DNA of 64,000 nt, from NCBI RefSeq assembly GCF_004368405.1, contig NZ_SBJH01000004.1, positions 1 to 64,000 on the forward strand, written 5' to 3'. Under the pieces are notes generated by a model. The model was not told the DNA's origin and ran no database searches. It worked only from the letters and a program-made list of their open reading frames with translations. A program made the position numbers and the translations under genes. Shown here piece by piece: positions 1-64,000 of the stretch (its first letter is position 1; each line of letters opens with the position of its first letter). This DNA comes from Olivibacter sp. XZL3. GTDB lineage: Bacteria; Bacteroidota; Bacteroidia; Sphingobacteriales; Sphingobacteriaceae.

Positions 1-674
1 GGAGCTTTTTATCCAAAGATATATTTCACGATCTATTCTCATTTCTTGTATTTATCCTTCAGAGTTCAAACTAACGATATATTATTATATCTTTATGGCA
101 TTCATGCTATCCGCATAGCGGATGGTACCATCGGAGGTTATTGGTTGATTTAAGCACTCAAAACATACGGCTTTTCAGCCGTACCTCCTTCTTTTTCCTT
201 AATTATTTTTCAACGTTTTGGACGGTAGTGGGTCCTTTTTAATATTGCAATGGTATGGATAAATGTTATGACTGAAAAAAGATATTTCAAACCATTCCGA
301 CCTTAAATCAAGCAACTCAGAAAATTGATAAAAATGAACCTAACTAATATGGGAAATGGGATATTTAGGCAAACGATACCTTAACCTTATAAATCTAAAA
401 ATGATTCTTAAAGCATGAAGCATACAAACAATCTAAGAGAACCGCTAATTTATCTTATGATATGGGAAGGGGAATTCTTTTTGAAGAAGTGGTACGAGCT
501 AGCATTGCTGCTCACAGGACAAGCCTATGATTGGGGTTTCAGAATCGGATATAATGCAAGCGATAACGCTAAAGGTGTTCTGACCCAATATGCAATTCAT
601 GCAATTATTAGAGACAATCTCAGGTAAACGATCCCCCTCCACTATAGTTTAGCTGCTGTTCTTACTTATCATAT
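1..674. other. gene-poor left edge
   Basis: I see no gene I can support here. An open frame at 415-627 (+) would encode 70 residues, but it has no recognisable motif and no clear ribosome binding site, so I do not call it. The stretch holds a short palindrome at 109-123 (arms atccgc and gcggat around ata) and a terminator-like hairpin at 166-183. The content may be decayed accessory DNA, given the broken genes just downstream. Confidence 0.4.
166..183 (+). terminator. hairpin, possible terminator
   Basis: Arms tacggct and agccgta pair perfectly around a 4-base loop and are followed by a pyrimidine-rich, T-rich run. It would end a plus-strand transcript entering from outside the window. Confidence 0.4.
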
Positions 675-1066
675 TCAGCACTGGCCCCTTTTTAAGATGA
701 TTCCGGAAATGAGCAGGACAAGACCGATTCCGCCAGGTATATAATGGAGTAAGTTGATTGCACGGATCATGATCACCTGCGTTACGATCCACACCATTGA
801 GGCCATACCTTGAAATATGACAAGCCACATATAACATCGGAATTTTTTAGCTACCGCAATTGCAATGCATACACTCGATTGTCCGTTAAACACAAACAAA
901 AGAATCCCGGTATCAGAAAATCGTGAAACGGACTATATTGAAGGATACTTAAGGGCATCCCTATAAAATCACCCCGAGGATTAAGAATCAGCGCCCCCCA
1001 CGAATAACGCGGACAGGCCATTGAAAAAATTAGCAGAATTACGACAAACACACGTAATTGTTTCAT
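675..1066 (-). pseudogene. frameshifted small membrane protein
   Basis: Two minus-strand frames together read as one membrane protein of about 130 residues. The first part starts at the ATG at 1066 (MKQLRVFV), has a hydrophobic N-terminus and runs through HDFLIPG. The frame then shifts near position 905, and the other frame continues LLFVFNGQSSV with further hydrophobic segments to the stop at 675. Restoring one base in the PG codon region gives a continuous PGILLFVFNG, a pattern typical of small four-helix Bacteroidota membrane proteins of unknown function. It lies just upstream of and divergent from the IS256 relic, in a decayed neighbourhood, so a true pseudogene is likely, though a sequencing error would look the same. 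Confidence 0.55.
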
Positions 1067-1153
1067 ATCAAAATCAAAAAGATGAGAGTGTAACACCAAC
1101 TGTGTCACTGGATAAAACGAATAAATAGTTTTACATTCGAAATATCAAGTGAC

Positions 1154-1920
1154 ATGTTAATGAAAGAGAAAACCCCATTTGATTTTGAGCGCTTCAAACA
1201 GGAAGCGATGGAAGGTTTGTACGCCGGCAAGAAAGCAGGCGGCACGGACGGTGTTTTCGCACCCCTGATGAAACACCTATTGGAGTCCATGCTGGATGGT
1301 GAGCTGAACAACCACCTGGAGGAGGAGAAGGCCTCCGGCGGGTCCAACCGCCGCAACGGCAAGAGCAAGAAAACAGTCAGAAGCATGAGCGGCGGCAGTT
1401 TCGAACTGGAGACGGGCCGTGACCGTGAAGGCACCTTTGAGCCCAAGATCGTGCCCAAGCGGCAGCTGATCATCACCGAAGAACTTGAGGGCAACGTTCT
1501 GAGCATGTATGCCCGGGGCATGGGCACGCGCGCCATCAGCGATTATATCCGCGAGATGTACGCCATGGAGATATCGGCCACGGAGATTTCACGCATTACC
1601 GACAGCGTGCTCCCTGCGGTTACCGAATGGCGGAACCGTCCGCTGAATGCGGTATATCCGTTCGTTTTCCTAGACTGTATGTTTTATAAAATCCGGCACA
1701 ACGGCTCGGTCGAGACCCGCGCGGTATATAATATCCTGGGGATTGACATTGACAGCCGCAAGGACCTGATCGGCCTTTACCTGTCGGAAACCGAGGGTGC
1801 CAAGTTTTGGCTTTCGGTGCTGACCGACCTGAAGCAGCGCGGCGTGGAGGATATCCTGATCGCCTGCATCGATGGACTTAAGGGCTTCCCCGAAGCCATC
1901 GCGTCGGTTTTCCCCATCTG
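1154..1920 (+). pseudogene. IS256-family transposase, 3'-truncated
   Basis: This is the N-terminal part of an IS256-type (mutator-like) DDE transposase. Visible family features are the N-terminal region with GELNNHL, the helix-turn-helix-like part around YARGMGTRAISDYI, the first catalytic Asp in FLDCMFYKIR and the second in ACIDGLKGFPEAI. Family similarity stops right after ASVFP at about 1915; normally a CIVHQIRN segment and the third catalytic acid would follow. The frame runs on to 2011 through unrelated sequence. The element is therefore inactive. GC content is clearly higher than in the flanks, which suggests foreign origin. The left end probably lies near 1083, where gtgtaacaccaactgtgtcac begins, but I cannot define the terminal repeat. 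Confidence 0.85.
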
Positions 1921-2302
1921 TCTGGTTGGCAAAAGCGCCAAGCGGTCGAGAAAGGAACTGGCTGTATGGTCGTTCCGGATCGTGTTCAGCACCCGGTGCC
2001 GTACCATCTGATAAAAGGTATCCCCCTACATTTAACTGGATATCCCTGTTTGCACGCTCCTGCCAAAGCCTAATAAACAACTCTATAAAGTCCGCTTCGT
2101 TACCGCCAACGGAAATGGTTGGTTTTGCGTTTTGTATTGTATTGTGTGCTGCTTTTTCTGTTGGGTTCTTGCTAGTGTCCTTAACGATTCCTTCGAAACA
2201 ATTCCGGCAAATACTGGAGCTCATCTCCGGTCTGCTAGATATTCCGATTAAAAATCCACATTGCAATGAAAATATCAAAATCTGAGAAAAAAAATCACCC
2301 AT
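1921..2302 (-). pseudogene. hypothetical protein truncated at IS256 junction
   Basis: A minus-strand frame from the ATG at 2302 reads about 125 residues (MGDFFSQILIFSL...) before running into the transposase remnant. The N-terminus is hydrophobic with a possible signal segment, followed by a polar region containing VGGNEADFIELFIRLW. I do not recognise a family. The opposite strand is also open here, so coding is uncertain. If real, the gene has lost its 3' part at the same junction that truncated the transposase. Confidence 0.25.
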
Positions 2303-2402
2303 TAATACCCAGAGCGAATTAAAACGTATATGCACCTAATAATAAACCTAGTTTTTTTACGCAATTCGCAAAATATTCCATCCAGCTATCCAATAAAATA
2401 AG

Positions 2403-2410
2403 TATTTTTG
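2403..2410 (+). promoter_or_regulatory. TAnnTTTG -7 box
   Basis: TATTTTTG matches the Bacteroidota -7 consensus TAnnTTTG, 29 bp before the ATG of the MocR-like regulator. No clear -33 element is seen. Confidence 0.45.
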
Positions 2411-2439
2411 ATAAAGGCACATACATTTAGCAGCCAGCT

Positions 2440-3882
2440 ATGCAAAAAAACACTACAAAAGCAGAAATTATAGGCATTCCTTTAAACAAGGAGATGCCAA
2501 TGCCACTATATATTCAAGTAGAACGTTATTTAACAGACTGCATCCTTGCTGGAGAATTTAAGGAAGGAACCGTTATGCCAAGTCCACGCCAGCTCGCCAA
2601 GTCCAATACCATTGCCAAGAATACGGTTTTAACAGCTTATGACCGCATGGTTGCCAAGGGATATTTAGCTAGCCAGCCGGGCAAATGTTACTATATCCGC
2701 TTTCCCGAGGGGCAACGGGCGGGTATTGAAGCAAACCTATATAAACGTTTGGAAGAAACCACACCGCAATGGAGGTATGAGTTACACCAATTGCGTCCCA
2801 AACCGGCCCCTTTGGAAGGTTTCCGATTTGGGAAACGGCCATCGGTACGCCGTGAACGGAAATTGCTTTCCCCGCCGGACTGGCTGGACAGCCGCCAGGA
2901 GGGCAGTGTGTGGGAACTGGAAACCCTCCTTGCCCAACATCTCAACAAACATTACGGAACGGCCATTAAAGCCGATAACCTCTGCCTCTTTGAAGGACAA
3001 CAACATATTTTTTCACAGGTTGCTTACCGCTTACTGGCAGGAAAAATGGCCGTGGTCATCTGTCCCTGTGATCCGTCTATCCTCTCCATCCTCGAGGAGA
3101 ACAACGTGATTACAATGTCCGTTAATCTACCCATGGATGGCACACCGCTTTACCTACGGCACGTCAATACCTTATGTAAGATGTTTCCGGTAAGTGCCAT
3201 CATTCTTGACCGGCACCTATATCACCTGACGGCCGGACTGCTGGGCAGGCAAAATCTGGACAAACTCCGTCAAATCGCCCAACGCCACCAAGTTTTATTT
3301 TTGGATCACGTCGGTGACCATGATCTCTGGTTCAGTGATGGTAAGTATCCATTGAATTCGACCTGCAACTACCCCCATACGCTACAGAGCTTTTATGTCA
3401 GCAGTTATCTGTCGCCCTTCTGTTATTTCGGGTTGATCGCCGGACCGGAATCCTATATCACGCCCCTCAAACTATCGCGACAGCATACCGCACTGCTTCC
3501 TGACGATGGATTGGTTGAATCGGCCTGCGAAGCCTTGTCCAACGGAAAGTTTCTACAGCAGCAAAAGCGACTACAGCGGGACCGGGTAGCATTGCGCGAA
3601 ATTGTCAAGCAAAGTTTAACGCAACACCTCAGCCCTTATGCCAGTTTCAGCATGTCAAGTTGCGGACTCGCCTGCTGGCTACACTTGAAGCCAACCACTG
3701 ATATTGAAACCTTCGATGCCTTGTTGCGCGAATCGGGCATACGTCTGCTATCTGCCGATCGCTATTACCTCGATTCACAGAATTCTCCTGCTTACCTCTT
3801 TGGGTTCGGCCATATGGAAATCAACGAAATTGACCCTGCTGTCAACGCCCTTCAACAGCTTTTTGACCAAATAGCCGTCTAG
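2440..3882 (+). CDS. MocR-like GntR-family transcriptional regulator
   Basis: A 480-residue regulator with an N-terminal GntR winged helix (about residues 18-90, with PLYIQVERYLTDCILAGEF, MPSPRQLAKS and KNTVLTAYDRMVAKGYL) and a long C-terminal part of the size and layout of a fold-type I aminotransferase, as in MocR/PdxR proteins. The aminotransferase part is degenerate: the region equivalent to the PLP-lysine motif (TFSKTL..G in the family) reads VSSYLSPFCYFG near residue 324, and no lysine is present in that segment. So it probably does not bind PLP by a Schiff base and may sense another ligand. It is the first complete gene left of the RiPP locus, in the same direction, 256 bp away, and could control it. 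Confidence 0.75.
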   Translation: MQKNTTKAEIIGIPLNKEMPMPLYIQVERYLTDCILAGEFKEGTVMPSPRQLAKSNTIAKNTVLTAYDRMVAKGYLASQPGKCYYIRFPEGQRAGIEANLYKRLEETTPQWRYELHQLRPKPAPLEGFRFGKRPSVRRERKLLSPPDWLDSRQEGSVWELETLLAQHLNKHYGTAIKADNLCLFEGQQHIFSQVAYRLLAGKMAVVICPCDPSILSILEENNVITMSVNLPMDGTPLYLRHVNTLCKMFPVSAIILDRHLYHLTAGLLGRQNLDKLRQIAQRHQVLFLDHVGDHDLWFSDGKYPLNSTCNYPHTLQSFYVSSYLSPFCYFGLIAGPESYITPLKLSRQHTALLPDDGLVESACEALSNGKFLQQQKRLQRDRVALREIVKQSLTQHLSPYASFSMSSCGLACWLHLKPTTDIETFDALLRESGIRLLSADRYYLDSQNSPAYLFGFGHMEINEIDPAVNALQQLFDQIAV

Positions 3883-4138
3883 GCCGTTTGTCCCCTACCC
3901 CCCCCTTCATTGTCCCTTTACCCCTTATTTATCCATTTATCCGGTTATCAGTCTATTGCCCTAGTCCGAACGTGTTATGGCAATCATTAACGGCTCTTTT
4001 TTGGTGATGAATAGGCTATTTTTCCCGTTGATCCCGATTTATTTTCCGTTCATCGATCTTATTCTCCAAAGCCCAAAATCATCATTATCCTTGTCCCTAT
4101 AGCAAAAAACAATAGGTTAAATCTTAAATGATGTTATC

Positions 4139-4330
4139 ATGAGAACAACGGTCAAAATGCAAGCACAACGACCCGTGCATGAACTTCCGAAAAAACACGC
4201 GACAACACCTCAGAACGCGAACAAAATGATCTTGGTCGATCTCCCTAAAAAGACGATCCTTAAATTACAAGAAAGGGATTATCCCGATGACGATGTAATC
4301 GGTGTACCCTCTTGCTGCTTCGACTATTAA
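4139..4330 (+). CDS. candidate RiPP precursor peptide (CCFDY C-terminus)
   Basis: A 63-residue peptide directly ahead of peptide-maturation genes, in the position of the modification target. The first half is basic and polar (leader-like). The rest contains the segment MILVDLPKKTILKLQ, which could be a recognition helix, then a core-like tail rich in acidic and hydroxyl residues: RDYPDDDVIGVPSCCFDY. Acidic side chains are acceptors and Ser/Thr/Lys donors for ATP-grasp macrocyclisation, and the paired cysteines are possible thioester or acylation sites. There is no double-glycine motif, and no bacteriocin transporter or protease is adjacent. It is 14 bp before the acyltransferase-like gene. 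No strong Shine-Dalgarno is visible, which is normal in this phylum. Function is inferred from position; the peptide matches no family I know. Confidence 0.6.
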   Translation: MRTTVKMQAQRPVHELPKKHATTPQNANKMILVDLPKKTILKLQERDYPDDDVIGVPSCCFDY

Positions 4331-4344
4331 GGATCATCCGATCA

Positions 4345-5517
4345 ATGCGAACACGCCCAAACACAAGCGCCATGGTTGAGAAAACAATAAGCACATACGA
4401 AAAGCTGGTCAGAGACCTGCAAAAAAAGACGCACCGTCTGCGGGCTGACCATCCATCCAGCAAAGACCGTATGGCTTTCCTGCGCCTCTCTGCGGCCATC
4501 TATCACCTTTGTCCAAGTAAAATTGCTGATCAGGACGGCTTTTTCCGCAAGGTTTACTACCAGGAACAGCTCGCGTTGATCGATCGCCGGACCTTGCCTG
4601 AAATCCGGCAAAAGCTCACATTCACAGGCGCACACGAACAGCTCAGGCAGGCCCATACCTGTGGAAGGATCTTGGTATCCTTCCACTATGGGTCTTTTTT
4701 TGCGTCTCTAGCAGCATTTTCGGCTTACGAGCTTCAGGTCATGGTGGGTATGGCCGGTGAAGTCTATCAGAAAATCAAGGACGACCTGGCAAGCGACGCC
4801 CGAAAATTGGCCAATCACGATGGGAGTAATTTCTCGCTCGAGCTATTGGATTTGGGCGCGCCCATGTCCATATTCCGCATGGTGCGGAAACTTCGCTCCG
4901 GTAAAGACGTTTTCCTTTTTATTGATGCCGATTCGCGGCAGCGCATTGATAAAAGCGAGCAGCGGAAAATCCGCATTCCTTTTTTGGATGGCGCTTTACT
5001 AGTCAGTAGCGGCGCTGCCTACCTCAGCTACCTCACCGGTGCCGCCATCGTTCCCATCCTGAGCCCACGCATCCCTAACGGTCAGACGCAGGTGGAATTT
5101 AAGGAATGGATTTATCCCGACACCGCTGTTGACGCAGAAACCTTTGCCGGTCAAACCATGCAGCGGCTCTTTATGTACCTCGAAAAGCAAGTGTTAAAAG
5201 ATCCCACCCAATGGGAAGGATGGCTATACATCCATAACCTGGTCGAACGGCGCAGCCAGGCCGACTGGTCATACACCGAACAGCAGACCTCCAGGGATAC
5301 CGATGAATACCGGGTCAACCAAGAACGTTATGCCTTAATTGCCGAAAAAAAAGACCACTACCTCTTTGATCGGCAGCAATACCGCATGTTATGGATACCG
5401 GAGGCACTGTTTGGGCTGCTGGACGACAAATCGCCCCAGCAAAGTGTCATTCAGGCCGATGAGCCCACCATGGACTTCCTCTTCAGGAACCAAATTTTAC
5501 TACCACAAAAATCTTAA
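4345..5517 (+). CDS. LpxL/HtrB-type acyltransferase-like protein
   Basis: About 390 residues resembling the lysophospholipid acyltransferase (LpxL/HtrB) superfamily. Visible signs are SFHYGSFFASL near residue 113, equivalent to the catalytic His motif, FLFIDADSRQ and IPFLDGALLVSSGAAYLSYLTGAAIVPI, which match the conserved order of blocks in lipid A secondary acyltransferases. The acid expected four residues after the His is not present in the usual place (HYGSFF), and there is no clear N-terminal membrane helix, so the substrate is probably not lipid A. A C-terminal extension of about 100 residues is not recognised. I chose the ATG at 4345 because upstream starts overlap the precursor. Placed between precursor and ATP-grasp gene, it may acylate the peptide; this is inference. 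Confidence 0.65.
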   Translation: MRTRPNTSAMVEKTISTYEKLVRDLQKKTHRLRADHPSSKDRMAFLRLSAAIYHLCPSKIADQDGFFRKVYYQEQLALIDRRTLPEIRQKLTFTGAHEQLRQAHTCGRILVSFHYGSFFASLAAFSAYELQVMVGMAGEVYQKIKDDLASDARKLANHDGSNFSLELLDLGAPMSIFRMVRKLRSGKDVFLFIDADSRQRIDKSEQRKIRIPFLDGALLVSSGAAYLSYLTGAAIVPILSPRIPNGQTQVEFKEWIYPDTAVDAETFAGQTMQRLFMYLEKQVLKDPTQWEGWLYIHNLVERRSQADWSYTEQQTSRDTDEYRVNQERYALIAEKKDHYLFDRQQYRMLWIPEALFGLLDDKSPQQSVIQADEPTMDFLFRNQILLPQKS

Positions 5518-5528
5518 CCCTATTTACC

Positions 5529-6527
5529 ATGATTCTCCTATTATGCACCGACATGTATGAGCAAGGCACCGATCCCGTAGTCGGATGGTTGGCCAAAAGT
5601 AAATCAAAAGTTATGCGGCTATGCCTGAAAGATCTAGTGGCCGGCCGGGCAGACCTTGAAATCAACGTACATAAGCAGCGCGTTTATCTCAATGGAATAG
5701 ACCTTTGCGAAGAAGTCAATGTCGTCTGGTTCCGCGGCTTGGAAGAAAGACACCGGGAGGCCAATCCGGAAGACCAGTTCCGCAAGATGGTCGGATTGGA
5801 TAAGACCCTGAATGATGAAGCCATGGACGTCGTGGAATACCTGTTTTACGCCCTTCGCCATAAAACATGGCTACCCCATTACGGTGCGGTGAAGCTCAAT
5901 AAACTCATCGCGTTGGAAGTTGCGGCAAAACATGGCCTGCGCATCCCGGAAACGCGGATACTCACCCGTAAAAAAAAGGTATTGGAAAGTTATAACCTTT
6001 GGCAAAATGGAATGATTACCAAGCCGATCCATCGGAATGTCCTCTACCGGGAAAACGAAAACGCCTACATTTCCTTTACCCACCGATTAGACCACGAAGA
6101 CCTTCAGGTATTGCCCTCCCGCTTTTTTGCTTCCCTGTACCAGGAATTTCTGGATGCCGAATTTGAGATCCGTGTGTTTTACCTGAACGGCAAATTTGAG
6201 GCGTTGGCGCTGATGCTCGCCCCATCCCAAGGACGAGCCATTGATAGTAAGCTGGATCGGATTGCCGGGAAAATGCGCCACGAACGGTTTGTGCTCAACG
6301 AAAAAGAATCCAGTATGCTGATCAGCTTTTTAACGGAATTGGGCCTGAACATCTGCACCATGGATATGATGTGGAAAGATGGGGAGATCGTCTTGCTGGA
6401 CGTCAATCCATTGGGACAATACTTGTTTGAATCGCAAATCAGTAACACGTACCTTGAAAAGGATATCGCCGAATGGCTTATCAGCATTGATCGCGGCATG
6501 AAAAACAACCGTTATGCATTTAGCTAA
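5529..6527 (+). CDS. gwsG: GwsG-like ATP-grasp peptide maturase
   Basis: A 332-residue ATP-grasp enzyme of the grasp-with-spasm / graspetide synthetase kind. The N-terminal domain starts MILLLCTDMYEQGTDPV and contains VVWFRGLEER. The central part has NKLIALEVAAKHGLRIPETRI, ATP-binding Lys in MITKPI and the acidic strand EFEIRVFYLNGK. The C-terminal active-site motif is LLDVNPLGQY, with the metal-binding Asp and Asn near residues 291-293. Family members activate Asp/Glu side chains and form lactone or lactam bridges with Ser, Thr or Lys of a precursor. It sits 12 bp after the acyltransferase-like gene, and its 3' end overlaps the next ORF by 14 bases, so the genes are translationally linked. 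Confidence 0.85.
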   Translation: MILLLCTDMYEQGTDPVVGWLAKSKSKVMRLCLKDLVAGRADLEINVHKQRVYLNGIDLCEEVNVVWFRGLEERHREANPEDQFRKMVGLDKTLNDEAMDVVEYLFYALRHKTWLPHYGAVKLNKLIALEVAAKHGLRIPETRILTRKKKVLESYNLWQNGMITKPIHRNVLYRENENAYISFTHRLDHEDLQVLPSRFFASLYQEFLDAEFEIRVFYLNGKFEALALMLAPSQGRAIDSKLDRIAGKMRHERFVLNEKESSMLISFLTELGLNICTMDMMWKDGEIVLLDVNPLGQYLFESQISNTYLEKDIAEWLISIDRGMKNNRYAFS

Positions 6528-6723
6528 AGAACTCCCCTCTTACCTTACCACCGAGCGACTGGCCGATTGCCCGGCATTTTTCCGCTTTCTGACACGCGTT
6601 CCGATCAGCGGCTTCCCGGAACTTTATGCCCAGACGTACCTAACGTTTAAACGTAGTGGTGGTTATGGACTCCATACCGGGCTCGGTAAAAAACCCATCA
6701 GTCATCTGGTCGTACATGAATAA
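6514..6723 (+). CDS. 69-residue overlapping ORF between gwsG and gwsS
   Basis: This short frame starts inside the end of the ATP-grasp gene (ATG at 6514) and ends just after the ATG of the SPASM gene (stop 6721-6723), an arrangement typical of translational coupling. The product is a soluble-looking basic peptide with LTTERLADCPAFFRFLTRVP and a glycine-rich stretch near the end. I recognise no family. It could be a small docking or recognition protein, a second peptide substrate, or a remnant of an N-terminal extension of the SPASM protein. The perfect tiling of start and stop codons is the reason for calling it. Confidence 0.5.
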   Translation: MHLAKELPSYLTTERLADCPAFFRFLTRVPISGFPELYAQTYLTFKRSGGYGLHTGLGKKPISHLVVHE

Positions 6724-7687
6724 GCAACCCAACGAAACGCGATTCCGGCTCCATGGTGATGTCGTTGCCGTTCGCGGGAAACGATGCAGCGCCCTATACA
6801 ATTTCCATACCGGTAGCCTGTCCCTGATCGACCATGCATTTCACGACGCGATCAATTACCTGCAACGCGTGCCTTATGCTCAGGTAAGCCCACAGCACCT
6901 GGACTTTCTGCCCCCCTTGCTGGACGGTGAATTCGGGTACCTGACCAACAACCATGAGCGGTTCCAGCCCATCCCACTGGAACACCATCCCTTGGACGCC
7001 ATCCAACATGCACTTGTTGAATACCATGACGGTATGGAAGCATACGACCCGACCGAACTATTGGGCGAACTTGACGTCCTGGGGTGTCAGCACCTGGAAC
7101 TTCGTTTGCACACTGATGCGACGGGCACCGAAGTTCTGAACCGCCTGACGCAATGGCTGGCCAACCTTACATTTTCTTCGATCCACCTGGTATTATCCTA
7201 TCGGGAAGCCATGGACACGGCGCAGCTCTTTGAACGTATACCCGCCTTAAGCCGGATCACCTTCCGCAACGCACCACAAGAAGGGAAGGATTCTCATGGC
7301 AGGCGGCAGCTTTATTACCAGCGTGGCCCCATGGATCCCATTGGTTATGTCCCCCAATTGCTCCGTATTGTATCGCGCCGGTTTTACAGTGAAGCTCTGC
7401 AATTTAATCCCTACTACCACCGCCGAATCGCCATCGATCGATGGGGGTATATCCGCCATGACCTAGGACATCACCTGGAATATGGGCACATCCACGAATG
7501 CTCCATCCAGCAGGTATATAACAGCCCGACATTCCGTGAGTGCTGGACCGCCAATGCCGACCGGATCGAGGAACTTCAGGACGATCCCTGCCGCTATGCC
7601 ATCCATCCGATGGTTCCCTTAACCCTTGATCGTCAGCGAAACCTATATACGTTTGAAGGTTATATGTCTAATTATCAATTTTATTAA
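6716..7687 (+). CDS. gwsS: GwsS-like SPASM protein with degenerate cysteine set
   Basis: A 323-residue protein in the place of the grasp-with-spasm SPASM-domain maturase. The N-terminal two thirds (RFRLHGDVVAVRGKRCSALYNF...) lack a radical SAM CxxxCxxC motif, as usual for GwsS. The C-terminal domain has the SPASM layout NPYYHRRIAIDRWGYIRHDLG, YGHIHECSIQQVYNSP, F.ECW and ELQDDPCRY, but most of the Fe-S cysteines expected in the family are replaced, largely by His, Tyr or Asp, leaving only scattered ones such as the Cys in DPCRY. It therefore probably cannot hold two 4Fe-4S clusters and may serve as a peptide-binding scaffold. The ATG at 6716 overlaps the preceding stop. Confidence 0.75.
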   Translation: MNKQPNETRFRLHGDVVAVRGKRCSALYNFHTGSLSLIDHAFHDAINYLQRVPYAQVSPQHLDFLPPLLDGEFGYLTNNHERFQPIPLEHHPLDAIQHALVEYHDGMEAYDPTELLGELDVLGCQHLELRLHTDATGTEVLNRLTQWLANLTFSSIHLVLSYREAMDTAQLFERIPALSRITFRNAPQEGKDSHGRRQLYYQRGPMDPIGYVPQLLRIVSRRFYSEALQFNPYYHRRIAIDRWGYIRHDLGHHLEYGHIHECSIQQVYNSPTFRECWTANADRIEELQDDPCRYAIHPMVPLTLDRQRNLYTFEGYMSNYQFY

Positions 7688-7764
7688 ATGGACAATCCAT
7701 TTTTAGATCAATTTCGTTAAATTTACCAGCATAAACCCCTACCACGCAGCCGTCGTAGCGGTTT

Positions 7765-8847
7765 ATGGGAATAATGGATAACTACAGATACTACATCAAA
7801 GCGGGTATTAGCCGTTGGGACTTCTTTACTATTTTCGTATACTGGTTGATCGTTGCACCTGCCATCTATTTTTACAATACCCGCTCCGGGCAACAATTCG
7901 AACCTGGCCAATATCTACCTCTCCTTTTGCTCACCATCCTGATGGACACCCTGATTGTTATTGCGCTGGTTTTTTACGTACCCCAACTCTGGTACGCTGG
8001 GACCAAATGGAATTCGCTTTCCCGTGTCGGCGCCATAGCGCTATTGCTGCTGGCCATCGGAGGATTTGGGTTGGTGTATATGATGGCCTACCGAAAGCTG
8101 TATTACGGTTTTTATGTATTGAGCTGGGGTGCCTGGATTGGCGGCATTGTGCAGCATGTCCGAAGTTACGGGCTGCTGTTTGTCATCACTTATTTCCGAA
8201 AATCGCAAGCGGACAAAAACATGTTACTGCGGACCATCCTGGACAAAGAACGGGAAGAGAGAAAAAAGTTACGCAACCGGATCAGCCCCCATTTTCTGGT
8301 TAATTCCCTGAACGGCATTCAGCCGAGTTGGGTGGCCGATGCGGGCAAACCCTACATGGATAAACTCATGGACCTGATGACGTATTTTACCTATTCGACA
8401 AGTAAGGATGCGATTTCCCAGGAAGAAGAAATCCGGTTTATCCAGACCTACCTTGATCTGATGGACTCTGGCCTTCCCTACCCCGAAAACCTTGACGTCC
8501 GTATATTCGTCCATGAAAAAGACCATTGGATCACACCGGGTATCTTGGTGCAACTCCTCGAAAACGTATTCAAACATGGCACTAAAGGGCCCAACGATCG
8601 CATAGCCGTAGAGCTGACCATTGACGACAGGCAGCTTTTTTTTATGCTTGAAAACGCCATCGTTGGCAACACCATCCCGGCAAAGACCGGTGCGGGCATG
8701 GAAATCGCTCAACGACTCTTAGCCCTGCATTACCCGAAGAATCATCGGTTAAATCAATTTATAGAACACGGGAAATACCATGTCCACCTGGTATTGAACC
8801 TGAAAAATTTTATACATGAAGGAAAAGATCAGCGTCCTGATCATTGA
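7765..8847 (+). CDS. LytS-type sensor histidine kinase
   Basis: A 360-residue membrane kinase. About five hydrophobic segments fill residues 18-155. They are followed by a short coiled region (DKEREERKKLRNR) and the His-kinase domain of the LytS/YehU type: RISPHFLVNSLNG with the phospho-acceptor His near residue 176, and the N-box VQLLENVFKHG with Asn near 267. The usual G-boxes are short. The gene follows gwsS by 77 bp and overlaps the response regulator by 32 bases, so the pair is co-translated. It likely senses a membrane or extracellular signal, perhaps the mature peptide, and controls the locus. Confidence 0.85.
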   Translation: MGIMDNYRYYIKAGISRWDFFTIFVYWLIVAPAIYFYNTRSGQQFEPGQYLPLLLLTILMDTLIVIALVFYVPQLWYAGTKWNSLSRVGAIALLLLAIGGFGLVYMMAYRKLYYGFYVLSWGAWIGGIVQHVRSYGLLFVITYFRKSQADKNMLLRTILDKEREERKKLRNRISPHFLVNSLNGIQPSWVADAGKPYMDKLMDLMTYFTYSTSKDAISQEEEIRFIQTYLDLMDSGLPYPENLDVRIFVHEKDHWITPGILVQLLENVFKHGTKGPNDRIAVELTIDDRQLFFMLENAIVGNTIPAKTGAGMEIAQRLLALHYPKNHRLNQFIEHGKYHVHLVLNLKNFIHEGKDQRPDH

Positions 8848-9580
8848 AGATCACCGATTGGAGATGGACCGGCTGGTGTCCATTTTGAGCGAGATTATTT
8901 TTGTTCAAATTGTCGGTATGTTCTACAATCCCATCCATGCGCTCGATAAAATACGCAGCGAAAAGGTAGACTTGATTATAACCGACGTGGAAATGCCGGA
9001 CTTGGACGGACTGAGTGTCATCCGTAGCTTAGGCAAGCGGTTTCAATTTATCATTATATCCGGTTACCCGGACTATGCGGTAGACGGATTCGACCTGGAT
9101 GTGGTGGATTATATCTTAAAGCCGGTGACGAAGGAACGGCTACTCACAGCCTTGTTTAAATTTGTGGAGAAGCAAAAGCGGGAGGAACTGCGTACAGAGG
9201 TGAGGGAATTGATGGGCACCCAGGAAGAGAAAGAAATCAAACCTTTGGAAGACCATGCGGCCTCCCGGTTTCTGATCAGCGTGAACAACCGAATCATATC
9301 GGTGCCGTATCAAGACATCATCTACTGTAAGTCAGATGGGGATTACCTAACGGTAGTTACGCTGACCAAGCGCCATATCATGAAAATGACGATCAGCCGT
9401 TGTGAGGAGAAATTACGGTTCCATGGCTTTATGCGGGTGCATAAATCCTATATATTCAACACGGCGTTCCTGGGGGATGTGGAACGCTACAAAATCAAAC
9501 TTACCAATGGAGAAACCATCCCCGTTGGGAAGTCCTTTTGGAAAACACTACGAGACAACCTGAAAGGGATGGTTAAATAA
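8816..9580 (+). CDS. LytTR-family response regulator
   Basis: A 254-residue regulator with an N-terminal receiver domain (acidic pocket in IIEDHR, phospho-acceptor Asp57 in ITDVEMPDLDG, conserved Lys in YILKPV) and a C-terminal LytTR DNA-binding domain (about 150-250, with FLISVNNRIISVPYQDIIYCKSDGDYL split here as FLISVNNRI and IIYCKSDGDY, then FMRVHKSYIFN and IPVGKSFW). It is the partner of the overlapping histidine kinase. LytTR proteins bind imperfect direct repeats; I could not find a convincing pair upstream of the precursor by eye. Confidence 0.9.
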   Translation: MKEKISVLIIEDHRLEMDRLVSILSEIIFVQIVGMFYNPIHALDKIRSEKVDLIITDVEMPDLDGLSVIRSLGKRFQFIIISGYPDYAVDGFDLDVVDYILKPVTKERLLTALFKFVEKQKREELRTEVRELMGTQEEKEIKPLEDHAASRFLISVNNRIISVPYQDIIYCKSDGDYLTVVTLTKRHIMKMTISRCEEKLRFHGFMRVHKSYIFNTAFLGDVERYKIKLTNGETIPVGKSFWKTLRDNLKGMVK

Positions 9581-9638
9581 GAAAGTCGGCCACGGGTTCG
9601 TGTATGCTGATCTTTGCTTTCTTAGACTTAATGATACT

Positions 9639-9770
9639 GCTGGAGAAAAACAGAATCACAGATTTCGACGGTTCATGCTCCGTGGTAAGCAAAAAGTCGA
9701 AATCGAATGGAGATTATTGGCTATTGCGCAAAATCTAAGGAAAGGCAGCATAGAACTACTGTTTTCCTGA
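9639..9770 (+). pseudogene. IS1182-type transposase C-terminal relic
   Basis: A short frame carries the C-terminal signature of IS1182-type transposases: KQNHRFRRFMLRG at about 9648 followed by KVEIEWRLLAIAQNLRK up to about 9743. The family normally reads close to KxNxGFxRFLLRGxxKVxxExGLxAIAHNLxK. Nothing upstream in the frame belongs to the rest of the transposase, so only the tail survives. It lies between the LytTR gene and the CBASS module and marks past insertion and deletion. Confidence 0.65.
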
Positions 9771-9893
9771 TTTATCAGCCTCCGTTTTCAGCCGGTTTCT
9801 TAAATCAGGATTTCGCAATCCAAAAATCTCTTGTTGCATCAAATATGACAAAGAGAAAAGGGGCGATATCTCAAGCTTCAGTAATTATTCTCC

Positions 9894-9910
9894 GCGGAGA
9901 AAGAGGGATT
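9894..9910. repeat. candidate left attachment repeat (tRNA-Ser 3'-end copy)
   Basis: gcggagaaagagggatt differs at one base from gcggagagagagggatt at 16082-16098, which spans the 3' end of the tRNA-Ser gene. Both copies are preceded by attct (with two extra bases here). The pair brackets the primase relic, the CBASS operon and the serine recombinase relic. A decayed att site is a reasonable reading; chance similarity cannot be excluded. Confidence 0.4.
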
Positions 9911-10030
9911 AATTTCATTGATCCCTAACGGGGAGGCTTCACCCAAAATGAAGCCTTTCGCTACACTCTTTGCTTTTCTGCTTAACCGGCCTCGCTCAAG
10001 CATCCTTGGCTCGCCCATTAAACAGAAAAA

Positions 10031-10046
10031 CCCGACTTTCGTCGGG
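10031..10046 (+). terminator. hairpin terminator
   Basis: Arms cccgac and gtcggg around tttc, preceded by an A-run and followed by cttcatttt. Could stop transcription on either strand. No intact gene ends immediately next to it. Confidence 0.45.
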
Positions 10047-10235
10047 CTTCATTTTGGCTAGCGGGGTGAACGGGAATGTATTAGAACACTTAGAGGGTAT
10101 TATGGAAATGTTAAAGCAAATTATCTCACAAAAGTAACTTAAAGAAAATTAAGTTTTATTCAATGATTTCGGAGTCGCAACAATCCGAGAAAACAGTAGT
10201 AGGATTAGTAAAGAATTTGTCGGTACTTTTGTAAT

Positions 10236-10380
10236 GATAAGAAAATCTACAAATGTTTTAAATGTGGCAAGGGCGGCGCTGTCATCAGTTTCGTTCAGGA
10301 GATTGATAAAAAAATTCTCTGAGACGATCAGGTTTTTGGCGAATAAACTTGACCTGGAAATTCCAGACACAGAAATTTAA
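10236..10380 (+). pseudogene. DNA primase (CHC2 zinc finger) relic
   Basis: Translation from 10236 gives DKKIYKCFKCGKGGAVISFV, the distal half of the DnaG-type CHC2 zinc-binding domain (family pattern YKCFxCGKGGxxxSFV). The frame then hits a stop at 10320. In a second frame from 10321 the text continues ETIRFLANKLDLEIPDTEI, matching the DnaG pattern EAxxFLAxKYGIEIPE. The two parts join at a run of seven A, so one base has been gained or lost. The upstream half of the zinc finger and the catalytic TOPRIM domain are missing. Fragments of this kind come from phage or integrative-element primases. Confidence 0.7.
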
Positions 10381-10402
10381 CACTTTCAAAATTATCCAAA
10401 GA

Positions 10403-10963
10403 ATGAAAATGGAAACTAGAATACTTGACTGGCTACAAATCAATGAGTTTAGAATTTTAAAACACATTGTCGTGATTGTTGATAGAAACCACAATGAGAC
10501 CGAATTAGGAAGCATTTTCTACAAAAGAGAATTAACAGAGAATTATAAGTTTGCCAATCAGCAAAAAGATCAAGAAAAGGAAAATAACGCTAATTTCTTG
10601 AATGGACCTGCACAAAAAACCTTTCCCAGCGATGACGCAGATCACATTATCCTGCAAGCAATAAAAGAACGATATCCAAAATCCTATGTACGTAACGATA
10701 CAATTTTGTTTAATGTCGATCTTGAAAAGCTTTCGGTGATGAAGAACAGAAATTCAATAGCTGGCCAATTGTATTTTACACCCGAGTTTTCAAATGCCGA
10801 TGTCTACAGTCATGCGGGAAAATCGTTTCCAGCACCTAAAATAGACTTTCACTTTTATTCCTACTATAATCCGGAGAGCATATATCCACCACACTTTTTT
10901 GCCCATTATCCGGCAGAAAACCAAGATGTCCTTAAGCTACTTGACACAATACATTTTGAATGA
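10403..10963 (+). CDS. hypothetical protein, convergent with CBASS operon
   Basis: An open frame of 186 residues from the ATG at 10403; an earlier TTG at 10349 would overlap the primase relic, so I prefer the ATG. The product is soluble, with no signal peptide or membrane segment. It has a predicted alpha/beta start (ILKHIVVIVDRNHNETELGSIFYKREL) and an aromatic-rich C-terminal part (IDFHFYSYYNPESIYPPHFFAHYP). I recognise no family. Base composition is AT-rich like the CBASS genes. Its stop is 4 bases from the cap3 stop, so the two transcripts converge with no terminator between. It may be cargo of the same element. Confidence 0.55.
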   Translation: MKMETRILDWLQINEFRILKHIVVIVDRNHNETELGSIFYKRELTENYKFANQQKDQEKENNANFLNGPAQKTFPSDDADHIILQAIKERYPKSYVRNDTILFNVDLEKLSVMKNRNSIAGQLYFTPEFSNADVYSHAGKSFPAPKIDFHFYSYYNPESIYPPHFFAHYPAENQDVLKLLDTIHFE

Positions 10964-10967
10964 TATA

Positions 10968-11426
10968 TCATAAGGTTACTTGAACTTCATGGTATCCCTT
11001 TAGGTCAACGACACGAAGGTATATCCCTTTGGTGCCTTTGATCATAAGGATCAAAAAATCAGTTTTGAGCAAATTATTTCTGAATTGCGATTGAATCATT
11101 TTCAGATCAGTACCTGAAGGAGAAGGAAAAGGCTCTGGATGAGTGTGCCATTCTCCCAGATAAACCGTCTGACCATTGCTGTTATAGAATTCATATTCCA
11201 AAATGATCTGGGCACTGTGTTTATGGCGTTCAAAATTAAACCTCGAGCGTTTGTCCAATGAAGTCGGTACAGACAATTTGGTAATGTTCACCTGTCCTTC
11301 AATAATCTTTCCGAGTATGATTCCGCCCGCTTCAGGTAAAGCCGATTTATTCTGAGTGAACCGTTCAAGAATAGCAACGGCCTCAGCATGTAACAGTATA
11401 TCGTATCTATCTATCTTAAACTGCAT
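10968..11426 (-). CDS. cap3: Cap3, JAB/MPN isopeptidase of type II CBASS
   Basis: A 152-residue JAB-family metallopeptidase. The zinc site is visible: Glu32 in PEAGGIILG and the JAMM motif HxHx10D with His94, His96 and Asp107 in EWHTHPEPFPSPSGTD. Cap3 proteins cleave the bond that Cap2 makes between the C-terminus of the CD-NTase and its targets, and so set back activation. It is the last gene of the minus-strand operon; its start codon overlaps the cap2 stop by one base. Confidence 0.9.
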   Translation of the reverse strand: MQFKIDRYDILLHAEAVAILERFTQNKSALPEAGGIILGKIIEGQVNITKLSVPTSLDKRSRFNFERHKHSAQIILEYEFYNSNGQTVYLGEWHTHPEPFPSPSGTDLKMIQSQFRNNLLKTDFLILMIKGTKGIYLRVVDLKGYHEVQVTL

Positions 11427-13180
11427 TATAGGGTATTTATTGTTAATTGATTTGATACATTTTGTTTACCAAAATCTGAAAGCTCAAAACCTTGAGCTGC
11501 TGCAATGGATAGATCACCTGCAAAACTGAAAACCAAATTGTCTTTAGGTGGATTAGCGATGATCGAATATAAATTCGGGGCCAAATTTGCGAAAAACAGA
11601 CTGATTGCCGCTTTTCCATAGGGAACGTATGACCCCTGACAGCCCGCTTCGCGAAGTTGTGTTTGGCATTGTGGGTCTTTATAAGTTTCAGATGAAATGA
11701 TATTATAGCGGTAAAAGCCATCGTCTTCCAAATCCTTTAAAGAAAATCCGGTTGATGGATTTATGTAAAGTGCATGCCCGCCGAGCAGATAGGGTTCAAC
11801 CCAGAAAAACATCACCGGCTTTACGATTTTTCCATCATTCAGACACTGGAGTATATAGTTCTCAATGGCATCTTTTCCGATAGCACAGAAAATAACATCC
11901 ATAGTGTTCACCATCGATTGATGTTTTGAAATCAAATCAACAATTGAGCCCTGATGCTTGGTTAGATTTAAAAAAGGATTGTGATAAATCAAATACTTAG
12001 ATACCGCATCAACTTTACTGACCCCCACATCGTGAAAACTCAATAAATGGCGGTTTACGTTCTCCAAACCAAGAATATCAGGATCGCACAGTACAAAATC
12101 TGAGACCTCCAAACTATTAAGATAATGTAGGAGATTGGAGCCAATACTTCCCAATCCTGCTAGCAAAAATCTATATGGAGATTTAGAGACCGTCAGTCCA
12201 TCTGTTCGCTTATGCAGCCGGGATTGGCTAAAGTATTTGAATAGGATGCGTGCTGCCGATTTCGTTGGATATACCTTTTCAAGTACATTCAATACAGATA
12301 AAGATTTTTCCCTCCAACCGTTAATTTTCGGATTAATTGCACCCAAATAAAATCCAAAGAATAAAAGCTCGCCATCGATATTAAGGGAGAAAGAAAATAT
12401 CTTTGAATCATAAGCTTGGTTTAGATATGTTCGGATCTGAATCCATTCTGTCTCAAATTTTTTCTTCAATAAATCAATCACCCCCCTGTTGTCGTAGGAA
12501 AATGGAGGCTTCATCTCATCAATTTCTCCCAGATAGAAAAATGACTTTTCAGTAAGCTTGTGACCTCGGAAGCGAAAGAAATCAATTACTTTCTGAGACT
12601 CAAGCGTACCCGAATCCATGAAAAAATCAACATTGTGATAAGCTGGAGAAAACAGATATCCCTGATAAATACCAGGAGCGAGCGTTTCGATACCTTCACC
12701 CATATACGCTTCAAATACTTGATCTTTGCTTCCGTAGAGATTCGACCAGTAAGCAACCACTTCGTCTTTGAAATCACCCGTGTTCACTTTGTTGATCCCG
12801 TCGGCAATAATTGCACCTGCACGTTTCGAACAAGCTTTGACAATATCGGTAGGCCTTTCTGTATTAAGCTTAATGTTTTCATCATCAAACAGACAGATAT
12901 TGCGTTTATCGTCCACGTGGGGAATGTATTTGATTTCTTCATAGTCCTGTTCGGAAAGATAAATGCGGGGAAGAGAAAGTGGAAAATCTTTCTTCAGTTC
13001 CAGAAAGACAGAGAAATCTCTGACCCTATCAGAAAAGGGCACCTCCAAAACCACCTTCCATTGATCTATCTTTTGCGGGTAGCCTTCCTTTGCCTTTCTG
13101 GTTACCGTTGTTTTTTCTATAGAAAAGATTTTGGAAAGTTCCTCAAATGTCTGTTCACGCGCCTGATCGAAATCCGTCAT
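11426..13180 (-). CDS. cap2: Cap2, E2-E1 fusion of type II CBASS
   Basis: A 584-residue ubiquitin-transfer-like enzyme. The N-terminal third is an E2-like domain: PLSLPRIYL and YIPHVDDKRNICLFDD, with Cys96 the likely catalytic cysteine. The C-terminal half is an E1/ThiF adenylation domain: nucleotide-binding AGLGSIGSNL near 341-350, an acidic strand ending in LCDPDIL, ENVNRHLL, and Cys513 in EAGCQGSYVPYG as the likely E1 cysteine. Cap2 activates the C-terminus of the adjacent CD-NTase and joins it to target molecules, which primes the CD-NTase. The gene starts 4 bases after the cdnA stop. Length is normal for the two-domain, full-length form. Confidence 0.92.
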   Translation of the reverse strand: MTDFDQAREQTFEELSKIFSIEKTTVTRKAKEGYPQKIDQWKVVLEVPFSDRVRDFSVFLELKKDFPLSLPRIYLSEQDYEEIKYIPHVDDKRNICLFDDENIKLNTERPTDIVKACSKRAGAIIADGINKVNTGDFKDEVVAYWSNLYGSKDQVFEAYMGEGIETLAPGIYQGYLFSPAYHNVDFFMDSGTLESQKVIDFFRFRGHKLTEKSFFYLGEIDEMKPPFSYDNRGVIDLLKKKFETEWIQIRTYLNQAYDSKIFSFSLNIDGELLFFGFYLGAINPKINGWREKSLSVLNVLEKVYPTKSAARILFKYFSQSRLHKRTDGLTVSKSPYRFLLAGLGSIGSNLLHYLNSLEVSDFVLCDPDILGLENVNRHLLSFHDVGVSKVDAVSKYLIYHNPFLNLTKHQGSIVDLISKHQSMVNTMDVIFCAIGKDAIENYILQCLNDGKIVKPVMFFWVEPYLLGGHALYINPSTGFSLKDLEDDGFYRYNIISSETYKDPQCQTQLREAGCQGSYVPYGKAAISLFFANLAPNLYSIIANPPKDNLVFSFAGDLSIAAAQGFELSDFGKQNVSNQLTINTL

Positions 13181-13184
13181 CTAC

Positions 13185-14180
13185 TTACGCGCTTTTAGCA
13201 TTACTGGTCACTACAGCTGGTGAGCTATAGCTCTTTGCCCCTTCATCCTCATCTTTGGCGTTTGCACAGGAGAATCTCGAACCCAGATGCTTCTGCCACT
13301 TATGGCAAGCGTTCTTCGGATTGGTTTCGTTAACAGCCTGTTTTGCCGACTCTAAAAATGCGCTTAACTTGTCCATGAAGTATTGCTCATAACTATACCC
13401 ATCCATTACATCTTCGTTTTCGGGCACCGTTGGCCGCAGACATTCAAATCTCCAATTAAGCTGGTCGTAAATTTTCTGAAGGGTATCCCGAAATCCAACA
13501 TCATCCCTGGTGTTTGCACAGAAGTTATCTGCTGCCCAGATCGTCATGACAAACCCAGTCGGCATCTTTTTAGATCCATCACTGTAATTTTGATAATCGC
13601 TCCATGCTTTTAGATACTTAACAAACCGCCTCAACTGCTCATTTTCATCTGCCTGGTCATTGAACCATTGACTAAACGCTCTGGGATCACTTGGAACCCA
13701 GCCATCTTTTTTATGAGCAAGCTTCGGCTCATCGGGTTCGGCTTCATCAATGAAGTAAATGGGCTGATCAATGTGGCGGCCATCCGCAAATTTCGTTCTC
13801 ACGCACGTATTTTTATCAACGGGTGGCACACCTGTATAACCGTCAACGGCATCCCAAATCCAGTTGTGATAAGTCTGTACGCTTTTGCGCTCATCCAATG
13901 GTCCGATAAAGTAAATTCCATCATCTGTATCGTATTTGGTAATAGTTTTATCTTTCCCATCTTCTTGAACAGTGCGTGGAATGGGATTGATAGTTGTCTT
14001 CATTGCTGAAGATCCCTGAGAAGTAAACTTAGGTTTGATCTCATCTTTATGATTTTCTTTAAAATCATCTCTAATCAAGTTCCTGAGATTCGTCCGGGAT
14101 TTTTTAAGCTTCTTTTTACGGTCATCCGTTAAAGAAATCGTCGAATTGAAATCGACGAACTGATCGTGACAGTTTGCCAT
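13185..14180 (-). CDS. CD-NTase (DncV-like cyclic nucleotide synthase)
   Basis: A 331-residue cGAS/DncV-like nucleotidyltransferase. The active site is intact: GSSAMKTTI (Gly56-Ser57) and DTDDGIYF with Asp84 and Asp86, plus a third acid, Asp138, in GRHIDQPIYF. The helical C-terminal domain carries AWSDYQNY and MPTGFVMTIWAADNF as in DncV-type (clade A) proteins. On phage infection such enzymes make a cyclic di- or trinucleotide, 3',3'-cGAMP for DncV, that switches on the effector. The protein ends in a flexible tail SSPAVVTSNAKSA; a small terminal residue is what Cap2-type conjugation requires. It lies 3 bases after the patatin gene. Confidence 0.9.
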   Translation of the reverse strand: MANCHDQFVDFNSTISLTDDRKKKLKKSRTNLRNLIRDDFKENHKDEIKPKFTSQGSSAMKTTINPIPRTVQEDGKDKTITKYDTDDGIYFIGPLDERKSVQTYHNWIWDAVDGYTGVPPVDKNTCVRTKFADGRHIDQPIYFIDEAEPDEPKLAHKKDGWVPSDPRAFSQWFNDQADENEQLRRFVKYLKAWSDYQNYSDGSKKMPTGFVMTIWAADNFCANTRDDVGFRDTLQKIYDQLNWRFECLRPTVPENEDVMDGYSYEQYFMDKLSAFLESAKQAVNETNPKNACHKWQKHLGSRFSCANAKDEDEGAKSYSSPAVVTSNAKSA

Positions 14181-14183
14181 AGT

Positions 14184-15224
14184 TTAGTTGGTTTTATAAA
14201 GTTTTTGTTGTTCAAAAAAATCGGCTACCTCTGGCTTCTTCCGAAACAGGTCGCCCATATCATTTCCTTTTCCGCGGATCAAATCAAGTGCTGCCGGAGT
14301 TGCAACATCTAACTGAACCAATTCTTCCTGTGAACTGGAAACGTCCGAAGATGGAATTCTCAGGTAATCTACCGGCAGATCATTAAGCGTCGCTATTTTC
14401 TTCATGAAAAAGTCCGTAAAAAAACTCTGTCCGGCAAATGAAGTTTCAAAAAGCTCATCTTTCCAATCCAAAAAAGACCTGTGACGTTTCAACGCTGTCG
14501 GTTTTCCCCCTGTAAGTGAGAGACTACTTACAGATAGTATTTTGAGCTTATCGTATGGTTTATCCTTTCCAACAAAATACTGAAGGGCTTCCAGATATCC
14601 GACCAAAGTTGGGTTGTTTCCCCATACACCTCCGTCTATAAACTGCTTGTTGTCGTAGTACGAGATCTGTGCCATTGGGAAATAAGTAGGTGCCGCACTT
14701 GTCGCCAGCGCCACATCTACATATAATGCCTTGTTGTCACGGTTTAGATCACCTTCTTTGTGGTCAAACTTAAAGATAAAGGGCCGGGCTTCAGTAACAT
14801 TGTAACTCGGTATACACAATAGGTTATTGCTCTCGCCAATTTTTCTTTCCCCAAAAATTTTTGTAAGCGCTTCTTTAAGATTTTTGTCGGTGAACTTACC
14901 GCCATTGACCAATTGTTTGACTGTACCGTTGCTGTACTTTTTGCCCCGAAACTTTATTTTCTTAAAATTTGGGAATATTTTGGGGCCTTCATTATCATAG
15001 AAATCGCAGATATCTGAAGCAGGTATTTTGAGGGACAACGCCAGCGCAATTAAGCCTCCGGTAGATGTTCCGCAAAACATATCAAAATAATCCGATAACC
15101 GGCAATCGAATTTTTCTTCAAGGTGTCGTAATATTGTGGCACTATAAAGCCCCTTTATCCCACCTCCATCAATTGATAAGATCTTAAAAACTTTTTCATC
15201 TTTTTTAGTAGCTGTTTCCCCCAT
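14184..15224 (-). CDS. capV: CapV-type patatin phospholipase, CBASS effector
   Basis: A 346-residue patatin-like phospholipase. It shows the oxyanion motif DGGGIKG (residues 19-25), the nucleophile elbow GTSTG with Ser54, and the catalytic Asp197 in FIDGG, followed by VWGNNP. In the Vibrio cholerae capV-dncV-cap2-cap3 operon, the equivalent enzyme is activated by cyclic GMP-AMP and degrades membrane phospholipid, killing the infected cell. Gene order and content are the same here. It is the first gene of the operon. Upstream on the minus strand there is no clear TAnnTTTG box; a weak tatgtgtc lies about 40 bp before the start. Confidence 0.92.
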   Translation of the reverse strand: MGETATKKDEKVFKILSIDGGGIKGLYSATILRHLEEKFDCRLSDYFDMFCGTSTGGLIALALSLKIPASDICDFYDNEGPKIFPNFKKIKFRGKKYSNGTVKQLVNGGKFTDKNLKEALTKIFGERKIGESNNLLCIPSYNVTEARPFIFKFDHKEGDLNRDNKALYVDVALATSAAPTYFPMAQISYYDNKQFIDGGVWGNNPTLVGYLEALQYFVGKDKPYDKLKILSVSSLSLTGGKPTALKRHRSFLDWKDELFETSFAGQSFFTDFFMKKIATLNDLPVDYLRIPSSDVSSSQEELVQLDVATPAALDLIRGKGNDMGDLFRKKPEVADFFEQQKLYKTN

Positions 15225-15597
15225 AGAAAATATTTGATTACCAATATTTTTGACACATAGGATGCCAAGGAATTTTATACCAAATTGAACTTTAGTCCAA
15301 AAGATTAGAGTTTAACGCCAAATGAAGGTTTGTAGCAAATAGAAATAATTCTTTAAAGACAATCAACAGTAAAAATGACAGCAAGCAAACTCTTGCTGCT
15401 GAAGAAAAACTGTCAACTTGGCATTAAATTACCAACACTTATAAGCGATATAATTTGTCACTTGATGTGAATTGATTAGCTCTGTCCAATGGCTGCCTAA
15501 ACTGTCCGACCGGAATGATATAGAATTTTACTTGAGAGATAAAAAGGTTAAATAAATCATTATAAAACTTAATGAAAAAGTATCAAACCTCTGATGC
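15225..15597. other. upstream region of CBASS operon, no gene
   Basis: AT-rich sequence with many stops in all frames. It should contain the CBASS promoter on the minus strand. I see no convincing operator, repeat or RNA gene. Confidence 0.5.
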
Positions 15598-16083
15598 CCA
15601 ATAATCAATTATATCAGAGAAGAACTAAAAACGGCGTTATCTCTTCGTTCCAAGGAACTGGAAGTTAAAAAAGAGCAATTAGCTACTACAGAAAGGAAGC
15701 TGGAAAGTCTTGAGGATAAAGTGCTAAATGATGTTATCAATCGCGATACATACAAAAAAGGTTATCGTAAATTTTCAATAGACAAAGCACGCCTAAAATC
15801 TGAAATTGCAGATTTATCAATAGATATAACTGAACAGGCAAAAGAACAGATTCGCCTAATCCCTGAACTTTTAAGATTACCGGAACTTTTTAGACGTGCT
15901 ACATTGAACCAGCAGCATTCTATTTTAAACAGGGTGTTCAAACAGGGTATCACATTTAAAGATGGCATGTTTAGAACACCTTTGCTCAATCCACTGTTTC
16001 ACCATAACTATCTGGCTATCAACAAAAAAGGGTTGCTCGAAGTGGAGCAACCCATAGAAGAAAATTCTTCAATCCCATTCTGC
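15598..16083 (+). pseudogene. large serine recombinase C-terminal relic
   Basis: The frame contains a long coiled-coil stretch (KELEVKKEQLATTERKLESL in part, then VLNDVINRDTYKKGYRKFS and ARLKSEIADL) followed by LFRRATLNQQHSILNRVFKQGI and MFRTPLLNPLFHHN. This is the C-terminal zinc/coiled-coil end typical of large serine recombinases (site-specific integrases). The catalytic serine domain is missing; a stop in the same frame lies at about 15592. The frame stays open into the tRNA gene, which is an accident of the tRNA sequence. Position right beside the tRNA 3' end fits an integrase next to its attachment site. Confidence 0.7.
16024..16053 (-). terminator. terminator of tRNA-Ser
   Basis: On the minus strand, 9-bp arms (gggttgctc and its complement, 16030-16038 and 16045-16053) around a 6-base loop are followed by TTTTTTG. 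It lies 31 bp after the tRNA 3' end and is nested in the recombinase relic reading frame. Confidence 0.75.
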
Positions 16084-16098
16084 GGAGAGAGAGGGATT
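16082..16098. repeat. candidate right attachment repeat in tRNA-Ser 3' end
   Basis: gcggagagagagggatt covers the last 15 bases of the tRNA-Ser acceptor and T-arm strand plus two flanking bases; it matches 9894-9910 at 16 of 17 positions. Confidence 0.4.
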
Positions 16099-16170
16099 CG
16101 AACCCTCGATACGCTTTTGACGTATACACACTTTCCAGGCGTGCTCCTTCAACCACTCGGACACCTCTCC
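16084..16170 (-). tRNA. tRNA-Ser (anticodon GGA)
   Basis: The reverse complement begins GGAGAGGTGTCCGAGTGG and ends GGTTCGAATCCCTCTCTCTC plus C. It has a 7-bp acceptor stem, a type II long variable arm (TGTGTATACGTC...), the T-loop GGTTCGAATCC and anticodon loop CTGGAAA, giving GGA, which reads UCC and UCU. Length is 87 bases without CCA, normal for tRNA-Ser. The 3' end faces the accessory region, the usual orientation for integration at tRNA genes. Confidence 0.95.
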
Positions 16171-16242
16171 TTTTCCCCTTTATTTAAGGGATTGCAAAAA
16201 TAGCAGTTTCCAGCTATTCACCAAAATAAATATTTTTTTCGA

Positions 16243-16464
16243 TCAACCTTCCATTTCTAAAAACCATTCTTTTGCTTCTTTAACGGCTCTTTCATACAAA
16301 GCTTTTCCTTCAGACATTCCTTCTTCATAAAGTCGATTCGCTATTTCAACCGCCTTCTCTTGTACAATTGGCGTCAAGGTCCCATCATCAAAGGGAAAAT
16401 TGCGCACGTTCCACTTTTTTTCGCGCCCACTTATGTTGCTTTTCATATCTTCTATATTAGTCAT
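16243..16464 (-). CDS. YdaT-like small conserved protein
   Basis: A 73-residue protein with the pattern WNVRNFPFDDGTLTPIVQEKAVEIANRLYEEGMSEGKAL (shown in part: KKWNVRNFPF, EKAVEIANRLYEEGMSEG, AKEWFLEME). It resembles the Bacillus YdaT type (WSMxDFPxSxKNL...RKKAIDIANAMxxEGYEEGRAI...AKEWY), whose role is unknown but which is often stress-associated. Soluble, helical, no signal peptide. It is a single gene upstream of the tRNA and read in the same direction. Confidence 0.6.
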   Translation of the reverse strand: MTNIEDMKSNISGREKKWNVRNFPFDDGTLTPIVQEKAVEIANRLYEEGMSEGKALYERAVKEAKEWFLEMEG

Positions 16465-16801
16465 ATTTAGCTCAAACCATCATATATCTCTTAAATCGCT
16501 TACATCGATTTTAAGAATACGGCTAGCATCCATCAAAAGATGTGCTAAATATCGCATCGCGAAGCACTTTTTTGTCCACCATCTTGAATCGACGGGGCAA
16601 CTTTTCTTACGTCAACTAACGTCATCATCACTCCATAAAGGAAGATGTTTTTACAAAGCACAATAAAAAGAGCCGATTGATTTATTTTTTACGACTAAAT
16701 AATTGACTTTATTAGAACAATAACCTAAATTCGTATAAACTAACCAACAAAAGACCAACATTAAACTGGCAGCGGGAACTTTTTTCTAAAACCCCTAATT
16801 T
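16465..16801. other. intergenic, no confident gene
   Basis: About 340 bp without a gene I can support. A minus-strand frame ending near 16490 reads RYLAHLLMDASRILKIDV, which looks protein-like but has no clear start or family. The right part likely held the promoter of the broken sigma-factor gene that follows. Confidence 0.35.
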
Positions 16802-16935
16802 ATGCCAGAAGACCATAAATTGTCAGACACAGCGATATTTAAAAGCCTAAAATCAGGAAGTACTGAAGCGTCCGAAATTACTTATTACAAATATTCGCCT
16901 AAACTTTTTGACTACCGAAGATTCGTTTCTCCTTT
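16802..16935 (+). pseudogene. ECF sigma factor N-terminal relic
   Basis: From the ATG at 16802 the frame reads AIFKSLKSGSTEASEITYYKYSPKLFDYRRFV, in the pattern of the region 2 start of Bacteroidota ECF sigma factors (xxLKxGxxxAFxxLYxxYxxxLFxYxxxxV). After that the similarity stops and the frame ends at 17029 without sigma regions 2 to 4. Such sigma genes often precede FecR/SusC genes, none of which follows here. A truncated, dead gene is the simplest view. Confidence 0.45.
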
Positions 16936-17056
16936 CTTTTTATTTACAACAGCTCCTAAATGGCAAATAATAAACTGTGCCTGCCAACGAAGTGCACACA
17001 GCTTGCTATTGCCCAATTCAGAATTTTAACCGACAAAAATTTATACTTTTTTAATT

Positions 17057-19603
17057 ATGCGCTTAAAAAATCGTTTCTACAAACCTTTATTAATCACCTT
17101 CGTTGCTGTGCAGCTCATGATGAATCAAGGGCTTCAAGCTCAAAACAAGCCGACCAACACAAAGACTAGCAGCACAGAAAGCATTAGTCAAAAAGTTAGC
17201 GGACTCGCTAAATACCCGGGCTATTTTAACTTTTACTACGATGATAAAAGTGGAAAAGTGTACTTGGAAGTCGAAAAGTTTGACACCGAATTTCTCTACT
17301 ACACTTCGCTTACCGATGGGGTCGGTTCCGGCGGCCCGGAAAGAGGACAGGCTTCGGCCGCTATTGCTAAATTCACCAAAGTAGGCCCAAAAATACTCTT
17401 AATTCAACCGAACTATGCCTATCGTGCCATAACAGACAACAAAGATGAGCAAAAAGCCGTGGAAAACGCCTTTGCTCAGTCCGTTATTTATTCCTTCACG
17501 CCGATAGCAAATGATGGCGACAAGGTATTGATTGACTTTACACCCTTTATAATTCGTGATAGTCAAAAGATAGCAGGATCCATAGGAAGAAACAATCTAC
17601 CGGGTATTAACGGTGGTAGCGCTGCCTCTTCAGGTGCAGCTTACCATGTAGATGAAAGCCGCTCGGCTGTCTATATGCCAAACACTAAAAACTTCCCTAA
17701 AAACACCGAGTTCGAAGCCGTCATCACTTTTGTAGGAGGCGGCAATCAAAGCCGTCGATGGGGAGCCGGCTCAAGCGTTGCTCCCGACCCTAATGCTGTG
17801 ACCATAAAGATGCACCAATCGTTGATCGAACTGCCAGAAGAAGGCTATAGACCACGAAAGTTTGATCCTCGCTCTGGCTTCAACATGTTTAGCTATATGG
17901 ATTTCTCAGCGCCTATGAAAGAGCCGATTGTAAAACGTTTCACAAGAAGGCAACGCTTGGCGAAGAAAGATCCAAAAGCGGCGCTAAGCGAAGCCGTAAA
18001 GCCGATTGTCTATTATGTTGATCGCGGAGCCCCTGAACCTATCAAGAAAGCGCTTATCGAAGGGGGCAGCTGGTGGAACCAGGCTTTCGAAGCAGCAGGC
18101 TATAAGAATGCGTTTCAGATTAAAGAACTGCCCGAAGGGGCCGATCCGATGGACATTCGTTATAATATCGTTAATTGGATCAACCGCACTGGTAACCCAA
18201 GGGCCTATTCAACTGGCATGTCTCACATCGATCCCCGTACCGGTGAAATCATCAAAGGCGTAGTTACTTTAGGGGCAGACAGGCATAGGCAGGACTACTT
18301 GATCGCTGAAGGTCTCTTGCAATGCTACGAAGACGGCACACCTGTTAGCGACGAATTAGAACAGTTTGCCTTGGCCCGTGTTCGTCAATTATCCGCCCAT
18401 GAAATCGGACATACACTCGGCTTATACCACAATTTCACCGCCAGTACTAAAGATAGGGCATCGGTAATGGATTATCCCTTCCCTCGCTTTAGCATGAACA
18501 AACAGGGCCGCATCGAAGTAACAGATGCCTATGCAAGGGGCATTGGAGAATGGGACAAACGGGCTATTCTTTGGGGCTATCAGGATTTTCCGGAAGGTGT
18601 AGATGAAAATGAGGCGCTCGACGAGATTATGAAGAAAACGCTGGCCGACGGACATATTTTTATTCCCGATATCGGAGGTTACGTCCACCCGATCTCTAAT
18701 CAATGGGATGAAGGCACTAATGCCGTAGATGAACTAGAACGCTTGATTAGTATCAGGAGCGAAATTCTAAACAAGTTTTCCGAGAAGGCTATTCCACAAA
18801 ATGCCCCGATGGCAACACTCGAAGAAGTGCTGGTTCCCATGTACTTACTTCATCGCTATCAAATTGAGGCAGCAGCAAAGTCCATCGGCGGCTTATATTT
18901 CACACACGCGCTTAAAAACGATGGCCAAACAGTTACCGAAATGCTTCTTCCCAAAGAACAATGGAAAGCACTGGACGCCTTACTAAAAACAATTCAACCA
19001 GCAAGTCTAGCACTTCCCGAATCACTCATACAAAAAATCCCACCACGCCCTTCGGGATATCCTCAAAACCCAGAAGTTTTTAAGCGTTACACCGGCCCCA
19101 CCTTCGACCCGATCGCTGCCGCTGAAACCATTGCCAATACTACTTTTGGCTTTTTGTTTGACCCGGCACGCGCTGCACGCTTAATCGAGTATAAGGGCAG
19201 AGACGCGAAACAACCCGGCTTTATCCCAATAGCGGAAAAAATCTTGGATGCCACGTGGAAGACACCGCTTAACGATGGTTACCATGGGGAGCTGGAAGCG
19301 ATGCGTAACTCCGTCTGCCTTCAATATTTGCTGCAATTAGCGGCTCATCAAGAAGCTTCCCCCGTGGTAAAAGGGCAAGCGTTATTCCTTATCGATGAAC
19401 TGGAAAACTGGATGAAAGAACAAGTGGGGGGTGCCTCACCGGCATATGCTTCCAACCTTCGTTATGGCTTGTCGCAAATTGCTGCATTTAAGCATAATCC
19501 CACAAAGTTTGAAGTAGCGCCGTTGATGGAAATGCCACAAGGAGCGCCAATCGGTATGCCTGCTATGGACTTTATGAGCGAAGGATTTTGTTCATTTAAT
19601 TAA
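17057..19603 (+). CDS. secreted zinc metalloprotease (DUF5117/DUF4953 type)
   Basis: An 848-residue exported protease. The signal peptide occupies about the first 29 residues (hydrophobic LLITFVAVQLMM, cleavage near LQAQ). The central catalytic motif is SAHEIGHTLGLYHNF, a metzincin-like HExxHxxGLxH zinc site, with a downstream SVMDYPFPR Met-turn. Upstream, YYVDRGAPEPIKKALIEG and WWNQAFEAAGY are hallmarks of the Bacteroidota zinc-dependent metalloproteases with DUF5117 and DUF5118 segments. The substrate is unknown; it probably works in the periplasm or outside the cell. It stands alone, followed 157 bp later by the M20 gene. Confidence 0.85.
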   Translation: MRLKNRFYKPLLITFVAVQLMMNQGLQAQNKPTNTKTSSTESISQKVSGLAKYPGYFNFYYDDKSGKVYLEVEKFDTEFLYYTSLTDGVGSGGPERGQASAAIAKFTKVGPKILLIQPNYAYRAITDNKDEQKAVENAFAQSVIYSFTPIANDGDKVLIDFTPFIIRDSQKIAGSIGRNNLPGINGGSAASSGAAYHVDESRSAVYMPNTKNFPKNTEFEAVITFVGGGNQSRRWGAGSSVAPDPNAVTIKMHQSLIELPEEGYRPRKFDPRSGFNMFSYMDFSAPMKEPIVKRFTRRQRLAKKDPKAALSEAVKPIVYYVDRGAPEPIKKALIEGGSWWNQAFEAAGYKNAFQIKELPEGADPMDIRYNIVNWINRTGNPRAYSTGMSHIDPRTGEIIKGVVTLGADRHRQDYLIAEGLLQCYEDGTPVSDELEQFALARVRQLSAHEIGHTLGLYHNFTASTKDRASVMDYPFPRFSMNKQGRIEVTDAYARGIGEWDKRAILWGYQDFPEGVDENEALDEIMKKTLADGHIFIPDIGGYVHPISNQWDEGTNAVDELERLISIRSEILNKFSEKAIPQNAPMATLEEVLVPMYLLHRYQIEAAAKSIGGLYFTHALKNDGQTVTEMLLPKEQWKALDALLKTIQPASLALPESLIQKIPPRPSGYPQNPEVFKRYTGPTFDPIAAAETIANTTFGFLFDPARAARLIEYKGRDAKQPGFIPIAEKILDATWKTPLNDGYHGELEAMRNSVCLQYLLQLAAHQEASPVVKGQALFLIDELENWMKEQVGGASPAYASNLRYGLSQIAAFKHNPTKFEVAPLMEMPQGAPIGMPAMDFMSEGFCSFN

Positions 19604-19759
19604 AAGTAGGATCGTGATTTATTCCACGCTGCTAAAAGAATGAAAGTGGAAAACAAACCAGCGTGGTTGCAATAGCATCCTACAACCAATAAAAAATAAA
19701 AGATGAACCGCCTGCTACCGGCAGGCAGGCATCCGACCGATGGATTAAATTATTTACAG

Positions 19760-21367
19760 ATGAAATCAATTTTTGCTGTTACTTATATACGAACTACTAT
19801 TTATCTAGGACTGTCCATTCTATTGACACCTACAGCTGTCCTAGGCCAAAAAATAAACGCCAAGAAAATAAGCGCGCTGAAACAAGAACTAATACAGGAG
19901 ATAGAAAAAGAACAGAAACATAGTCAGGAAATGGTCGACATGGTCTTTAGCTTTGCTGAATTGGGCTTTCAGGAAGAGGAAACCTCTAAATACTTAACCA
20001 ACATCCTTCAAGAGAACGGCTTCCAGATTGAGCGGGGCATCTCCGGAATCCCCACTGCTTGGCTCGCTAAATGGGGTTCGGGCAAACCTGTTATTGCTAT
20101 AGGTAGCGATATAGATTGCATTCCAAAAGCTTCACAAAAACCGGGTGTCGCGTATCATGCACCGCTGATAGAAGGAGCACCGGGACATGGAGAGGGACAC
20201 AACTCCGGCATACCCTTGAACATTACGGCGGTGCTTGCCTTAAAAAAAATAATGGAACGCGAAAAAATTCAAGGTACATTGGTGCTTTGGCCTGGAGTTG
20301 CAGAAGAACAACTTGGCAGCAAAGCCTACTACATACGCGATGGTTATTTTAAAGACGTGGATGCTTGTATCTTTACGCATGTGGCTAATAATTTAAGTGT
20401 TGCTTATGGAGACGGAGGCGGAACGGGCATGATTTCCGTCAAATTCAATTTTGAGGGCGAATCGGCACATTCAGCGGGCGCTCCGTGGCGTGGAAAAAGC
20501 GCTCTTGATGCCGTAGAACTGATGAATATAGGCTGGAATTACCATCGAGAGCATATGGAACCCACACAACGCTCACATTATGTTATCGCTGATGGAGGCG
20601 ATCAGCCCAATGTGGTTCCATCGAAAGCTTCCGTCTGGTATTACTTCCGGGAAAAAACTTATCCTAAAATTGTGCAAATGTATGAAGACGGTGTTCGCAT
20701 GGCGGAAGGTGCTGCCAAAATGACGAATACAAAAATGACTTATGAAGTGCTGGGAAGTGCCTGGCCAGGTCATTTCAATAAATCAATCGCCGAGGTGATG
20801 TATGAGAACATGAAAGCGGTAGGCTTACCGCAATGGAGCGACAAAGATCAACAACTGGCAAAAGCCATACAGAAGGAATTAGGTTCAAAAGAAGAGGGTA
20901 TGAATACCGAACTGAGCAAGCTCGGCGCCCCTGATGCAAATGCCTCTATGAGAAGTGGTGGTTCAGATGACATCGCCGATGTGGCGTGGAACGTACCCAC
21001 CGTGGTACTACGCTATCCCGCTAATATCCCGGGGCTGCCCGGGCACCACTGGGCCAATGCCATTGCTATGGCCACGCCTATTGCACATAAGGGGGTAATC
21101 GCAGGCGCCAAGGTGGAAGCAATGACTTTATTGGATATGTTATTGAACCCGCAGGTCATAAAGGACGCGTGGACTTATTTCAATGAAGTGCAAACTAAGG
21201 ACATAAAATATACGCCCTTAATTTCAGAGCAGGATAAACCTCCTATCTATCTTAATAAAAAGATTATGGAAGAATACCGGCCTCAAATGAAAAAATTCTA
21301 TTATGATCCAAGCAAGTATAGCACCTATCTGGAACAGTTGGGTATCACCTATCCTACGGTGAAATAA
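19760..21367 (+). CDS. exported M20-family amidohydrolase
   Basis: A zinc amidohydrolase/peptidase of the M20 (AbgB-like) family, about 535 residues. The ATG at 19760 gives a proper signal peptide (MKSIFAVTYIRTTIYLGLSI..., cleavage near VLGQ); the frame opens 57 bases earlier at 19703, which would put polar residues in front of it. Metal-site motifs are IGSDIDCIP, GHGEGHNSGIP, PGVAEEQLGSKAY, and FTHV. The dimerisation domain has ESAHSAGAPWRGKSALDAVELM. Family members hydrolyse amide bonds such as p-aminobenzoyl-glutamate or acylated amino acids; the substrate here is not evident. Ends at a strong bidirectional terminator. Confidence 0.85.
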   Translation: MKSIFAVTYIRTTIYLGLSILLTPTAVLGQKINAKKISALKQELIQEIEKEQKHSQEMVDMVFSFAELGFQEEETSKYLTNILQENGFQIERGISGIPTAWLAKWGSGKPVIAIGSDIDCIPKASQKPGVAYHAPLIEGAPGHGEGHNSGIPLNITAVLALKKIMEREKIQGTLVLWPGVAEEQLGSKAYYIRDGYFKDVDACIFTHVANNLSVAYGDGGGTGMISVKFNFEGESAHSAGAPWRGKSALDAVELMNIGWNYHREHMEPTQRSHYVIADGGDQPNVVPSKASVWYYFREKTYPKIVQMYEDGVRMAEGAAKMTNTKMTYEVLGSAWPGHFNKSIAEVMYENMKAVGLPQWSDKDQQLAKAIQKELGSKEEGMNTELSKLGAPDANASMRSGGSDDIADVAWNVPTVVLRYPANIPGLPGHHWANAIAMATPIAHKGVIAGAKVEAMTLLDMLLNPQVIKDAWTYFNEVQTKDIKYTPLISEQDKPPIYLNKKIMEEYRPQMKKFYYDPSKYSTYLEQLGITYPTVK

Positions 21368-21374
21368 ACAGCTT

Positions 21375-21418
21375 CTTCCAACAGTAACCCGAGAAACACG
21401 TCGGGTTACTGTTGGAAG
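21375..21418. terminator. bidirectional terminator
   Basis: Perfect 18-bp arms (cttccaacagtaacccga and its complement) around an 8-base loop lie between the convergent M20 and DUF423 genes, with the last 13 bases inside the DUF423 3' end. Confidence 0.85.
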
Positions 21419-21777
21419 ATTTGATAAATCAATAAAGCCCACCCCCCTACCAAAAGGAGTCCGCCCAGGGGAGTGATCGGACCCAGAAACCGCAGCTTTT
21501 GGCCAAAAGCTGAACTAAGGCATAAACCGTAAATACTGAATGAAAACAAAAGCACACCACCAATAAAAAGCGAGCTAATTGTTCCATACAAAGGCGCATC
21601 ATCATATAAACGTCCTACTATCAACAAAACGATAGCATGATACATTTGATATCTTACCCCTGTTTCAAAACTCTGTTGTTGATCAACGGTAAATTTCTTT
21701 TTTAAGGCGTGCGCACCAAAAGCTCCTAATATTACGGCCAACAAACCAAACACGGCACCAAAAAACTGAGCAATCAT
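21406..21777 (-). CDS. DUF423 membrane protein (YgdD-like)
   Basis: A 123-residue integral membrane protein with four hydrophobic segments. DUF423 hallmarks are GAFGAHALKK near residue 19, FETGVRYQMYHAIVLL, and GPITPLGGLLLVGGW near the C-terminus. The family (YgdD, YwdK) is widespread and of unknown function. It is read after the monooxygenase gene, 26 bp downstream, so probably co-transcribed with it. Confidence 0.9.
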   Translation of the reverse strand: MIAQFFGAVFGLLAVILGAFGAHALKKKFTVDQQQSFETGVRYQMYHAIVLLIVGRLYDDAPLYGTISSLFIGGVLLFSFSIYGLCLSSAFGQKLRFLGPITPLGGLLLVGGWALLIYQIFQQ

Positions 21778-21803
21778 ATCGCTTAAATTGATTTCATTTA
21801 CTA

Positions 21804-22802
21804 TTAATCGTTTTGTAATGCTTCTTTTAATATAGTAAAAGAGGCAAGCCTTTTTTCCAGATCATATATATAACTTGTCGCCATTAATTCATTAATGCCT
21901 GTATGATCGATAAAAGCAGACAATTCGCGCCTGAGGGTGTCTTTGCTACCGACGAAAGTACAGGCTGTCATATTATTTACGGCGTGCTGAACTTCCGGGC
22001 TCCATGCAGAAGCGGAAATGGGATTCGGCGGTTGCAACGGCTGTCTGGTATCCGTTAAAATCCCAATAAACATTCGGTATAAACTAGAAGAAAGGTACGC
22101 CGCTTCATCATCCGTTTCTGCGCCGATTACATTAACACAAGCGATTACATAAGGTTCTTGCAATTGCACCGATGGACGAAATTCCCGCTTATATATAGCA
22201 ATAGCGGCCTGAAATTGGGCCGGAGCAAAATGAGCTGCAAAAGCATAGGGTAAACCTAAACGGGCGGCTAGATGAGCGCTATCTGTACTTGAACCTAATA
22301 TCCATATCGGAATATCCAACCCTTCACCCGGAAAAGCGCGAACCTTACTGTCCACATTGTCTGCATGCAGAAATTGCTGCAACTCCTTTACATCGTCCGG
22401 AAACTGGAAAGCCGCGTGCATATTGTTACGCCTTAAGGCCATTGCTGTCAACTGGTCGGTACCCGGCGCCCGCCCCAGACCTAAATCGATGCGCCCTGGG
22501 TATAATGTTTCCAAGGTACCGAACTGTTCTGCAACGATCAAGGGCGTGTGATTCGGCAACATCACACCGCCAGATCCTACCCTGATTTTCTCCGTGTTAC
22601 CGGCCACGTGTCCTATCAATACGGCGGTTGCCGAACTGGCGATATGCTCCATATTGTGGTGTTCCGCCAACCAAATCCGTCGGTACCCCAACTTTTCTAT
22701 ATGTTGCGCCACTTTTACGCTACTATCTATAGCTGTCCGAGCGGTTCCGCCCTCAACTACTACAGCCAGCTCTAGGGCCGACAAAGGAATTTTTTCTATC
22801 AT
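21804..22802 (-). CDS. luciferase-like flavin-dependent oxidoreductase
   Basis: A 332-residue LLM-class flavin oxidoreductase (single-domain type, YhbW/YwcH-like). Visible features are the N-terminal strand [38 protein letters not shown] with the His-His motif typical of the group, [30 protein letters not shown] and [28 protein letters not shown]. These enzymes use reduced FMN to oxidise small molecules; the substrate is unknown. Leads a two-gene unit with the DUF423 gene. Confidence 0.9.
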
Positions 22803-23167
22803 AGTTACGCAAATTTAACTTTCCTATCCTTCAAACAAGAACCACAGCTGTAAGCCTTGAGTCAAATTCTTGGTGCCGTGTCCTCGCCAATCCCCGCGTG
22901 GTGCGATAGACTGGGTTCGGTTTGGCGCCTTTTACGAGGTTCTTTACAGCCAGAAATGCGTAGGCTATCACGCAGCAGTTGCTTCAAAATTAATTCAAAA
23001 TTCGAAGCCATCTTGTCCAACAGCTGGCAGCATTCAGGGTTTAATATTTACCGATTGGAATAAAAACAGCACCTTTGTGAATTAAAGTTAAAAAAATCGG
23101 TAAATAACGAACTTAATAGACGCCCCTCCTTAGGTTATGCTTAGCTTATAGAATAAATTTGTATGTA
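22803..23167. other. intergenic, no confident gene
   Basis: Two overlapping plus-strand frames (22857-23085) are open but have no clear start. One reads FGAFYEVLYSQ then VASKLIQNSKPSCPTAG, which might be the remnant of an old gene; I cannot name it. The right end carries the promoter of the two-component system. Confidence 0.35.
23154..23161 (+). promoter_or_regulatory. TAnnTTTG -7 box
   Basis: TAAATTTG, 6 bp before the ATG at 23168. So close a box implies a very short or absent 5' leader. Confidence 0.5.
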
Positions 23168-23857
23168 ATGAAAATACTGGTAGTAGAAGACAATAGAGAG
23201 TTAGCGAGCAGCATCTACGATTATTTAGCTGGTGAAAATTACATTTGTGAGCTGGCATTTGCAGCCAATGAGGCTCGCGAAAAGTTGCTCTTTTTTACCT
23301 ACGATTGTATTATTCTCGATCTTATGCTACCCGATGGAAATGGCCTCGAATTGCTCGACTTTATAAAAGCTGAGCGTATCAATGGGTTCATTTTGATCAT
23401 TTCTGCGAAAGGTGCCTTGGATGACAAAATAAAAGGACTCGAAGAAGGAGCCGACGACTATCTTACCAAACCCTTTCATTTACCCGAACTTCACGCCCGG
23501 TTAAGGGCCATTCACCGGCGGAAAAATTTAAATGGCAATAATATTGTTTCTTTTAATGAGATCACGCTAAATACCAATACCTTTGAATTAAAAATACATG
23601 GAAAAGAGCTCGATGCCACCAGAAAGGAATTCGAACTTCTTCTTTATTTTTTGGTAAATAAAAATCGAGTCCTATCACGACAGGCCATTGCCAACCATCT
23701 CTGGGGCGACTATACAGATAATCTGAGCAATGTCGATTTCGTTTATCAGCATGTTAAGAATCTACGAAAGAAAATCAACTCGGCAGGCGGAGACGACTAT
23801 ATAGATACCATTTACGGGTTGGGATACAAATTCAATACGAACAAAGGCTTACATTAA
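23168..23857 (+). CDS. OmpR-family response regulator
   Basis: A 229-residue regulator with a receiver domain (VVEDNREL acidic pair, phospho-acceptor Asp51 in IILDLMLPDGNG, LTKPFHLPEL Lys) and a C-terminal winged helix of OmpR/PhoB type (DATRKEFELLLYFLVN, VLSRQAIANHLWG, DTIYGLGYKF). The ATG at 23168 is preferred over the TTG three codons earlier. It lies 8 bp before its histidine kinase and heads an operon with efflux genes, so it probably controls the pump. Confidence 0.92.
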   Translation: MKILVVEDNRELASSIYDYLAGENYICELAFAANEAREKLLFFTYDCIILDLMLPDGNGLELLDFIKAERINGFILIISAKGALDDKIKGLEEGADDYLTKPFHLPELHARLRAIHRRKNLNGNNIVSFNEITLNTNTFELKIHGKELDATRKEFELLLYFLVNKNRVLSRQAIANHLWGDYTDNLSNVDFVYQHVKNLRKKINSAGGDDYIDTIYGLGYKFNTNKGLH

Positions 23858-23865
23858 TTCTGACA

Positions 23866-25200
23866 ATGAAATTAGCGGATAAATTTACACTGTGGTTTTT
23901 GGCGATTATTTTATTGGTAACGCCAATCAGTATGTTTACAACCTTGAGTAATATACGCTACCGCATCGATAACTCTGAAATAGAGCGTTTAAAAGCCGTC
24001 AACAATGAAGTGGCGGAACAGTTGAAGGCAGGAATCGCGCCTGACCAATATTCACAGGGGCGGCCAATTGCTATTCAGAAAATAGACGGCATTTTGCCAA
24101 AGGAAAAAGTACAAGTACAAAAACAAAAATGCGACAGCACCGCCTCTGTTACAGACGAGTGCCGCATTACCGTCAGCTCTTACTATACCATTAATGGGGT
24201 CAACTATCAGGTATCTTCTTATAACTATGTCACGCAATCAAACCAGATTCTGAAGGGAATGATTCTAACGGCGATACTAAAAACCTTATTGATTGCTTTA
24301 GCGGTACTACTGACGGTGCGCGTAGTCTCAAAAAAGATCCTATCGCCCTTTAACCAAACGTTAAAAAGTATCCAGAAATTCTCTATCAAAAAAAAGCAAG
24401 CATTGAGGCTTACCGCCACCAATACGAAAGAATTTCAAGAGCTCAATCAGTTTTTAAAAAAAATGACGGATAAGGCTGTAACCGAATATAGTCAGGTGAA
24501 AGAATTCAGTGAAAACGCTTCGCACGAATTACAAACACCTTTAGCAGTCTTGCGCAGCAAGCTGGAACTACTCACCGAGACCGATATTCAACAGAATCAG
24601 GCTTCGCTCATAGCCGATATGCAAAATGCGATTGAAAAACTATCCCGAATCAATCACTCGCTCCTTTTACTGACTAAATTGGAGAATCAAGAATTTGAAG
24701 CGACGACAGCGATAAACTTCACCAAACAGACGACCGAGTTACTTACTATTTATGAGGACAGGATCACCATTAAAGAACTCAAAGTAACGCAACTCATTGA
24801 ACCGAACATAACCGTTAGCATCAACGCGGCATTAGCAGACATGCTTTTTGACAACTTACTTAGCAATGCTATCAGGCATAATGTAAAAAATGGAAGTATC
24901 TTTTTAGAAATAAATCAACAGGGGATCCTCATTAAAAATACCGGGCCCGAACCCGTGTTCCCGACAGAGGAGCTCTTCCAACGCTTTAAGAAAAGCAATC
25001 AATGTAGTAATAGCGTCGGTTTAGGCCTCGCTATCGTTAAACGAATTTGCGAATTGAACAATTTCGACATCCAATATATCTACGAACAAGGGTACCACAT
25101 TGTAAGCGTTCGCTTCGGAAGTCCGGCAGCTGCCACTTCCGCTCAAGCAAATAAAGTAACAACGGAGGAAGCCGGCAATAAAATTGTTACACTGGAATAA
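23866..25200 (+). CDS. sensor histidine kinase (OmpR-type partner)
   Basis: A 444-residue membrane kinase. Two transmembrane helices (about 10-30 and 130-155) flank a short periplasmic domain with two cysteines (QKCDSTASVTDECRI), which may form a disulphide. The HisKA motif is FSENASHELQTPLAVL, with His220; the catalytic part has DMLFDNLLSNAIRHN (N-box) and SVGLGLAIVKRICELN (G-box). Follows the response regulator and precedes the TolC-like gene by 91 bp. The signal is unknown; envelope stress or metal is typical for such pairs. Confidence 0.92.
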   Translation: MKLADKFTLWFLAIILLVTPISMFTTLSNIRYRIDNSEIERLKAVNNEVAEQLKAGIAPDQYSQGRPIAIQKIDGILPKEKVQVQKQKCDSTASVTDECRITVSSYYTINGVNYQVSSYNYVTQSNQILKGMILTAILKTLLIALAVLLTVRVVSKKILSPFNQTLKSIQKFSIKKKQALRLTATNTKEFQELNQFLKKMTDKAVTEYSQVKEFSENASHELQTPLAVLRSKLELLTETDIQQNQASLIADMQNAIEKLSRINHSLLLLTKLENQEFEATTAINFTKQTTELLTIYEDRITIKELKVTQLIEPNITVSINAALADMLFDNLLSNAIRHNVKNGSIFLEINQQGILIKNTGPEPVFPTEELFQRFKKSNQCSNSVGLGLAIVKRICELNNFDIQYIYEQGYHIVSVRFGSPAAATSAQANKVTTEEAGNKIVTLE

Positions 25201-25291
25201 AAATTTAATAAATATTTAGGCCAGTCCTTCAAATTCTCTTCAAAATTATTCCTCAATTTCACAAAAGATACTAACAACACTTTAATTTTTT

Positions 25292-26707
25292 GTGAAATCT
25301 TCATTCCGTTGGATAATTAGGTATTGCATCTCAAGCCTTTTATCGTTAATACTAGCACAACACACTTGGGCACAGCAAAAATTGTCTCTTAAACAGGCCC
25401 TTGAATTAGCCGTTAACAATTATGGAAGTGTAAAAGCGAAGGCAAATTACGCTAAAGCATCTCTTTCGTCGGTTGAACAATCTAAACGAGATTATCTCCC
25501 TAACCTAACGCTATCTGCACAACAGGATTATGGAACCGTCAATGGCCAGAATGGACCCCTTTACGGCTTTGGCGGATTTGGAGTCAGTTCCTCGGGCTTG
25601 CCTTTGGCCAACCAGAACTGGAATGCAGCTTTTGGCTCGCTTTATTTAGCCAATGTTAATTGGGAGTTCTTTGCGTTCGGAAAAGCCAAAGAGCGGATCA
25701 AGGTAGCCCAAGAAGTGGCCGAACGAGATCAGATGGATTTGCAACAGGAACTCTTTAATCATCAAATTAAAGTTTCAGCGGCCTATCTAAATTTATTAGC
25801 AGCACAAAAGCTAACGCTTTCCTATAAAAAAAACTTACTCCGCGCCGACACCTTCCGGCAGGTGGTGGTCACGCGCGCACTGAACGGACTTATTGCGGGT
25901 GTAGACTCCTCTTTAGCGAATGCGGAGGTCTCCAACGCAAAAATCGCCTTTACTAACGCGAAGAATTTTGAACAAGAGCAAAGCAACCAATTAGCCCAAC
26001 TGATGGGTGTTCCGCCTGCCGAGTTTACCTTAGACAGTTTCTTCATTTCACATGTCCCTGTAGGCATCGAACAGACAACGGATAGCGATGTAACTAAACA
26101 TCCCACGTTACGCTGGTATCAGTCGCGCATCGCCGTTGGAGAAGAACAAAAGAAATATTTAAAGACTTTATATTATCCTTCCCTTTCGCTCGTTGGTGTT
26201 TTTCAGACGAGAGGCTCTGGTTTCCATAGCGACTACGCCAGTAATCAGCAGTCATATACCACCAATTACTTTGATGGTATACGGCCAACCCGATCGAACT
26301 ACCTTATTGGCATCGGGCTAACCTGGAACCTAACCCAACCGCTTCGCGTTTCCAAACAAGTGAAGGCGCAAAGCTTTACAAACGATGCGCTGACAAATGA
26401 ATTTGAACTGGCAAATCAGCAAATTCATGCACAATTGATACTGGCCGATACAAAAATTGAAAACGCATTAAGCAACTATAATGAAGTACCAACGCAGGTT
26501 AAGGCGGCATCTGATGCGTTTTTGCAAAAATCAGTACTCTATAAAAACGGACTCACCAACTTAGTCGACGTAACACAAGCACTTTATGCGTTGATACGTG
26601 CGGAGACAGACCGAGACATTGCCTACAATAATGTTTGGCAAGCCTTATTGTATAAGGCAGCAGCTTCCGGCGATTTCAGCTTATTTGTTGATAAGGTAAC
26701 GCCTTAG
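25292..26707 (+). CDS. TolC-family outer membrane efflux protein
   Basis: A 471-residue TolC-like channel protein. The start is GTG (gtgaaatcttca); no ATG gives the signal peptide (hydrophobic CISSLLSLILAQHTWAQ, cleavage after AQHTWA). The mature part has two OEP repeats with long amphipathic helices (SLKQALELAVNNYGSV and KQALRLA-like elements in both halves, YKNGLTNLVDVTQALYALIRAETDRDIAY at the end). It forms the outer membrane duct of the tripartite pump encoded downstream. Confidence 0.9.
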   Translation: MKSSFRWIIRYCISSLLSLILAQHTWAQQKLSLKQALELAVNNYGSVKAKANYAKASLSSVEQSKRDYLPNLTLSAQQDYGTVNGQNGPLYGFGGFGVSSSGLPLANQNWNAAFGSLYLANVNWEFFAFGKAKERIKVAQEVAERDQMDLQQELFNHQIKVSAAYLNLLAAQKLTLSYKKNLLRADTFRQVVVTRALNGLIAGVDSSLANAEVSNAKIAFTNAKNFEQEQSNQLAQLMGVPPAEFTLDSFFISHVPVGIEQTTDSDVTKHPTLRWYQSRIAVGEEQKKYLKTLYYPSLSLVGVFQTRGSGFHSDYASNQQSYTTNYFDGIRPTRSNYLIGIGLTWNLTQPLRVSKQVKAQSFTNDALTNEFELANQQIHAQLILADTKIENALSNYNEVPTQVKAASDAFLQKSVLYKNGLTNLVDVTQALYALIRAETDRDIAYNNVWQALLYKAAASGDFSLFVDKVTP

Positions 26708-26758
26708 GATTTATTGTCCCGTACAAAAAATAGTTAAAAAGTATTTAAATAAATCACT

Positions 26759-29700
26759 ATGAATTTAATTCGCTTTGCATTACGTAAACCCATAACCATT
26801 ATGGTTATAGTAGCAGGGCTATTTTTCTTTGGAATAAAAGCAGTTACTTCCATTAAGATCGATATCTTCCCTAAACTTGACATGCCTGTAATTTATATCT
26901 CTCACCCATTTACAGGCTACACTCCGGAACAAATGGAGTCGTTCTTCGCCAAGCAATATGTCAATATACTCCTATACACGAATGGTTTAAAAAGTATAGA
27001 GACGAAAAATATTCAAGGCCTTACCTTAATGAAGCTGAATTTCTATCCCGGCACAAATATGGCCCAGGCGGCGGCTGAACTGGCCTCTTTCACCAATCGT
27101 ATTCAGGCAATTTTTCCACCAGGGTCCAACCCGCCGTTTATCATCCGTTTTGATGCTTCTACATTGCCGGTTGGCCAGCTGGTGCTCAGCAGTAAAAGCA
27201 GAAGCAACAACGAGCTGGCCGACTTAGCCAACACCTATGTCCGCTCCTCGTTTACATCCATCAGCGGTTTAGTGGCTCCTCCCCCGTTTGGAGGAAACGT
27301 CCGAACCATCGTAATCAAAGCCGACCCAGCCTTACTGAGGTCTCATAACATGACTCCCGACCAACTGGTAGAAGCTTTGAAGTTAAATAATCAAACGGCC
27401 CCATCGGGGAATGTACGCATAGGCGATAAAAACTACATTACGCCAACCAATACCACCATTAAGGATGTACGCGATTTTGAAAACATTCCGCTCTTTAAAA
27501 GCGGCGTACAAAACTTGTATTTAAGGGATGTGGCAACCGTAGAGGACGCTGCCGACATTACTTCCGGCTATGCATTGGTAAACGGCAAACGCTCCGTTTA
27601 TCTGAACGTAGCGAAAAGTGCAGATGCCTCTACATGGGAGGTTGTCCAGAAGTTAAAAGCAGCGGTTCCAAAAATACAAAGCCAACTACCTGAAGACGTT
27701 CAAGTGAGCTACGAATTCGATCAGTCGGTTTATGTGATGAATGCTGTAATGAGCTTATTGACCGAAGGCGCCATTGGAGCCATACTCACAGGCTTAATGG
27801 TCATTTTGTTCCTTGGCGATTTACGAGGGGCACTCATTGTCATTTTAACCATTCCAACATCCATTATATCGGGCGTTTTATTCCTTAACCTCTTCGGACA
27901 GACCATCAATATCATGACACTCAGCGGCCTTGCCCTAGCGATTGGTATATTGGTAGACGAAAGTACCGTGACCATCGAAAACATTCACCAACATCTTGAT
28001 ATGGGCAAACCAAAAGCCTTAGCTATTTGGGATGCCTGTAAGGAGATCGCCTTCCCTAAGCTCTTAATCCTCTTTTGTATTTTAGCCGTATTTGCACCCG
28101 CCTTTACTATGGGTGGCATACCGGGATCGCTGTTCCTCCCTTTAGCCTTGGCGATTGGCTTTAGTATGATTGTTTCTTATTTCCTAGCTCAAACCTTCGT
28201 CCCTATAATGGCGAATTGGATTATGAAAGCAAAACATCACAAAAAAGCAGATGGATCAGACCTGAGCGATGCGGAAGAGCTTAAATTAGCAGGGCTATCA
28301 GTTGACAGTCGCCACGCACAGGCGGAACAAAAAATCGCAGCAGCGGAGGCGATCGATCGTGACGGCGATAATAAAGTCGGATATTTTGAAAAGCTACGCA
28401 TGCGCTATTTACGTTTTATTGAACGGCTTATGCCTTACAGGAAACCTATCGTTGTCGCCTATCTACTGGTTATTTGCGGCTTAGCAAGTATACTGATGAT
28501 GCAAATCGGCCGAGATGTATTGCCGAAAGTGAACGGTAGCCAATTTCAGGTTCGCTTACGTGCACCGGAGGGCACACGGATTGAAGAAACAGAGCGGAAA
28601 ACGAATAAAGCAATCGAGGCAATTAAAGCGCTTGTCGGACCGGAAAACGTCTCAATTACATCTACCTATGTTGGACTCCATCCCTCGCTTTTCTCTACCA
28701 GCCCCATTTATCTGTGGATGGCTGGCCCCCACGAATCCGTTATTCAAGTAGCACTGAACGAGCATTATAAAACGGATCTGGATGAGCTGAAAGAGAACAT
28801 TAGAGCAGCCTTCTTGAAAGACCTACCGGAAATAACGCCATCCTTCGAACCGATTGAGTTAACCGACAAAATCTTAAGTCAGGGCTCTCCAACCCCCATC
28901 GAGGTTAGATTCTCTGGAAGGAATAAGAAGCAGAGCGAAGCCTTTGCTCAAAAGCTCATTAAGAAACTAAATGAAATAGAATACCTCAGAGACGTACAGT
29001 TGGGCCAGTCAACTAAATATCCGTCGATCAACATTTCCGTTGACCGGATGAGGGCTTCGCAAGTGGGCGTGGACATGAACGACATCACCAGGTCGCTAAT
29101 TGCTTCTACGTCATCGTCCCGATATACCGATAAAAACATCTGGATTGACCAACGCATCGGCAACAGCTACAGTGTACAAGTTCAGATTCCGGAGAGCAAA
29201 ATGAACAGCATCAGCGAAATCAATGAAATCCCATTATTGAAAAATGCGTCTAGACCGGTATTGGGTGACGTTGCTACCATTACATCCGGCACCACTTACG
29301 GCGAAACAGACAATTTGGGCGCCATGCCGATGTTATCGGTAACGGCCAATATAAATCAACGGGACTTAGGCAGTGCATCCAAAGAAGTACAAAAGGCGAT
29401 CGACTCCTTGGGAGAGTTGCCGCGGGGATTGGAGGTGGAACTGATCGGATTAAGCAATACATTGACGGAAACGATGGACAGCCTAGAAAGCGGCCTCCTT
29501 GTGGCTATTATCGTCATATTCCTCATGTTAGCCGCAAACTTTCAATCCTTCAAAGTGTCGGCCATTGTATTAGCCACCGTACCGGCAGTTATCTTAGGTT
29601 CAATTGGCCTTTTGTTACTAACAGGATCTACCTTAAATTTGCAATCATATATGGGGATGATTATGTCAGTTGGTGTATCGATATCGAATGCCGTTCTGTT

Positions 29701-30037
29701 AATTACTAATGCAGAAGAGATAAGAAGAACCACCGGCAATGCTGTTTCTTCCGCTACAGGCGCTGCTTCGCTGCGACTACGGCCTATTGTTATGACGGCC
29801 TTGGCTATGGTTGTCGGAATGATTCCGATGGCAAGCGGATTAGGCGAAGCGGGCGATCAATCATCACCATTAGGCCGAGCGGTTATAGGTGGACTCATCG
29901 CGTCTACTTTTGCCGCACTATTCATTCTACCGTTGGTATTTGCCTGGGGACAAAGCAAAAGTAGCACACAAAGTGTTTCGCTGGATCCAGAAGACGAAGA
30001 AAGTATTCACTACATCCCATCCACCACTAAAAATTAA
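26759..30037 (+). CDS. RND efflux permease with EF-hand-like loop
   Basis: A 1092-residue inner-membrane RND transporter of the AcrB/MexB fold: N-terminal helix, two large periplasmic loops and twelve helices. Motifs include GLALAIGILVDESTVTIENIHQH in TM4 (Asp-Glu where HAE pumps often have Asp-Asp), FAPAFTMGGIPGSLFLPLALAIGFSMIVSY, and MTALAMVVGMIPMASGLGEAGDQSSPLGRAVIGG near the end. The cytoplasmic linker between TM6 and TM7 is unusually long and polar and contains DRDGDNKVGYFE (residues 533-544), which fits an EF-hand calcium loop. Pump genes are ordered TolC, RND, fusion protein, unlike the usual fusion-RND-TolC order. Substrate unknown. Confidence 0.92.
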   Translation: MNLIRFALRKPITIMVIVAGLFFFGIKAVTSIKIDIFPKLDMPVIYISHPFTGYTPEQMESFFAKQYVNILLYTNGLKSIETKNIQGLTLMKLNFYPGTNMAQAAAELASFTNRIQAIFPPGSNPPFIIRFDASTLPVGQLVLSSKSRSNNELADLANTYVRSSFTSISGLVAPPPFGGNVRTIVIKADPALLRSHNMTPDQLVEALKLNNQTAPSGNVRIGDKNYITPTNTTIKDVRDFENIPLFKSGVQNLYLRDVATVEDAADITSGYALVNGKRSVYLNVAKSADASTWEVVQKLKAAVPKIQSQLPEDVQVSYEFDQSVYVMNAVMSLLTEGAIGAILTGLMVILFLGDLRGALIVILTIPTSIISGVLFLNLFGQTINIMTLSGLALAIGILVDESTVTIENIHQHLDMGKPKALAIWDACKEIAFPKLLILFCILAVFAPAFTMGGIPGSLFLPLALAIGFSMIVSYFLAQTFVPIMANWIMKAKHHKKADGSDLSDAEELKLAGLSVDSRHAQAEQKIAAAEAIDRDGDNKVGYFEKLRMRYLRFIERLMPYRKPIVVAYLLVICGLASILMMQIGRDVLPKVNGSQFQVRLRAPEGTRIEETERKTNKAIEAIKALVGPENVSITSTYVGLHPSLFSTSPIYLWMAGPHESVIQVALNEHYKTDLDELKENIRAAFLKDLPEITPSFEPIELTDKILSQGSPTPIEVRFSGRNKKQSEAFAQKLIKKLNEIEYLRDVQLGQSTKYPSINISVDRMRASQVGVDMNDITRSLIASTSSSRYTDKNIWIDQRIGNSYSVQVQIPESKMNSISEINEIPLLKNASRPVLGDVATITSGTTYGETDNLGAMPMLSVTANINQRDLGSASKEVQKAIDSLGELPRGLEVELIGLSNTLTETMDSLESGLLVAIIVIFLMLAANFQSFKVSAIVLATVPAVILGSIGLLLLTGSTLNLQSYMGMIMSVGVSISNAVLLITNAEEIRRTTGNAVSSATGAASLRLRPIVMTALAMVVGMIPMASGLGEAGDQSSPLGRAVIGGLIASTFAALFILPLVFAWGQSKSSTQSVSLDPEDEESIHYIPSTTKN
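28355..28390 (+). other. EF-hand-like loop coding segment in RND gene
   Basis: Codons for D-R-D-G-D-N-K-V-G-Y-F-E: Asp at loop positions 1, 3 and 5, a hydrophobic residue at 8 and Glu at 12 as in calcium-binding EF loops. Position 6, usually Gly, is Asn. A second acidic stretch (ADGSDLSDAEE) lies 30 residues earlier. Confidence 0.45.
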
Positions 30038-30049
30038 AAAAATTACGAT

Positions 30050-31168
30050 ATGAAGTCTTACAGATTTGTTTTATTAGCCAGCGGCTTGTTTAGCATAGCC
30101 TGCCTGTTCGCTCGCTGTACTTCGCCTGTCCAGAAGGCTGAAGCCGAGAACCAGAAAACAAAAGAGGACGACACTTCTTTGGAAACATTCAAATTATCCA
30201 AAGGGCAGCTGTCATCTTCCATTAAGATCCCAGGTGAATTAATCGCTTACCAACAAGTGGATTTATACGCAAAAGTGAATAGTTTTGTAAAAAAGCTACA
30301 TGCAGATGTAGGCAGCGTGGTGTCCGCAGGACAGATCCTTGCGACCATGGAAGCGCCTGAGCTAAACTCCCAACTGGCCGGCGCGGAATCGCGACTGAAA
30401 TCCCAGGAGGCGGTCTATTTAGCAAGTAAAGCGACTTATCAGCGACTATTGGAAACCAGTAAGACTCCCGGCACTGTATCACAAAACGACCTAGACCTTG
30501 CCTTGGCCAAGCAGAACTCTGATCTTGCCCAACTGAAAGCGGCACAGGCCGCCTTTCGCGAAGTTGGTGACACGCGAAACTACCTGGAAATTAGAGCGCC
30601 ATTCTCTGGCATCATAACGGCCAGAAATGTAAGCACCGGTGCTTATGTCGGTCCTTCGGGCAAAGGCTCCGAAGCACCGATCTTTACCTTGCAAGAACAA
30701 AATAAGTTACGTTTGGTAGTCAGCGTACCCGAACTGTATTCAGCGTATCTAAACAAACAAAAGGAAGTTACTTTTTCGGTAAAAGCTTTACCGAATGAGC
30801 TCTTTAAGGCAAAGGTTGCCAGATTGGCTGGAGCCTTAGACGCGCGTCTCCGCTCACAACGCATTGAAATGGATGTCAACAATAGCGGTAAGCAGCTCCT
30901 TCCGGGGATGATTACTGAGGTGGAGATTCCGCTGACAGGAAATGAAAACAACTTCGTTGTACCTACCGAAGCGGTACTGAATTCTACCCTAGGAACCTAT
31001 GTAATCAAAGTAGAACATGATAGCACGAAATGGGTACCCGTTAGCGTTGGCCGACAAGCGGATGGAAAATCAGAGGTCTTCGGCCCGCTGGATGAGTCAG
31101 TTCAATTGGTCAAATTAGCAACCGAAGAGATACGAGATAACGAGCCGATAAATGGAAAGTTAAATTAA
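30050..31168 (+). CDS. RND periplasmic adaptor (membrane fusion protein)
   Basis: A 372-residue HlyD/AcrA-type adaptor. The N-terminus is a signal sequence with Cys residues (ACLFARC), so the protein is probably a lipoprotein, although Arg just before the second Cys is unusual. The lipoyl-like part reads VDLYAKVNSFVKKLHADVGSVVSAGQILATM, followed by a short coiled-coil hairpin (AESRLKSQEAVYLASKATYQRLL...) and the second lipoyl half LEIRAPFSGIITARNVSTGAYVG. The beta-barrel region has LRLVVSVPELYSAY. It joins the RND pump to the TolC-like channel and is the last gene of the five-gene unit. Confidence 0.9.
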   Translation: MKSYRFVLLASGLFSIACLFARCTSPVQKAEAENQKTKEDDTSLETFKLSKGQLSSSIKIPGELIAYQQVDLYAKVNSFVKKLHADVGSVVSAGQILATMEAPELNSQLAGAESRLKSQEAVYLASKATYQRLLETSKTPGTVSQNDLDLALAKQNSDLAQLKAAQAAFREVGDTRNYLEIRAPFSGIITARNVSTGAYVGPSGKGSEAPIFTLQEQNKLRLVVSVPELYSAYLNKQKEVTFSVKALPNELFKAKVARLAGALDARLRSQRIEMDVNNSGKQLLPGMITEVEIPLTGNENNFVVPTEAVLNSTLGTYVIKVEHDSTKWVPVSVGRQADGKSEVFGPLDESVQLVKLATEEIRDNEPINGKLN

Positions 31169-31197
31169 TTCTCTCGCGTCGTAATCGCACCTTCGAA

Positions 31198-31229
31198 AGC
31201 TATCGCCGAATAATTGTTGGGCGATAGCT
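31198..31229. terminator. hairpin at end of efflux operon
   Basis: Arms agctatcgcc and ggcgatagct around a 12-base loop, followed by ctctctgttt. Weak T-run, but the place between convergent genes fits a terminator. Confidence 0.55.
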
Positions 31230-31269
31230 CTCTGTTTACCGGGCGCGCATACTAATCTGATACGAGGCG

Positions 31270-31848
31270 CTAGGGCCTCAAAAACCCCATACCAAAGGCC
31301 GTCCCCATCCCCAGGACGGCCCCCGCCGCTACGTCAGATGGATTGTGAACGCCTAAATACATTCGGGAGTAACCGACTGTTCCCGCCCAAAGGAATGAGG
31401 GCGCAATGACATACCATTTCGGATAAGCGCGGGACAAAGCCGTAGCGGTACTAAAGGAGGCAGAAGTATGGCCGGAAGGAAAAGAATAGCTTGTGGGTTC
31501 GTAAACCGCCGTAAATCCGACGTGAACGATAAAAGGCCGCGGTCTTTTAAACACCTTTTTTAATCCGAAGTTAAGCAGCGCAGTAATCGCCGTACTGCTG
31601 GCAATGTAAGCCGCATTTTGCCGCATATCTTTATTCTGATCGATTACACCCGCAACAAACACGCCGGCGGGTATGGCCGCATTAACGTAGTTATTCGCAT
31701 CTGAAATAGTGCGCATTACTTTCGTCTGTTGTTCGCTCCTTTTCGCAGCCATATTCTCCAGAATCCGTAGATCTATCTTGTCGATGGTCGACTGTCCGAA
31801 TGACTGACCGGAAAACAGCAATAAAAATATAAAAATGGGGTATTTCAT
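31270..31848 (-). CDS. PAP2-family phosphatase
   Basis: A 192-residue membrane or exported phosphatase. An N-terminal signal (MKYPIFIFLLLFSGQSFGQ) is followed by the three PAP2 motifs: KKVFKRPRP, SYSFPSGHTSASF and SRMYLGVHNPSDVAAG. Members dephosphorylate undecaprenyl pyrophosphate, phosphatidic acid or PGP. The ATG at 31848 is preferred to a TTG four codons upstream. It is read on the minus strand, downstream of the M14 gene. Confidence 0.9.
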   Translation of the reverse strand: MKYPIFIFLLLFSGQSFGQSTIDKIDLRILENMAAKRSEQQTKVMRTISDANNYVNAAIPAGVFVAGVIDQNKDMRQNAAYIASSTAITALLNFGLKKVFKRPRPFIVHVGFTAVYEPTSYSFPSGHTSASFSTATALSRAYPKWYVIAPSFLWAGTVGYSRMYLGVHNPSDVAAGAVLGMGTAFGMGFLRP

Positions 31849-31915
31849 AACATGCAGCAAAGGTTGTTAAATCCTATTCAATAGGGCTTTAATGCCCAAC
31901 TCCAATTAAGCCAGC

Positions 31916-33640
31916 TCAATCGATTAGCCGACCAACAGGATACAGCAGGTGCGTTTTTTCATAATACGGAGACTGCTTATAAATCCAATCGAGCTGTGCC
32001 CTACCATTCTTTCCCAAAGCAGGATCTTCTTTTTTGGCGTTCTCAAACGCAGTTCTAAGTGCTTCATCACTTTTCAAAAGCCGCGCTGCCTCGTCTTCAA
32101 AAATATATGCCGAAAAGTGTTCCTTCTGCCCTAACACCGCATCAAAAAAGTTCCAGCTAAAATAAGAATCGACCGCCTGCGGCTCCAGTGTTTCCACAAT
32201 ATATCGGTTCATCGCTTGATCCGTTTTTACCAGTACATCCCCTGCATAAAACGGCACTGTCATTCGCTTCGCTGTCAGTTCGACATCACTATGTACATAA
32301 TGCCCTTCAAAAGGAGCTTTTAGCGTATTGAACTTTTTGATATAATACATTTCGAGCTCCAGGGTAGTATCTCTATCAAACGGCTGCATTTTTACGCCGT
32401 TCAACGCCAGGAGTCGCAACACCTTTTCGTAGGCTTGAGGAATTACATAAGCTATGGGCTTCTTCACCTCCACTTTTGGCTTATAGCGGTCATACAGCCT
32501 GATCTTTTTAGTAAATGGCTTGCTGCGATCGTAATATAAGCGAGGCTGTCCACTTACTTCGCTGGGCCGATATAAAGCCTCATATCCGTAAAAATCGATA
32601 GCACTGTAATTCAGCGTGTCGAGCGTCCAAGTTAGCGGAAAAACCGTATGCTCCTTAACCGCTCGCTTCGCTTCTGCCCTCACTTCCAATAATCGCGCTC
32701 CCTGTTCATCGGTAATATCGATCAAATGTTTCATTAGCGCATAGGTCGACCGCACACGTTGCGTAAAGGGTTTCCACATATGGGTCTCCGGCATGTAAGC
32801 GATGGTGTTGTGCAATGCAGCATATCCCGTAGAGTAGCGTGGGTTTTCCAGAAACGAAACGATGCCCGATTCCGGCGTTTCGCCGCGCGGATCAACATAG
32901 GGTACCAACCTGTAGCCGTCCACCCCCATTCGCTGATATAACTCTTCTGTATAGTTTTTGAGCATATAAGACGATAAAACCGGATTTAGCTTATCGCGTT
33001 GTGTATCGATCAACGTCATGATATACTGGTAATCGGCCCCATTACTCGCATGGTTGTCCATAAATACATCTGGATCCCATGTATTGAATATCTCCTGAAA
33101 TGCCCACGAGTTATGGCTATCCGTTTTGATGAAGTCGCGGTTCAAATCGAGATGCTGCCGATTTCCCCGAAAGCCATATTGTTCAGGTCCATTCTGGTTG
33201 ACCCGCGATACGCCCCGGTTCAACATACCGTCGATATTATATACTGGAATGAAGCACAACACCACTTTATCAGGAACAGCGTCGTTTGCCAATAAATCGC
33301 GGATCAGCATCATGGATGCATCAATTCCCTCCGGTTCCCCGGGATGGATTCCATTATTAAAAAGAATGACGCTTTTACCCTTTTTTCGAATACTAGCCGG
33401 ATCAAAATCGCCATCCTTCGATAATACCATTAACTGTAAGGGCTTACCTACATCCGTATTACCGAAAGTAAATAGTTTAGCTTCCTTATAACCGCTATCC
33501 AATCGACGATAAAAACTCAACACTTCCGTATAGGTAGCAGTACGATTATGGGCACTGTCCAACTCAAAGGTAATATGCTGAGCTCGAATCGAAAGAGAGC
33601 ACAACAGCGAAAAAGTTAGGAAGATAAAGTATCTAAGCAT
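31916..33640 (-). CDS. secreted M14-family zinc carboxypeptidase-like protein
   Basis: A 574-residue exported protein with a signal peptide (MLRYFIFLTFSLLCSLSIRAQ). M14 metal ligands are in NNGIHPGEPEGIDASM (HxxE) and DNHASNGADYQ (His). The substrate region has NRQHLDLNRDFIK. A long C-terminal part of more than 250 residues with IAYVIPQAYEKVLRLLALNGVK and PLTWTLDTL is shared by Bacteroidota M14 proteins and is of unknown role. Probably acts on peptides in the periplasm or medium. Confidence 0.85.
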   Translation of the reverse strand: MLRYFIFLTFSLLCSLSIRAQHITFELDSAHNRTATYTEVLSFYRRLDSGYKEAKLFTFGNTDVGKPLQLMVLSKDGDFDPASIRKKGKSVILFNNGIHPGEPEGIDASMMLIRDLLANDAVPDKVVLCFIPVYNIDGMLNRGVSRVNQNGPEQYGFRGNRQHLDLNRDFIKTDSHNSWAFQEIFNTWDPDVFMDNHASNGADYQYIMTLIDTQRDKLNPVLSSYMLKNYTEELYQRMGVDGYRLVPYVDPRGETPESGIVSFLENPRYSTGYAALHNTIAYMPETHMWKPFTQRVRSTYALMKHLIDITDEQGARLLEVRAEAKRAVKEHTVFPLTWTLDTLNYSAIDFYGYEALYRPSEVSGQPRLYYDRSKPFTKKIRLYDRYKPKVEVKKPIAYVIPQAYEKVLRLLALNGVKMQPFDRDTTLELEMYYIKKFNTLKAPFEGHYVHSDVELTAKRMTVPFYAGDVLVKTDQAMNRYIVETLEPQAVDSYFSWNFFDAVLGQKEHFSAYIFEDEAARLLKSDEALRTAFENAKKEDPALGKNGRAQLDWIYKQSPYYEKTHLLYPVGRLID

Positions 33641-33906
33641 TTCTATTTTGATAAGTGTTTTATTTTATGATTTCACGATATCGGACTGAACTGGATTCCT
33701 TCTGCGGTCTAATAATTAAATTAAACGGCAAACAGGAAATATACCTTTCACGCGCAAAATGAAACGTTTCTGAACACATGCCGGTTTCATAAAAAGCTTT
33801 AAAAGTTCTAAACCGCTTCGGATTAAGCATCGCAATCTTATTATATGACCAACACAAAAAACCATTTGAGTCACAAAATAAACAAAACCAAGCATTAGTT
33901 AGGCTT

Positions 33907-35154
33907 TTACAGCTTTACTTTTTTAAAAACGGCAATACCGTTATGCCCTCCAAAACCAAAGGTATTGCTCATAGCTACCTGTACATCCTGGGGTAGCGCT
34001 TTTGACTTAACGATCTGTAAGCCATCCGGTATAGATTCGTCCGGATCCGTTAAATTAATGGTGGGCGGAATGACAGAATCGCGGATAGCCAATATACAGG
34101 CAATGGCTTCGATCGCGCCCGCCGCACCCAATAAATGACCGGTCATCGATTTTGTAGCGCTGACTTTTAAACGATCGAAATTGTTTTTGAACAGTCTGTC
34201 GATTGCTTTTAACTCGCTCATGTCGCCCACGGGCGTTGAAGTCGCATGTGCATTTAGATAATCTACGTCTTCCGGCAAAAGGTTCGCATCCTTTAGCGCA
34301 AATTTCATAGCCATATAAGCACCCTCTCCCTCGGGATGGGTTGCTGTCATGTGATATGCGTCTGCAGTCATCGCTGCGCCCACGATTTCAGCGTAAATGT
34401 TAGCTCCCCGCGACACTGCGTGCTCGTATTCTTCCAACACCAAAGCGCCCGCTCCCTCTCCCATCAAGAATCCATCCCGCCCTCGGTCAAACGGCCGACA
34501 AGCCAGGTGCGCTTCTTCGTTTCGCGTAGTCATCGCTTTCATTGCGCAAAAGCCACCGATAGACGCTTCTGTAATAGGCGCCTCCGAACCACCGGTAATC
34601 ATTACTTTTGCCTTTCCCCATCTGATATAGTTGAATGCATCCATGATAGCGGTATTCGAAGTCGCACAAGCCGACACGGTTGTATAATTGATTCCCTTTA
34701 GGCCGTGCCTGATGGAGATCAACCCGGAAGCCATGTTTGCAATTAGCTTCGGAACAAAAAAAGGACTGAAACGGGGCGTAAAACCCGAAGACGCGTATTC
34801 TTTCACTTGTTCTTCAAAGGTAAGCATCCCGCCTTGACCAGACCCCCATATAACACCCACTTCGTAAGCATCTAACACCGAAAGATCCAATGCAGCGTCC
34901 GCAATGGCTTGGTCCGCCGCAATCAGCGCAAACTGAGTGAATTGATCGGTACGCTTAATCTCGGCTTTATCAAGCCACTTAGAAGCATCATAATGCTTGA
35001 TTTCGCAGGCTATTTGCGTCCTGAACTTGTCGGGCTTAAATCTGGTAATCCTCGCGGCGCCATTAACTCCATTTACTAGATTCTGCCAAAACATCTCGAC
35101 ATTTTCGCCGATTGGCGTTAAGGCTCCAAGCCCTGTTATAACTACTCGGTTCAT
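33907..35154 (-). CDS. fabF: beta-ketoacyl-ACP synthase II (KAS II)
   Basis: A 415-residue condensing enzyme that elongates acyl-ACP with malonyl-ACP. The start at 35154 gives MNRVVITGLGALTPIG, the standard KAS II N-terminus; an upstream start would add 15 odd residues. The Cys-His-His triad is visible: TVSACATSNTAIMDA, NAHATSTPVGD and SMTGHLLGAAGAIEA. The end FGFGGHNG is also typical. It is not in a fab cluster; it stands divergent from an HxlR regulator, so this may be a second, regulated copy rather than the housekeeping fabF. Confidence 0.9.
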   Translation of the reverse strand: MNRVVITGLGALTPIGENVEMFWQNLVNGVNGAARITRFKPDKFRTQIACEIKHYDASKWLDKAEIKRTDQFTQFALIAADQAIADAALDLSVLDAYEVGVIWGSGQGGMLTFEEQVKEYASSGFTPRFSPFFVPKLIANMASGLISIRHGLKGINYTTVSACATSNTAIMDAFNYIRWGKAKVMITGGSEAPITEASIGGFCAMKAMTTRNEEAHLACRPFDRGRDGFLMGEGAGALVLEEYEHAVSRGANIYAEIVGAAMTADAYHMTATHPEGEGAYMAMKFALKDANLLPEDVDYLNAHATSTPVGDMSELKAIDRLFKNNFDRLKVSATKSMTGHLLGAAGAIEAIACILAIRDSVIPPTINLTDPDESIPDGLQIVKSKALPQDVQVAMSNTFGFGGHNGIAVFKKVKL

Positions 35155-35210
35155 GATTCTCAATTTTAAAAAAGTCGCATCGGCGACAACAACTTGCATT
35201 TAACAAGCAG

Positions 35211-35245
35211 TTGCAAATATAAAGCAAACTCGTTTATATTTGCAA
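35211..35245. promoter_or_regulatory. symmetrical divergent promoter / HxlR operator
   Basis: A perfect inverted repeat: ttgcaaatata (35211-35221) and tatatttgcaa (35235-35245), spaced by 13 bp. Each arm contains TATATTTG, a perfect TAnnTTTG -7 box, pointing outward: 35235-35242 for hxlR (24 bp from its ATG) and 35214-35221 on the minus strand for fabF. A dimeric regulator bound here would cover both -7 boxes at once. Confidence 0.65.
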
Positions 35246-35265
35246 GTCTATAAACTTCCGTTTCT

Positions 35266-35703
35266 ATGAGGTCTGACTGCCCCTTAAACTATGCGCTTGA
35301 GCTGTTTGGCGACAAATGGTCGTTATTAATCATCCGGGATATGGTATTTTTTAACAAACGCTATTACCATGAGTTCCTGCTTTCAGAAGAAAAGATATCA
35401 ACCAATGTTTTGGCAAATAGACTGCTTACACTGGAAAAAAACGGTTTTGTAAAAAAAGAAAAATCGCTGGATCATAAACAGAAGATAATCTATAGCTTAA
35501 CCGAAAAAGGAATTGATTTGGTACCGATCATCATAGAAATCGGACTATGGTCTGATAAATACGGTGATCATATTCCGCCCCACAAAAAGGATTTTATCTT
35601 AAAAGAGATAAGAGTCAATAAAACGAATGGGATTCAAACCCTAAAAAAGGAGCTACATACGGCACACAATGTCCAAAAAAATACGGACAAACACAGCGAC
35701 TAA
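35266..35703 (+). CDS. HxlR-family transcriptional regulator
   Basis: A 145-residue winged-helix protein with the HxlR core: CPLNYALELFGDKWSLLIIRDM near the start (Cys6 is the residue that is redox-sensitive in some family members), ISTNVLANRLLTLEKNGFVKK recognition region and IIYSLTEKGIDLVPII wing. The C-terminal tail is basic and polar. It is divergent from fabF across a symmetrical promoter and probably controls itself and fabF. Confidence 0.9.
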   Translation: MRSDCPLNYALELFGDKWSLLIIRDMVFFNKRYYHEFLLSEEKISTNVLANRLLTLEKNGFVKKEKSLDHKQKIIYSLTEKGIDLVPIIIEIGLWSDKYGDHIPPHKKDFILKEIRVNKTNGIQTLKKELHTAHNVQKNTDKHSD

Positions 35704-35941
35704 AGCTGACATCTCTAGTAATAAAGAAGTACTAAGGTATAACAAAGGTAGTACCGAACCTGTGTCATTCCTGTGTGAAGCCCGTAACATTCCAGTACGA
35801 TGCCTTATCCTGAATAGCTATGCAGGTTGATGAATAAATCCTGATTGAGTTATACATTACTATGTCTTTACTCATAATTTCTTCGCTGAAACTGCGGCAT
35901 AAGCTGGAATTATCCTATCTTCGACGACAAGGAGGTTCACC

Positions 35942-36532
35942 ATGGAAGTTTTTAAAACGGCAGATGCCTTTTATCAGGCACAACAACGCTGGAGAGAAGA
36001 GCTCAAACTATTAAGAGACCTGATTATGTCGACCGGCCTGAAAGAAGAGGTCAAATGGGGCGGGCCTGTTTATACATACCAAGGGAAAAATCTTGTCGGT
36101 TTGGCTGGCTTTAAGTCCTATTTCGGCATCTGGTTTTACCAAGGTGTTTTCCTAAAAGACAAATATAAATTACTTATCAATGCGCAAGACGGAGCCACAA
36201 AAGCACTGCGTCAAATGCGCTTTACCAACGTAGATCAAGCTGATCTGAACATTATCCGAGCCTATATCTTGGAGGCTATTGATAACCAAGAAAAGGGGCT
36301 TGAAATGAAGGCAGATAGAAGTAAACCGATTATCATCCCAAAAGAATTAATGGATGTTTTAGAGAGCGACGCCACACTAAAAGCGCGTTTTACCCGGTTA
36401 AACAAAACGCAACAAAGAGAATTCACGGAATATATTGCGACTGCCAAGCAGGAAAAGACAAAGCAAAGCAGATTAGAGAAAATTATTCCGTTGATCAGCG
36501 ACGGCATCGGGTTAAACGACAAATACCGTTAA
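35942..36532 (+). CDS. YdeI/DUF1801-family protein
   Basis: A 196-residue soluble protein. The N-terminal DUF1801 fold reads WREELKLLRDLIMSTGLKEEVKWGGPVYTYQGKNLVGLAGFKSYFGIWFYQGVF in part; the C-terminal part has the YdeI/OmpD-associated helix pattern (PKELMDVLESDATLKARFTRL, REFTEYIATAKQEKTKQSRLEKI). The family is of unknown function, often linked to stress. It has a strong Shine-Dalgarno (aaggagg, 8 bp before the ATG), rare in this phylum. Single gene, followed by a terminator. Confidence 0.9.
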   Translation: MEVFKTADAFYQAQQRWREELKLLRDLIMSTGLKEEVKWGGPVYTYQGKNLVGLAGFKSYFGIWFYQGVFLKDKYKLLINAQDGATKALRQMRFTNVDQADLNIIRAYILEAIDNQEKGLEMKADRSKPIIIPKELMDVLESDATLKARFTRLNKTQQREFTEYIATAKQEKTKQSRLEKIIPLISDGIGLNDKYR

Positions 36533-36546
36533 TACTCAATAAAAAA

Positions 36547-36569
36547 ACCCGGCATTTGGGATACCGGGT
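36547..36569 (+). terminator. rho-independent terminator
   Basis: Arms acccgg and ccgggt with an A-run before and A-rich sequence after; 15 bp past the YdeI-type gene. Confidence 0.6.
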
Positions 36570-36693
36570 AAAAACATGTGTTTTTATCAACCTAAACCTA
36601 TTGATAAAATAACGGCCCGATATGCAGAATATTATATGCTGTTAATTTTTTTGTTTTTTAGCACACTTCTCTCCTCACACAATTCTGCTTAAG

Positions 36694-37482
36694 CTAGTCT
36701 TTGAAAAATTTAACCTGACTGATCGTCTCCAGTTTTTTAATCTCTTCTGTTGTAAGACTCGCCGTGTCCTGCAACTTTTTAGCAACTAACTCATTGCAAA
36801 ATATATCCCCATAGCTGTATGTATGAATCCGCACTAACTCCGCAACGCTCAGTTCGTCGGCGAAGAGCACAAGAATATTTTCTGGAATTTCGAAATCATC
36901 GGCTTCGAGATGACCTATGTATCGGAATTTAGTAGATTTCCAAACCAAAAACAGTTTTCGCTCATTAACATGTTTTCCAAAGAAATTAAAAATACGGGCC
37001 AACAGCTCGTTCCTTTTCTCCAAACCCATACTTCTGGTAAACACCTTCTCTAGAAATTCACCGTAAAACAAAAACTTATCATCCGGCAATTTAGTTGTGA
37101 AGTAAGAGGTTGTTTCCTGGAAGATCTGCTCGCGTGATTTCCCATTAAGATATTGGTATGCAGCCAGCTCGGCAAGTGATAAATGATTGGTTTTCGCAAC
37201 AGGAGTTTTAGCTCCGGGTTCTTTCGCCACGTTATGGCCCTTTAAAGCAAGCGTGGCAATCAATTCCCAGTCATGTACCTCGCCTACCAAACGCGAATGA
37301 ATGGCAACAGCGTTATGGCTTTTCGGATCTACACGCCGTTTAAACAAAATCGCATCACGAGAAGATAAATTCGTCGGCTTTAACTTAAAACTCTTGATAT
37401 GAACAAAGACCTGACCATTTACAGCATCTGCTATGCCGAAGCCTTTTGTATTGTTAAACCACTTAATCACGCCTATTTCCAT
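36694..37482 (-). CDS. cold-shock-domain protein with C-terminal extension
   Basis: A 262-residue protein whose first 65 residues are a cold-shock (OB-fold) domain: GVIKWFNNTKGFGIADAVNGQVFVHIKSF, with RNP1-like KGFGIA and RNP2-like VFVHI. The remaining 200 residues are helical, with LSLAELAAYQYLNGKSREQIF and LFLVWKSTKFRYIGHLEADDF, and are not recognised; similar CSD proteins with long tails occur in Sphingobacteriia. It probably binds RNA or single-stranded DNA. Single gene. Confidence 0.75.
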   Translation of the reverse strand: MEIGVIKWFNNTKGFGIADAVNGQVFVHIKSFKLKPTNLSSRDAILFKRRVDPKSHNAVAIHSRLVGEVHDWELIATLALKGHNVAKEPGAKTPVAKTNHLSLAELAAYQYLNGKSREQIFQETTSYFTTKLPDDKFLFYGEFLEKVFTRSMGLEKRNELLARIFNFFGKHVNERKLFLVWKSTKFRYIGHLEADDFEIPENILVLFADELSVAELVRIHTYSYGDIFCNELVAKKLQDTASLTTEEIKKLETISQVKFFKD

Positions 37483-38002
37483 AGCTTTCAGTTTTATAAA
37501 GAAGGATGAAAAGGTAAGCTGAAATAAATGAAACTCTCTAACAGAAATACGTCAATAAATGTATTTTTCAACGAGAACTTCCACGTTAACGGCAATCAAA
37601 TTAAAGAATTAGCTATCTTCATTGCAAGATAACTAATATTTTGCAAAAAGCAAAGTAAGCGCCGACAGCGCTGCTCAACAAACATGCACTTCCTCCCTAC
37701 CATACTACAAGCAGCTCTAACCGCCTAAACCAAATCCGTCCATATGCTGATTTAACATAGGCTCTATCGCGGCATAAAACAATACGTTGCTAGCGCTGAG
37801 AGGAAATCAAGACTTACAAAATTTCTTTTTTCCACCTCTATTTTCATCACCGTATACAGGATATATTAGTCAATATGCAATTCTTAGCAATCTTTAGCAA
37901 CATTATCTATATCTTAGCTTCAACGACACATTGGAAAGATCTATAAACGACTTTTCAGAAATTGTCTAATCATGTAATGCATATATCTTATACGGATACA
38001 CG
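37483..38002. other. intergenic, 520 bp, no gene
   Basis: No open frame with support on either strand, no RNA gene recognised. AT-rich. The region separates the cold-shock gene and the patatin gene, which point away from each other, so it holds both promoters. An A/T-rich run before 38003 (tatctatatcttagcttc) is close to, but not, a TAnnTTTG box. Confidence 0.5.
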
Positions 38003-38833
38003 ATGAAAACTTCTATCTCCTTAGTATTATCCAGTGGTGGAGCGCGCGGTATTGCTCAGATAGGGGCTATCAAAGCGTTGGAAGAACAAGGCTTTGTAAT
38101 AAAATCGATTGCAGGTTCGTCCATCGGCAGTCTCATTGGCGGTTTATACGCCATGGGCAAGCTGGACGATTTTACCCACTGGTTGAAAACATTAAAACGA
38201 AGAGACGTCTTTAACCTCATGGACTTTACATGGAGCAGCTCCGGCGTAATGAAGGGAGAAAAAATCTTTAATAAAATTAAAACCTTCATTCCGGATATTG
38301 ACATTGAAAACATGCCCATCTCCTTCGTAGCGGTATCAACAGACATCTTACACCAGAAAGAAATTGTCTTTAGGGAGGGAAGTTTTTTTGACGCGGTCCG
38401 CGCGTCTATAGCGATCCCGGGCGTTTTTACACCGGTCAACCACATGGATAATATTTTAGTAGACGGCGGCTTAATAAATCCGCTCCCTCTTAACCACCTC
38501 CCAAGTACCGACGAAAGCAAGATCGTAGTAGCCGTCGATGTAAACGCGCCGGAAGAAACCACATTCTCCGTAGCGAAAGCGAATAGTAAGTATGGAGGCT
38601 ATTTAACCATAACACAAAAAGCTATACTTACCATGCTTGGAAAAATTACGGAGTTATCTATCGACCTATACAAGCCAGATATTGTTGTTCATATCCCTCG
38701 AAATGTAATAGGTGTTTGGGATTATCACAGAGCCGAATACCTCATCGAAATCGGCCGCGAAAGGATGTTGGCTACGTTGAACGAGTATTGGTCTGCCAAT
38801 TCGGAAACAGCAGCGAAGCCTACTAAATTGTAA
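38003..38833 (+). CDS. patatin-like phospholipase (RssA-type)
   Basis: A 276-residue patatin-family acyl hydrolase. Motifs: oxyanion SGGARG at residues 12-17, nucleophile GSSIG near residue 39 and catalytic Asp in VDGGLINPLP. It has no signal peptide and is small, like the RssA/YchK group. It is not linked to a CD-NTase, so it is unlikely to be a CBASS effector. It is followed 17 bp later by the DinB gene in the same direction. Confidence 0.9.
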   Translation: MKTSISLVLSSGGARGIAQIGAIKALEEQGFVIKSIAGSSIGSLIGGLYAMGKLDDFTHWLKTLKRRDVFNLMDFTWSSSGVMKGEKIFNKIKTFIPDIDIENMPISFVAVSTDILHQKEIVFREGSFFDAVRASIAIPGVFTPVNHMDNILVDGGLINPLPLNHLPSTDESKIVVAVDVNAPEETTFSVAKANSKYGGYLTITQKAILTMLGKITELSIDLYKPDIVVHIPRNVIGVWDYHRAEYLIEIGRERMLATLNEYWSANSETAAKPTKL

Positions 38834-38850
38834 TCATAATTGTTATAAAA

Positions 38851-39375
38851 ATGATGGAAGCTCCCTTGGAAGTTTGGATGCGCGGCCCCATTGCAGGCGT
38901 TCCGCCACTGCTTCAACCAGTGGCACATGCTTTACTTCAGGCAAAAGAAGAGTTAACAAAGCTCCTGACCGACTTTCCCGATGAAAGACTATGGGACAGG
39001 CCGGCAGGCGTAGCTTCTGTGGCATTTCACATACAACATATCACAGGCGTGATTGACCGTATGTTCACTTATGCAAAACAACAGCCTTTATCCGACGCAC
39101 AATTCCGCTATCTGCAAGGTGAAGGCATAAAGAACGAGCTGCTCAACACAGTTACCCTATTAGAACAACTTACACTTCGCATTTCCGAGGCCGTTGACGA
39201 ACTGAAAGCAATACCGGAGGAAACCTTAACAGAAGAAAGAGGTATCGGCAGAAAGAAAATTCCAACAACCTGTATGGGTCTTCTTTTCCACGCGGCAGAA
39301 CATACACAACGCCATGTCGGCCAAACGCTGGTAACTGCAAAAATTATTCTTGCCCGAGAGGTCAATGAAACATAA
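38851..39375 (+). CDS. DinB-family protein
   Basis: A 174-residue DinB/DUF664-like four-helix protein. The metal-site pattern is visible: VAFHIQHITGVIDR (His), and LLFHAAEHTQRHVGQTLVT near the C-terminus (His, His). Members are putative metal-dependent thiol-S-transferases or hydrolases. In an apparent two-gene unit with the patatin gene. Confidence 0.85.
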   Translation: MMEAPLEVWMRGPIAGVPPLLQPVAHALLQAKEELTKLLTDFPDERLWDRPAGVASVAFHIQHITGVIDRMFTYAKQQPLSDAQFRYLQGEGIKNELLNTVTLLEQLTLRISEAVDELKAIPEETLTEERGIGRKKIPTTCMGLLFHAAEHTQRHVGQTLVTAKIILAREVNET

Positions 39376-39488
39376 GGTCTAACAGTATCGATTAAAGGAG
39401 ATAACTCCGACCATGGTCAACAAACCTGCTTGGCCTGATCATGTCAATTCTTTAGCAGCAAATAGCCAACGCAGCCTGGATACAAAAA

Positions 39489-39515
39489 AGCCTCTAATCT
39501 GGGAGATTAGAGGCT
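39489..39515. terminator. bidirectional terminator
   Basis: Perfect 12-bp arms agcctctaatct and agattagaggct around ggg, preceded by an A-run. Lies between the DinB and YbjQ genes, which converge. Confidence 0.85.
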
Positions 39516-39624
39516 CTCATTAACTAATTATAAACCTAAATTATGATGCAGCAAAGATAATGTATCGAAGCATATTTGCGTACAAGTAGCAAACCTTTAA
39601 CATAACTTTAACGTTTTGTTTCAA

Positions 39625-39948
39625 TTAGTCCGCCAGCACAACCGCTGTTCCGCTGGCCGTGACCATTAACATACTTCCGCCCTTTCCCACCGTTTCGTAA
39701 TCCAAATCTACGCCCACGACGGCATTTGCTCCTATAGAAGCAGCGTATTGCTGCATTTCAAATACTGCTGTATCCTTCGCTTCCCTTAAAACCTTCTCGT
39801 AAGAATTTGATCTACCGCCTACGAAATCTCTTATCCCTGCAAAGATATCGCGGATAAAATTAGCACCGATGATCGTTTCGCCACTCACTAAGCCGATATA
39901 CTTTACTATTTTTTTACCTTCTACATTAGGTGTCGTTGTTATTAGCAT
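39625..39948 (-). CDS. YbjQ/UPF0145-family protein
   Basis: A 107-residue protein with the family marks [46 protein letters not shown] (in part: [16 protein letters not shown]) and [13 protein letters not shown]. The fold is a pentameric heavy-metal-binding-like or YbjQ fold with no proven role. Single gene. Confidence 0.92.
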
Positions 39949-40154
39949 GGCCTTTTTTTCTCCTTAGACGCTGCGAAACGACCAGTGTTACATAAAACAG
40001 TGCGATTATATAGCCCTTTCACCTAGTCGGGGTCGGTACGGGCAACGCCGATCTAGCAGTTTAACGCCGCTTGGTAAGCTGGGTCAATCAAAATAAAGCA
40101 AACCCTCAAGGGCTAAATATGTTATAATAGGTAAGACAAAAAGAATAAAAGTAT

Positions 40155-40358
40155 ATGAGCAATCTCAGCAAAAAACAAACAGACAAAGAGAAAGAACCAG
40201 TTCCAACAAAGCAGGACAAAAACGCAGCTAAAGAGGCGAACCGTTCCTCTATTACCGGACGTAAAATAGAAGAGGAAGACATTACCGGCGCTAATCCTGC
40301 AGGTTCAGCCGTAAAACCTGATATTTTGAGAGAAGATCATCCGGGGCTCGCTAAATAG
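40155..40358 (+). CDS. small hydrophilic protein, unknown
   Basis: A 67-residue highly charged protein without hydrophobic segment: lysine-rich N-terminal half, then ITGRKIEEEDITGANPAGSAV and PDILREDHPGLAK. It looks intrinsically disordered. Small charged proteins of this sort are common in Sphingobacteriia and have no known role. It has no clear Shine-Dalgarno. A related style of protein is encoded at 46095. Confidence 0.6.
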   Translation: MSNLSKKQTDKEKEPVPTKQDKNAAKEANRSSITGRKIEEEDITGANPAGSAVKPDILREDHPGLAK

Positions 40359-40395
40359 GCCTAAAATTGGGGTTGAATAGAAGGATAAAATTGCA

Positions 40396-40403
40396 TATGT
40401 TTG
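40396..40403 (+). promoter_or_regulatory. TAnnTTTG -7 box
   Basis: TATGTTTG, 16 bp before the ATG of the NTF2-like gene, with a TTG about 19-24 bp upstream. Confidence 0.55.
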
Positions 40404-40419
40404 TTTTAAAAAAACACCT

Positions 40420-40857
40420 ATGCTACGACCAAAAATACTCCTACTTTTTACGATGATCGTATCCGGCACATTGACTTACGGCCAAACGGCAGAAGAGAAA
40501 CAGTTGCTAAAAACAGTCGAAGACCTTCGGCTAGCAATGATCAATGGGGATAGGAACGCGCTGGACGCTATCGCTGCAGACAATCTAAATTATTGGCATT
40601 CTAGCGGCAACCATGAAGATAAAGCCACCTTCATAGAAAGTCTCACTTCAGGAAAATCAGATTTTGTGACTATAAATCTAAGCGAGCAAACGGTCACCAT
40701 CTCTGGCGAGGTAGCAACCGTTCACCACATTTTGAGCGGTGAAACCAATGATGGGGGCAAGCCCGGTTCCGTACGAATCGGCGTCTTGCTTGTCTTTCAA
40801 AAGCAAGGTGAGCGCTGGAAGCTGTTTGCGAGACAGGCCTTTAAGCTGCCCGCTTAA
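40420..40857 (+). CDS. exported SnoaL/DUF4440 (NTF2-like) protein
   Basis: A 145-residue NTF2-fold protein with a signal peptide (MLRPKILLLFTMIVSGTLTYGQ). The core reads LLKTVEDLRLAMINGDRNALDAIAADNLNYWHSSG, VTISGEVATVHHILSG and WKLFARQAFKL, the standard layout of DUF4440/SnoaL-like domains. Such exported proteins are of unknown role. Its stop lies 4 bp from the converging endonuclease V gene. Confidence 0.85.
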   Translation: MLRPKILLLFTMIVSGTLTYGQTAEEKQLLKTVEDLRLAMINGDRNALDAIAADNLNYWHSSGNHEDKATFIESLTSGKSDFVTINLSEQTVTISGEVATVHHILSGETNDGGKPGSVRIGVLLVFQKQGERWKLFARQAFKLPA

Positions 40858-40861
40858 CCCA

Positions 40862-41581
40862 TCAAAATAAAGCTTGGCTCTCCTCCAATTGAAAGAACCC
40901 TTCTTTCAATTGGCCTGTTCGAAATCGATTCACAAATTCGTGGGCCTTCCTCGTTGGCTCCGGAAGCCGGTAGTTCCGCGTGCAATGTAGCGCGATTTGC
41001 AAACTGTCTTCCATACTTAACTGATTACCCGGCGAAATATATACAGGTTTTACCTTGTTCTTCGTACGTACTACATAGCCCAGCAGCTCGTCCTTACTCA
41101 TCAGTGGACTGAAACTGTTCTTGGAAATCGAAGGTTCTTCGAAGTTTCCATACAGCTTCTTTTTAGCACAACCAAGCGTGGGCACATCGATCAACGCACC
41201 CAAATGAGCTGCAATTCCCAGCCGTCGCGGATGAGCTACGCCATGCCCGTCCACCATAATTACATCGGGCTTAGTCAACATTTGACCGTAAGCCTCCATT
41301 AACGCCGGAACTTCCCTAAACGCTAAAAAGCCCGGCACATAAGGAAAAGAGGTTTTGCTCTTCACTAAAGAGTAAGCTAAAGGCTTCAAGGTATTGAAAT
41401 CGAGCACGACAATCCCGGCATAAATAACATCACTAAAGCGGTTAAGGGAAATATCCGCTCCGGCAATCGTTTTTATTTCTTTATCTAAAGGCACATGAGT
41501 AAGCGAATCCCGGAGCTTGTTCTGTATAACGGTCGCCTCTGATATAGTTAAGTTGGTATAATCTAAATCTTTGCTATTCAT
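40862..41581 (-). CDS. nfi: endonuclease V
   Basis: A 239-residue deoxyinosine-specific DNA repair nuclease that cuts near hypoxanthine (deaminated adenine). Signature parts are TIAGADISLNRFSDVIYAGIVVLDF (catalytic Asp), FLAFREVPALMEAY (Glu), MVDGHGVAHPRRLGIAAHLG (Asp) and GCAKKKLYG. The length is normal. It follows the DUF763 gene by 6 bp on the minus strand. Confidence 0.95.
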   Translation of the reverse strand: MNSKDLDYTNLTISEATVIQNKLRDSLTHVPLDKEIKTIAGADISLNRFSDVIYAGIVVLDFNTLKPLAYSLVKSKTSFPYVPGFLAFREVPALMEAYGQMLTKPDVIMVDGHGVAHPRRLGIAAHLGALIDVPTLGCAKKKLYGNFEEPSISKNSFSPLMSKDELLGYVVRTKNKVKPVYISPGNQLSMEDSLQIALHCTRNYRLPEPTRKAHEFVNRFRTGQLKEGFFQLEESQALF

Positions 41582-41587
41582 AGGTAC

Positions 41588-42793
41588 TTAAAACAGACTT
41601 AACTGATTCTTTGTTTGTATTGGTCTCTGAGCCTTTCCATAGACGGTTCTGCCTCCGTATTTCCAAGACGCGGCCCTTTCCTGGGCGATAAGCTGATCCA
41701 ATTGGTGGTTCGGAACAAAATCTTTCTCTTTTTGCAGGGCTACTTTCGAGAGGTTCTTGATTGCCTCCGAACGCTCTTTAAAACCGATCTTTGCCTTGTC
41801 AAGTGCCTGTTGAAGCAGTTCAATAGAGGTGTCGTATATTTTCGTAGGAACAGGAAACGGATGTCCATCCTTGCCCCCATGCGCAAATGAAAACCGGGCA
41901 GGATCGTTAAAACGGCATGGCGTACCGTGAATCACTTCACTCACCAAGGTTAGCGACTGCAAGGTTCGAGGGCCCAGACCTTCCAACAAGAGTAGTTCCT
42001 CCATATTGCCTACTCCTTTCTCTTGGGCTAATGCCAGTACCGTCCCCAAGCGCTTCAAATTCACATCCTTCTCACTCACATGATGGTGCGAAGGCATGAT
42101 GATTTTCCTGGCCTCCCGTAAAATATAATCCGGATGCTCCTTGCTGATGGCAAGTATTGCGTCTCTCGTGACAGCAGCATTTCGATCAGTCAGGTTTAGT
42201 ATCTGACCTTGGTTGTGTCCGTAAACGAAACTATGGGGTTCCTCAACAAAAGAATACACCTCCGGCGCATGCCAGTGATAACGCCGCGCCAGTTTACTCG
42301 CTGCATTCATTCCTTGCTGAACAATCGACCAGTTTCCGTCAATGCTCAGCACAAAAGCATGCAAATAAAGTTGAAATCCGTCTTGAATGGCTGTATTGTC
42401 GATCTTCGCAGCTAACCTACTATGTCGTACAAGCTTATCCCCGTCAAGGCCGGTCGCACTTGCTATCCGAGTAAGCTCATCGGGTGTTTTTAGGGAGTGC
42501 TTTCCCCTCCCGCCGCAAATATAAACGCCTAATTCTTCCGATCGCTTGTTAACCGAGGCCTTAAGCGCTCCCATAACAGAGGTCGTAATACCCGAAGAGT
42601 GCCAATCCATACCCAACACACATCCCAAAGATTGAAACCAGCAGGGGTCGCTCAGTTTACGAAGAAACATATCGCGTCCATACTCCAATATTATTGCTTC
42701 CACAATAGCGCCTCCCAAAAGGCTCATCCTTTCAGCGAGCCACTTGGGAACCCGTCCATAATGCAAGGGCAATTCAGCATATCCACCTCTCAT
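41588..42793 (-). CDS. DUF763 protein
   Basis: A 401-residue DUF763 protein. The start at 42793 (MRGGYAELPLHYGRVPKWL) is the family N-terminus; the frame extends 14 codons upstream without family match. Other hallmarks are GMDWHSSGITTSVMGALK, ICGGRGKHS, GFQLYLHAFVLS and LLLEGLGPRTLQSLTLVSEVIHG, the last resembling a helix-hairpin-helix DNA-binding motif. The function is not proven; the HhH-like motif and the coupling with endonuclease V suggest DNA repair. Confidence 0.9.
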   Translation of the reverse strand: MRGGYAELPLHYGRVPKWLAERMSLLGGAIVEAIILEYGRDMFLRKLSDPCWFQSLGCVLGMDWHSSGITTSVMGALKASVNKRSEELGVYICGGRGKHSLKTPDELTRIASATGLDGDKLVRHSRLAAKIDNTAIQDGFQLYLHAFVLSIDGNWSIVQQGMNAASKLARRYHWHAPEVYSFVEEPHSFVYGHNQGQILNLTDRNAAVTRDAILAISKEHPDYILREARKIIMPSHHHVSEKDVNLKRLGTVLALAQEKGVGNMEELLLLEGLGPRTLQSLTLVSEVIHGTPCRFNDPARFSFAHGGKDGHPFPVPTKIYDTSIELLQQALDKAKIGFKERSEAIKNLSKVALQKEKDFVPNHQLDQLIAQERAASWKYGGRTVYGKAQRPIQTKNQLSLF

Positions 42794-42901
42794 ATCGTAA
42801 CTATTTAGTCGGCAAAATACTAAAAAAAATAGCAAACAACAAATACATACTGATAATTTTTAGCGGACTTCTATCTTTAGATTTGACCAGCACAGTGTTC
42901 T

Positions 42902-42909
42902 TAAATTTG
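42902..42909 (+). promoter_or_regulatory. TAnnTTTG -7 box with -33 TTTG
   Basis: TAAATTTG with TTTG at 42882-42885; 62 bp upstream of the VOC gene. Confidence 0.5.
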
Positions 42910-42971
42910 CTTATATTGCCGGACAGTTACGGAATACCAGAGTCTTAACCTTTATATTAAACGATTATTAC

Positions 42972-43424
42972 ATGAAAACAGCCGGAATTTTATTAGTGAG
43001 CTTCTTCCTTTTCGGAACAGCGACCTTAAAAGCCCAACAAAAAAATCCCTTAAAGTTGAATCATATTGCTGTATATGTCGAAAATCTACAAAAAAGCACA
43101 GCTTTTTACAAAGACGTCTTACAGCTTCCCGAAATACCGGAACCCTTCCACGACGGCCTACATACTTGGTTTACGTTGGGCAGTGCCGGAAGCCTTCATT
43201 TAATTCAAGGAGCAAAGAAAGGCGTCGAACGCGAAAAGAATGACCACCTCTGTTTTAGCACAGGAGATATAAAGGCATTCATCAAGAACCTGGAAAATCA
43301 TCAAGTTACTTATTTTGACTGGCCGGGTGAAGAAGGAAAAGTAACAACCAGAGTGGACGGTGTGCATCAGATATATTTTCAGGATCCAGATGGGCACTGG
43401 ATAGAAATCAATGATGAACAATAA
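42972..43424 (+). CDS. exported VOC (glyoxalase/bleomycin-resistance) protein
   Basis: A 150-residue vicinal-oxygen-chelate protein with a signal peptide (MKTAGILLVSFFLFGTATLKAQ). Metal-type positions are LNHIAVYVENLQKSTAFYKDVL (His), SLHLIQGAK (His), and DPDGHWIEIND (Glu). It resembles glyoxalase I-like enzymes, but the export signal sets it apart from cytoplasmic GloA. Substrate unknown. Single gene followed by a strong terminator. Confidence 0.85.
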   Translation: MKTAGILLVSFFLFGTATLKAQQKNPLKLNHIAVYVENLQKSTAFYKDVLQLPEIPEPFHDGLHTWFTLGSAGSLHLIQGAKKGVEREKNDHLCFSTGDIKAFIKNLENHQVTYFDWPGEEGKVTTRVDGVHQIYFQDPDGHWIEINDEQ

Positions 43425-43430
43425 AAAAAA

Positions 43431-43460
43431 CAGCTAATTAGCGCTTGAGCTAATTAGCTG
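43431..43460. terminator. bidirectional terminator
   Basis: Perfect 12-bp arms cagctaattagc and gctaattagctg around gcttga, after an 8-A run; between convergent VOC and MFS genes. Confidence 0.85.
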
Positions 43461-43489
43461 ATAATAACTTTACAAAAGGCCTTCTGTAA

Positions 43490-44914
43490 TTAATGCCCTC
43501 CCGCTACAGGGCCCGCTTGTTCGACATTCTTTAACTTTTTTGAACAGTAAATTCCGAAGCCAAAGATGTAAATATAGCAAATAACCGGTAAAATAAGCGA
43601 CAACTGAACGCCTAATTGGTCGGCTAGGGCGCCTTGAATAACCGGAACAATAGCTCCTCCTAAAATCGCCATCACCAACAAAGAAGATCCTTGACTCGTA
43701 TATTTTCCCAGTCCGGCAATCGAGAGCGTATATATATTGGAAAACATGATGGAATTAAAAATACCGATTCCCAATATGGAATACATCGCATAAGCGCCAG
43801 TGTTCATAATACTGGAAATCAAGAGCAACACATTAACCCCCGCAAATATTGCCAAGGTGCGGGCCGGAGCCGCCTTTCCGATCAAGAAACCAAGCAAATT
43901 CAATACAATAAATACCAGGAAGAAGCTCACTTGCGAAAAGGTCAAGTCTACTAAGCTAAATATCAAAAGGAACACCAACACTGCCATTCCCACCATATAA
44001 ACGAGCTTCTTTGCGAAGTTTATGTTATGGTTGAGGTAAATAGCGCCTAAAAAACGGCCTATCATAGCTCCGCCCCAATAAAGCGAAAGATAATTTTTAC
44101 TGATCGATTCAGTAAAGCCCATAATTTGTTCTTGTTCCAGAAAACTGATGATAAAGCTGCCGATTGCCACTTCTGCACCTACATAACAGAAGATCCCGAG
44201 CACCCCCAATCGTAAATGCGCAAACTTCAAAGCCCCTAATCCTTTTACATCCTTCTCTTCATCGCTAGACTCAAAAGAAGGTAACTTAACCGTTGAAATA
44301 AACAATGCAACCAACAGTAAAATAGCCGCAAAAATCAGGTACGGAACGCGTGTGGCCTGTGGACTGATTGAATCGCCATCAGCAAAGAACTCGAATATAA
44401 GATGTCCTCCCAATACGGGCGCTATGGTGGTTCCCAATGCATTAAAAGCTTGGGTCATGTTAAGTCGGCTGGAAGCTCCATCTTCCGGGCCTAATAAGGA
44501 AACGTAAGCGTTTGCGGTAATCTGTAAAATGGTAAAACCCAATCCCAGCACAAAAAGTGCCGTTAAAAACAGTCCGTATAACGATGTAGTAGCCGCTGGC
44601 CAGAATAATACGCATCCCACAGCTGAAAGAATAATTCCTGCTATGATGGATTTTTTGTATCCGATCTTATTTACCGGATCACCCCACTTGGAAGACACGA
44701 TGAAATAAATCATCGATCCGATAAAATAAGCACCAAAAAAGCAGAATTGTACAAGCATCGACTCAAAAAAGGTCAAACTAAACAGTTGCTTCAAATAGGG
44801 AATCAGAATATCATTCATACAGGTAATAAATCCCCACATGAAGAATAATATCGTTAATGTAATTAATGGCACGATATATCGCTGGCCAGAGGAAGAGGTT
44901 TGGATGTTAGTCAT
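43490..44914 (-). CDS. FucP-type sugar MFS transporter
   Basis: A 474-residue major facilitator permease of the FucP (L-fucose:H+ symporter) group, with twelve hydrophobic helices. Features: LTILFFMWGFITCMNDILIPYLK with an acidic residue in TM1 as in FucP, ANAYVSLLGPEDGASSRLNMTQAFNALGTTIAPVLGG between TM4 and TM5, and MFSNIYTLSIAGLGKYTSQGSSLLVMAILGGAIVPV near the end. It probably imports glucose, galactose, GlcNAc or fucose. No sugar enzymes are adjacent. Confidence 0.9.
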   Translation of the reverse strand: MTNIQTSSSGQRYIVPLITLTILFFMWGFITCMNDILIPYLKQLFSLTFFESMLVQFCFFGAYFIGSMIYFIVSSKWGDPVNKIGYKKSIIAGIILSAVGCVLFWPAATTSLYGLFLTALFVLGLGFTILQITANAYVSLLGPEDGASSRLNMTQAFNALGTTIAPVLGGHLIFEFFADGDSISPQATRVPYLIFAAILLLVALFISTVKLPSFESSDEEKDVKGLGALKFAHLRLGVLGIFCYVGAEVAIGSFIISFLEQEQIMGFTESISKNYLSLYWGGAMIGRFLGAIYLNHNINFAKKLVYMVGMAVLVFLLIFSLVDLTFSQVSFFLVFIVLNLLGFLIGKAAPARTLAIFAGVNVLLLISSIMNTGAYAMYSILGIGIFNSIMFSNIYTLSIAGLGKYTSQGSSLLVMAILGGAIVPVIQGALADQLGVQLSLILPVICYIYIFGFGIYCSKKLKNVEQAGPVAGGH

Positions 44915-44944
44915 GAATAGTACGTTTAATATAGTTTCTTTCCA

Positions 44945-44960
44945 GTACTTTTGAAAGTAC
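44945..44960. promoter_or_regulatory. palindrome upstream of sugar transporter
   Basis: gtacttt-tg-aaagtac, 7-bp perfect arms, 31 bp before the transporter start. Could be an operator; no regulator is adjacent. Confidence 0.35.
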
Positions 44961-45018
44961 GCTACGAATATACATTTTTGGAAATTAAAAGCAATTCAAT
45001 TTACGCCAATAAATGAGT

Positions 45019-45990
45019 TTAAAACGTATTAGCAGAAACCGACCGATCTGTAAATTGAGATCCTTGAATGGCGCCTCTCTCTTCCAGTTGTTTGTCTATA
45101 AAGGTTTGGATACTCGATTTTCCTCGACCCCAATTAGGAGCGATGAGTAATTCCTGGTCGGCTAATCCAAAAAGACGCTGTATCACAATATCAGGGCGCA
45201 ATAAAGGAATAAATTCACAGAGGAAATCTGCGTATTCTTCTAAACTGAAAAGAGGGAAAGGTTTACGCTTGTATTGAACCCCCATAATAGAGCCTTCTAC
45301 GATGTGCAGGTGATGCAATTTGACAAACTTGATTTGTGGAAAGCGGTTGATTTCTTCCGCGTATTTAAGCATCATTTCCTTGGTTTCCCAGGGAAATCCG
45401 AAAATCGTATGGACGCAAATATCCAGTGGACTGTTTTGCACCAAATTGAGCGCTTTCTCCAATTCTTCGTGCGAGCAGCCCCGATTAATTCTGTTCAGGG
45501 TCTCGTTATAAATCGACTCCATTCCCATCTCCAGATCCACATCATACCGATCAGTATAGCTTTCCAATAAAGTTACTTTTTCGAAATCGATGCAGTCGGG
45601 CCGGGTGCCCACGGATAAACCTACCACGTTTTCGGGTGCAATGCTTAAAGCCTCGTCGTACATTGCTTTCAAATAATGCACGGGTGCATAGGTATTCGTA
45701 TTCGGTTGAAAATAAATCACGAATTTTTCGGCATGATAACTTTTCACCGCCCTTTCCATACCTTGTTCCACTTGCTCTTTGATCGTGGGCAACTTTCGCG
45801 CACTATCGGGCGTAAAGGAATCAACATTACAATAGGAACAACCGCCGTAGCCCTTGCTCCCATCGCGGTTGGGACAGGTGAAGTTTCCGTCCACAATAAT
45901 CTTAAAAACCCGCTTATCTTGATATTTGTTTTTAAGATAAGCCCCGTAATGATTGTAAGGCTTTATTCCCGAATCCAATAGAGTTCCCAT
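45019..45990 (-). CDS. TIGR01212/YhcC-type radical SAM protein
   Basis: A 323-residue radical SAM enzyme. The cluster site is CPNRDGSKGYGGCSYCNVDSF, with the CxxxxxxxxCxxC spacing of the YhcC/TIGR01212 group. Also seen: VIYFQPNTNTYAPV, VGLSVGTRPDCI, DLEMGMESIYNETLNRINRGCSHEE and CVHTIFGFPWETKEMML. The substrate is unknown. A TAnnTTTG box on the minus strand lies 8 bp before the ATG, so the transcript is almost leaderless. Confidence 0.93.
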   Translation of the reverse strand: MGTLLDSGIKPYNHYGAYLKNKYQDKRVFKIIVDGNFTCPNRDGSKGYGGCSYCNVDSFTPDSARKLPTIKEQVEQGMERAVKSYHAEKFVIYFQPNTNTYAPVHYLKAMYDEALSIAPENVVGLSVGTRPDCIDFEKVTLLESYTDRYDVDLEMGMESIYNETLNRINRGCSHEELEKALNLVQNSPLDICVHTIFGFPWETKEMMLKYAEEINRFPQIKFVKLHHLHIVEGSIMGVQYKRKPFPLFSLEEYADFLCEFIPLLRPDIVIQRLFGLADQELLIAPNWGRGKSSIQTFIDKQLEERGAIQGSQFTDRSVSANTF

Positions 45991-45998
45991 AGTATCCG

Positions 45999-46006
45999 CA
46001 AAGGTA
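45999..46006 (-). promoter_or_regulatory. TAnnTTTG -7 box
   Basis: TACCTTTG on the minus strand, 8 bp upstream of the radical SAM gene start. Confidence 0.5.
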
Positions 46007-46094
46007 GCTATTTCACCTTACAATAAACAATTTATACGATCGCCTTGTTACTTTAAAAGAATCAGGTTAAACATGAATAGAAAGGAGCTTTAAT

Positions 46095-46268
46095 ATGAAA
46101 TCAGGACAAAAATCGGCCAACCCAAAAGCCCCATTTGTAGGAACTACTACCGCTGACAAATCTTTTAACGATCAAAAAGTATTAAAACGACATCAAGGAC
46201 TACCTAATGCGGGTGCACGTTCGGCAGATTCGGGTGCTAGAACAGATAACGAAAAAAGCAAAAATTAG
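46095..46268 (+). CDS. 57-residue hydrophilic protein, unknown
   Basis: A short gene preceded by a good Shine-Dalgarno (aaggagc, 6-7 bp before the ATG). The product is polar and glycine/lysine-rich with no hydrophobic segment: PKAPFVGTTTADKSFNDQKV and RHQGLPNAGARSADSGAR. It looks disordered. Its last bases overlap the 3' end of the converging AraC gene by 4. I do not recognise a family. Confidence 0.55.
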   Translation: MKSGQKSANPKAPFVGTTTADKSFNDQKVLKRHQGLPNAGARSADSGARTDNEKSKN

Positions 46269-47326
46269 ATGCAGGACGCAAAAGCGAAATCTATTTCGCT
46301 TAACACGCCGCAATCAAATAAACACGAAAACCAAGCGAATTTTACTTTCGTGGGCAAGTAGCCGAAGTATTTTTTAAAGGCAGCAGAAAAGTGTGTGGCG
46401 TGCTTATAGCCCACCTTTGCCGCTACAACGGCTACTTTTTCTTTGTCTTCCACCAACAAGGTTTTTGCACGCAACATCCTCACTTCATTCAAATAGGTAA
46501 ACACGGTTGTTCCAAAGGCCAACTTAAAGTGTTTTTTCAAGGTCGCATCGTTTGTTCCGACACGTCTGGCTAGGCTCAGTAAGGAATGGTCGAGCTCATA
46601 TTGCGTGTCTAAGATCTCTTTCACCTGTTGCATCCGTTGCCACTCGGCCTCCTTCAATCCGACGTACGTTTTCCCTAGCTGTTGAAGCTGTTCAAACTGC
46701 TCTAACTGCAATAATAGCAACTCAACAACTTTGATCTTCAAAAATACAGGACGAAAAAGTTCGGATTTACCGCATGACATTATCTCTTGTATAATGGTGT
46801 ACATCTGCGCGTTCAAGGGTATAGCGTTTTCTGATAAAACCGCCAACTTATCGCTTCCAACCATCTCCCTAAAAAACTGAAAGTCGGATTTTCCTTCTGG
46901 ACAATATTTAAGAAACAAATCTGTATGCAAATCAATTCTAAATATTTCCTGATCGCCGTTCAGGGGAAAACGATCCACAACTTGGCTGCCGACAGGGAAA
47001 AACAGCAAATTGCAGTGCTGTGCTTTCAATGTTAACTGCAATTTGTTGTCCGTAGAAAATAGGCTCTCCCCGCTTAAATTGATTCGCAATTGCACAAAAG
47101 CTTGCTCGTTATGCATCTTTAGCTCTGTTAACTGCCCAACATCCCATTTAGCGTAGCGGATACGTATACCATTGAACAAATAGGCAAACTCGCTGAGCCC
47201 TTTATCGTCTGTTGACGATCGATGGACTACACTACGAAGCCCTTCTTCTAAATTCAGCATTTGCTCGTTATACTGAAGCGCAAACTGTATCTGCTGATCA
47301 CTGACCGAAAATCCGAATCTTAACAT
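46265..47326 (-). CDS. AraC-family transcriptional regulator (PchR-like)
   Basis: A 353-residue regulator with a C-terminal AraC double helix-turn-helix: MQQVKEILDTQYELDHSLLSLARRVGTNDATLKKHFKLAFGTTVFTYLNEVRM and VAAKVGYKHATHFSAAFKKYFGYLP (in part). The layout RRVGTNDATLKKHFKLAFG is that of PchR-like regulators of siderophore uptake. The N-terminal 200 residues are a cupin-like ligand domain of low similarity. It is divergent from the TonB receptor gene across 277 bp and probably activates it when the cognate siderophore or ligand is present. Confidence 0.88.
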   Translation of the reverse strand: MLRFGFSVSDQQIQFALQYNEQMLNLEEGLRSVVHRSSTDDKGLSEFAYLFNGIRIRYAKWDVGQLTELKMHNEQAFVQLRINLSGESLFSTDNKLQLTLKAQHCNLLFFPVGSQVVDRFPLNGDQEIFRIDLHTDLFLKYCPEGKSDFQFFREMVGSDKLAVLSENAIPLNAQMYTIIQEIMSCGKSELFRPVFLKIKVVELLLLQLEQFEQLQQLGKTYVGLKEAEWQRMQQVKEILDTQYELDHSLLSLARRVGTNDATLKKHFKLAFGTTVFTYLNEVRMLRAKTLLVEDKEKVAVVAAKVGYKHATHFSAAFKKYFGYLPTKVKFAWFSCLFDCGVLSEIDFAFASCI

Positions 47327-47603
47327 TTTTTCCGTTTAGCGTCACTCTTGTTCCGTATGAGGTCGTCTTATTTAGACTTATTATACTTTATTTTGCACAA
47401 ATATAACAACAAATTAGACTCGATCTAGATAAGTGACGATTTTTTAGCTATTAATAAACTAAAATGTATCGAAAAAAAATTCTACGTATTGTACAAGGCT
47501 TTTCACCTATACCTTCCCGGCTAACGACTAACATTGTGCGCCAAGTCAGTCGTTGCTATGCTACTAAAGAATCAACTCAATTAAAACCCTTAGCCAACTA
47601 TAA

Positions 47604-50015
47604 ATGAAGCAATTTTATCTAACGCTGCTGTTCACTTCATTGTCGAATTTATTATTTGCGCAGTTAAGCACGATTAAAGGCAAAGTGCAGTTAGAAAACG
47701 GAAAACCACTGAGTCATGTAACCATCAAGGTGAGTGGGACGTCCATCGTCGGTATTTCAAATGATAAAGGGATTTATGAATTAAGAAATGTTCCGTTTGG
47801 TGATCATAAAATCCTGGTTTCGTCTTTAGAAATAAAACCACAGAAAATAGCCGTTTTGATAGATAAGCCCAAGCAAAATGTCGATGTAACAATTGATGCT
47901 ACAGGAGACGTTGCGCTGGATGAAGTGCAGATTGTAGGAAGTTCTACCAAACGGGAGATCGAAACACAGGGGTTTGCGGTCAATGTGATCGAAACGCAAG
48001 GTGCCTCACTGAGAAGCTTTCAAACGAATGAATTGCTCGACAGAACCGTAGGTGTACGGGTTCGTCAAAATGGAGGGCTAGGTTCGGCGGTAAATTATAA
48101 TCTGAACGGTATGTCGGGCAACTCGGTGCGGATTTTTGTTGACGGTATCCCGATTTCTACATATGGAGAATCATTTAGTCTAAACAGTATCCCTCCGGCA
48201 TTGATTGAACGAATTGAAGTATACAAAGGGGTGATACCCGCACACTTAGCTGACGATGCGATGGGCGGCGCAATTAATGTCATCCTCAAAAAAGGCATGA
48301 GTAACAACCTCGTCGCTTCAGTTTCTTACGGGTCGTTCAACACCATCCAGTCCAACTTTAGTGGATTGTTTCGCGATAGTAAATCTGGCCTTACGGTAAA
48401 GGCATCCGGGTTTCATAATTACTCAGATAACGACTATGAAGTATGGGGAAAATTCGTCAGAAACATCTTGCCCAATGGGCGCTATGACTACGTTAGAGCA
48501 AGGCGCTTTAATGACGCATATCGCTCCTTGGGTGGGCAAATTGAACTTGGCTTTACGGACGTAAAATGGGCTGACCAATTCTTTATTGGATACAATGGAT
48601 CTGACGATTACAATGAAATACAACACGGAACCTACATGACTATACCCTATAAAGGTCGTTTTACGGAATCCCAGGCAAATGTATTAAACCTAAACTATCG
48701 GAAACGCGACTTCCTAACTAAAAACCTCGAGTTTACCTTCAATGGCATGCACAGCGATCGCAGCCAAGTGGTCAACGACACAGTACGATGGAACTACAAC
48801 TGGTTCGGCGAAAAAAGTGTAGGATTGGATGGCAACCCCATATTAAGACCCACCGGGGCACAGCAGGGGGCTGCCACCATTCTCCATATCGACCGTAAAG
48901 TCACTACCTTTCGCTCAGGATTAAACTATTACGTAACAAAGAATCACCGATTGGTATTAAACCATATTTTCTACACGATAGATCGGAAAGAACGTGACGA
49001 TATGCGGAGCGCCGTGGAACGGGAATTCATTGGGACACGGGATTTACAGAAAAACGTAGTCTCGCTTGCCTATGAGGCAAATACTTTCGAGAGGCGTTTA
49101 AAAACCAATCTCTTTGGGAAATACTACCAACAGAAGATCGACCGGGTCGATCCGGTGTTGCTTAGTGAGAATGGGCAGCAAGTACGTACAGAAGATCGGG
49201 CGAACAGTAATAAAACAATAATGGGTTATGGATTGGCGTCCTCTTATGCTTTAAATCCGACACTCATATTACTTGTCTCCGCCGAGAAAGCGGTCCGCAT
49301 GCCGTCAGAAAACGAAATCTTCGGCAGTCCGGGCGACAATATCATCGAGAACGTTAACATCAGGCCAGAAATCAGTAATAATTTCAACTTGGGCCTCAAA
49401 TTAGGGCCATACCAACTTGATCAGCACCGACTGTCTTTCTCTACCGCCGGATTTCTGCGCGACACCAGGGATAAGATTGTGCAAAGAATCAATCCCAGAA
49501 TAAATGATGCACTACAAACAAATCCGTATGAAAACTTGGGGAAAACAAAATCCATCGGTTTTGAAGCGGAGATAAACTATGTGTTCAACGACAAGCTGAA
49601 TATTCTATTCAGCGCGTCGAGGTTTAATCAGGTCTTCAATATACGGTATGACGACCGTGGAAATCAATACGACAACTATAATAAACAGCTGCCAAACGAA
49701 CCTTTCTTTACGATCAATAGTATGGCGCAATATACGTTCAGCCACTTGGTGCAGAAAAACTCCTCCTTAAACATCTACTACAATTTCGGCTTCGTAGACC
49801 GGTTTTATACTACTTGGATAGATCTTGAGGAGTTCAGAACGCCTAAACAGTTTATACAAGATATCGGCGCCAGTTATTTCTTTCCAAATAAGAAGCTTGT
49901 GCTAAGTGCTGATGCTAAAAACATTTTTAACAGACAGGTTTACGACAATTTTGCCGTGCAAAAACCAGGAAGAGCCTTTTACTTGAAATTAAATTACACC
50001 ATTACTAATTTTTAG
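47604..50015 (+). CDS. TonB-dependent outer membrane receptor (siderophore type)
   Basis: An 803-residue outer membrane receptor. A signal peptide (MKQFYLTLLFTSLSNLLFAQ) is followed by a carboxypeptidase-regulatory-like beta-sandwich (STIKGKVQLENGKPLSHVTIKVSGTSIVGISNDKG in part), the plug domain (TNELLDRTVGVRVRQNGGLG, VRIFVDGIPI, IERIEVYKGVIPAHLADDAMGGAINVIL) and a 22-strand barrel ending in an aromatic-rich strand (AFYLKLNYTITNF). The neighbours, a PchR-like regulator and a DUF4374 lipoprotein, suggest import of an iron chelate or a xenosiderophore. Confidence 0.92.
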   Translation: MKQFYLTLLFTSLSNLLFAQLSTIKGKVQLENGKPLSHVTIKVSGTSIVGISNDKGIYELRNVPFGDHKILVSSLEIKPQKIAVLIDKPKQNVDVTIDATGDVALDEVQIVGSSTKREIETQGFAVNVIETQGASLRSFQTNELLDRTVGVRVRQNGGLGSAVNYNLNGMSGNSVRIFVDGIPISTYGESFSLNSIPPALIERIEVYKGVIPAHLADDAMGGAINVILKKGMSNNLVASVSYGSFNTIQSNFSGLFRDSKSGLTVKASGFHNYSDNDYEVWGKFVRNILPNGRYDYVRARRFNDAYRSLGGQIELGFTDVKWADQFFIGYNGSDDYNEIQHGTYMTIPYKGRFTESQANVLNLNYRKRDFLTKNLEFTFNGMHSDRSQVVNDTVRWNYNWFGEKSVGLDGNPILRPTGAQQGAATILHIDRKVTTFRSGLNYYVTKNHRLVLNHIFYTIDRKERDDMRSAVEREFIGTRDLQKNVVSLAYEANTFERRLKTNLFGKYYQQKIDRVDPVLLSENGQQVRTEDRANSNKTIMGYGLASSYALNPTLILLVSAEKAVRMPSENEIFGSPGDNIIENVNIRPEISNNFNLGLKLGPYQLDQHRLSFSTAGFLRDTRDKIVQRINPRINDALQTNPYENLGKTKSIGFEAEINYVFNDKLNILFSASRFNQVFNIRYDDRGNQYDNYNKQLPNEPFFTINSMAQYTFSHLVQKNSSLNIYYNFGFVDRFYTTWIDLEEFRTPKQFIQDIGASYFFPNKKLVLSADAKNIFNRQVYDNFAVQKPGRAFYLKLNYTITNF

Positions 50016-50025
50016 CTATAGAAAT

Positions 50026-51357
50026 ATGAAAAAACAATTTTTAAACCAAATCATGGCCAGCGCTGTAGTGATAGCGTTGAGCTTTTCCAGTTGCTCGAAA
50101 AACGATGGCCCGGATAACCCTAGCAATCCGGGTGGCAATCCCGATCGGTGGATAACCGTTGCCGGTGCACTCATGGGAAGCGATCCAGGCGATGGCAATG
50201 GCGGTACCATGGTGTACGCTGTAAGTAAAGAAGACGCCAGAAATCCGGAGGTGTCCATTAACGTTTATCAAGACGGCTTTGCAGTAAGATCCAACCGCAC
50301 CGCTCGCCTGCAGTCGTCGGAAGACGGAAACACGCTTTTTAATATAGCTTACACAGGCGATAATGGCGGAGAATTCTCCCGATACCATGTTAACGGGGGC
50401 GGCAGTTTTACACAGGAGGATGTATCAGTAAACATCTCCCAATACGCAAGCACCTCTCCCCGTTGGGTAAAACTATTTGACGGTGACCAAACCGGGATCG
50501 CTGTCAATGTGGCAAACATCGCTGCTAATAATGCGGGCGAAAATTCCGCAAATGAGCCCTTTCAATATTACCGTGGTACCGCAACCGTATTAGCGCTCGA
50601 CTTACAGGAAGTGCTCATCAAGGGATATAGACAATATCAGATTCCGCTAACGCCGGAAGAAGAAATTCAAGGCCATACTATTTTCCGTCTGGATGCCCCT
50701 GTTTTGAATCAGGCCGGCAATAAATTGATTATCGGTACCTGGATGCAAAAAAGAAATCCGGCAACAGGTCAAACAGAACAAAATTTCGAAAGACTGGGAA
50801 GCAAGTCGGTGGTTGTGGATTATCCCTCATTAGAAAATCCTACAGTGATTACTTCAACCGTTGGTTTCGGTGATAACAGTGGCTACCGCAGCTTTAACTC
50901 TTTCCTTGCGGAAGATGGCAGTATCTACCAAGCGACACAAAGAGATTCCAAAGGCTCGCATATCCTTCGCATTACTCCGGAGAATGAATACGACAACTCA
51001 TACAACTTCAGCCTAGACGCTGCTTTAGGGGTACAGGACGCCTATGTAGACTGCTGGCGATATGCAGGTAATGGAATAGCTTATGTACTTTATACACACG
51101 GCGGATCTGATCAGGGTTACGTCGCTCGTTTGGATCTAAATACCCAAACCGCGACTAGGGTGGACTTGCCATATGATCCCGACTTGGATTTTGGTCAATA
51201 TCAGGGCATTTTAGTCGATGGCAACGAAGTGTATATTGCTGTTACCCCAACCGGTAAAGACGGTAATATCTATATTTTTAACAGCGAAACCGGCGAAGTT
51301 ACTCAAGGTGCTAAACTGGTTAATAGAACAGGAAACCATTATATTGGTATTTTCTAA
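50026..51357 (+). CDS. DUF4374 lipoprotein
   Basis: A 443-residue lipoprotein with a type II signal (lipobox SFSSC near residue 24), followed by a Gly/Pro/Asn linker and repeated beta-propeller-like strands (GNGGTMVYAVSKEDA, DAYVDCWRYAGNGIAYVLYTHGG, GNIYIFNSETGEV). DUF4374 proteins are regularly encoded after TonB siderophore receptors in Bacteroidota and probably hold the ligand at the cell surface. Its start is 10 bp after the receptor stop. Confidence 0.88.
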   Translation: MKKQFLNQIMASAVVIALSFSSCSKNDGPDNPSNPGGNPDRWITVAGALMGSDPGDGNGGTMVYAVSKEDARNPEVSINVYQDGFAVRSNRTARLQSSEDGNTLFNIAYTGDNGGEFSRYHVNGGGSFTQEDVSVNISQYASTSPRWVKLFDGDQTGIAVNVANIAANNAGENSANEPFQYYRGTATVLALDLQEVLIKGYRQYQIPLTPEEEIQGHTIFRLDAPVLNQAGNKLIIGTWMQKRNPATGQTEQNFERLGSKSVVVDYPSLENPTVITSTVGFGDNSGYRSFNSFLAEDGSIYQATQRDSKGSHILRITPENEYDNSYNFSLDAALGVQDAYVDCWRYAGNGIAYVLYTHGGSDQGYVARLDLNTQTATRVDLPYDPDLDFGQYQGILVDGNEVYIAVTPTGKDGNIYIFNSETGEVTQGAKLVNRTGNHYIGIF

Positions 51358-51377
51358 ACCAGTATCGGTTTTTGCCT

Positions 51378-51423
51378 AAAATAATAATTGATCTAAGTTA
51401 TTCATTAGATCAATTATTATTTT
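51378..51423. terminator. terminator of receptor operon
   Basis: Perfect 18-bp AT-rich arms aaaataataattgatcta and complement, loop of 10 bases, ending in TTT. Confidence 0.8.
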
Positions 51424-51571
51424 AGTTTATAACGCAACCAGTTAAACGAAATGGCGTAACAAAAAAATGGAACCGGCTGGAAAAAATCGAAAGCTGTCTA
51501 ACGAGCTACATCTATGGATGCGCTGACGAGCGTAGCCCGGATACTGACAGCTCTATTTCACCGAGTTCCGA

Positions 51572-52573
51572 TTACCGACCGCCATGAATCCATTTAAAAT
51601 TATACTGCTTCTCTGGAGTTTTCATCCGTTCGGCGATACGGATAAGTCGATCTGGTAAGCGCATCAAATAGTCACGCGCCTTTTCTCCGGCATCATTTAG
51701 GTTCGTCATGGCATCGACCCTCCATTCCGCCAATAAGTCTTTTAGAATATCCACATAGTCGATCGCCGTATAGACGCCTAAACGCTGCGCGGCATCTGAA
51801 AAATGCGAAAAGAGTTCACCCTGCGGCTGGCCCGACTCTCTCAGTAAATGGGCAGGCATCACAATTTTTTTCTTCATCATATCCTCAAACGCTACGAGTA
51901 CTTCGCTCGCATCCACTTCTGCGGCTTTAGAGATGAAAGACATATACGCTTTTGCATGACGCGCTTCGTCCGACGCGATAACACCACACATTTTTGCTAA
52001 CAATTTATCACCGGATTGTTTTGCCAAGCCCGCAACCCTTCTATGGGAAACATTGGTTGCCAACTCCTGGAAAGAGGTATAAATGAAATTGCGATAAGGA
52101 TCACTCCCGGTACCGATGTCGAAGCCATCCTGTAACAAATACTGAACAGATATCTCGAACTGTCTCATATCGACCCGGCCCGACAGATAAATATATTTAT
52201 TGAGAAGATCGCCGTGTCGGTTCTCTTCGGCAGTCCAGGCTCTCACCCACTTCATCCATCCACCCTGTTCGTGCTTTTCTACATCGTCCACCATTGTCAA
52301 CCAAGACTCATAGGTGGGTAAAGCTTCCTCTGTAACAGTGTCACCTATCAAAACCGCTACCACATCATAGGGTAACTCTTTAGCACTGTCCTGCAAATCT
52401 TTGACTTCTTGAAAAAACGTATCCCTCGATGCATCTGGCAAAAAATCGGCCGGTTGCCACATCTGCTCGACAGGCTTCAAATATTCACTCATTTCATTGA
52501 GCATAAAAGGCTCAAGATAAGTCATCACTTCTTTTCTCGATCCTTCATGTATTGGTTTCATGGTATTTTCCAT
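51572..52573 (-). CDS. acyl-ACP desaturase (fatty acid desaturase type 2)
   Basis: A 333-residue di-iron desaturase that introduces a cis double bond in acyl-ACP. Ligands are in WTAEENRHGDLLNKY (EExxH) and ASDEARHAKAYM (DExxH); also visible are YTSFQELATNVSHRRV and PYRNFIYTS. The start is set at 52573 (MENTMKPIHEG) because a -7 box lies at 52582-52589; MKPIHEG at 52561 is the alternative. The frame extends about 40 residues upstream without family match. Single gene. Confidence 0.92.
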   Translation of the reverse strand: MENTMKPIHEGSRKEVMTYLEPFMLNEMSEYLKPVEQMWQPADFLPDASRDTFFQEVKDLQDSAKELPYDVVAVLIGDTVTEEALPTYESWLTMVDDVEKHEQGGWMKWVRAWTAEENRHGDLLNKYIYLSGRVDMRQFEISVQYLLQDGFDIGTGSDPYRNFIYTSFQELATNVSHRRVAGLAKQSGDKLLAKMCGVIASDEARHAKAYMSFISKAAEVDASEVLVAFEDMMKKKIVMPAHLLRESGQPQGELFSHFSDAAQRLGVYTAIDYVDILKDLLAEWRVDAMTNLNDAGEKARDYLMRLPDRLIRIAERMKTPEKQYNFKWIHGGR

Positions 52574-52581
52574 ATATCCGA

Positions 52582-52589
52582 CAAATATA
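52582..52589 (-). promoter_or_regulatory. TAnnTTTG -7 box
   Basis: TATATTTG on the minus strand, 8 bp before the desaturase start; it argues against the longer frame. Confidence 0.55.
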
Positions 52590-52747
52590 CGCATATGGAT
52601 ATAAAATAACGACTGGCTATTTACATCCACTTCGAGCTTAAACGCTTTTAAAATAAACAAACACTTTGCGCGGAGTGTTTTAATATTTTTCATATTAAAA
52701 TCTAACGGATTGAGCTCATCCGACCACTTTTTTTACTGCGCGGCCTG

Positions 52748-53854
52748 TCAATTGGAGCTCAGGACGCGGAGCCTCTCTAATTCGTCATCAAATACGGTAA
52801 ATCGAGCCGGATAGCCGGATGCAATCCTTCCGATGCGATGACTTAACCCGACCGCCTTAGCCGGGCGATAAGTAGCCATTTCAATAGCCTCCTGTAAACT
52901 CACATCCAATTCCTTCCTCGCATTTTTCACGGCATCGCCCAACGATATATTCGCTCCAGCTAAATTCCCTTCGCTATTGACATATTCTCCGTTACATAAC
53001 CTGGCGTCAAATCCCTCCCATTGAAAATCAGTTTTCTTTTTTCCCAAAAACAAGGCGTCGGATATTAAAAACAGCTTGTCGCGCTTCACCTTATAGGCTG
53101 CCCTAGCCGCTGCGAAATCAACATGTTTTCCATCTAATACAATCGGCGCATATATACGTTCATCATCAAAAACAGCACCTACCACTCCCGGCTGACGGTG
53201 CAGGAAAGGCGACATTGCATTAAACAAGTGGGTGACTTGCCTAATTCCCATATCAAAAGCGCTTTTCGCTATTTCATAAGTGGCGTCTGTGTGGCCAACC
53301 GCTAAAGGAATTCCTGACGCAATTAAGACCGATAAAGTTGGGGTGTCGAAAGCTTCGGGCGCTATGGTCATCTGTAAAATAGTGCCCTTTCCATGTGTTA
53401 TGATTTTCCGCACGAGCTCCTCTTGCGGCTTCTGTATATATTTTGACAAATGGGCTCCGCGCTTCACCGGATTGAGAAAAGGGCCTTCCAGATGCATTCC
53501 TAAAATACCCGACTGGGGATACTTCGCTAAATAGCGTTTAACCGCCTCGATACCGATCAATATGTTGTCCAACGAAGAAGTTATCAACGTGGGTAATACA
53601 AATGCCGTACCGTCTGCGAGGCAGGCTTCTTCTATGTCCGCCAAACATTCTTCCGTCGGGTGGGCCGTAAAATGATACTGCGCACCTCCATTGACTTGGA
53701 TATCGAAAAAACCAGGAGCAATATTCTCCACAATTTCATCGGCCTCCGCAGCTTCTCCGGCCTGGATGGCTATGATTTTAGTTTCGTTGCAAATTATCAG
53801 TTGCTTTTCTAATACAGTCTCGCCTGTAAATACGCGATTGGCAAATATTTTCAT
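52748..53854 (-). CDS. nagA: N-acetylglucosamine-6-phosphate deacetylase
   Basis: A 368-residue amidohydrolase that converts GlcNAc-6-phosphate to GlcN-6-phosphate and acetate. Family motifs: IAPGFFDIQVNGGAQYHF, GMHLEGPFLNPVKRGAH (metal-binding Glu), PLAVGHTDATYEI (His), VTHLFNAMSPFLHRQPG (His), and KLFLISDALFLG (Asp). The usual HxH pair of the first strand is replaced by QVNG as in other NagA proteins. It stands alone, so GlcNAc use is probably coded elsewhere in part. Confidence 0.93.
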   Translation of the reverse strand: MKIFANRVFTGETVLEKQLIICNETKIIAIQAGEAAEADEIVENIAPGFFDIQVNGGAQYHFTAHPTEECLADIEEACLADGTAFVLPTLITSSLDNILIGIEAVKRYLAKYPQSGILGMHLEGPFLNPVKRGAHLSKYIQKPQEELVRKIITHGKGTILQMTIAPEAFDTPTLSVLIASGIPLAVGHTDATYEIAKSAFDMGIRQVTHLFNAMSPFLHRQPGVVGAVFDDERIYAPIVLDGKHVDFAAARAAYKVKRDKLFLISDALFLGKKKTDFQWEGFDARLCNGEYVNSEGNLAGANISLGDAVKNARKELDVSLQEAIEMATYRPAKAVGLSHRIGRIASGYPARFTVFDDELERLRVLSSN

Positions 53855-54033
53855 TTGTAGGCAATTCGTTCGATTTCGATTTACTTATAATGCTTAATCC
53901 ATCGGCGCTTTCTTTTAGTTAACGGATCGTCGCTCGCTGCCTCTGGGAAGCCCATAAAGTTAGCAGTTTTTAGATTAAGCGCAGGGAAAGAATGAAACAA
54001 AGCTTTCTTTTGCCTGTTATCTTCTAAACTGCG

Positions 54034-54831
54034 ATGGAATCTCAAACTTATATAGATAGCGTAAACAGCCCAGTCATCGCAACTGCTATACACGATGGAC
54101 ACCACATTCCGCCGGTCTTTAGGGATAAGATGCTGCTGCTCGAACATGAGCGAATGCGTGAAGAGGACCCCTACACGGCTGATATGATAAATTTGCCCGT
54201 AAACAAGATTATTGCAGGTAATTCACGTTTTGTTGCAGACCTGAATCGCCCAAAGGATCGTTGCATTTACCGAACGCCCGATGATGCTTGGGGACTAACG
54301 GTATGGGCCACAAAGCTGACGGCCGACGAAGAGCAAGAGATAAACACCTATTACGATGGGTTCTACCTGAAGGCTGAAGCACTATTAGAAAGTGTGATCG
54401 ACAGGTACGGCTGTTTCGTTGTCTTAGACATACACACTTATAATCATAGAAGACAGGACGCTTATACCGCATCGCCCGTAGAGCAAAATCCGGAAATCAA
54501 TATCGGTACCGCCAATAACGACCCGAAATGGAGGCCTTTAATTGATGCCTTTATCGGTGGACTTTCTAAAAGTGTTATCAACGGCCATTTACCGGACGTC
54601 CGCGAAAACATAAAATTCAAGGGCGGCGCCTTCTCGCATTGGATCTGTTCGCGTTATGGCTCGTACGGATGTGTTTTATCTGTTGAGTTTAAGAAGACTT
54701 TTATGGATGAATGGACCGGACGTGTCAATATCAATCACTTAATGGACATTCAGCAAGCTTTGCGAGACAACCTCCCTTTATTAAAAAACGGGCTTCTACA
54801 GCTTTCGCAAAACGAAAAGACAATTAAGTAA
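54034..54831 (+). CDS. N-formylglutamate amidohydrolase-family protein
   Basis: A 265-residue member of the N-formylglutamate amidohydrolase family (COG3741-like). Metal and substrate motifs: IATAIHDGHHIP near the start, VVLDIHTYNHRR (Asp-His) in the middle, and the C-terminal acid region YGCVLSVEFKKTFMDEW. It has no signal peptide. Stop and start of the next gene are separated by 2 bp. Its role in this operon is probably to cut an amide or carbamoyl-type bond made by the ATP-grasp enzyme rather than histidine breakdown, since no hut genes are near. Confidence 0.85.
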   Translation: MESQTYIDSVNSPVIATAIHDGHHIPPVFRDKMLLLEHERMREEDPYTADMINLPVNKIIAGNSRFVADLNRPKDRCIYRTPDDAWGLTVWATKLTADEEQEINTYYDGFYLKAEALLESVIDRYGCFVVLDIHTYNHRRQDAYTASPVEQNPEINIGTANNDPKWRPLIDAFIGGLSKSVINGHLPDVRENIKFKGGAFSHWICSRYGSYGCVLSVEFKKTFMDEWTGRVNINHLMDIQQALRDNLPLLKNGLLQLSQNEKTIK

Positions 54832-54833
54832 CG

Positions 54834-56678
54834 ATGGAGAAAAAACAGGAAAAAGTTTTAAATCAGATCGAAGACAAATTAAAGAAAGGCGACCCTATTC
54901 GTCTTTCTCTTCCCGGTAAAGGGATCCTCAAAATAGACAAACCCGTACCTTTTCTTTTAGTTTACCGAATACCCAAAGAGGGGAAAGACATTTTTGCCTA
55001 TAACCTAGCGAAAACAGAATCATCTTATTTAATAATGCATGGGGATGGGGAACACCAAATTGCCGACATTATCAAAACGATTTCAGCGTACTTAGCGGAT
55101 GAGTTCGGGGGCTTTATGCTGGTAGAAATTTGGCAGCAAACGAAAGTCGACGAAAATGCTTTTACCGTTCGCGTCAATCAAAAGGGTGCCCTAAGCATGG
55201 CGACCAAACTAACCGAGGAGCTAAACGCGTTGCGCATAGGCAATCAAAAAATATCCGCATCACTGGATAAACAGAAAGCCGCTGTTAGTCCACCGCATGT
55301 GCCACCGCTTATCGACAAAAACGTCGCTCAGCAGTCGGAAATCATATTAGTAGGTGTGGAAATAACACCGATATACAACGATATTAAAACCGGTAAGCCC
55401 TACCCGCTTTTCATGCGCGAGTTACGCGCTGCCTTCGGAAAGTCGTTGCGGAAGAGCTTATTTGAGTTTGTGCGTACCAATACTTCCTGTAATGTGACCC
55501 ACTTTGAAATGCTCGGCACAACCGTATTGGACGACAAAGTTTGGGAAATAGACAATGAATTGGCTGAGTACAGCAATCTTTTTGACTTCCTTTTATTGGT
55601 GACGCCTATTAACACGGCGGAAGCCTGGAAAAATTTTGCAGAGAGCAAATACTTGAAAGCGCCGGTATTTCATTACCGTCCTATGCCCATTGAGCCGGAA
55701 TTAATCAAGCGAAAGATCTATAACCTGCCCATTGAGGATATTTCGGATCCAACCATTGCCTTTCTCTTTCGTGATAAGCGAAAAGAAATTGATCGAATGC
55801 TCAATATGATGCTCGAGCGCGAAAAGCCAGATTTTATGCATAGCAGCCTGCAAGTATTCGGCAATATTGACGATCATCTGTTGGATGTAGCGCGTGCGAT
55901 ATTGGTTGCTGCCGAACCGAATCACGAACAAGAGAATCGCGATTTATTGAACGCGCAGGAATTTGCGCAGATGGCTGAAGAGGAATTAGTCTGGCTGAAG
56001 CAACAAGACAGCTCTATACTTACCGCGGTACGCGTACGCGACGACGTCGATGGGGTAATGGTTTCTCGCGGCACCCTCAATATTAACAAGGACTATAAGA
56101 TATCCAAACAACGCGCTTTCGCATTAATCCAACATGAAATAGGGACTCATGTAGTGACCTATTATAATGGCAAAGCGCAGCCGCTTAAACTTTTTTATAT
56201 TGGAGTGCCCGGTTACGAACAATTGCAGGAAGGCTTGGCTGTTTTTTCTGAATATTTAAGCGGCGGACTGACAAATGAGCGGATGCGTATTCTGGCCGCC
56301 CGGGTAGTGGCCGTGAATCATATGATAACCGGCAACTCATTTGTCGACACCTTTTTCCTTTTAACCGACAAATATCAGTTTACGCCGGAAGCTGCTTTTC
56401 ATATCACCATGCGCGTGTATAGAGGTGGCGGATTAACCAAGGATGCCGTTTATTTGAAAGGCTTACTCAACTTGATCGAGTACATAAAACAGGGAAATGA
56501 TATAGCACCACTGCTTATCGGCAAAATCCGACAGGATTATATCCCCGTTATCAATGAGCTAACTTTTAGAGGTCTATTATCGAAAATCCCAATCAAACCA
56601 CGGTACTTAAGCGCTCCCTTTTTGAAGCATATCAACACGATAAAAAAGGGCGGGAATATTTTTACGATGCTAAATTGA
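54834..56678 (+). CDS. DUF1704 metallopeptidase (QEGLA-motif protein)
   Basis: A 614-residue protein with the DUF1704 catalytic core: IQHEIGTHVVTYYNG (HExxxH, His434, Glu435, His438) and EQLQEGLAVFSEYLSGG (Glu466). This zinc site belongs to the same class as the eukaryotic KIAA0895/MATCAP tyrosine carboxypeptidases. The N-terminal 300 residues form a separate domain with LPGKGILKIDKPVPFLLVYR in part and LLVTPINTAEAWKNFAESKYLKAPVFHYRPMP. The bacterial role is not established. It forms an operon with the amidohydrolase before it and the ATP-grasp ligase after it. Confidence 0.88.
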   Translation: MEKKQEKVLNQIEDKLKKGDPIRLSLPGKGILKIDKPVPFLLVYRIPKEGKDIFAYNLAKTESSYLIMHGDGEHQIADIIKTISAYLADEFGGFMLVEIWQQTKVDENAFTVRVNQKGALSMATKLTEELNALRIGNQKISASLDKQKAAVSPPHVPPLIDKNVAQQSEIILVGVEITPIYNDIKTGKPYPLFMRELRAAFGKSLRKSLFEFVRTNTSCNVTHFEMLGTTVLDDKVWEIDNELAEYSNLFDFLLLVTPINTAEAWKNFAESKYLKAPVFHYRPMPIEPELIKRKIYNLPIEDISDPTIAFLFRDKRKEIDRMLNMMLEREKPDFMHSSLQVFGNIDDHLLDVARAILVAAEPNHEQENRDLLNAQEFAQMAEEELVWLKQQDSSILTAVRVRDDVDGVMVSRGTLNINKDYKISKQRAFALIQHEIGTHVVTYYNGKAQPLKLFYIGVPGYEQLQEGLAVFSEYLSGGLTNERMRILAARVVAVNHMITGNSFVDTFFLLTDKYQFTPEAAFHITMRVYRGGGLTKDAVYLKGLLNLIEYIKQGNDIAPLLIGKIRQDYIPVINELTFRGLLSKIPIKPRYLSAPFLKHINTIKKGGNIFTMLN

Positions 56679-56730
56679 AGAATGCATTCTATTTATCTAT
56701 AAAAACTCAATACCTTAAAACATAAAACTG

Positions 56731-57732
56731 ATGAAGATCGCATTTATTGTGAACCAATTAATGAAAGAAACAGCAGCCTATACGACTACCGGATTGGCTT
56801 TGCAAGCCCATAAAATGGGACACGAGGTATATTACATGGGAGTGGGCGACTTAGCGTACTTTAGCGACGAGCAGATGGGAGGACTTGCCCGAAAAGCGCC
56901 TTCTAAGCAGTTTCGCTCGCCTGAGACTTTTCTACAAGCCATCAAGGAAACGGAAAAAAGCCAAATTAAGGCTTCAGACCTGGATGTTGTACTCTTAAGA
57001 AACGACCCCTCGGCAGATATTGATAAACGTCCGTGGGCACAGAATGCGGGCATCGTATTTGGCCAACTAGCGCAGAAGCAAGGAGTGGTCGTTTTAAATG
57101 ATCCCACCAGTCTGTCTCAAGCCTCTAATAAAATGTATTTCCAGTATTTTCCGAAAGAAGTACGGCCCGAAACCATTATCACGAGGAACGTCGCCGATAT
57201 AGAGGCTTTCTATAAGGCCAATGGCGGGAAAATTATTCTTAAACCGCTTCAAGGCTCTGGTGGCAGAAACGTGTTTCTTATCAATAAACAAGAGGTAAAG
57301 AACCTAAACCAAATAGTCGAAGCTATTTGTCGGGACGGCTTCGTGGTGGCACAAGAATATCTTCCGGCTGCAAAAAACGGCGATATCCGGCTATTTCTAT
57401 TGGATGGTGAACCGATCGTGGTAGAAGGGCATTACGCGGCTATCCACCGTCAACAGAAAGAAGGAGAAATCAGAAGCAATATACACCAAGGTGGTAAAGC
57501 GGGCACGGCCAGAATGACAAAAAGAATTAAAGAAATTGTTGAATTGGTAGGCCCTAAGTTGAAGGAAGACGGCATGTTTTTAACCGGCTTAGACATCGTA
57601 GGCAATAAGCTGATGGAAGTAAATGTATTCAGTCCGGGAGGCCTTGTGCATGCCTGCGAATTGTATGATGTTGACTTCTATAGTCCCGTCATCAAAGCGA
57701 TAGAAAACAAAATAGATGAGAATCGGCTTTGA
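56731..57732 (+). CDS. glutathione-synthetase-like ATP-grasp ligase
   Basis: A 333-residue ATP-grasp enzyme of GshB/RimK type. Features: MKIAFIVNQLMKETAAYTTTGLALQAHKMGHEVYYM at the start (part), LRNDPSADIDKRPW as in GshB, KIILKPLQGSGGRNVF (ATP lysine and glycine loop), VVAQEYLPAAKNGDIRLFLLDG and FLTGLDIVGNKLMEVNVFSPGG (metal-binding Glu and Asn). No gshA homologue lies nearby, so it may ligate amino acids to a peptide or small molecule rather than make glutathione. Read 52 bp after the DUF1704 gene. Confidence 0.88.
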   Translation: MKIAFIVNQLMKETAAYTTTGLALQAHKMGHEVYYMGVGDLAYFSDEQMGGLARKAPSKQFRSPETFLQAIKETEKSQIKASDLDVVLLRNDPSADIDKRPWAQNAGIVFGQLAQKQGVVVLNDPTSLSQASNKMYFQYFPKEVRPETIITRNVADIEAFYKANGGKIILKPLQGSGGRNVFLINKQEVKNLNQIVEAICRDGFVVAQEYLPAAKNGDIRLFLLDGEPIVVEGHYAAIHRQQKEGEIRSNIHQGGKAGTARMTKRIKEIVELVGPKLKEDGMFLTGLDIVGNKLMEVNVFSPGGLVHACELYDVDFYSPVIKAIENKIDENRL

Positions 57733-57819
57733 ACAAAAAGGAATGAGAAACTTCTGGAGTTCAATAGTTTAAAATAGGCGTCCTAAATAAATTCTCACAA
57801 TCTTACTACGCAATAAAAA

Positions 57820-57842
57820 AGGCAAGTGGAGTACACTTGCCT
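57820..57842 (+). terminator. rho-independent terminator
   Basis: Arms aggcaagtg and cacttgcct around gagta, A-run before and GGTTTTTC after; ends the amidohydrolase-DUF1704-ATP-grasp operon. Confidence 0.85.
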
Positions 57843-58052
57843 GGTTTTTCATGTGTGTTTAATCTAATCGATTCAACACCGCAAAGATACGACTTGTTAT
57901 GTGTACATAAAATAGCCGTTTTAGTAATTTTACGATTTATAAAAGCCTTTCTTTGCCATGCTAGGGTAAAAAGACCAATAGTATGTTATTCGAAGCTTGT
58001 AAAAGTGGGGCGTCTAAAAGGCCAAAGCCTCAGTTCGGAAAGAAACTGCTGT

Positions 58053-58499
58053 TTAAAACCACCGCTTATTGCCGGGCCTACTCATTTCATGATCGAGCGA
58101 ATACCGCCCAGAACCTACAACGAAGAAGAGAATCAACAGGAGTAAGACGGCCAGCGACAGCCAGAATTCGGAATTCAAAAAGCTAAAGCCGTTGGTAATG
58201 TTTACAAAAAACACCGCACCGAATAAAATAGGCAACTGAAACGCAATAGCCACCCGCGTCAGCAAGCCTAAAGCAATAAAAATTCCGCCAACCAAATGGG
58301 CAAAAGCAATATAGTGGACAGCCGACCAGATAGATAACTGAAAATGGGTATTTTCCAATAAGCGCGCTACCGAATCCGTATCGGCTATGAAGCTTACGCC
58401 CTTCGCAAAAATAACGGCACCTAGAACGATTCTAACTACGTCCATCCACCGAGGATGATGCATATCACCCCAATGTTCGATTCTGTGTATTAGGTTCAT
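58053..58499 (-). CDS. DoxX-family membrane protein
   Basis: A 148-residue protein with four transmembrane helices. DoxX marks: RIVLGAVIFAKGVSFIAD near the start, AHLVGGIFIALGLLTRVAIAFQLPILFGAVFFV in the middle. The family is variably linked to redox or thiosulphate metabolism; here no partner is seen. The ATG at 58499 has a perfect Shine-Dalgarno (aaaggagg). Confidence 0.88.
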   Translation of the reverse strand: MNLIHRIEHWGDMHHPRWMDVVRIVLGAVIFAKGVSFIADTDSVARLLENTHFQLSIWSAVHYIAFAHLVGGIFIALGLLTRVAIAFQLPILFGAVFFVNITNGFSFLNSEFWLSLAVLLLLILFFVVGSGRYSLDHEMSRPGNKRWF

Positions 58500-58711
58500 A
58501 ATAACCTCCTTTCTAATTGGTTATATAAAGTTAACAAAAATAAAATCGTATTTACAACTTTATATATATTTAGAAGGCTGTAAGACGAAAGGCCTAAAAA
58601 AGTTGTAGGTTATAAGTTTTACGTTCTAGGCCTTAGCTATAGCGAATAACAGAACTGATTACTTATTACTTGTTACTTATCACTGCTAACTGATCACTAA
58701 TTACTTATCAC
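58500..58711. repeat. degenerate short repeats, ttactta type
   Basis: The segment 58660-58715 consists of imperfect copies of attactta/cttatcact (attacttattacttgttac, ttatcactgctaactgatca, ctaattacttatcacttaca). It lies between the cysM 3' end and the DoxX gene. It has no coding potential and no hairpin of note. Confidence 0.5.
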
Positions 58712-59584
58712 TTACAACTTAAACAAATCGCTGCTCAAATACCGGTCGCCCCGATCACAAGCAATAAAAACAACTACCCCGCTGTCCAGTTCATCCGCGA
58801 TCTGCAGGGCGACATGCAGAGCTCCTCCACTGCTCATTCCCACAAAAACCCCCTCCTCTTTCGCCATTTGCCGCGCTCTTAAGGTAGCATCCTGCTGCGA
58901 TACGTCTACGGTGCGGTCTACGCGCGACGGGTCAAATATTTTCGGTAAGTACTCCACGGGCCACCGCCGAATACCCGGTATAGACGACTCCTCAGTGGGT
59001 TGACAACCGATAATCTGTATAGCACCGTTCTTCTCTTTCAGAAACATGGAATTACCCATAATGCTTCCGGTGGTCCCCATAGAACTTACAAAATGGGTTA
59101 TAGCGCCCCCGGTATCTTTCCAAATCTCAGGCCCCGTGGTTTTGTAATGAGCCATATAGTTATCTGGATTCGCAAATTGGTTCAGGATGTAAAAATTTCC
59201 ACTTGAAGCCTTATCTTCTGCATAATCCCTGCAGACCTCAATCGATTCCAGCAAGGTAACTTTTGCTCCATAGGCCTCCATCGTCAACGTTCGTTCCCGC
59301 GTAGAGTTCTCAGGCATAACCAACTCGATTTCCAGTCCATAAATCGCCGCAATCATCGCCAGTGCAATTCCTGTGTTGCCGCTAGTAGCCTCAATCAGAC
59401 GCGTATCCGCTTTAATATCCCCTCTCTCCATAGCGCTGCGAATCATGTTCAAGGCAGCGCGGTCTTTTACACTTCCGCCCGGATTATTTCCTTCCAACTT
59501 AGCGAACACCTTTACATTTGGATTCTTATTTAGACGCTGTATTTCAATTAACGGTGTGTTACCGATGCTTTCTATAATATTCAT
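58712..59584 (-). CDS. cysM: cysteine synthase (CysM/CysK type)
   Basis: A 290-residue PLP enzyme that makes cysteine from O-acetylserine and sulphide. PLP-lysine motif NPGGSVKDRAALNM, substrate loop EATSGNTGIALAMIAA, phosphate-binding VSSMGTTGSIMG, and VGMSSGGALHVAL near the C-terminus. It starts 49 bp after cysE and belongs to the same minus-strand operon. Confidence 0.93.
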   Translation of the reverse strand: MNIIESIGNTPLIEIQRLNKNPNVKVFAKLEGNNPGGSVKDRAALNMIRSAMERGDIKADTRLIEATSGNTGIALAMIAAIYGLEIELVMPENSTRERTLTMEAYGAKVTLLESIEVCRDYAEDKASSGNFYILNQFANPDNYMAHYKTTGPEIWKDTGGAITHFVSSMGTTGSIMGNSMFLKEKNGAIQIIGCQPTEESSIPGIRRWPVEYLPKIFDPSRVDRTVDVSQQDATLRARQMAKEEGVFVGMSSGGALHVALQIADELDSGVVVFIACDRGDRYLSSDLFKL

Positions 59585-59633
59585 TTCAATAAGCTAGTTA
59601 ACTTTTAAGCCTTTTTATCTGAATTAAAAAGAA

Positions 59634-60461
59634 TTATTTTTTGCCTCTATCCGCCCCGACCGCCGCTTCAACCACTTTAATGGTGGATTGATGATACACG
59701 GTAGATCCAGGTGGAACGCTTTTTGTAAGCCAGACATTGCCGCCTATGGTCGAATGACTTCCAACAATGGTTTCGCCTCCAAGGATGGTAGCTCCGGCGT
59801 AGATAATTACATAATCTTCAATAGTTGGATGCCTTTTCATATTAGCCATAAACTTTTCTACACTCAAAGCGCCCAGCGTTACGCCCTGGTACAACTTAAC
59901 GTGGTTGCCGATAACAGTAGTTTCTCCTATCACAATCCCTGTACCATGATCTATATACAAATACTCGCCTATCTCAGCTCCGGGATGGATGTCAATCCCC
60001 GTGAGGGAATGGGCATGTTCTGTCAAAATTCGCGGAATCAGCGGCACTTCCAACCTTAATAACGCATGTGCAATGCGGTATAAAGAAATTGCTAAGAAAC
60101 CTGGATAGGTACGGATGATTTCGAATTCGCTTCGCGATGCGGGATCGCCGTTTAAAATCGCCTCCACATCGGTATTCATCAGGCGATACAACTCAGGAAC
60201 GCCGTCGAAAAATGAAGCCGCCACCGTTTGGTTATTGCAATCCTTACAGGCCTTCGTTGCATCCAACAGCTTCACCAAATCGCTCTGCAAGCTTAGAAAG
60301 CGCTCGCGGATACCGGTCAAGCTTTGCTTAGGGGAAGTAAGCCGCTCGGGATAGATCAAATCCAATAAATTAAAAGCCCATTCAGCTATTATTTTATTCG
60401 ACGGAACCGCTTCAACCTGATGCTGCTTTTCGTAAATGTGTTGAAGAAAGTCTTCGCTCAT
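59634..60461 (-). CDS. cysE: serine O-acetyltransferase
   Basis: A 275-residue enzyme that acetylates serine, the first step of cysteine synthesis. The N-terminal helical part (about 150 residues) is followed by a left-handed beta-helix of hexapeptide repeats: LTGIDIHPGAEIGEYLYIDHGTGIVIGETTVIGN with the catalytic His in DHGTGIVIG, then LYQGVTLGALS, KRHPTIEDYVIIYAGATILGG. The C-terminal end is basic and lacks the usual feedback-complex Ile of some CysE proteins. A TAnnTTTG box lies 21 bp upstream. Confidence 0.93.
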   Translation of the reverse strand: MSEDFLQHIYEKQHQVEAVPSNKIIAEWAFNLLDLIYPERLTSPKQSLTGIRERFLSLQSDLVKLLDATKACKDCNNQTVAASFFDGVPELYRLMNTDVEAILNGDPASRSEFEIIRTYPGFLAISLYRIAHALLRLEVPLIPRILTEHAHSLTGIDIHPGAEIGEYLYIDHGTGIVIGETTVIGNHVKLYQGVTLGALSVEKFMANMKRHPTIEDYVIIYAGATILGGETIVGSHSTIGGNVWLTKSVPPGSTVYHQSTIKVVEAAVGADRGKK

Positions 60462-60482
60462 GTGGTTTTATTCTGATTAACT

Positions 60483-60490
60483 CAAACTTA
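60483..60490 (-). promoter_or_regulatory. TAnnTTTG -7 box of cysE-cysM
   Basis: TAAGTTTG on the minus strand, 21 bp before the cysE ATG. Confidence 0.55.
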
Positions 60491-60743
60491 GATAAGATGC
60501 CTAACTGCTTTTATACTTCAAATAGGACTGCCTATAAAACAGTAATTTACCGCTCCCGCTCAAAATTATATTTATAACGGAAACATTATTGTAAAGGACG
60601 GAAAATTATCGCATTTCTAACAATATTTTTAGCGTTAAGCCGTGATATCCCGACTTTTTGACTCGATTTCGAGAAATTTTGAGCACCGCATCTATTTTAC
60701 ATCGCGTCACAGGCGACGACAGGGCAACACTTTCTGAAGCAGA

Positions 60744-61844
60744 TTAAATCAATTCGTTTAGCGCTTCACGGGTAAAACCCTTCAACTCTTCGGAACGATT
60801 TTCTCGTATCTTCGTTACCCAAAGCGGATCCGCCAAAAGCGCGCGGCCTACGCCCACTAGATCAAAATCTCCCCGATCCAATCGCCTAATAAGTTCCTCA
60901 AGCGAACTGGGACTGGAGCTTTCTCCTCGGAAGGCCGCTAAAAATTCACCCGACAAGCCAACTGATCCTACGGTAATGGTCGCTTTTCCGGTAATTTTTT
61001 TAGCCCAACCGGCAAAGTTTAGGTCGGAACCGTCAAACTCTGCTTCCCAGAAACGACGTTGAGAACAGTGAAAGACATCGACGCCCGCATCAGCTAAAGG
61101 CTCAAGCCATGCTTCCATTTCAGCCGGTGTCTTGGCATGTTTATAACTATAGTCACTCGATTTCCATTGTGAAAGCCGAAGAATAATGGCAAAGTCGTCT
61201 CCAACTTGCTTTCTAACCTCTTTGATTACCTCTATTGCGAAACGCGACCGCTCCTGCAAGCTGCTGCCTCCATAAATATCCGTTCGGTTATTAGTTGATT
61301 CCCAAAAAAACTGATCTATCAAATAACCATGCGCGCCATGAATTTCAACACAGTCAAAACTCAATCGCTTTGCATCGGCAGCCGCTTTACCAAACGCAGA
61401 TATCGTTTCTTCAATATCTCTTTCGCTCATCGCTTTTCCATTTGAAAAGCCGGGTCTTGCCAAATCGGAAGGCCCTTCAAAGGGCGCCGACGGTACCCAA
61501 CCCGAATGGTGATTTTCCATGATACCCATATGCCATATCTGTGGCCCCATACTGCCCCCGGCCTGATGCACACGATCGATTACCTGCTGCCAGCCGGCTA
61601 ATGCGGATGTACCATAGAAGTGGGGTACATTAGCGTCATTGGATGACGCGGGCCGATCAATCACGGTGCCCTCTGATAAAATCAATCCAACATCGCCTGC
61701 CGCCCGTTTTGCATAATAAGTGGCAACGTCTTCTCCGGGAATGCCGTTGGGCGAAAAAGAACGGGTCATCGGCGCCATAACAATCCTATTTCTTAAATTC
61801 AATGTTTTAAATCGAAAGGGCTCAAATAGCTTTTCAGTACTCAT
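60744..61844 (-). CDS. old yellow enzyme family alkene reductase
   Basis: A 366-residue FMN-dependent NADPH oxidoreductase (NemA/OYE type) reducing activated alkenes or nitro compounds. Features: FRFKTLNLRNRIVMAPMTRSFSP at the N-terminus, FDCVEIHGAHGYLIDQFFWESTNNR with catalytic His region, ILRLSQWKSSDYS, and DLVGVGRALLADPLWVTKI. A plausible small ORF precedes it by 13 bp. Single function in a detoxification context. Confidence 0.93.
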   Translation of the reverse strand: MSTEKLFEPFRFKTLNLRNRIVMAPMTRSFSPNGIPGEDVATYYAKRAAGDVGLILSEGTVIDRPASSNDANVPHFYGTSALAGWQQVIDRVHQAGGSMGPQIWHMGIMENHHSGWVPSAPFEGPSDLARPGFSNGKAMSERDIEETISAFGKAAADAKRLSFDCVEIHGAHGYLIDQFFWESTNNRTDIYGGSSLQERSRFAIEVIKEVRKQVGDDFAIILRLSQWKSSDYSYKHAKTPAEMEAWLEPLADAGVDVFHCSQRRFWEAEFDGSDLNFAGWAKKITGKATITVGSVGLSGEFLAAFRGESSSPSSLEELIRRLDRGDFDLVGVGRALLADPLWVTKIRENRSEELKGFTREALNELI

Positions 61845-61857
61845 TGTGTCTGTTTTT

Positions 61858-62142
61858 TTAGTTTAAAACCATTCGGTAAAACCTTCTAGCGACGTCAGGC
61901 CATTCTCCTTTGATGTTGCTTTGAATTGCTAACCGATCATCGAACAAATATATATCGACTGTCCTGATATCTGTTTGGAGCTCGACAGATGTGACCCAAT
62001 ACTGATAATTATTGAATGCCCTTACATTCCGCTGACAAGCGGTTGCAAAGGCGCTACCTCGCCCCTGCCAACAGTTATTTAAGTTACAAAAAGCAAGTCC
62101 TGCCAACTTTAAACAGCGCGTAATGTATCCAAAACAAAGCAT
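61858..62142 (-). CDS. possible small protein, doubtful
   Basis: A minus-strand frame of 94 residues from an ATG at 62142 to a stop 13 bp before the OYE gene. The second half (VELQTDIRTVDIYLFDDRLAIQSNIKGEWPDVARRFY in part) looks like a folded small protein; the first half does not, and the start abuts the promoter of the opposite gene. I recognise no family. Confidence 0.3.
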   Translation of the reverse strand: MLCFGYITRCLKLAGLAFCNLNNCWQGRGSAFATACQRNVRAFNNYQYWVTSVELQTDIRTVDIYLFDDRLAIQSNIKGEWPDVARRFYRMVLN

Positions 62143-62148
62143 TTTAGG

Positions 62149-62156
62149 TAAATTTG
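62149..62156 (+). promoter_or_regulatory. TAnnTTTG -7 box
   Basis: TAAATTTG, 18 bp before the ATG of the MiaE-like gene; it rules out the TTG start at 62154. Confidence 0.6.
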
Positions 62157-62174
62157 CAAACAAAAAACTTTGAT

Positions 62175-62756
62175 ATGCTTGGATTACGGCTACTGACAGA
62201 TCCCCGTTGGGCAGATATCGCCCAGACCAACCTGGAAGAAATATTAACCGATCACGCTTGGTGTGAGCAAAAAGCAGCTTCTAATGCCATATCGTTGATT
62301 ACTAACAACTCCGAACATGCCGACCTTGTACATGAATTAACGGCTATTGCGATTGAAGAAATGCAGCACTTTCAAATGGTGATTGACATCATCAAAAAAA
62401 GAGGTTATACACTCGGTCGGGAACGGAAGGATGACTATGTGAATCAACTGATGAGGTTTTCGAAGAAAGACGGCAGTAGAAATACCGCTTTTATAGATCG
62501 TTTGCTGTTTGCCGCGATGATTGAGGCCCGTAGTTGCGAGCGCTTCCGCATACTTTCGCAACGTATTGCCGATCGGGAGCTCGCTCAATTTTATCACGAT
62601 TTAATGGTTTCAGAGGCTAGCCATTATACTACTTTTTTAAACTTCGCCCGCAAATATACATTAGATGTTGATGTCGACAAACGATGGAAAGAGTGGCTAG
62701 ATTTTGAAGGTAAGCTCGTTCAGTCGTATGGAACAAGAGAACAGATACACGGATAA
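62175..62756 (+). CDS. miaE: MiaE-like tRNA hydroxylase
   Basis: A 193-residue ferritin-like di-iron protein resembling tRNA-(ms2io6A37)-hydroxylase, which hydroxylates the isopentenyl group of ms2i6A in tRNA. Iron-binding motifs: LEEILTDHAWCEQKAASNAI (Glu), IAIEEMQHFQMVIDII (ExxH), AAMIEARSCERFRIL (Glu) and VSEASHYTTFL (ExxH). The start at 62175 (MLGLRLLTDPRW) is preferred as the promoter overlaps an upstream TTG. Single gene. Confidence 0.88.
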   Translation: MLGLRLLTDPRWADIAQTNLEEILTDHAWCEQKAASNAISLITNNSEHADLVHELTAIAIEEMQHFQMVIDIIKKRGYTLGRERKDDYVNQLMRFSKKDGSRNTAFIDRLLFAAMIEARSCERFRILSQRIADRELAQFYHDLMVSEASHYTTFLNFARKYTLDVDVDKRWKEWLDFEGKLVQSYGTREQIHG

Positions 62757-62806
62757 TCGGATCCGACTTTGGCATGGAGCTTGCCTTAATGTTCCTAAAA
62801 ACGTCT

Positions 62807-63184
62807 ATGAAAAATAAAATGAAATTTTTAGGAACCCTAGTTATTAGCTTTTTAGTGCTTGCGGTTGGATGTAGTAAAGATGATGATCCAGCCGACAACG
62901 ATTTTTTCGTAGGAACTTACAATGGAACGATCACCTACAGCAATGGAGGTGAAACGATCACCGACGATGACGGACGTGTAACAGTTGTGAAGGTAGACGA
63001 TTCCTATTCCTTTGATTTCGGAAGCAATATTCCGAATATTACAGGTGTAAGGTTTCAACAACAAGGCGACAATACCTACGTCAGTATAGGAGATGGCCTT
63101 ACAGGAATTACTGTTACAGAAAGCTCGCTCAACATGCTGGTATCAAACGATAATGGCACATGGACGGCCGATTGCAGCCGTTAG
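62807..63184 (+). CDS. small lipoprotein, unknown
   Basis: A lipoprotein of about 125 residues: signal MKNKMKFLGTLVISFLVLAVGC with lipobox LAVGC, then an acidic linker SKDDDPADND. The mature part is beta-rich (GTYNGTITYSNGGETI, DSYSFDFGSNIPNI) and may form a small lipocalin-like or calycin fold. Not recognised. The ATG at 62819 is an alternative start. It ends at a terminator. Confidence 0.7.
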   Translation: MKNKMKFLGTLVISFLVLAVGCSKDDDPADNDFFVGTYNGTITYSNGGETITDDDGRVTVVKVDDSYSFDFGSNIPNITGVRFQQQGDNTYVSIGDGLTGITVTESSLNMLVSNDNGTWTADCSR

Positions 63185-63212
63185 CCACGGGGCGACTTTT
63201 AAAAACACAAGA

Positions 63213-63235
63213 TGAGCCGATCAAAATTCGGCTCA
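63213..63235 (+). terminator. rho-independent terminator
   Basis: Arms tgagccga and tcggctca around 7 bases, followed by ctctt; 28 bp past the lipoprotein stop. Confidence 0.65.
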
Positions 63236-63463
63236 CTCTTAACTCAACTCGTAAATCAGCATTCGGGATACGGGGCCAGCCACTCAGAAAGAAGACCTAA
63301 GCTGCCGATAACTTAAGCAACACATTTCTCGCAATGTACAAAGCCTGATAGCGATTGGTAAGATAGCACCTAAGAACACTGATCCCAGCAAAGGCAATTC
63401 CTGTGTTGTGTGCATATTGTAATTGGTAAAAAAAACATAAATTTACTTTAGCAAAATATCACT

Positions 63464-63943
63464 ATGAAAAAGTTTCTATTTGCTTCGCTATGCATTTGTT
63501 CGGTTATTATGGCTTGCAACAAGGACAATAGCAGTAATCCAGCCACGTCATTGAATACCCAGGTAACCCTCTCGTATGCAACAATGGACGGAAAAGACCT
63601 GCTTGACCCGGGCACACCGAACCATATCAATTATCAGAATACAGATCTTTACTACAAAAACGGAGATCGGGAAGTGAAACAATTTCACGGCAACCTCGAT
63701 CTTCCTAAGATGTTCAAGATAGCTGAAGATGAAGAAGGAAAATATCGGCTAACAGTATTTATGAACAGTGATGTACAAAACGGAGAGCTGTCTAGCAATA
63801 TCCTAAAGTACGAGCATTTCAAACCGGACACGATTGAGACAAGCATAGTAAGAAACGGGAATAATGTTTCTTACACAGACCTGGCTATAAATGGAAAACC
63901 CATTAGTTCTGAAGACCTAAAAGGCTTTGTGCTAATAAAATGA
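63464..63943 (+). CDS. small lipoprotein, unknown
   Basis: A 159-residue lipoprotein: signal MKKFLFASLCICSVIMAC with the lipid-anchor Cys in IMAC, then a polar Asn/Ser linker. The mature part has no recognised domain; it contains TQVTLSYATMDGKDLLDPGTP and alternating polar/hydrophobic strands. It lies in tandem with the preceding lipoprotein but is clearly not its copy. An upstream taaattta is close to a -7 box. Complete; the last 57 bases of the window hold nothing identifiable. Confidence 0.7.
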   Translation: MKKFLFASLCICSVIMACNKDNSSNPATSLNTQVTLSYATMDGKDLLDPGTPNHINYQNTDLYYKNGDREVKQFHGNLDLPKMFKIAEDEEGKYRLTVFMNSDVQNGELSSNILKYEHFKPDTIETSIVRNGNNVSYTDLAINGKPISSEDLKGFVLIK

Positions 63944-64000
63944 GGTAAAAGCATTCTATCGATGATAAATTTAGCATTAATGATCATCTATAAGACCGGA

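Follow-up and report, generated by a model that had tools for sequence, protein, structure and literature searches.

In the Agr and ComQXPA systems, a short peptide, one modifying enzyme, a kinase and a regulator (of the LytTR type in Agr) are encoded in one cassette. We liken the cassette described below to these systems as a functional analogy, and we take peptide tails such as KCDFVIL to resemble the Cys segment of AIP. The cassette differs in that its enzyme is neither AgrB nor ComQ, and in that its peptides stop a few residues past the cysteine.

Lipidated ribosomal peptides are made by other described systems. In the GNAT-lipidated RiPPs (selidamides, nostolysamides, microvionin), a dedicated acyltransferase is encoded together with the precursor peptide, as is the case here. 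Those enzymes have the GNAT fold and acylate Lys, Orn or the N-terminus (PMC13060382), whereas the enzyme described here has the LPLAT fold and is paired with a conserved cysteine. The DAG-RiPPs (PMC12636315) are ribosomal peptides with a lipidated cysteine and include examples from Bacteroidota; a lipid on a cysteine is also what we propose here. They differ because they use the general lipoprotein pathway, and their lipidated cysteine is N-terminal after a signal peptide.

Grasp-with-spasm (gws) systems (TIGR04192/TIGR04193) share with the locus described here the GwsG-like and GwsS-like genes, in their usual order and with a small ORF between them. In an open-licence PMC library, which mostly does not cover subscription papers, no paper came up under the term "grasp-with-spasm", those that combine graspetide and acyltransferase appeared off topic, and no description of a cassette like the one reported here was found.

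The window (the whole stretch of 64,000 nucleotides from Olivibacter sp. XZL3 that was analyzed) contains the following genes and domains:

4139..4330, plus strand: short peptide gene (ORF); 63 aa, with an acidic C-terminal part and the end ..YPDDDVIGVPSCCFDY
4345..5517, plus strand: acyltransferase of the LpxL/PatA fold (PF03279, structure model); 390 aa, ATG at 4345, second ATG at 4372
5296..5514, plus strand: C-terminal domain of the acyltransferase (about residues 318-390), resembling a RiPP recognition element by its predicted fold (model, Foldseek, VIA)
5529..6527, plus strand: GwsG-like ATP-grasp ligase (TIGR04192, below cut-off)
6514..6723, plus strand: 69-aa ORF between GwsG and GwsS, an unnamed small component of gws loci
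6716..7687, plus strand: GwsS-like protein without the conserved SPASM cysteines (TIGR04193, below cut-off)
7765..8847, plus strand: LytS-type membrane histidine kinase (PF06580)
8816..9580, plus strand: LytTR response regulator (PF04397 and PF00072)

The original prediction had described a tight unit of four genes, for a peptide, an LpxL-like, a GwsG-like and a GwsS-like protein, and all four are present at these positions on the plus strand. The gap is 14 bp between the peptide and acyltransferase genes and 11 bp between the acyltransferase and GwsG genes. The unit is tight throughout, however, only if a fifth gene is included, which had been missed: the 69-aa ORF overlaps GwsG on one side and GwsS on the other. 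If it is left out, 188 bp separate the GwsG stop (6527) from the GwsS ATG (6716). All reading frames of the unit are intact, and they are closely packed or overlapping. The histidine kinase gene follows GwsS after 77 bp on the same strand, and the LytTR regulator gene comes next. A Mutator transposase (PF00872) is encoded upstream of the locus, and CBASS genes are close to it.

Our preferred reading, with a probability of about 0.55, is that the acyltransferase belongs to a peptide-modifying LPLAT family which acylates the peptide encoded upstream, that the product is probably a signal read by a LytTR system, and that a divergent gws set has been added in this genome.

The gws-like proteins of the window are divergent. 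GwsG scores 169.8 bits against TIGR04192 (E 8.9e-50; NCBI equivalog cut-off 230), and its nearest relatives are about 32-34% identical. GwsS scores 73.8 bits against TIGR04193 (E 1.6e-20; NCBI equivalog cut-off 175). Both are thus below the curated cut-offs, in which they differ from described gws systems. Three Cys columns of GwsS are kept in 48 of 55 aligned rows and lost in 7, including the window protein; a GwsS without these cysteines is also found in six other loci, which have intact-looking precursors. Counterparts of the 69-aa ORF occupy the same slot in 27 of 56 gws loci when a strict test for a [KR]P[IVL][ST] tail is applied, and two counterparts had no NCBIfam match.

It could be that GwsG and GwsS crosslink Asp/Glu with Ser/Thr/Lys in the peptide while the acyltransferase lipidates it, so that both modifications reside on one product, an acylated graspetide. 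The tight unit, with its two short gaps and two overlaps, the intact ATP-grasp and acyltransferase frames and the acidic peptide are consistent with this, but we consider it doubtful. The nearest gws loci have precursors with S/T-D repeats (L083, L174-L177) and, as judged by eye, C39-type exporters. In the window, neither a C39-type exporter (by eye) nor an S/T-D repeat precursor was seen, and the peptide is devoid of the GG site and of the S/T plus Asp-rich core of the nearest gws precursors (by eye). Both enzymes, moreover, fall below their equivalog cut-offs.

The acyltransferase itself was sought in gws loci with a panel of 26 acyltransferases. None of the 57 gws loci sampled contained a match, flanks of about 1.5 kb included. 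GwsG relatives had been matched in 35 of 395 genomes of the class and 76 of 399 of the family, and the 57 loci were drawn from 49 and 103 overlapping places, of which the weak ones may encode other ATP-grasp maturases. The second gws locus of this genome (contig C67, 290 bits over cut-off) has no match to the window acyltransferase within 11 kb. The gws-bearing form of the acyltransferase cassette was observed a single time, in this genome. The acyltransferase had been put forward as a new member of gws loci; because its family is far commoner away from GwsG, and is absent from all 57 loci, we reject it as a conserved gws component.

The 390-aa acyltransferase matches PF03279 (Lip_A_acyltrans) with 35 bits (E 1.2e-8), above the gathering score of 22.3, whereas it reaches only 17.9 bits against TIGR02207 (LpxL/HtrB; cut-off 297.8). 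In the libraries used here, the only models that acyltransferases of this kind match are general ones for lipid A acyltransferases, with scores under the equivalog cut-offs. The structure model (pLDDT 82, pTM 0.81) has a Z of about 22 to PatA and LpxM. The enzyme shares with PatA and LpxL/LpxM this fold, the histidine and a block-3 aspartate; H114 and D194 do not vary in an alignment of 17 rows or in one of 21. It differs from them in its extra RRE-like domain, in the peptide gene upstream, in the LytTR genes that adjoin most of its relatives, and in the loss of the acid of the HX4(D/E) motif. This acid is absent in 26 of 26 aligned rows, and the window protein has F at +5.

Glu127 of LpxM, the glutamate of this motif, is termed catalytic in the title of entry 5knk, and its loss speaks against an acylating activity. 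A dead enzyme was nevertheless not accepted as an explanation. PatA relies on His126 and the block-3 residue Glu200, a mechanism that has been suggested for HtrB and MsbB as well (PMC4792965), while the window protein keeps H114 and D194. From the order of the motifs, D194 may be read as the counterpart of PatA Glu200.

The closest folds also suggest an explanation in which the peptide is not a substrate at all. Under LytTR control, the acyltransferase would act on a lipid of the membrane, with the peptide as its small regulator or subunit. PF03279 membership fits, PatA and LpxM act on glycolipids, and the loss of the HX4D acid means that the activity may be altered. We regard this as unlikely, given that the enzyme is far below the LpxL-type equivalog cut-offs and carries an RRE-like tail, that RiPP-type genes adjoin a few of its relatives, and that the cysteine tail is the most conserved part of the peptide (see below).

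The preferred reading, acylation of the peptide, is suggested in part by the C-terminal domain. When this domain was folded alone (residues 305-390, pLDDT 74), the top eight rows in Foldseek were RiPP enzymes, with a best E of 0.047 and no row at E 0.001. Among these rows are TbiB1 with leader peptide, a sactipeptide synthase, McbBCD with substrate and a lasso B1 protein with leader. Several of the first eight are titled as leader-peptide complexes, and the chains concerned are recognition-element domains. VIA placed similar RiPP chains on top (Z 4 to 6), with carbamoyl transferases and NO66 mixed in. The modeled domain thus may resemble RiPP leader-binding domains; it is the make-up of the lists that persuades, as each score is weak. 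At the sequence level, a profile searched against PDB chains found a ribosomal protein alone (E 0.7), and PF05402 has no match in the genome itself. Only the first half of the domain is present in many of the acyltransferases from the window's taxonomic family. The main text of the RRE-Finder paper (PMC7470986) contains neither the term acyltransferase nor Bacteroidetes, graspedite, LytTR or lipid.

The window acyltransferase has matches in 73 of 399 genomes of its taxonomic family (E 1e-3), although ordinary lipid A enzymes may be among the weak ones. At E 1e-15, a profile built from 11 members has matches in 7 of the 395 class genomes, and five of the copies are in this genome. The profile also has matches in 65 of 200 genomes of a second family (around G679), presumably the Chitinophagaceae. 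In single-sequence searches, which distant relatives could escape, no relative of the window acyltransferase was found among PLSDB plasmids, and none of 11 pattern hits on viral contigs was confirmed as one. One copy (contig C49) ends ahead of the C-terminal domain, and its peptide gene is 202 bp upstream. The window acyltransferase itself has a long branch in the tree, where support for its nearest group is weak (57/76).

Such long branches of window proteins, together with the Mutator transposase, the CBASS genes and the GwsS without cysteines, could also indicate chance or a decaying patchwork in a mobile region, where an orphan acyltransferase has come to lie beside a degenerate gws set without any joint product. 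We consider this quite improbable. Every frame is intact and the packing is tight or overlapping, and the Cys-less GwsS is shared with the six other loci mentioned above, where the precursors look intact.

A peptide modified by a related acyltransferase in each cassette, as we prefer, finds support in the genes located upstream. Most acyltransferase genes are preceded by a short ORF in which a cysteine comes a few residues before the end. The rule applied was an ORF of 25-100 aa, with its stop at -90 to +130 bp from the enzyme start and a Cys at -4 to -12. Such an ORF is present at 58 of 78 acyltransferase loci, compared with 69 of 334 control genes taken from these loci; a Fisher test on these counts treats related loci as independent. 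The 78 loci comprise 72 of 128 family places and 6 of 11 class-profile places, mostly the higher-scoring ones. After clustering at 70% identity, the ORF is found in 50 of 66 clusters and in 49 of the 59 that have a kinase; in these 49, the last Cys occupies position -6 in 25 clusters and -7 in another 11. Among the 20 loci without an ORF according to the rule, one (L033) has a Cys-tailed ORF past the distance limit, and the others are truncated genes or have other contexts. The automatic picks are wrong for L142 and L173, where a better tail is visible, and unconvincing for L119 and L170.

The other four copies in this genome are accompanied by peptides with the tails ..KCDFVIL, ..KCDIEIL, ..NKCPFEIF and ..DDCEYWDL, and examples from other genomes are ..KCIPYEGL, ..RCPIFTI and ..KCNIVFPF. 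Counting the window peptide, five distinct peptide tails are found in this one genome. In a group of nine peptides, pN/pS falls from 0.20 in the leader to 0.04 over the last nine residues; in a group of four, it falls from 0.49 to 0.03. The ORFs of both groups are thus under purifying selection, which is strongest in the last nine codons, and at least these ORFs are genes. For 18 peptides there was no NCBIfam match and a single Pfam match at chance level (E 0.22).

In the second family, a Cys-containing peptide precedes the enzyme in 31 of 32 loci. These peptides were read by eye (27 in one set, four in another), and the loci are 30 from the 73 places of that family plus two from the class profile. 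One of the loci (L156) has two identical tandem copies of the peptide.

The window peptide likewise has a Cys near its C-terminus, as do the peptides upstream of related acyltransferases. It has no match in Pfam or NCBIfam, so that its position and its cysteine tail are what mark it as a gene, and no homolog was found in the sequences searched. As for conservation of the peptide gene, this exact peptide has no homolog, but the pairing of related acyltransferases with Cys-tailed peptides holds. Acylation of the peptide, which the original prediction had considered along with crosslinking, is partly supported, by this pairing in many genomes and by the RRE-like C-terminal domain.

Sensor genes recur beside the acyltransferases. 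Within 5.5 kb downstream, a LytS-type kinase is encoded in 70 and a LytTR regulator in 67 of the 78 loci; the window and up to eight of these loci served as input for the models used, so that those loci necessarily match. The layout is different in the second family, where 31 of 32 loci encode a divergent relative of the L156 membrane protein in the orientation opposite to the enzyme, one of them being the query's own locus, and the L156 protein is the one that was checked against Pfam (LytTR). The window kinase scores 82.4 bits with the best cassette kinase and 63.8 bits with the best other kinase of the genome, values that come from different programs. For the regulator, the best cassette regulator reaches 93.6 bits vs 112.5 bits for another regulator of the genome, and its nearest relatives include those of unrelated pairs of the genome. 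A descent of the pair at 7765-9580 from the cassette sensor pair was not adopted, as the bit scores are inconclusive to negative. The window peptide and kinase pair have no clear homology to those of the cassette.

A few relatives (L159, L047, L157) are without the LytTR kinase and adjoin RiPP-type genes. L159, a weak member (E 9e-17), has a radical SAM/SPASM protein (TIGR04463, E 2.9e-57) and, alongside, a protease of the daptide/epipeptide type, both below curated cut-offs. The same protease type is encoded at L047 (NF041824, E 7e-26), also below the curated cut-off. In L157, the gene overlaps by 14 bp with a gene of the arginase/agmatinase family. This pairing is suggestive because GNAT pathways are known to make ornithine-acylated RiPPs (PMC13060382). 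An aspartyl protease gene adjoins the acyltransferase in L042. A guess by eye that L036:2123-3292 encodes RteC found no Pfam family and is not claimed.

Taken together, it appears that an acyltransferase of the lipid A type, equipped with a tail that binds peptides, has been recruited to modify a neighboring peptide. The enzyme would consist of a catalytic domain of the LpxL/PatA type and a leader-binding RRE-like domain. The latter would hold the N-terminal part of the peptide encoded upstream, and the LPLAT domain would move a fatty acyl group from ACP or CoA to the peptide, most likely to its C-terminal cysteine. The acylated peptide would probably be the signal for the neighboring LytTR sensor, either a kinase with its regulator or a membrane LytTR protein. 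Because the gws set of the window lies between the acyltransferase and sensor genes, the same peptide may also be crosslinked there. It is tempting to speculate further that LPLAT-RRE fusions make acylated peptide pheromones for a widespread, multi-channel signaling in Bacteroidota, in which the LytTR sensor next to each fusion reads its pheromone, and that the pheromone of the window is also crosslinked by the Cys-less gws set; we put this forward only tentatively.

We would place the cassette among the lipidated ribosomal peptide systems, as a variant with ordinary parts in an unexpected combination, and regard its window member as one that acquired a divergent gws set. If this is correct, the fold of lipid A acyltransferases has been turned into a leader-guided peptide acyltransferase. 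It would provide a route to lipidated ribosomal peptides that is distinct from the GNATs (PMC13060382) and from the lipoprotein pathway (PMC12636315). The recurring link to LytTR genes would then be a concrete candidate for peptide signaling in Bacteroidota.

In many loci of the grasp-with-spasm (gws) type, the genes for the ATP-grasp ligase (GwsG) and the SPASM protein (GwsS) are separated by a small ORF coding for 60-90 aa. By a strict motif test, it recurs in this slot in 27 of 56 gws loci, and these ORFs often carry a KPIS-like motif at their end. Examples are:

window, 6514-6723
L174, 2465-2704
L083, 7370-7612
L001, 1287-1472

Two such ORFs were compared with the NCBIfam models, and neither had a match. 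The ORF may represent an undescribed third gws component.

The SPASM cysteines are lost in a clade of GwsS-like proteins (7 of 55 aligned rows), which comprises that from the window (6716-7687) and those from gws loci L054 and L174-L178. Members of this clade thus probably do not bind an iron-sulphur cluster at this site.

Other genes in the window include a Mutator-family transposase upstream of the peptide-acyltransferase locus (1154-2011; PF00872, with partial profile coverage, 15-247 of 379) and a CBASS defence set (10968-15224, minus strand). The latter codes for a cGAMP synthase and a phospholipase (both CBASS-type and above NCBIfam cut-offs), an E1/E2-like fusion protein (Pfam: ThiF and Prok-E2_B) and a JAB/Mov34-like ORF, identified by eye alone.

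Further observations concern loci of relatives of the window's acyltransferase. In L157 (2933-5216, genome G715), the acyltransferase gene overlaps an arginase/agmatinase-family gene by 14 bp, a pairing reminiscent of ornithine-acylated peptides. In L156, two identical tandem genes for 50-aa peptides, each with a CC pair, are located upstream of the acyltransferase gene (oriented 3665-3817 and 3879-4031).

Many acyltransferase cassettes (L033, L034, L035, L048-L052) are, by eye, adjoined by SusC/SusD-like, MauE-like and Crp-like genes. MauE identity is Pfam-confirmed for L034 only, and the Crp-like gene at L034 scores below the Pfam cut-off for cNMP_binding. Cassettes with the KCIPYEGL-type peptide tail (L036, L037, L040, L041) may be mobile, because conjugation-like and insertion-sequence-like genes were seen nearby by eye.
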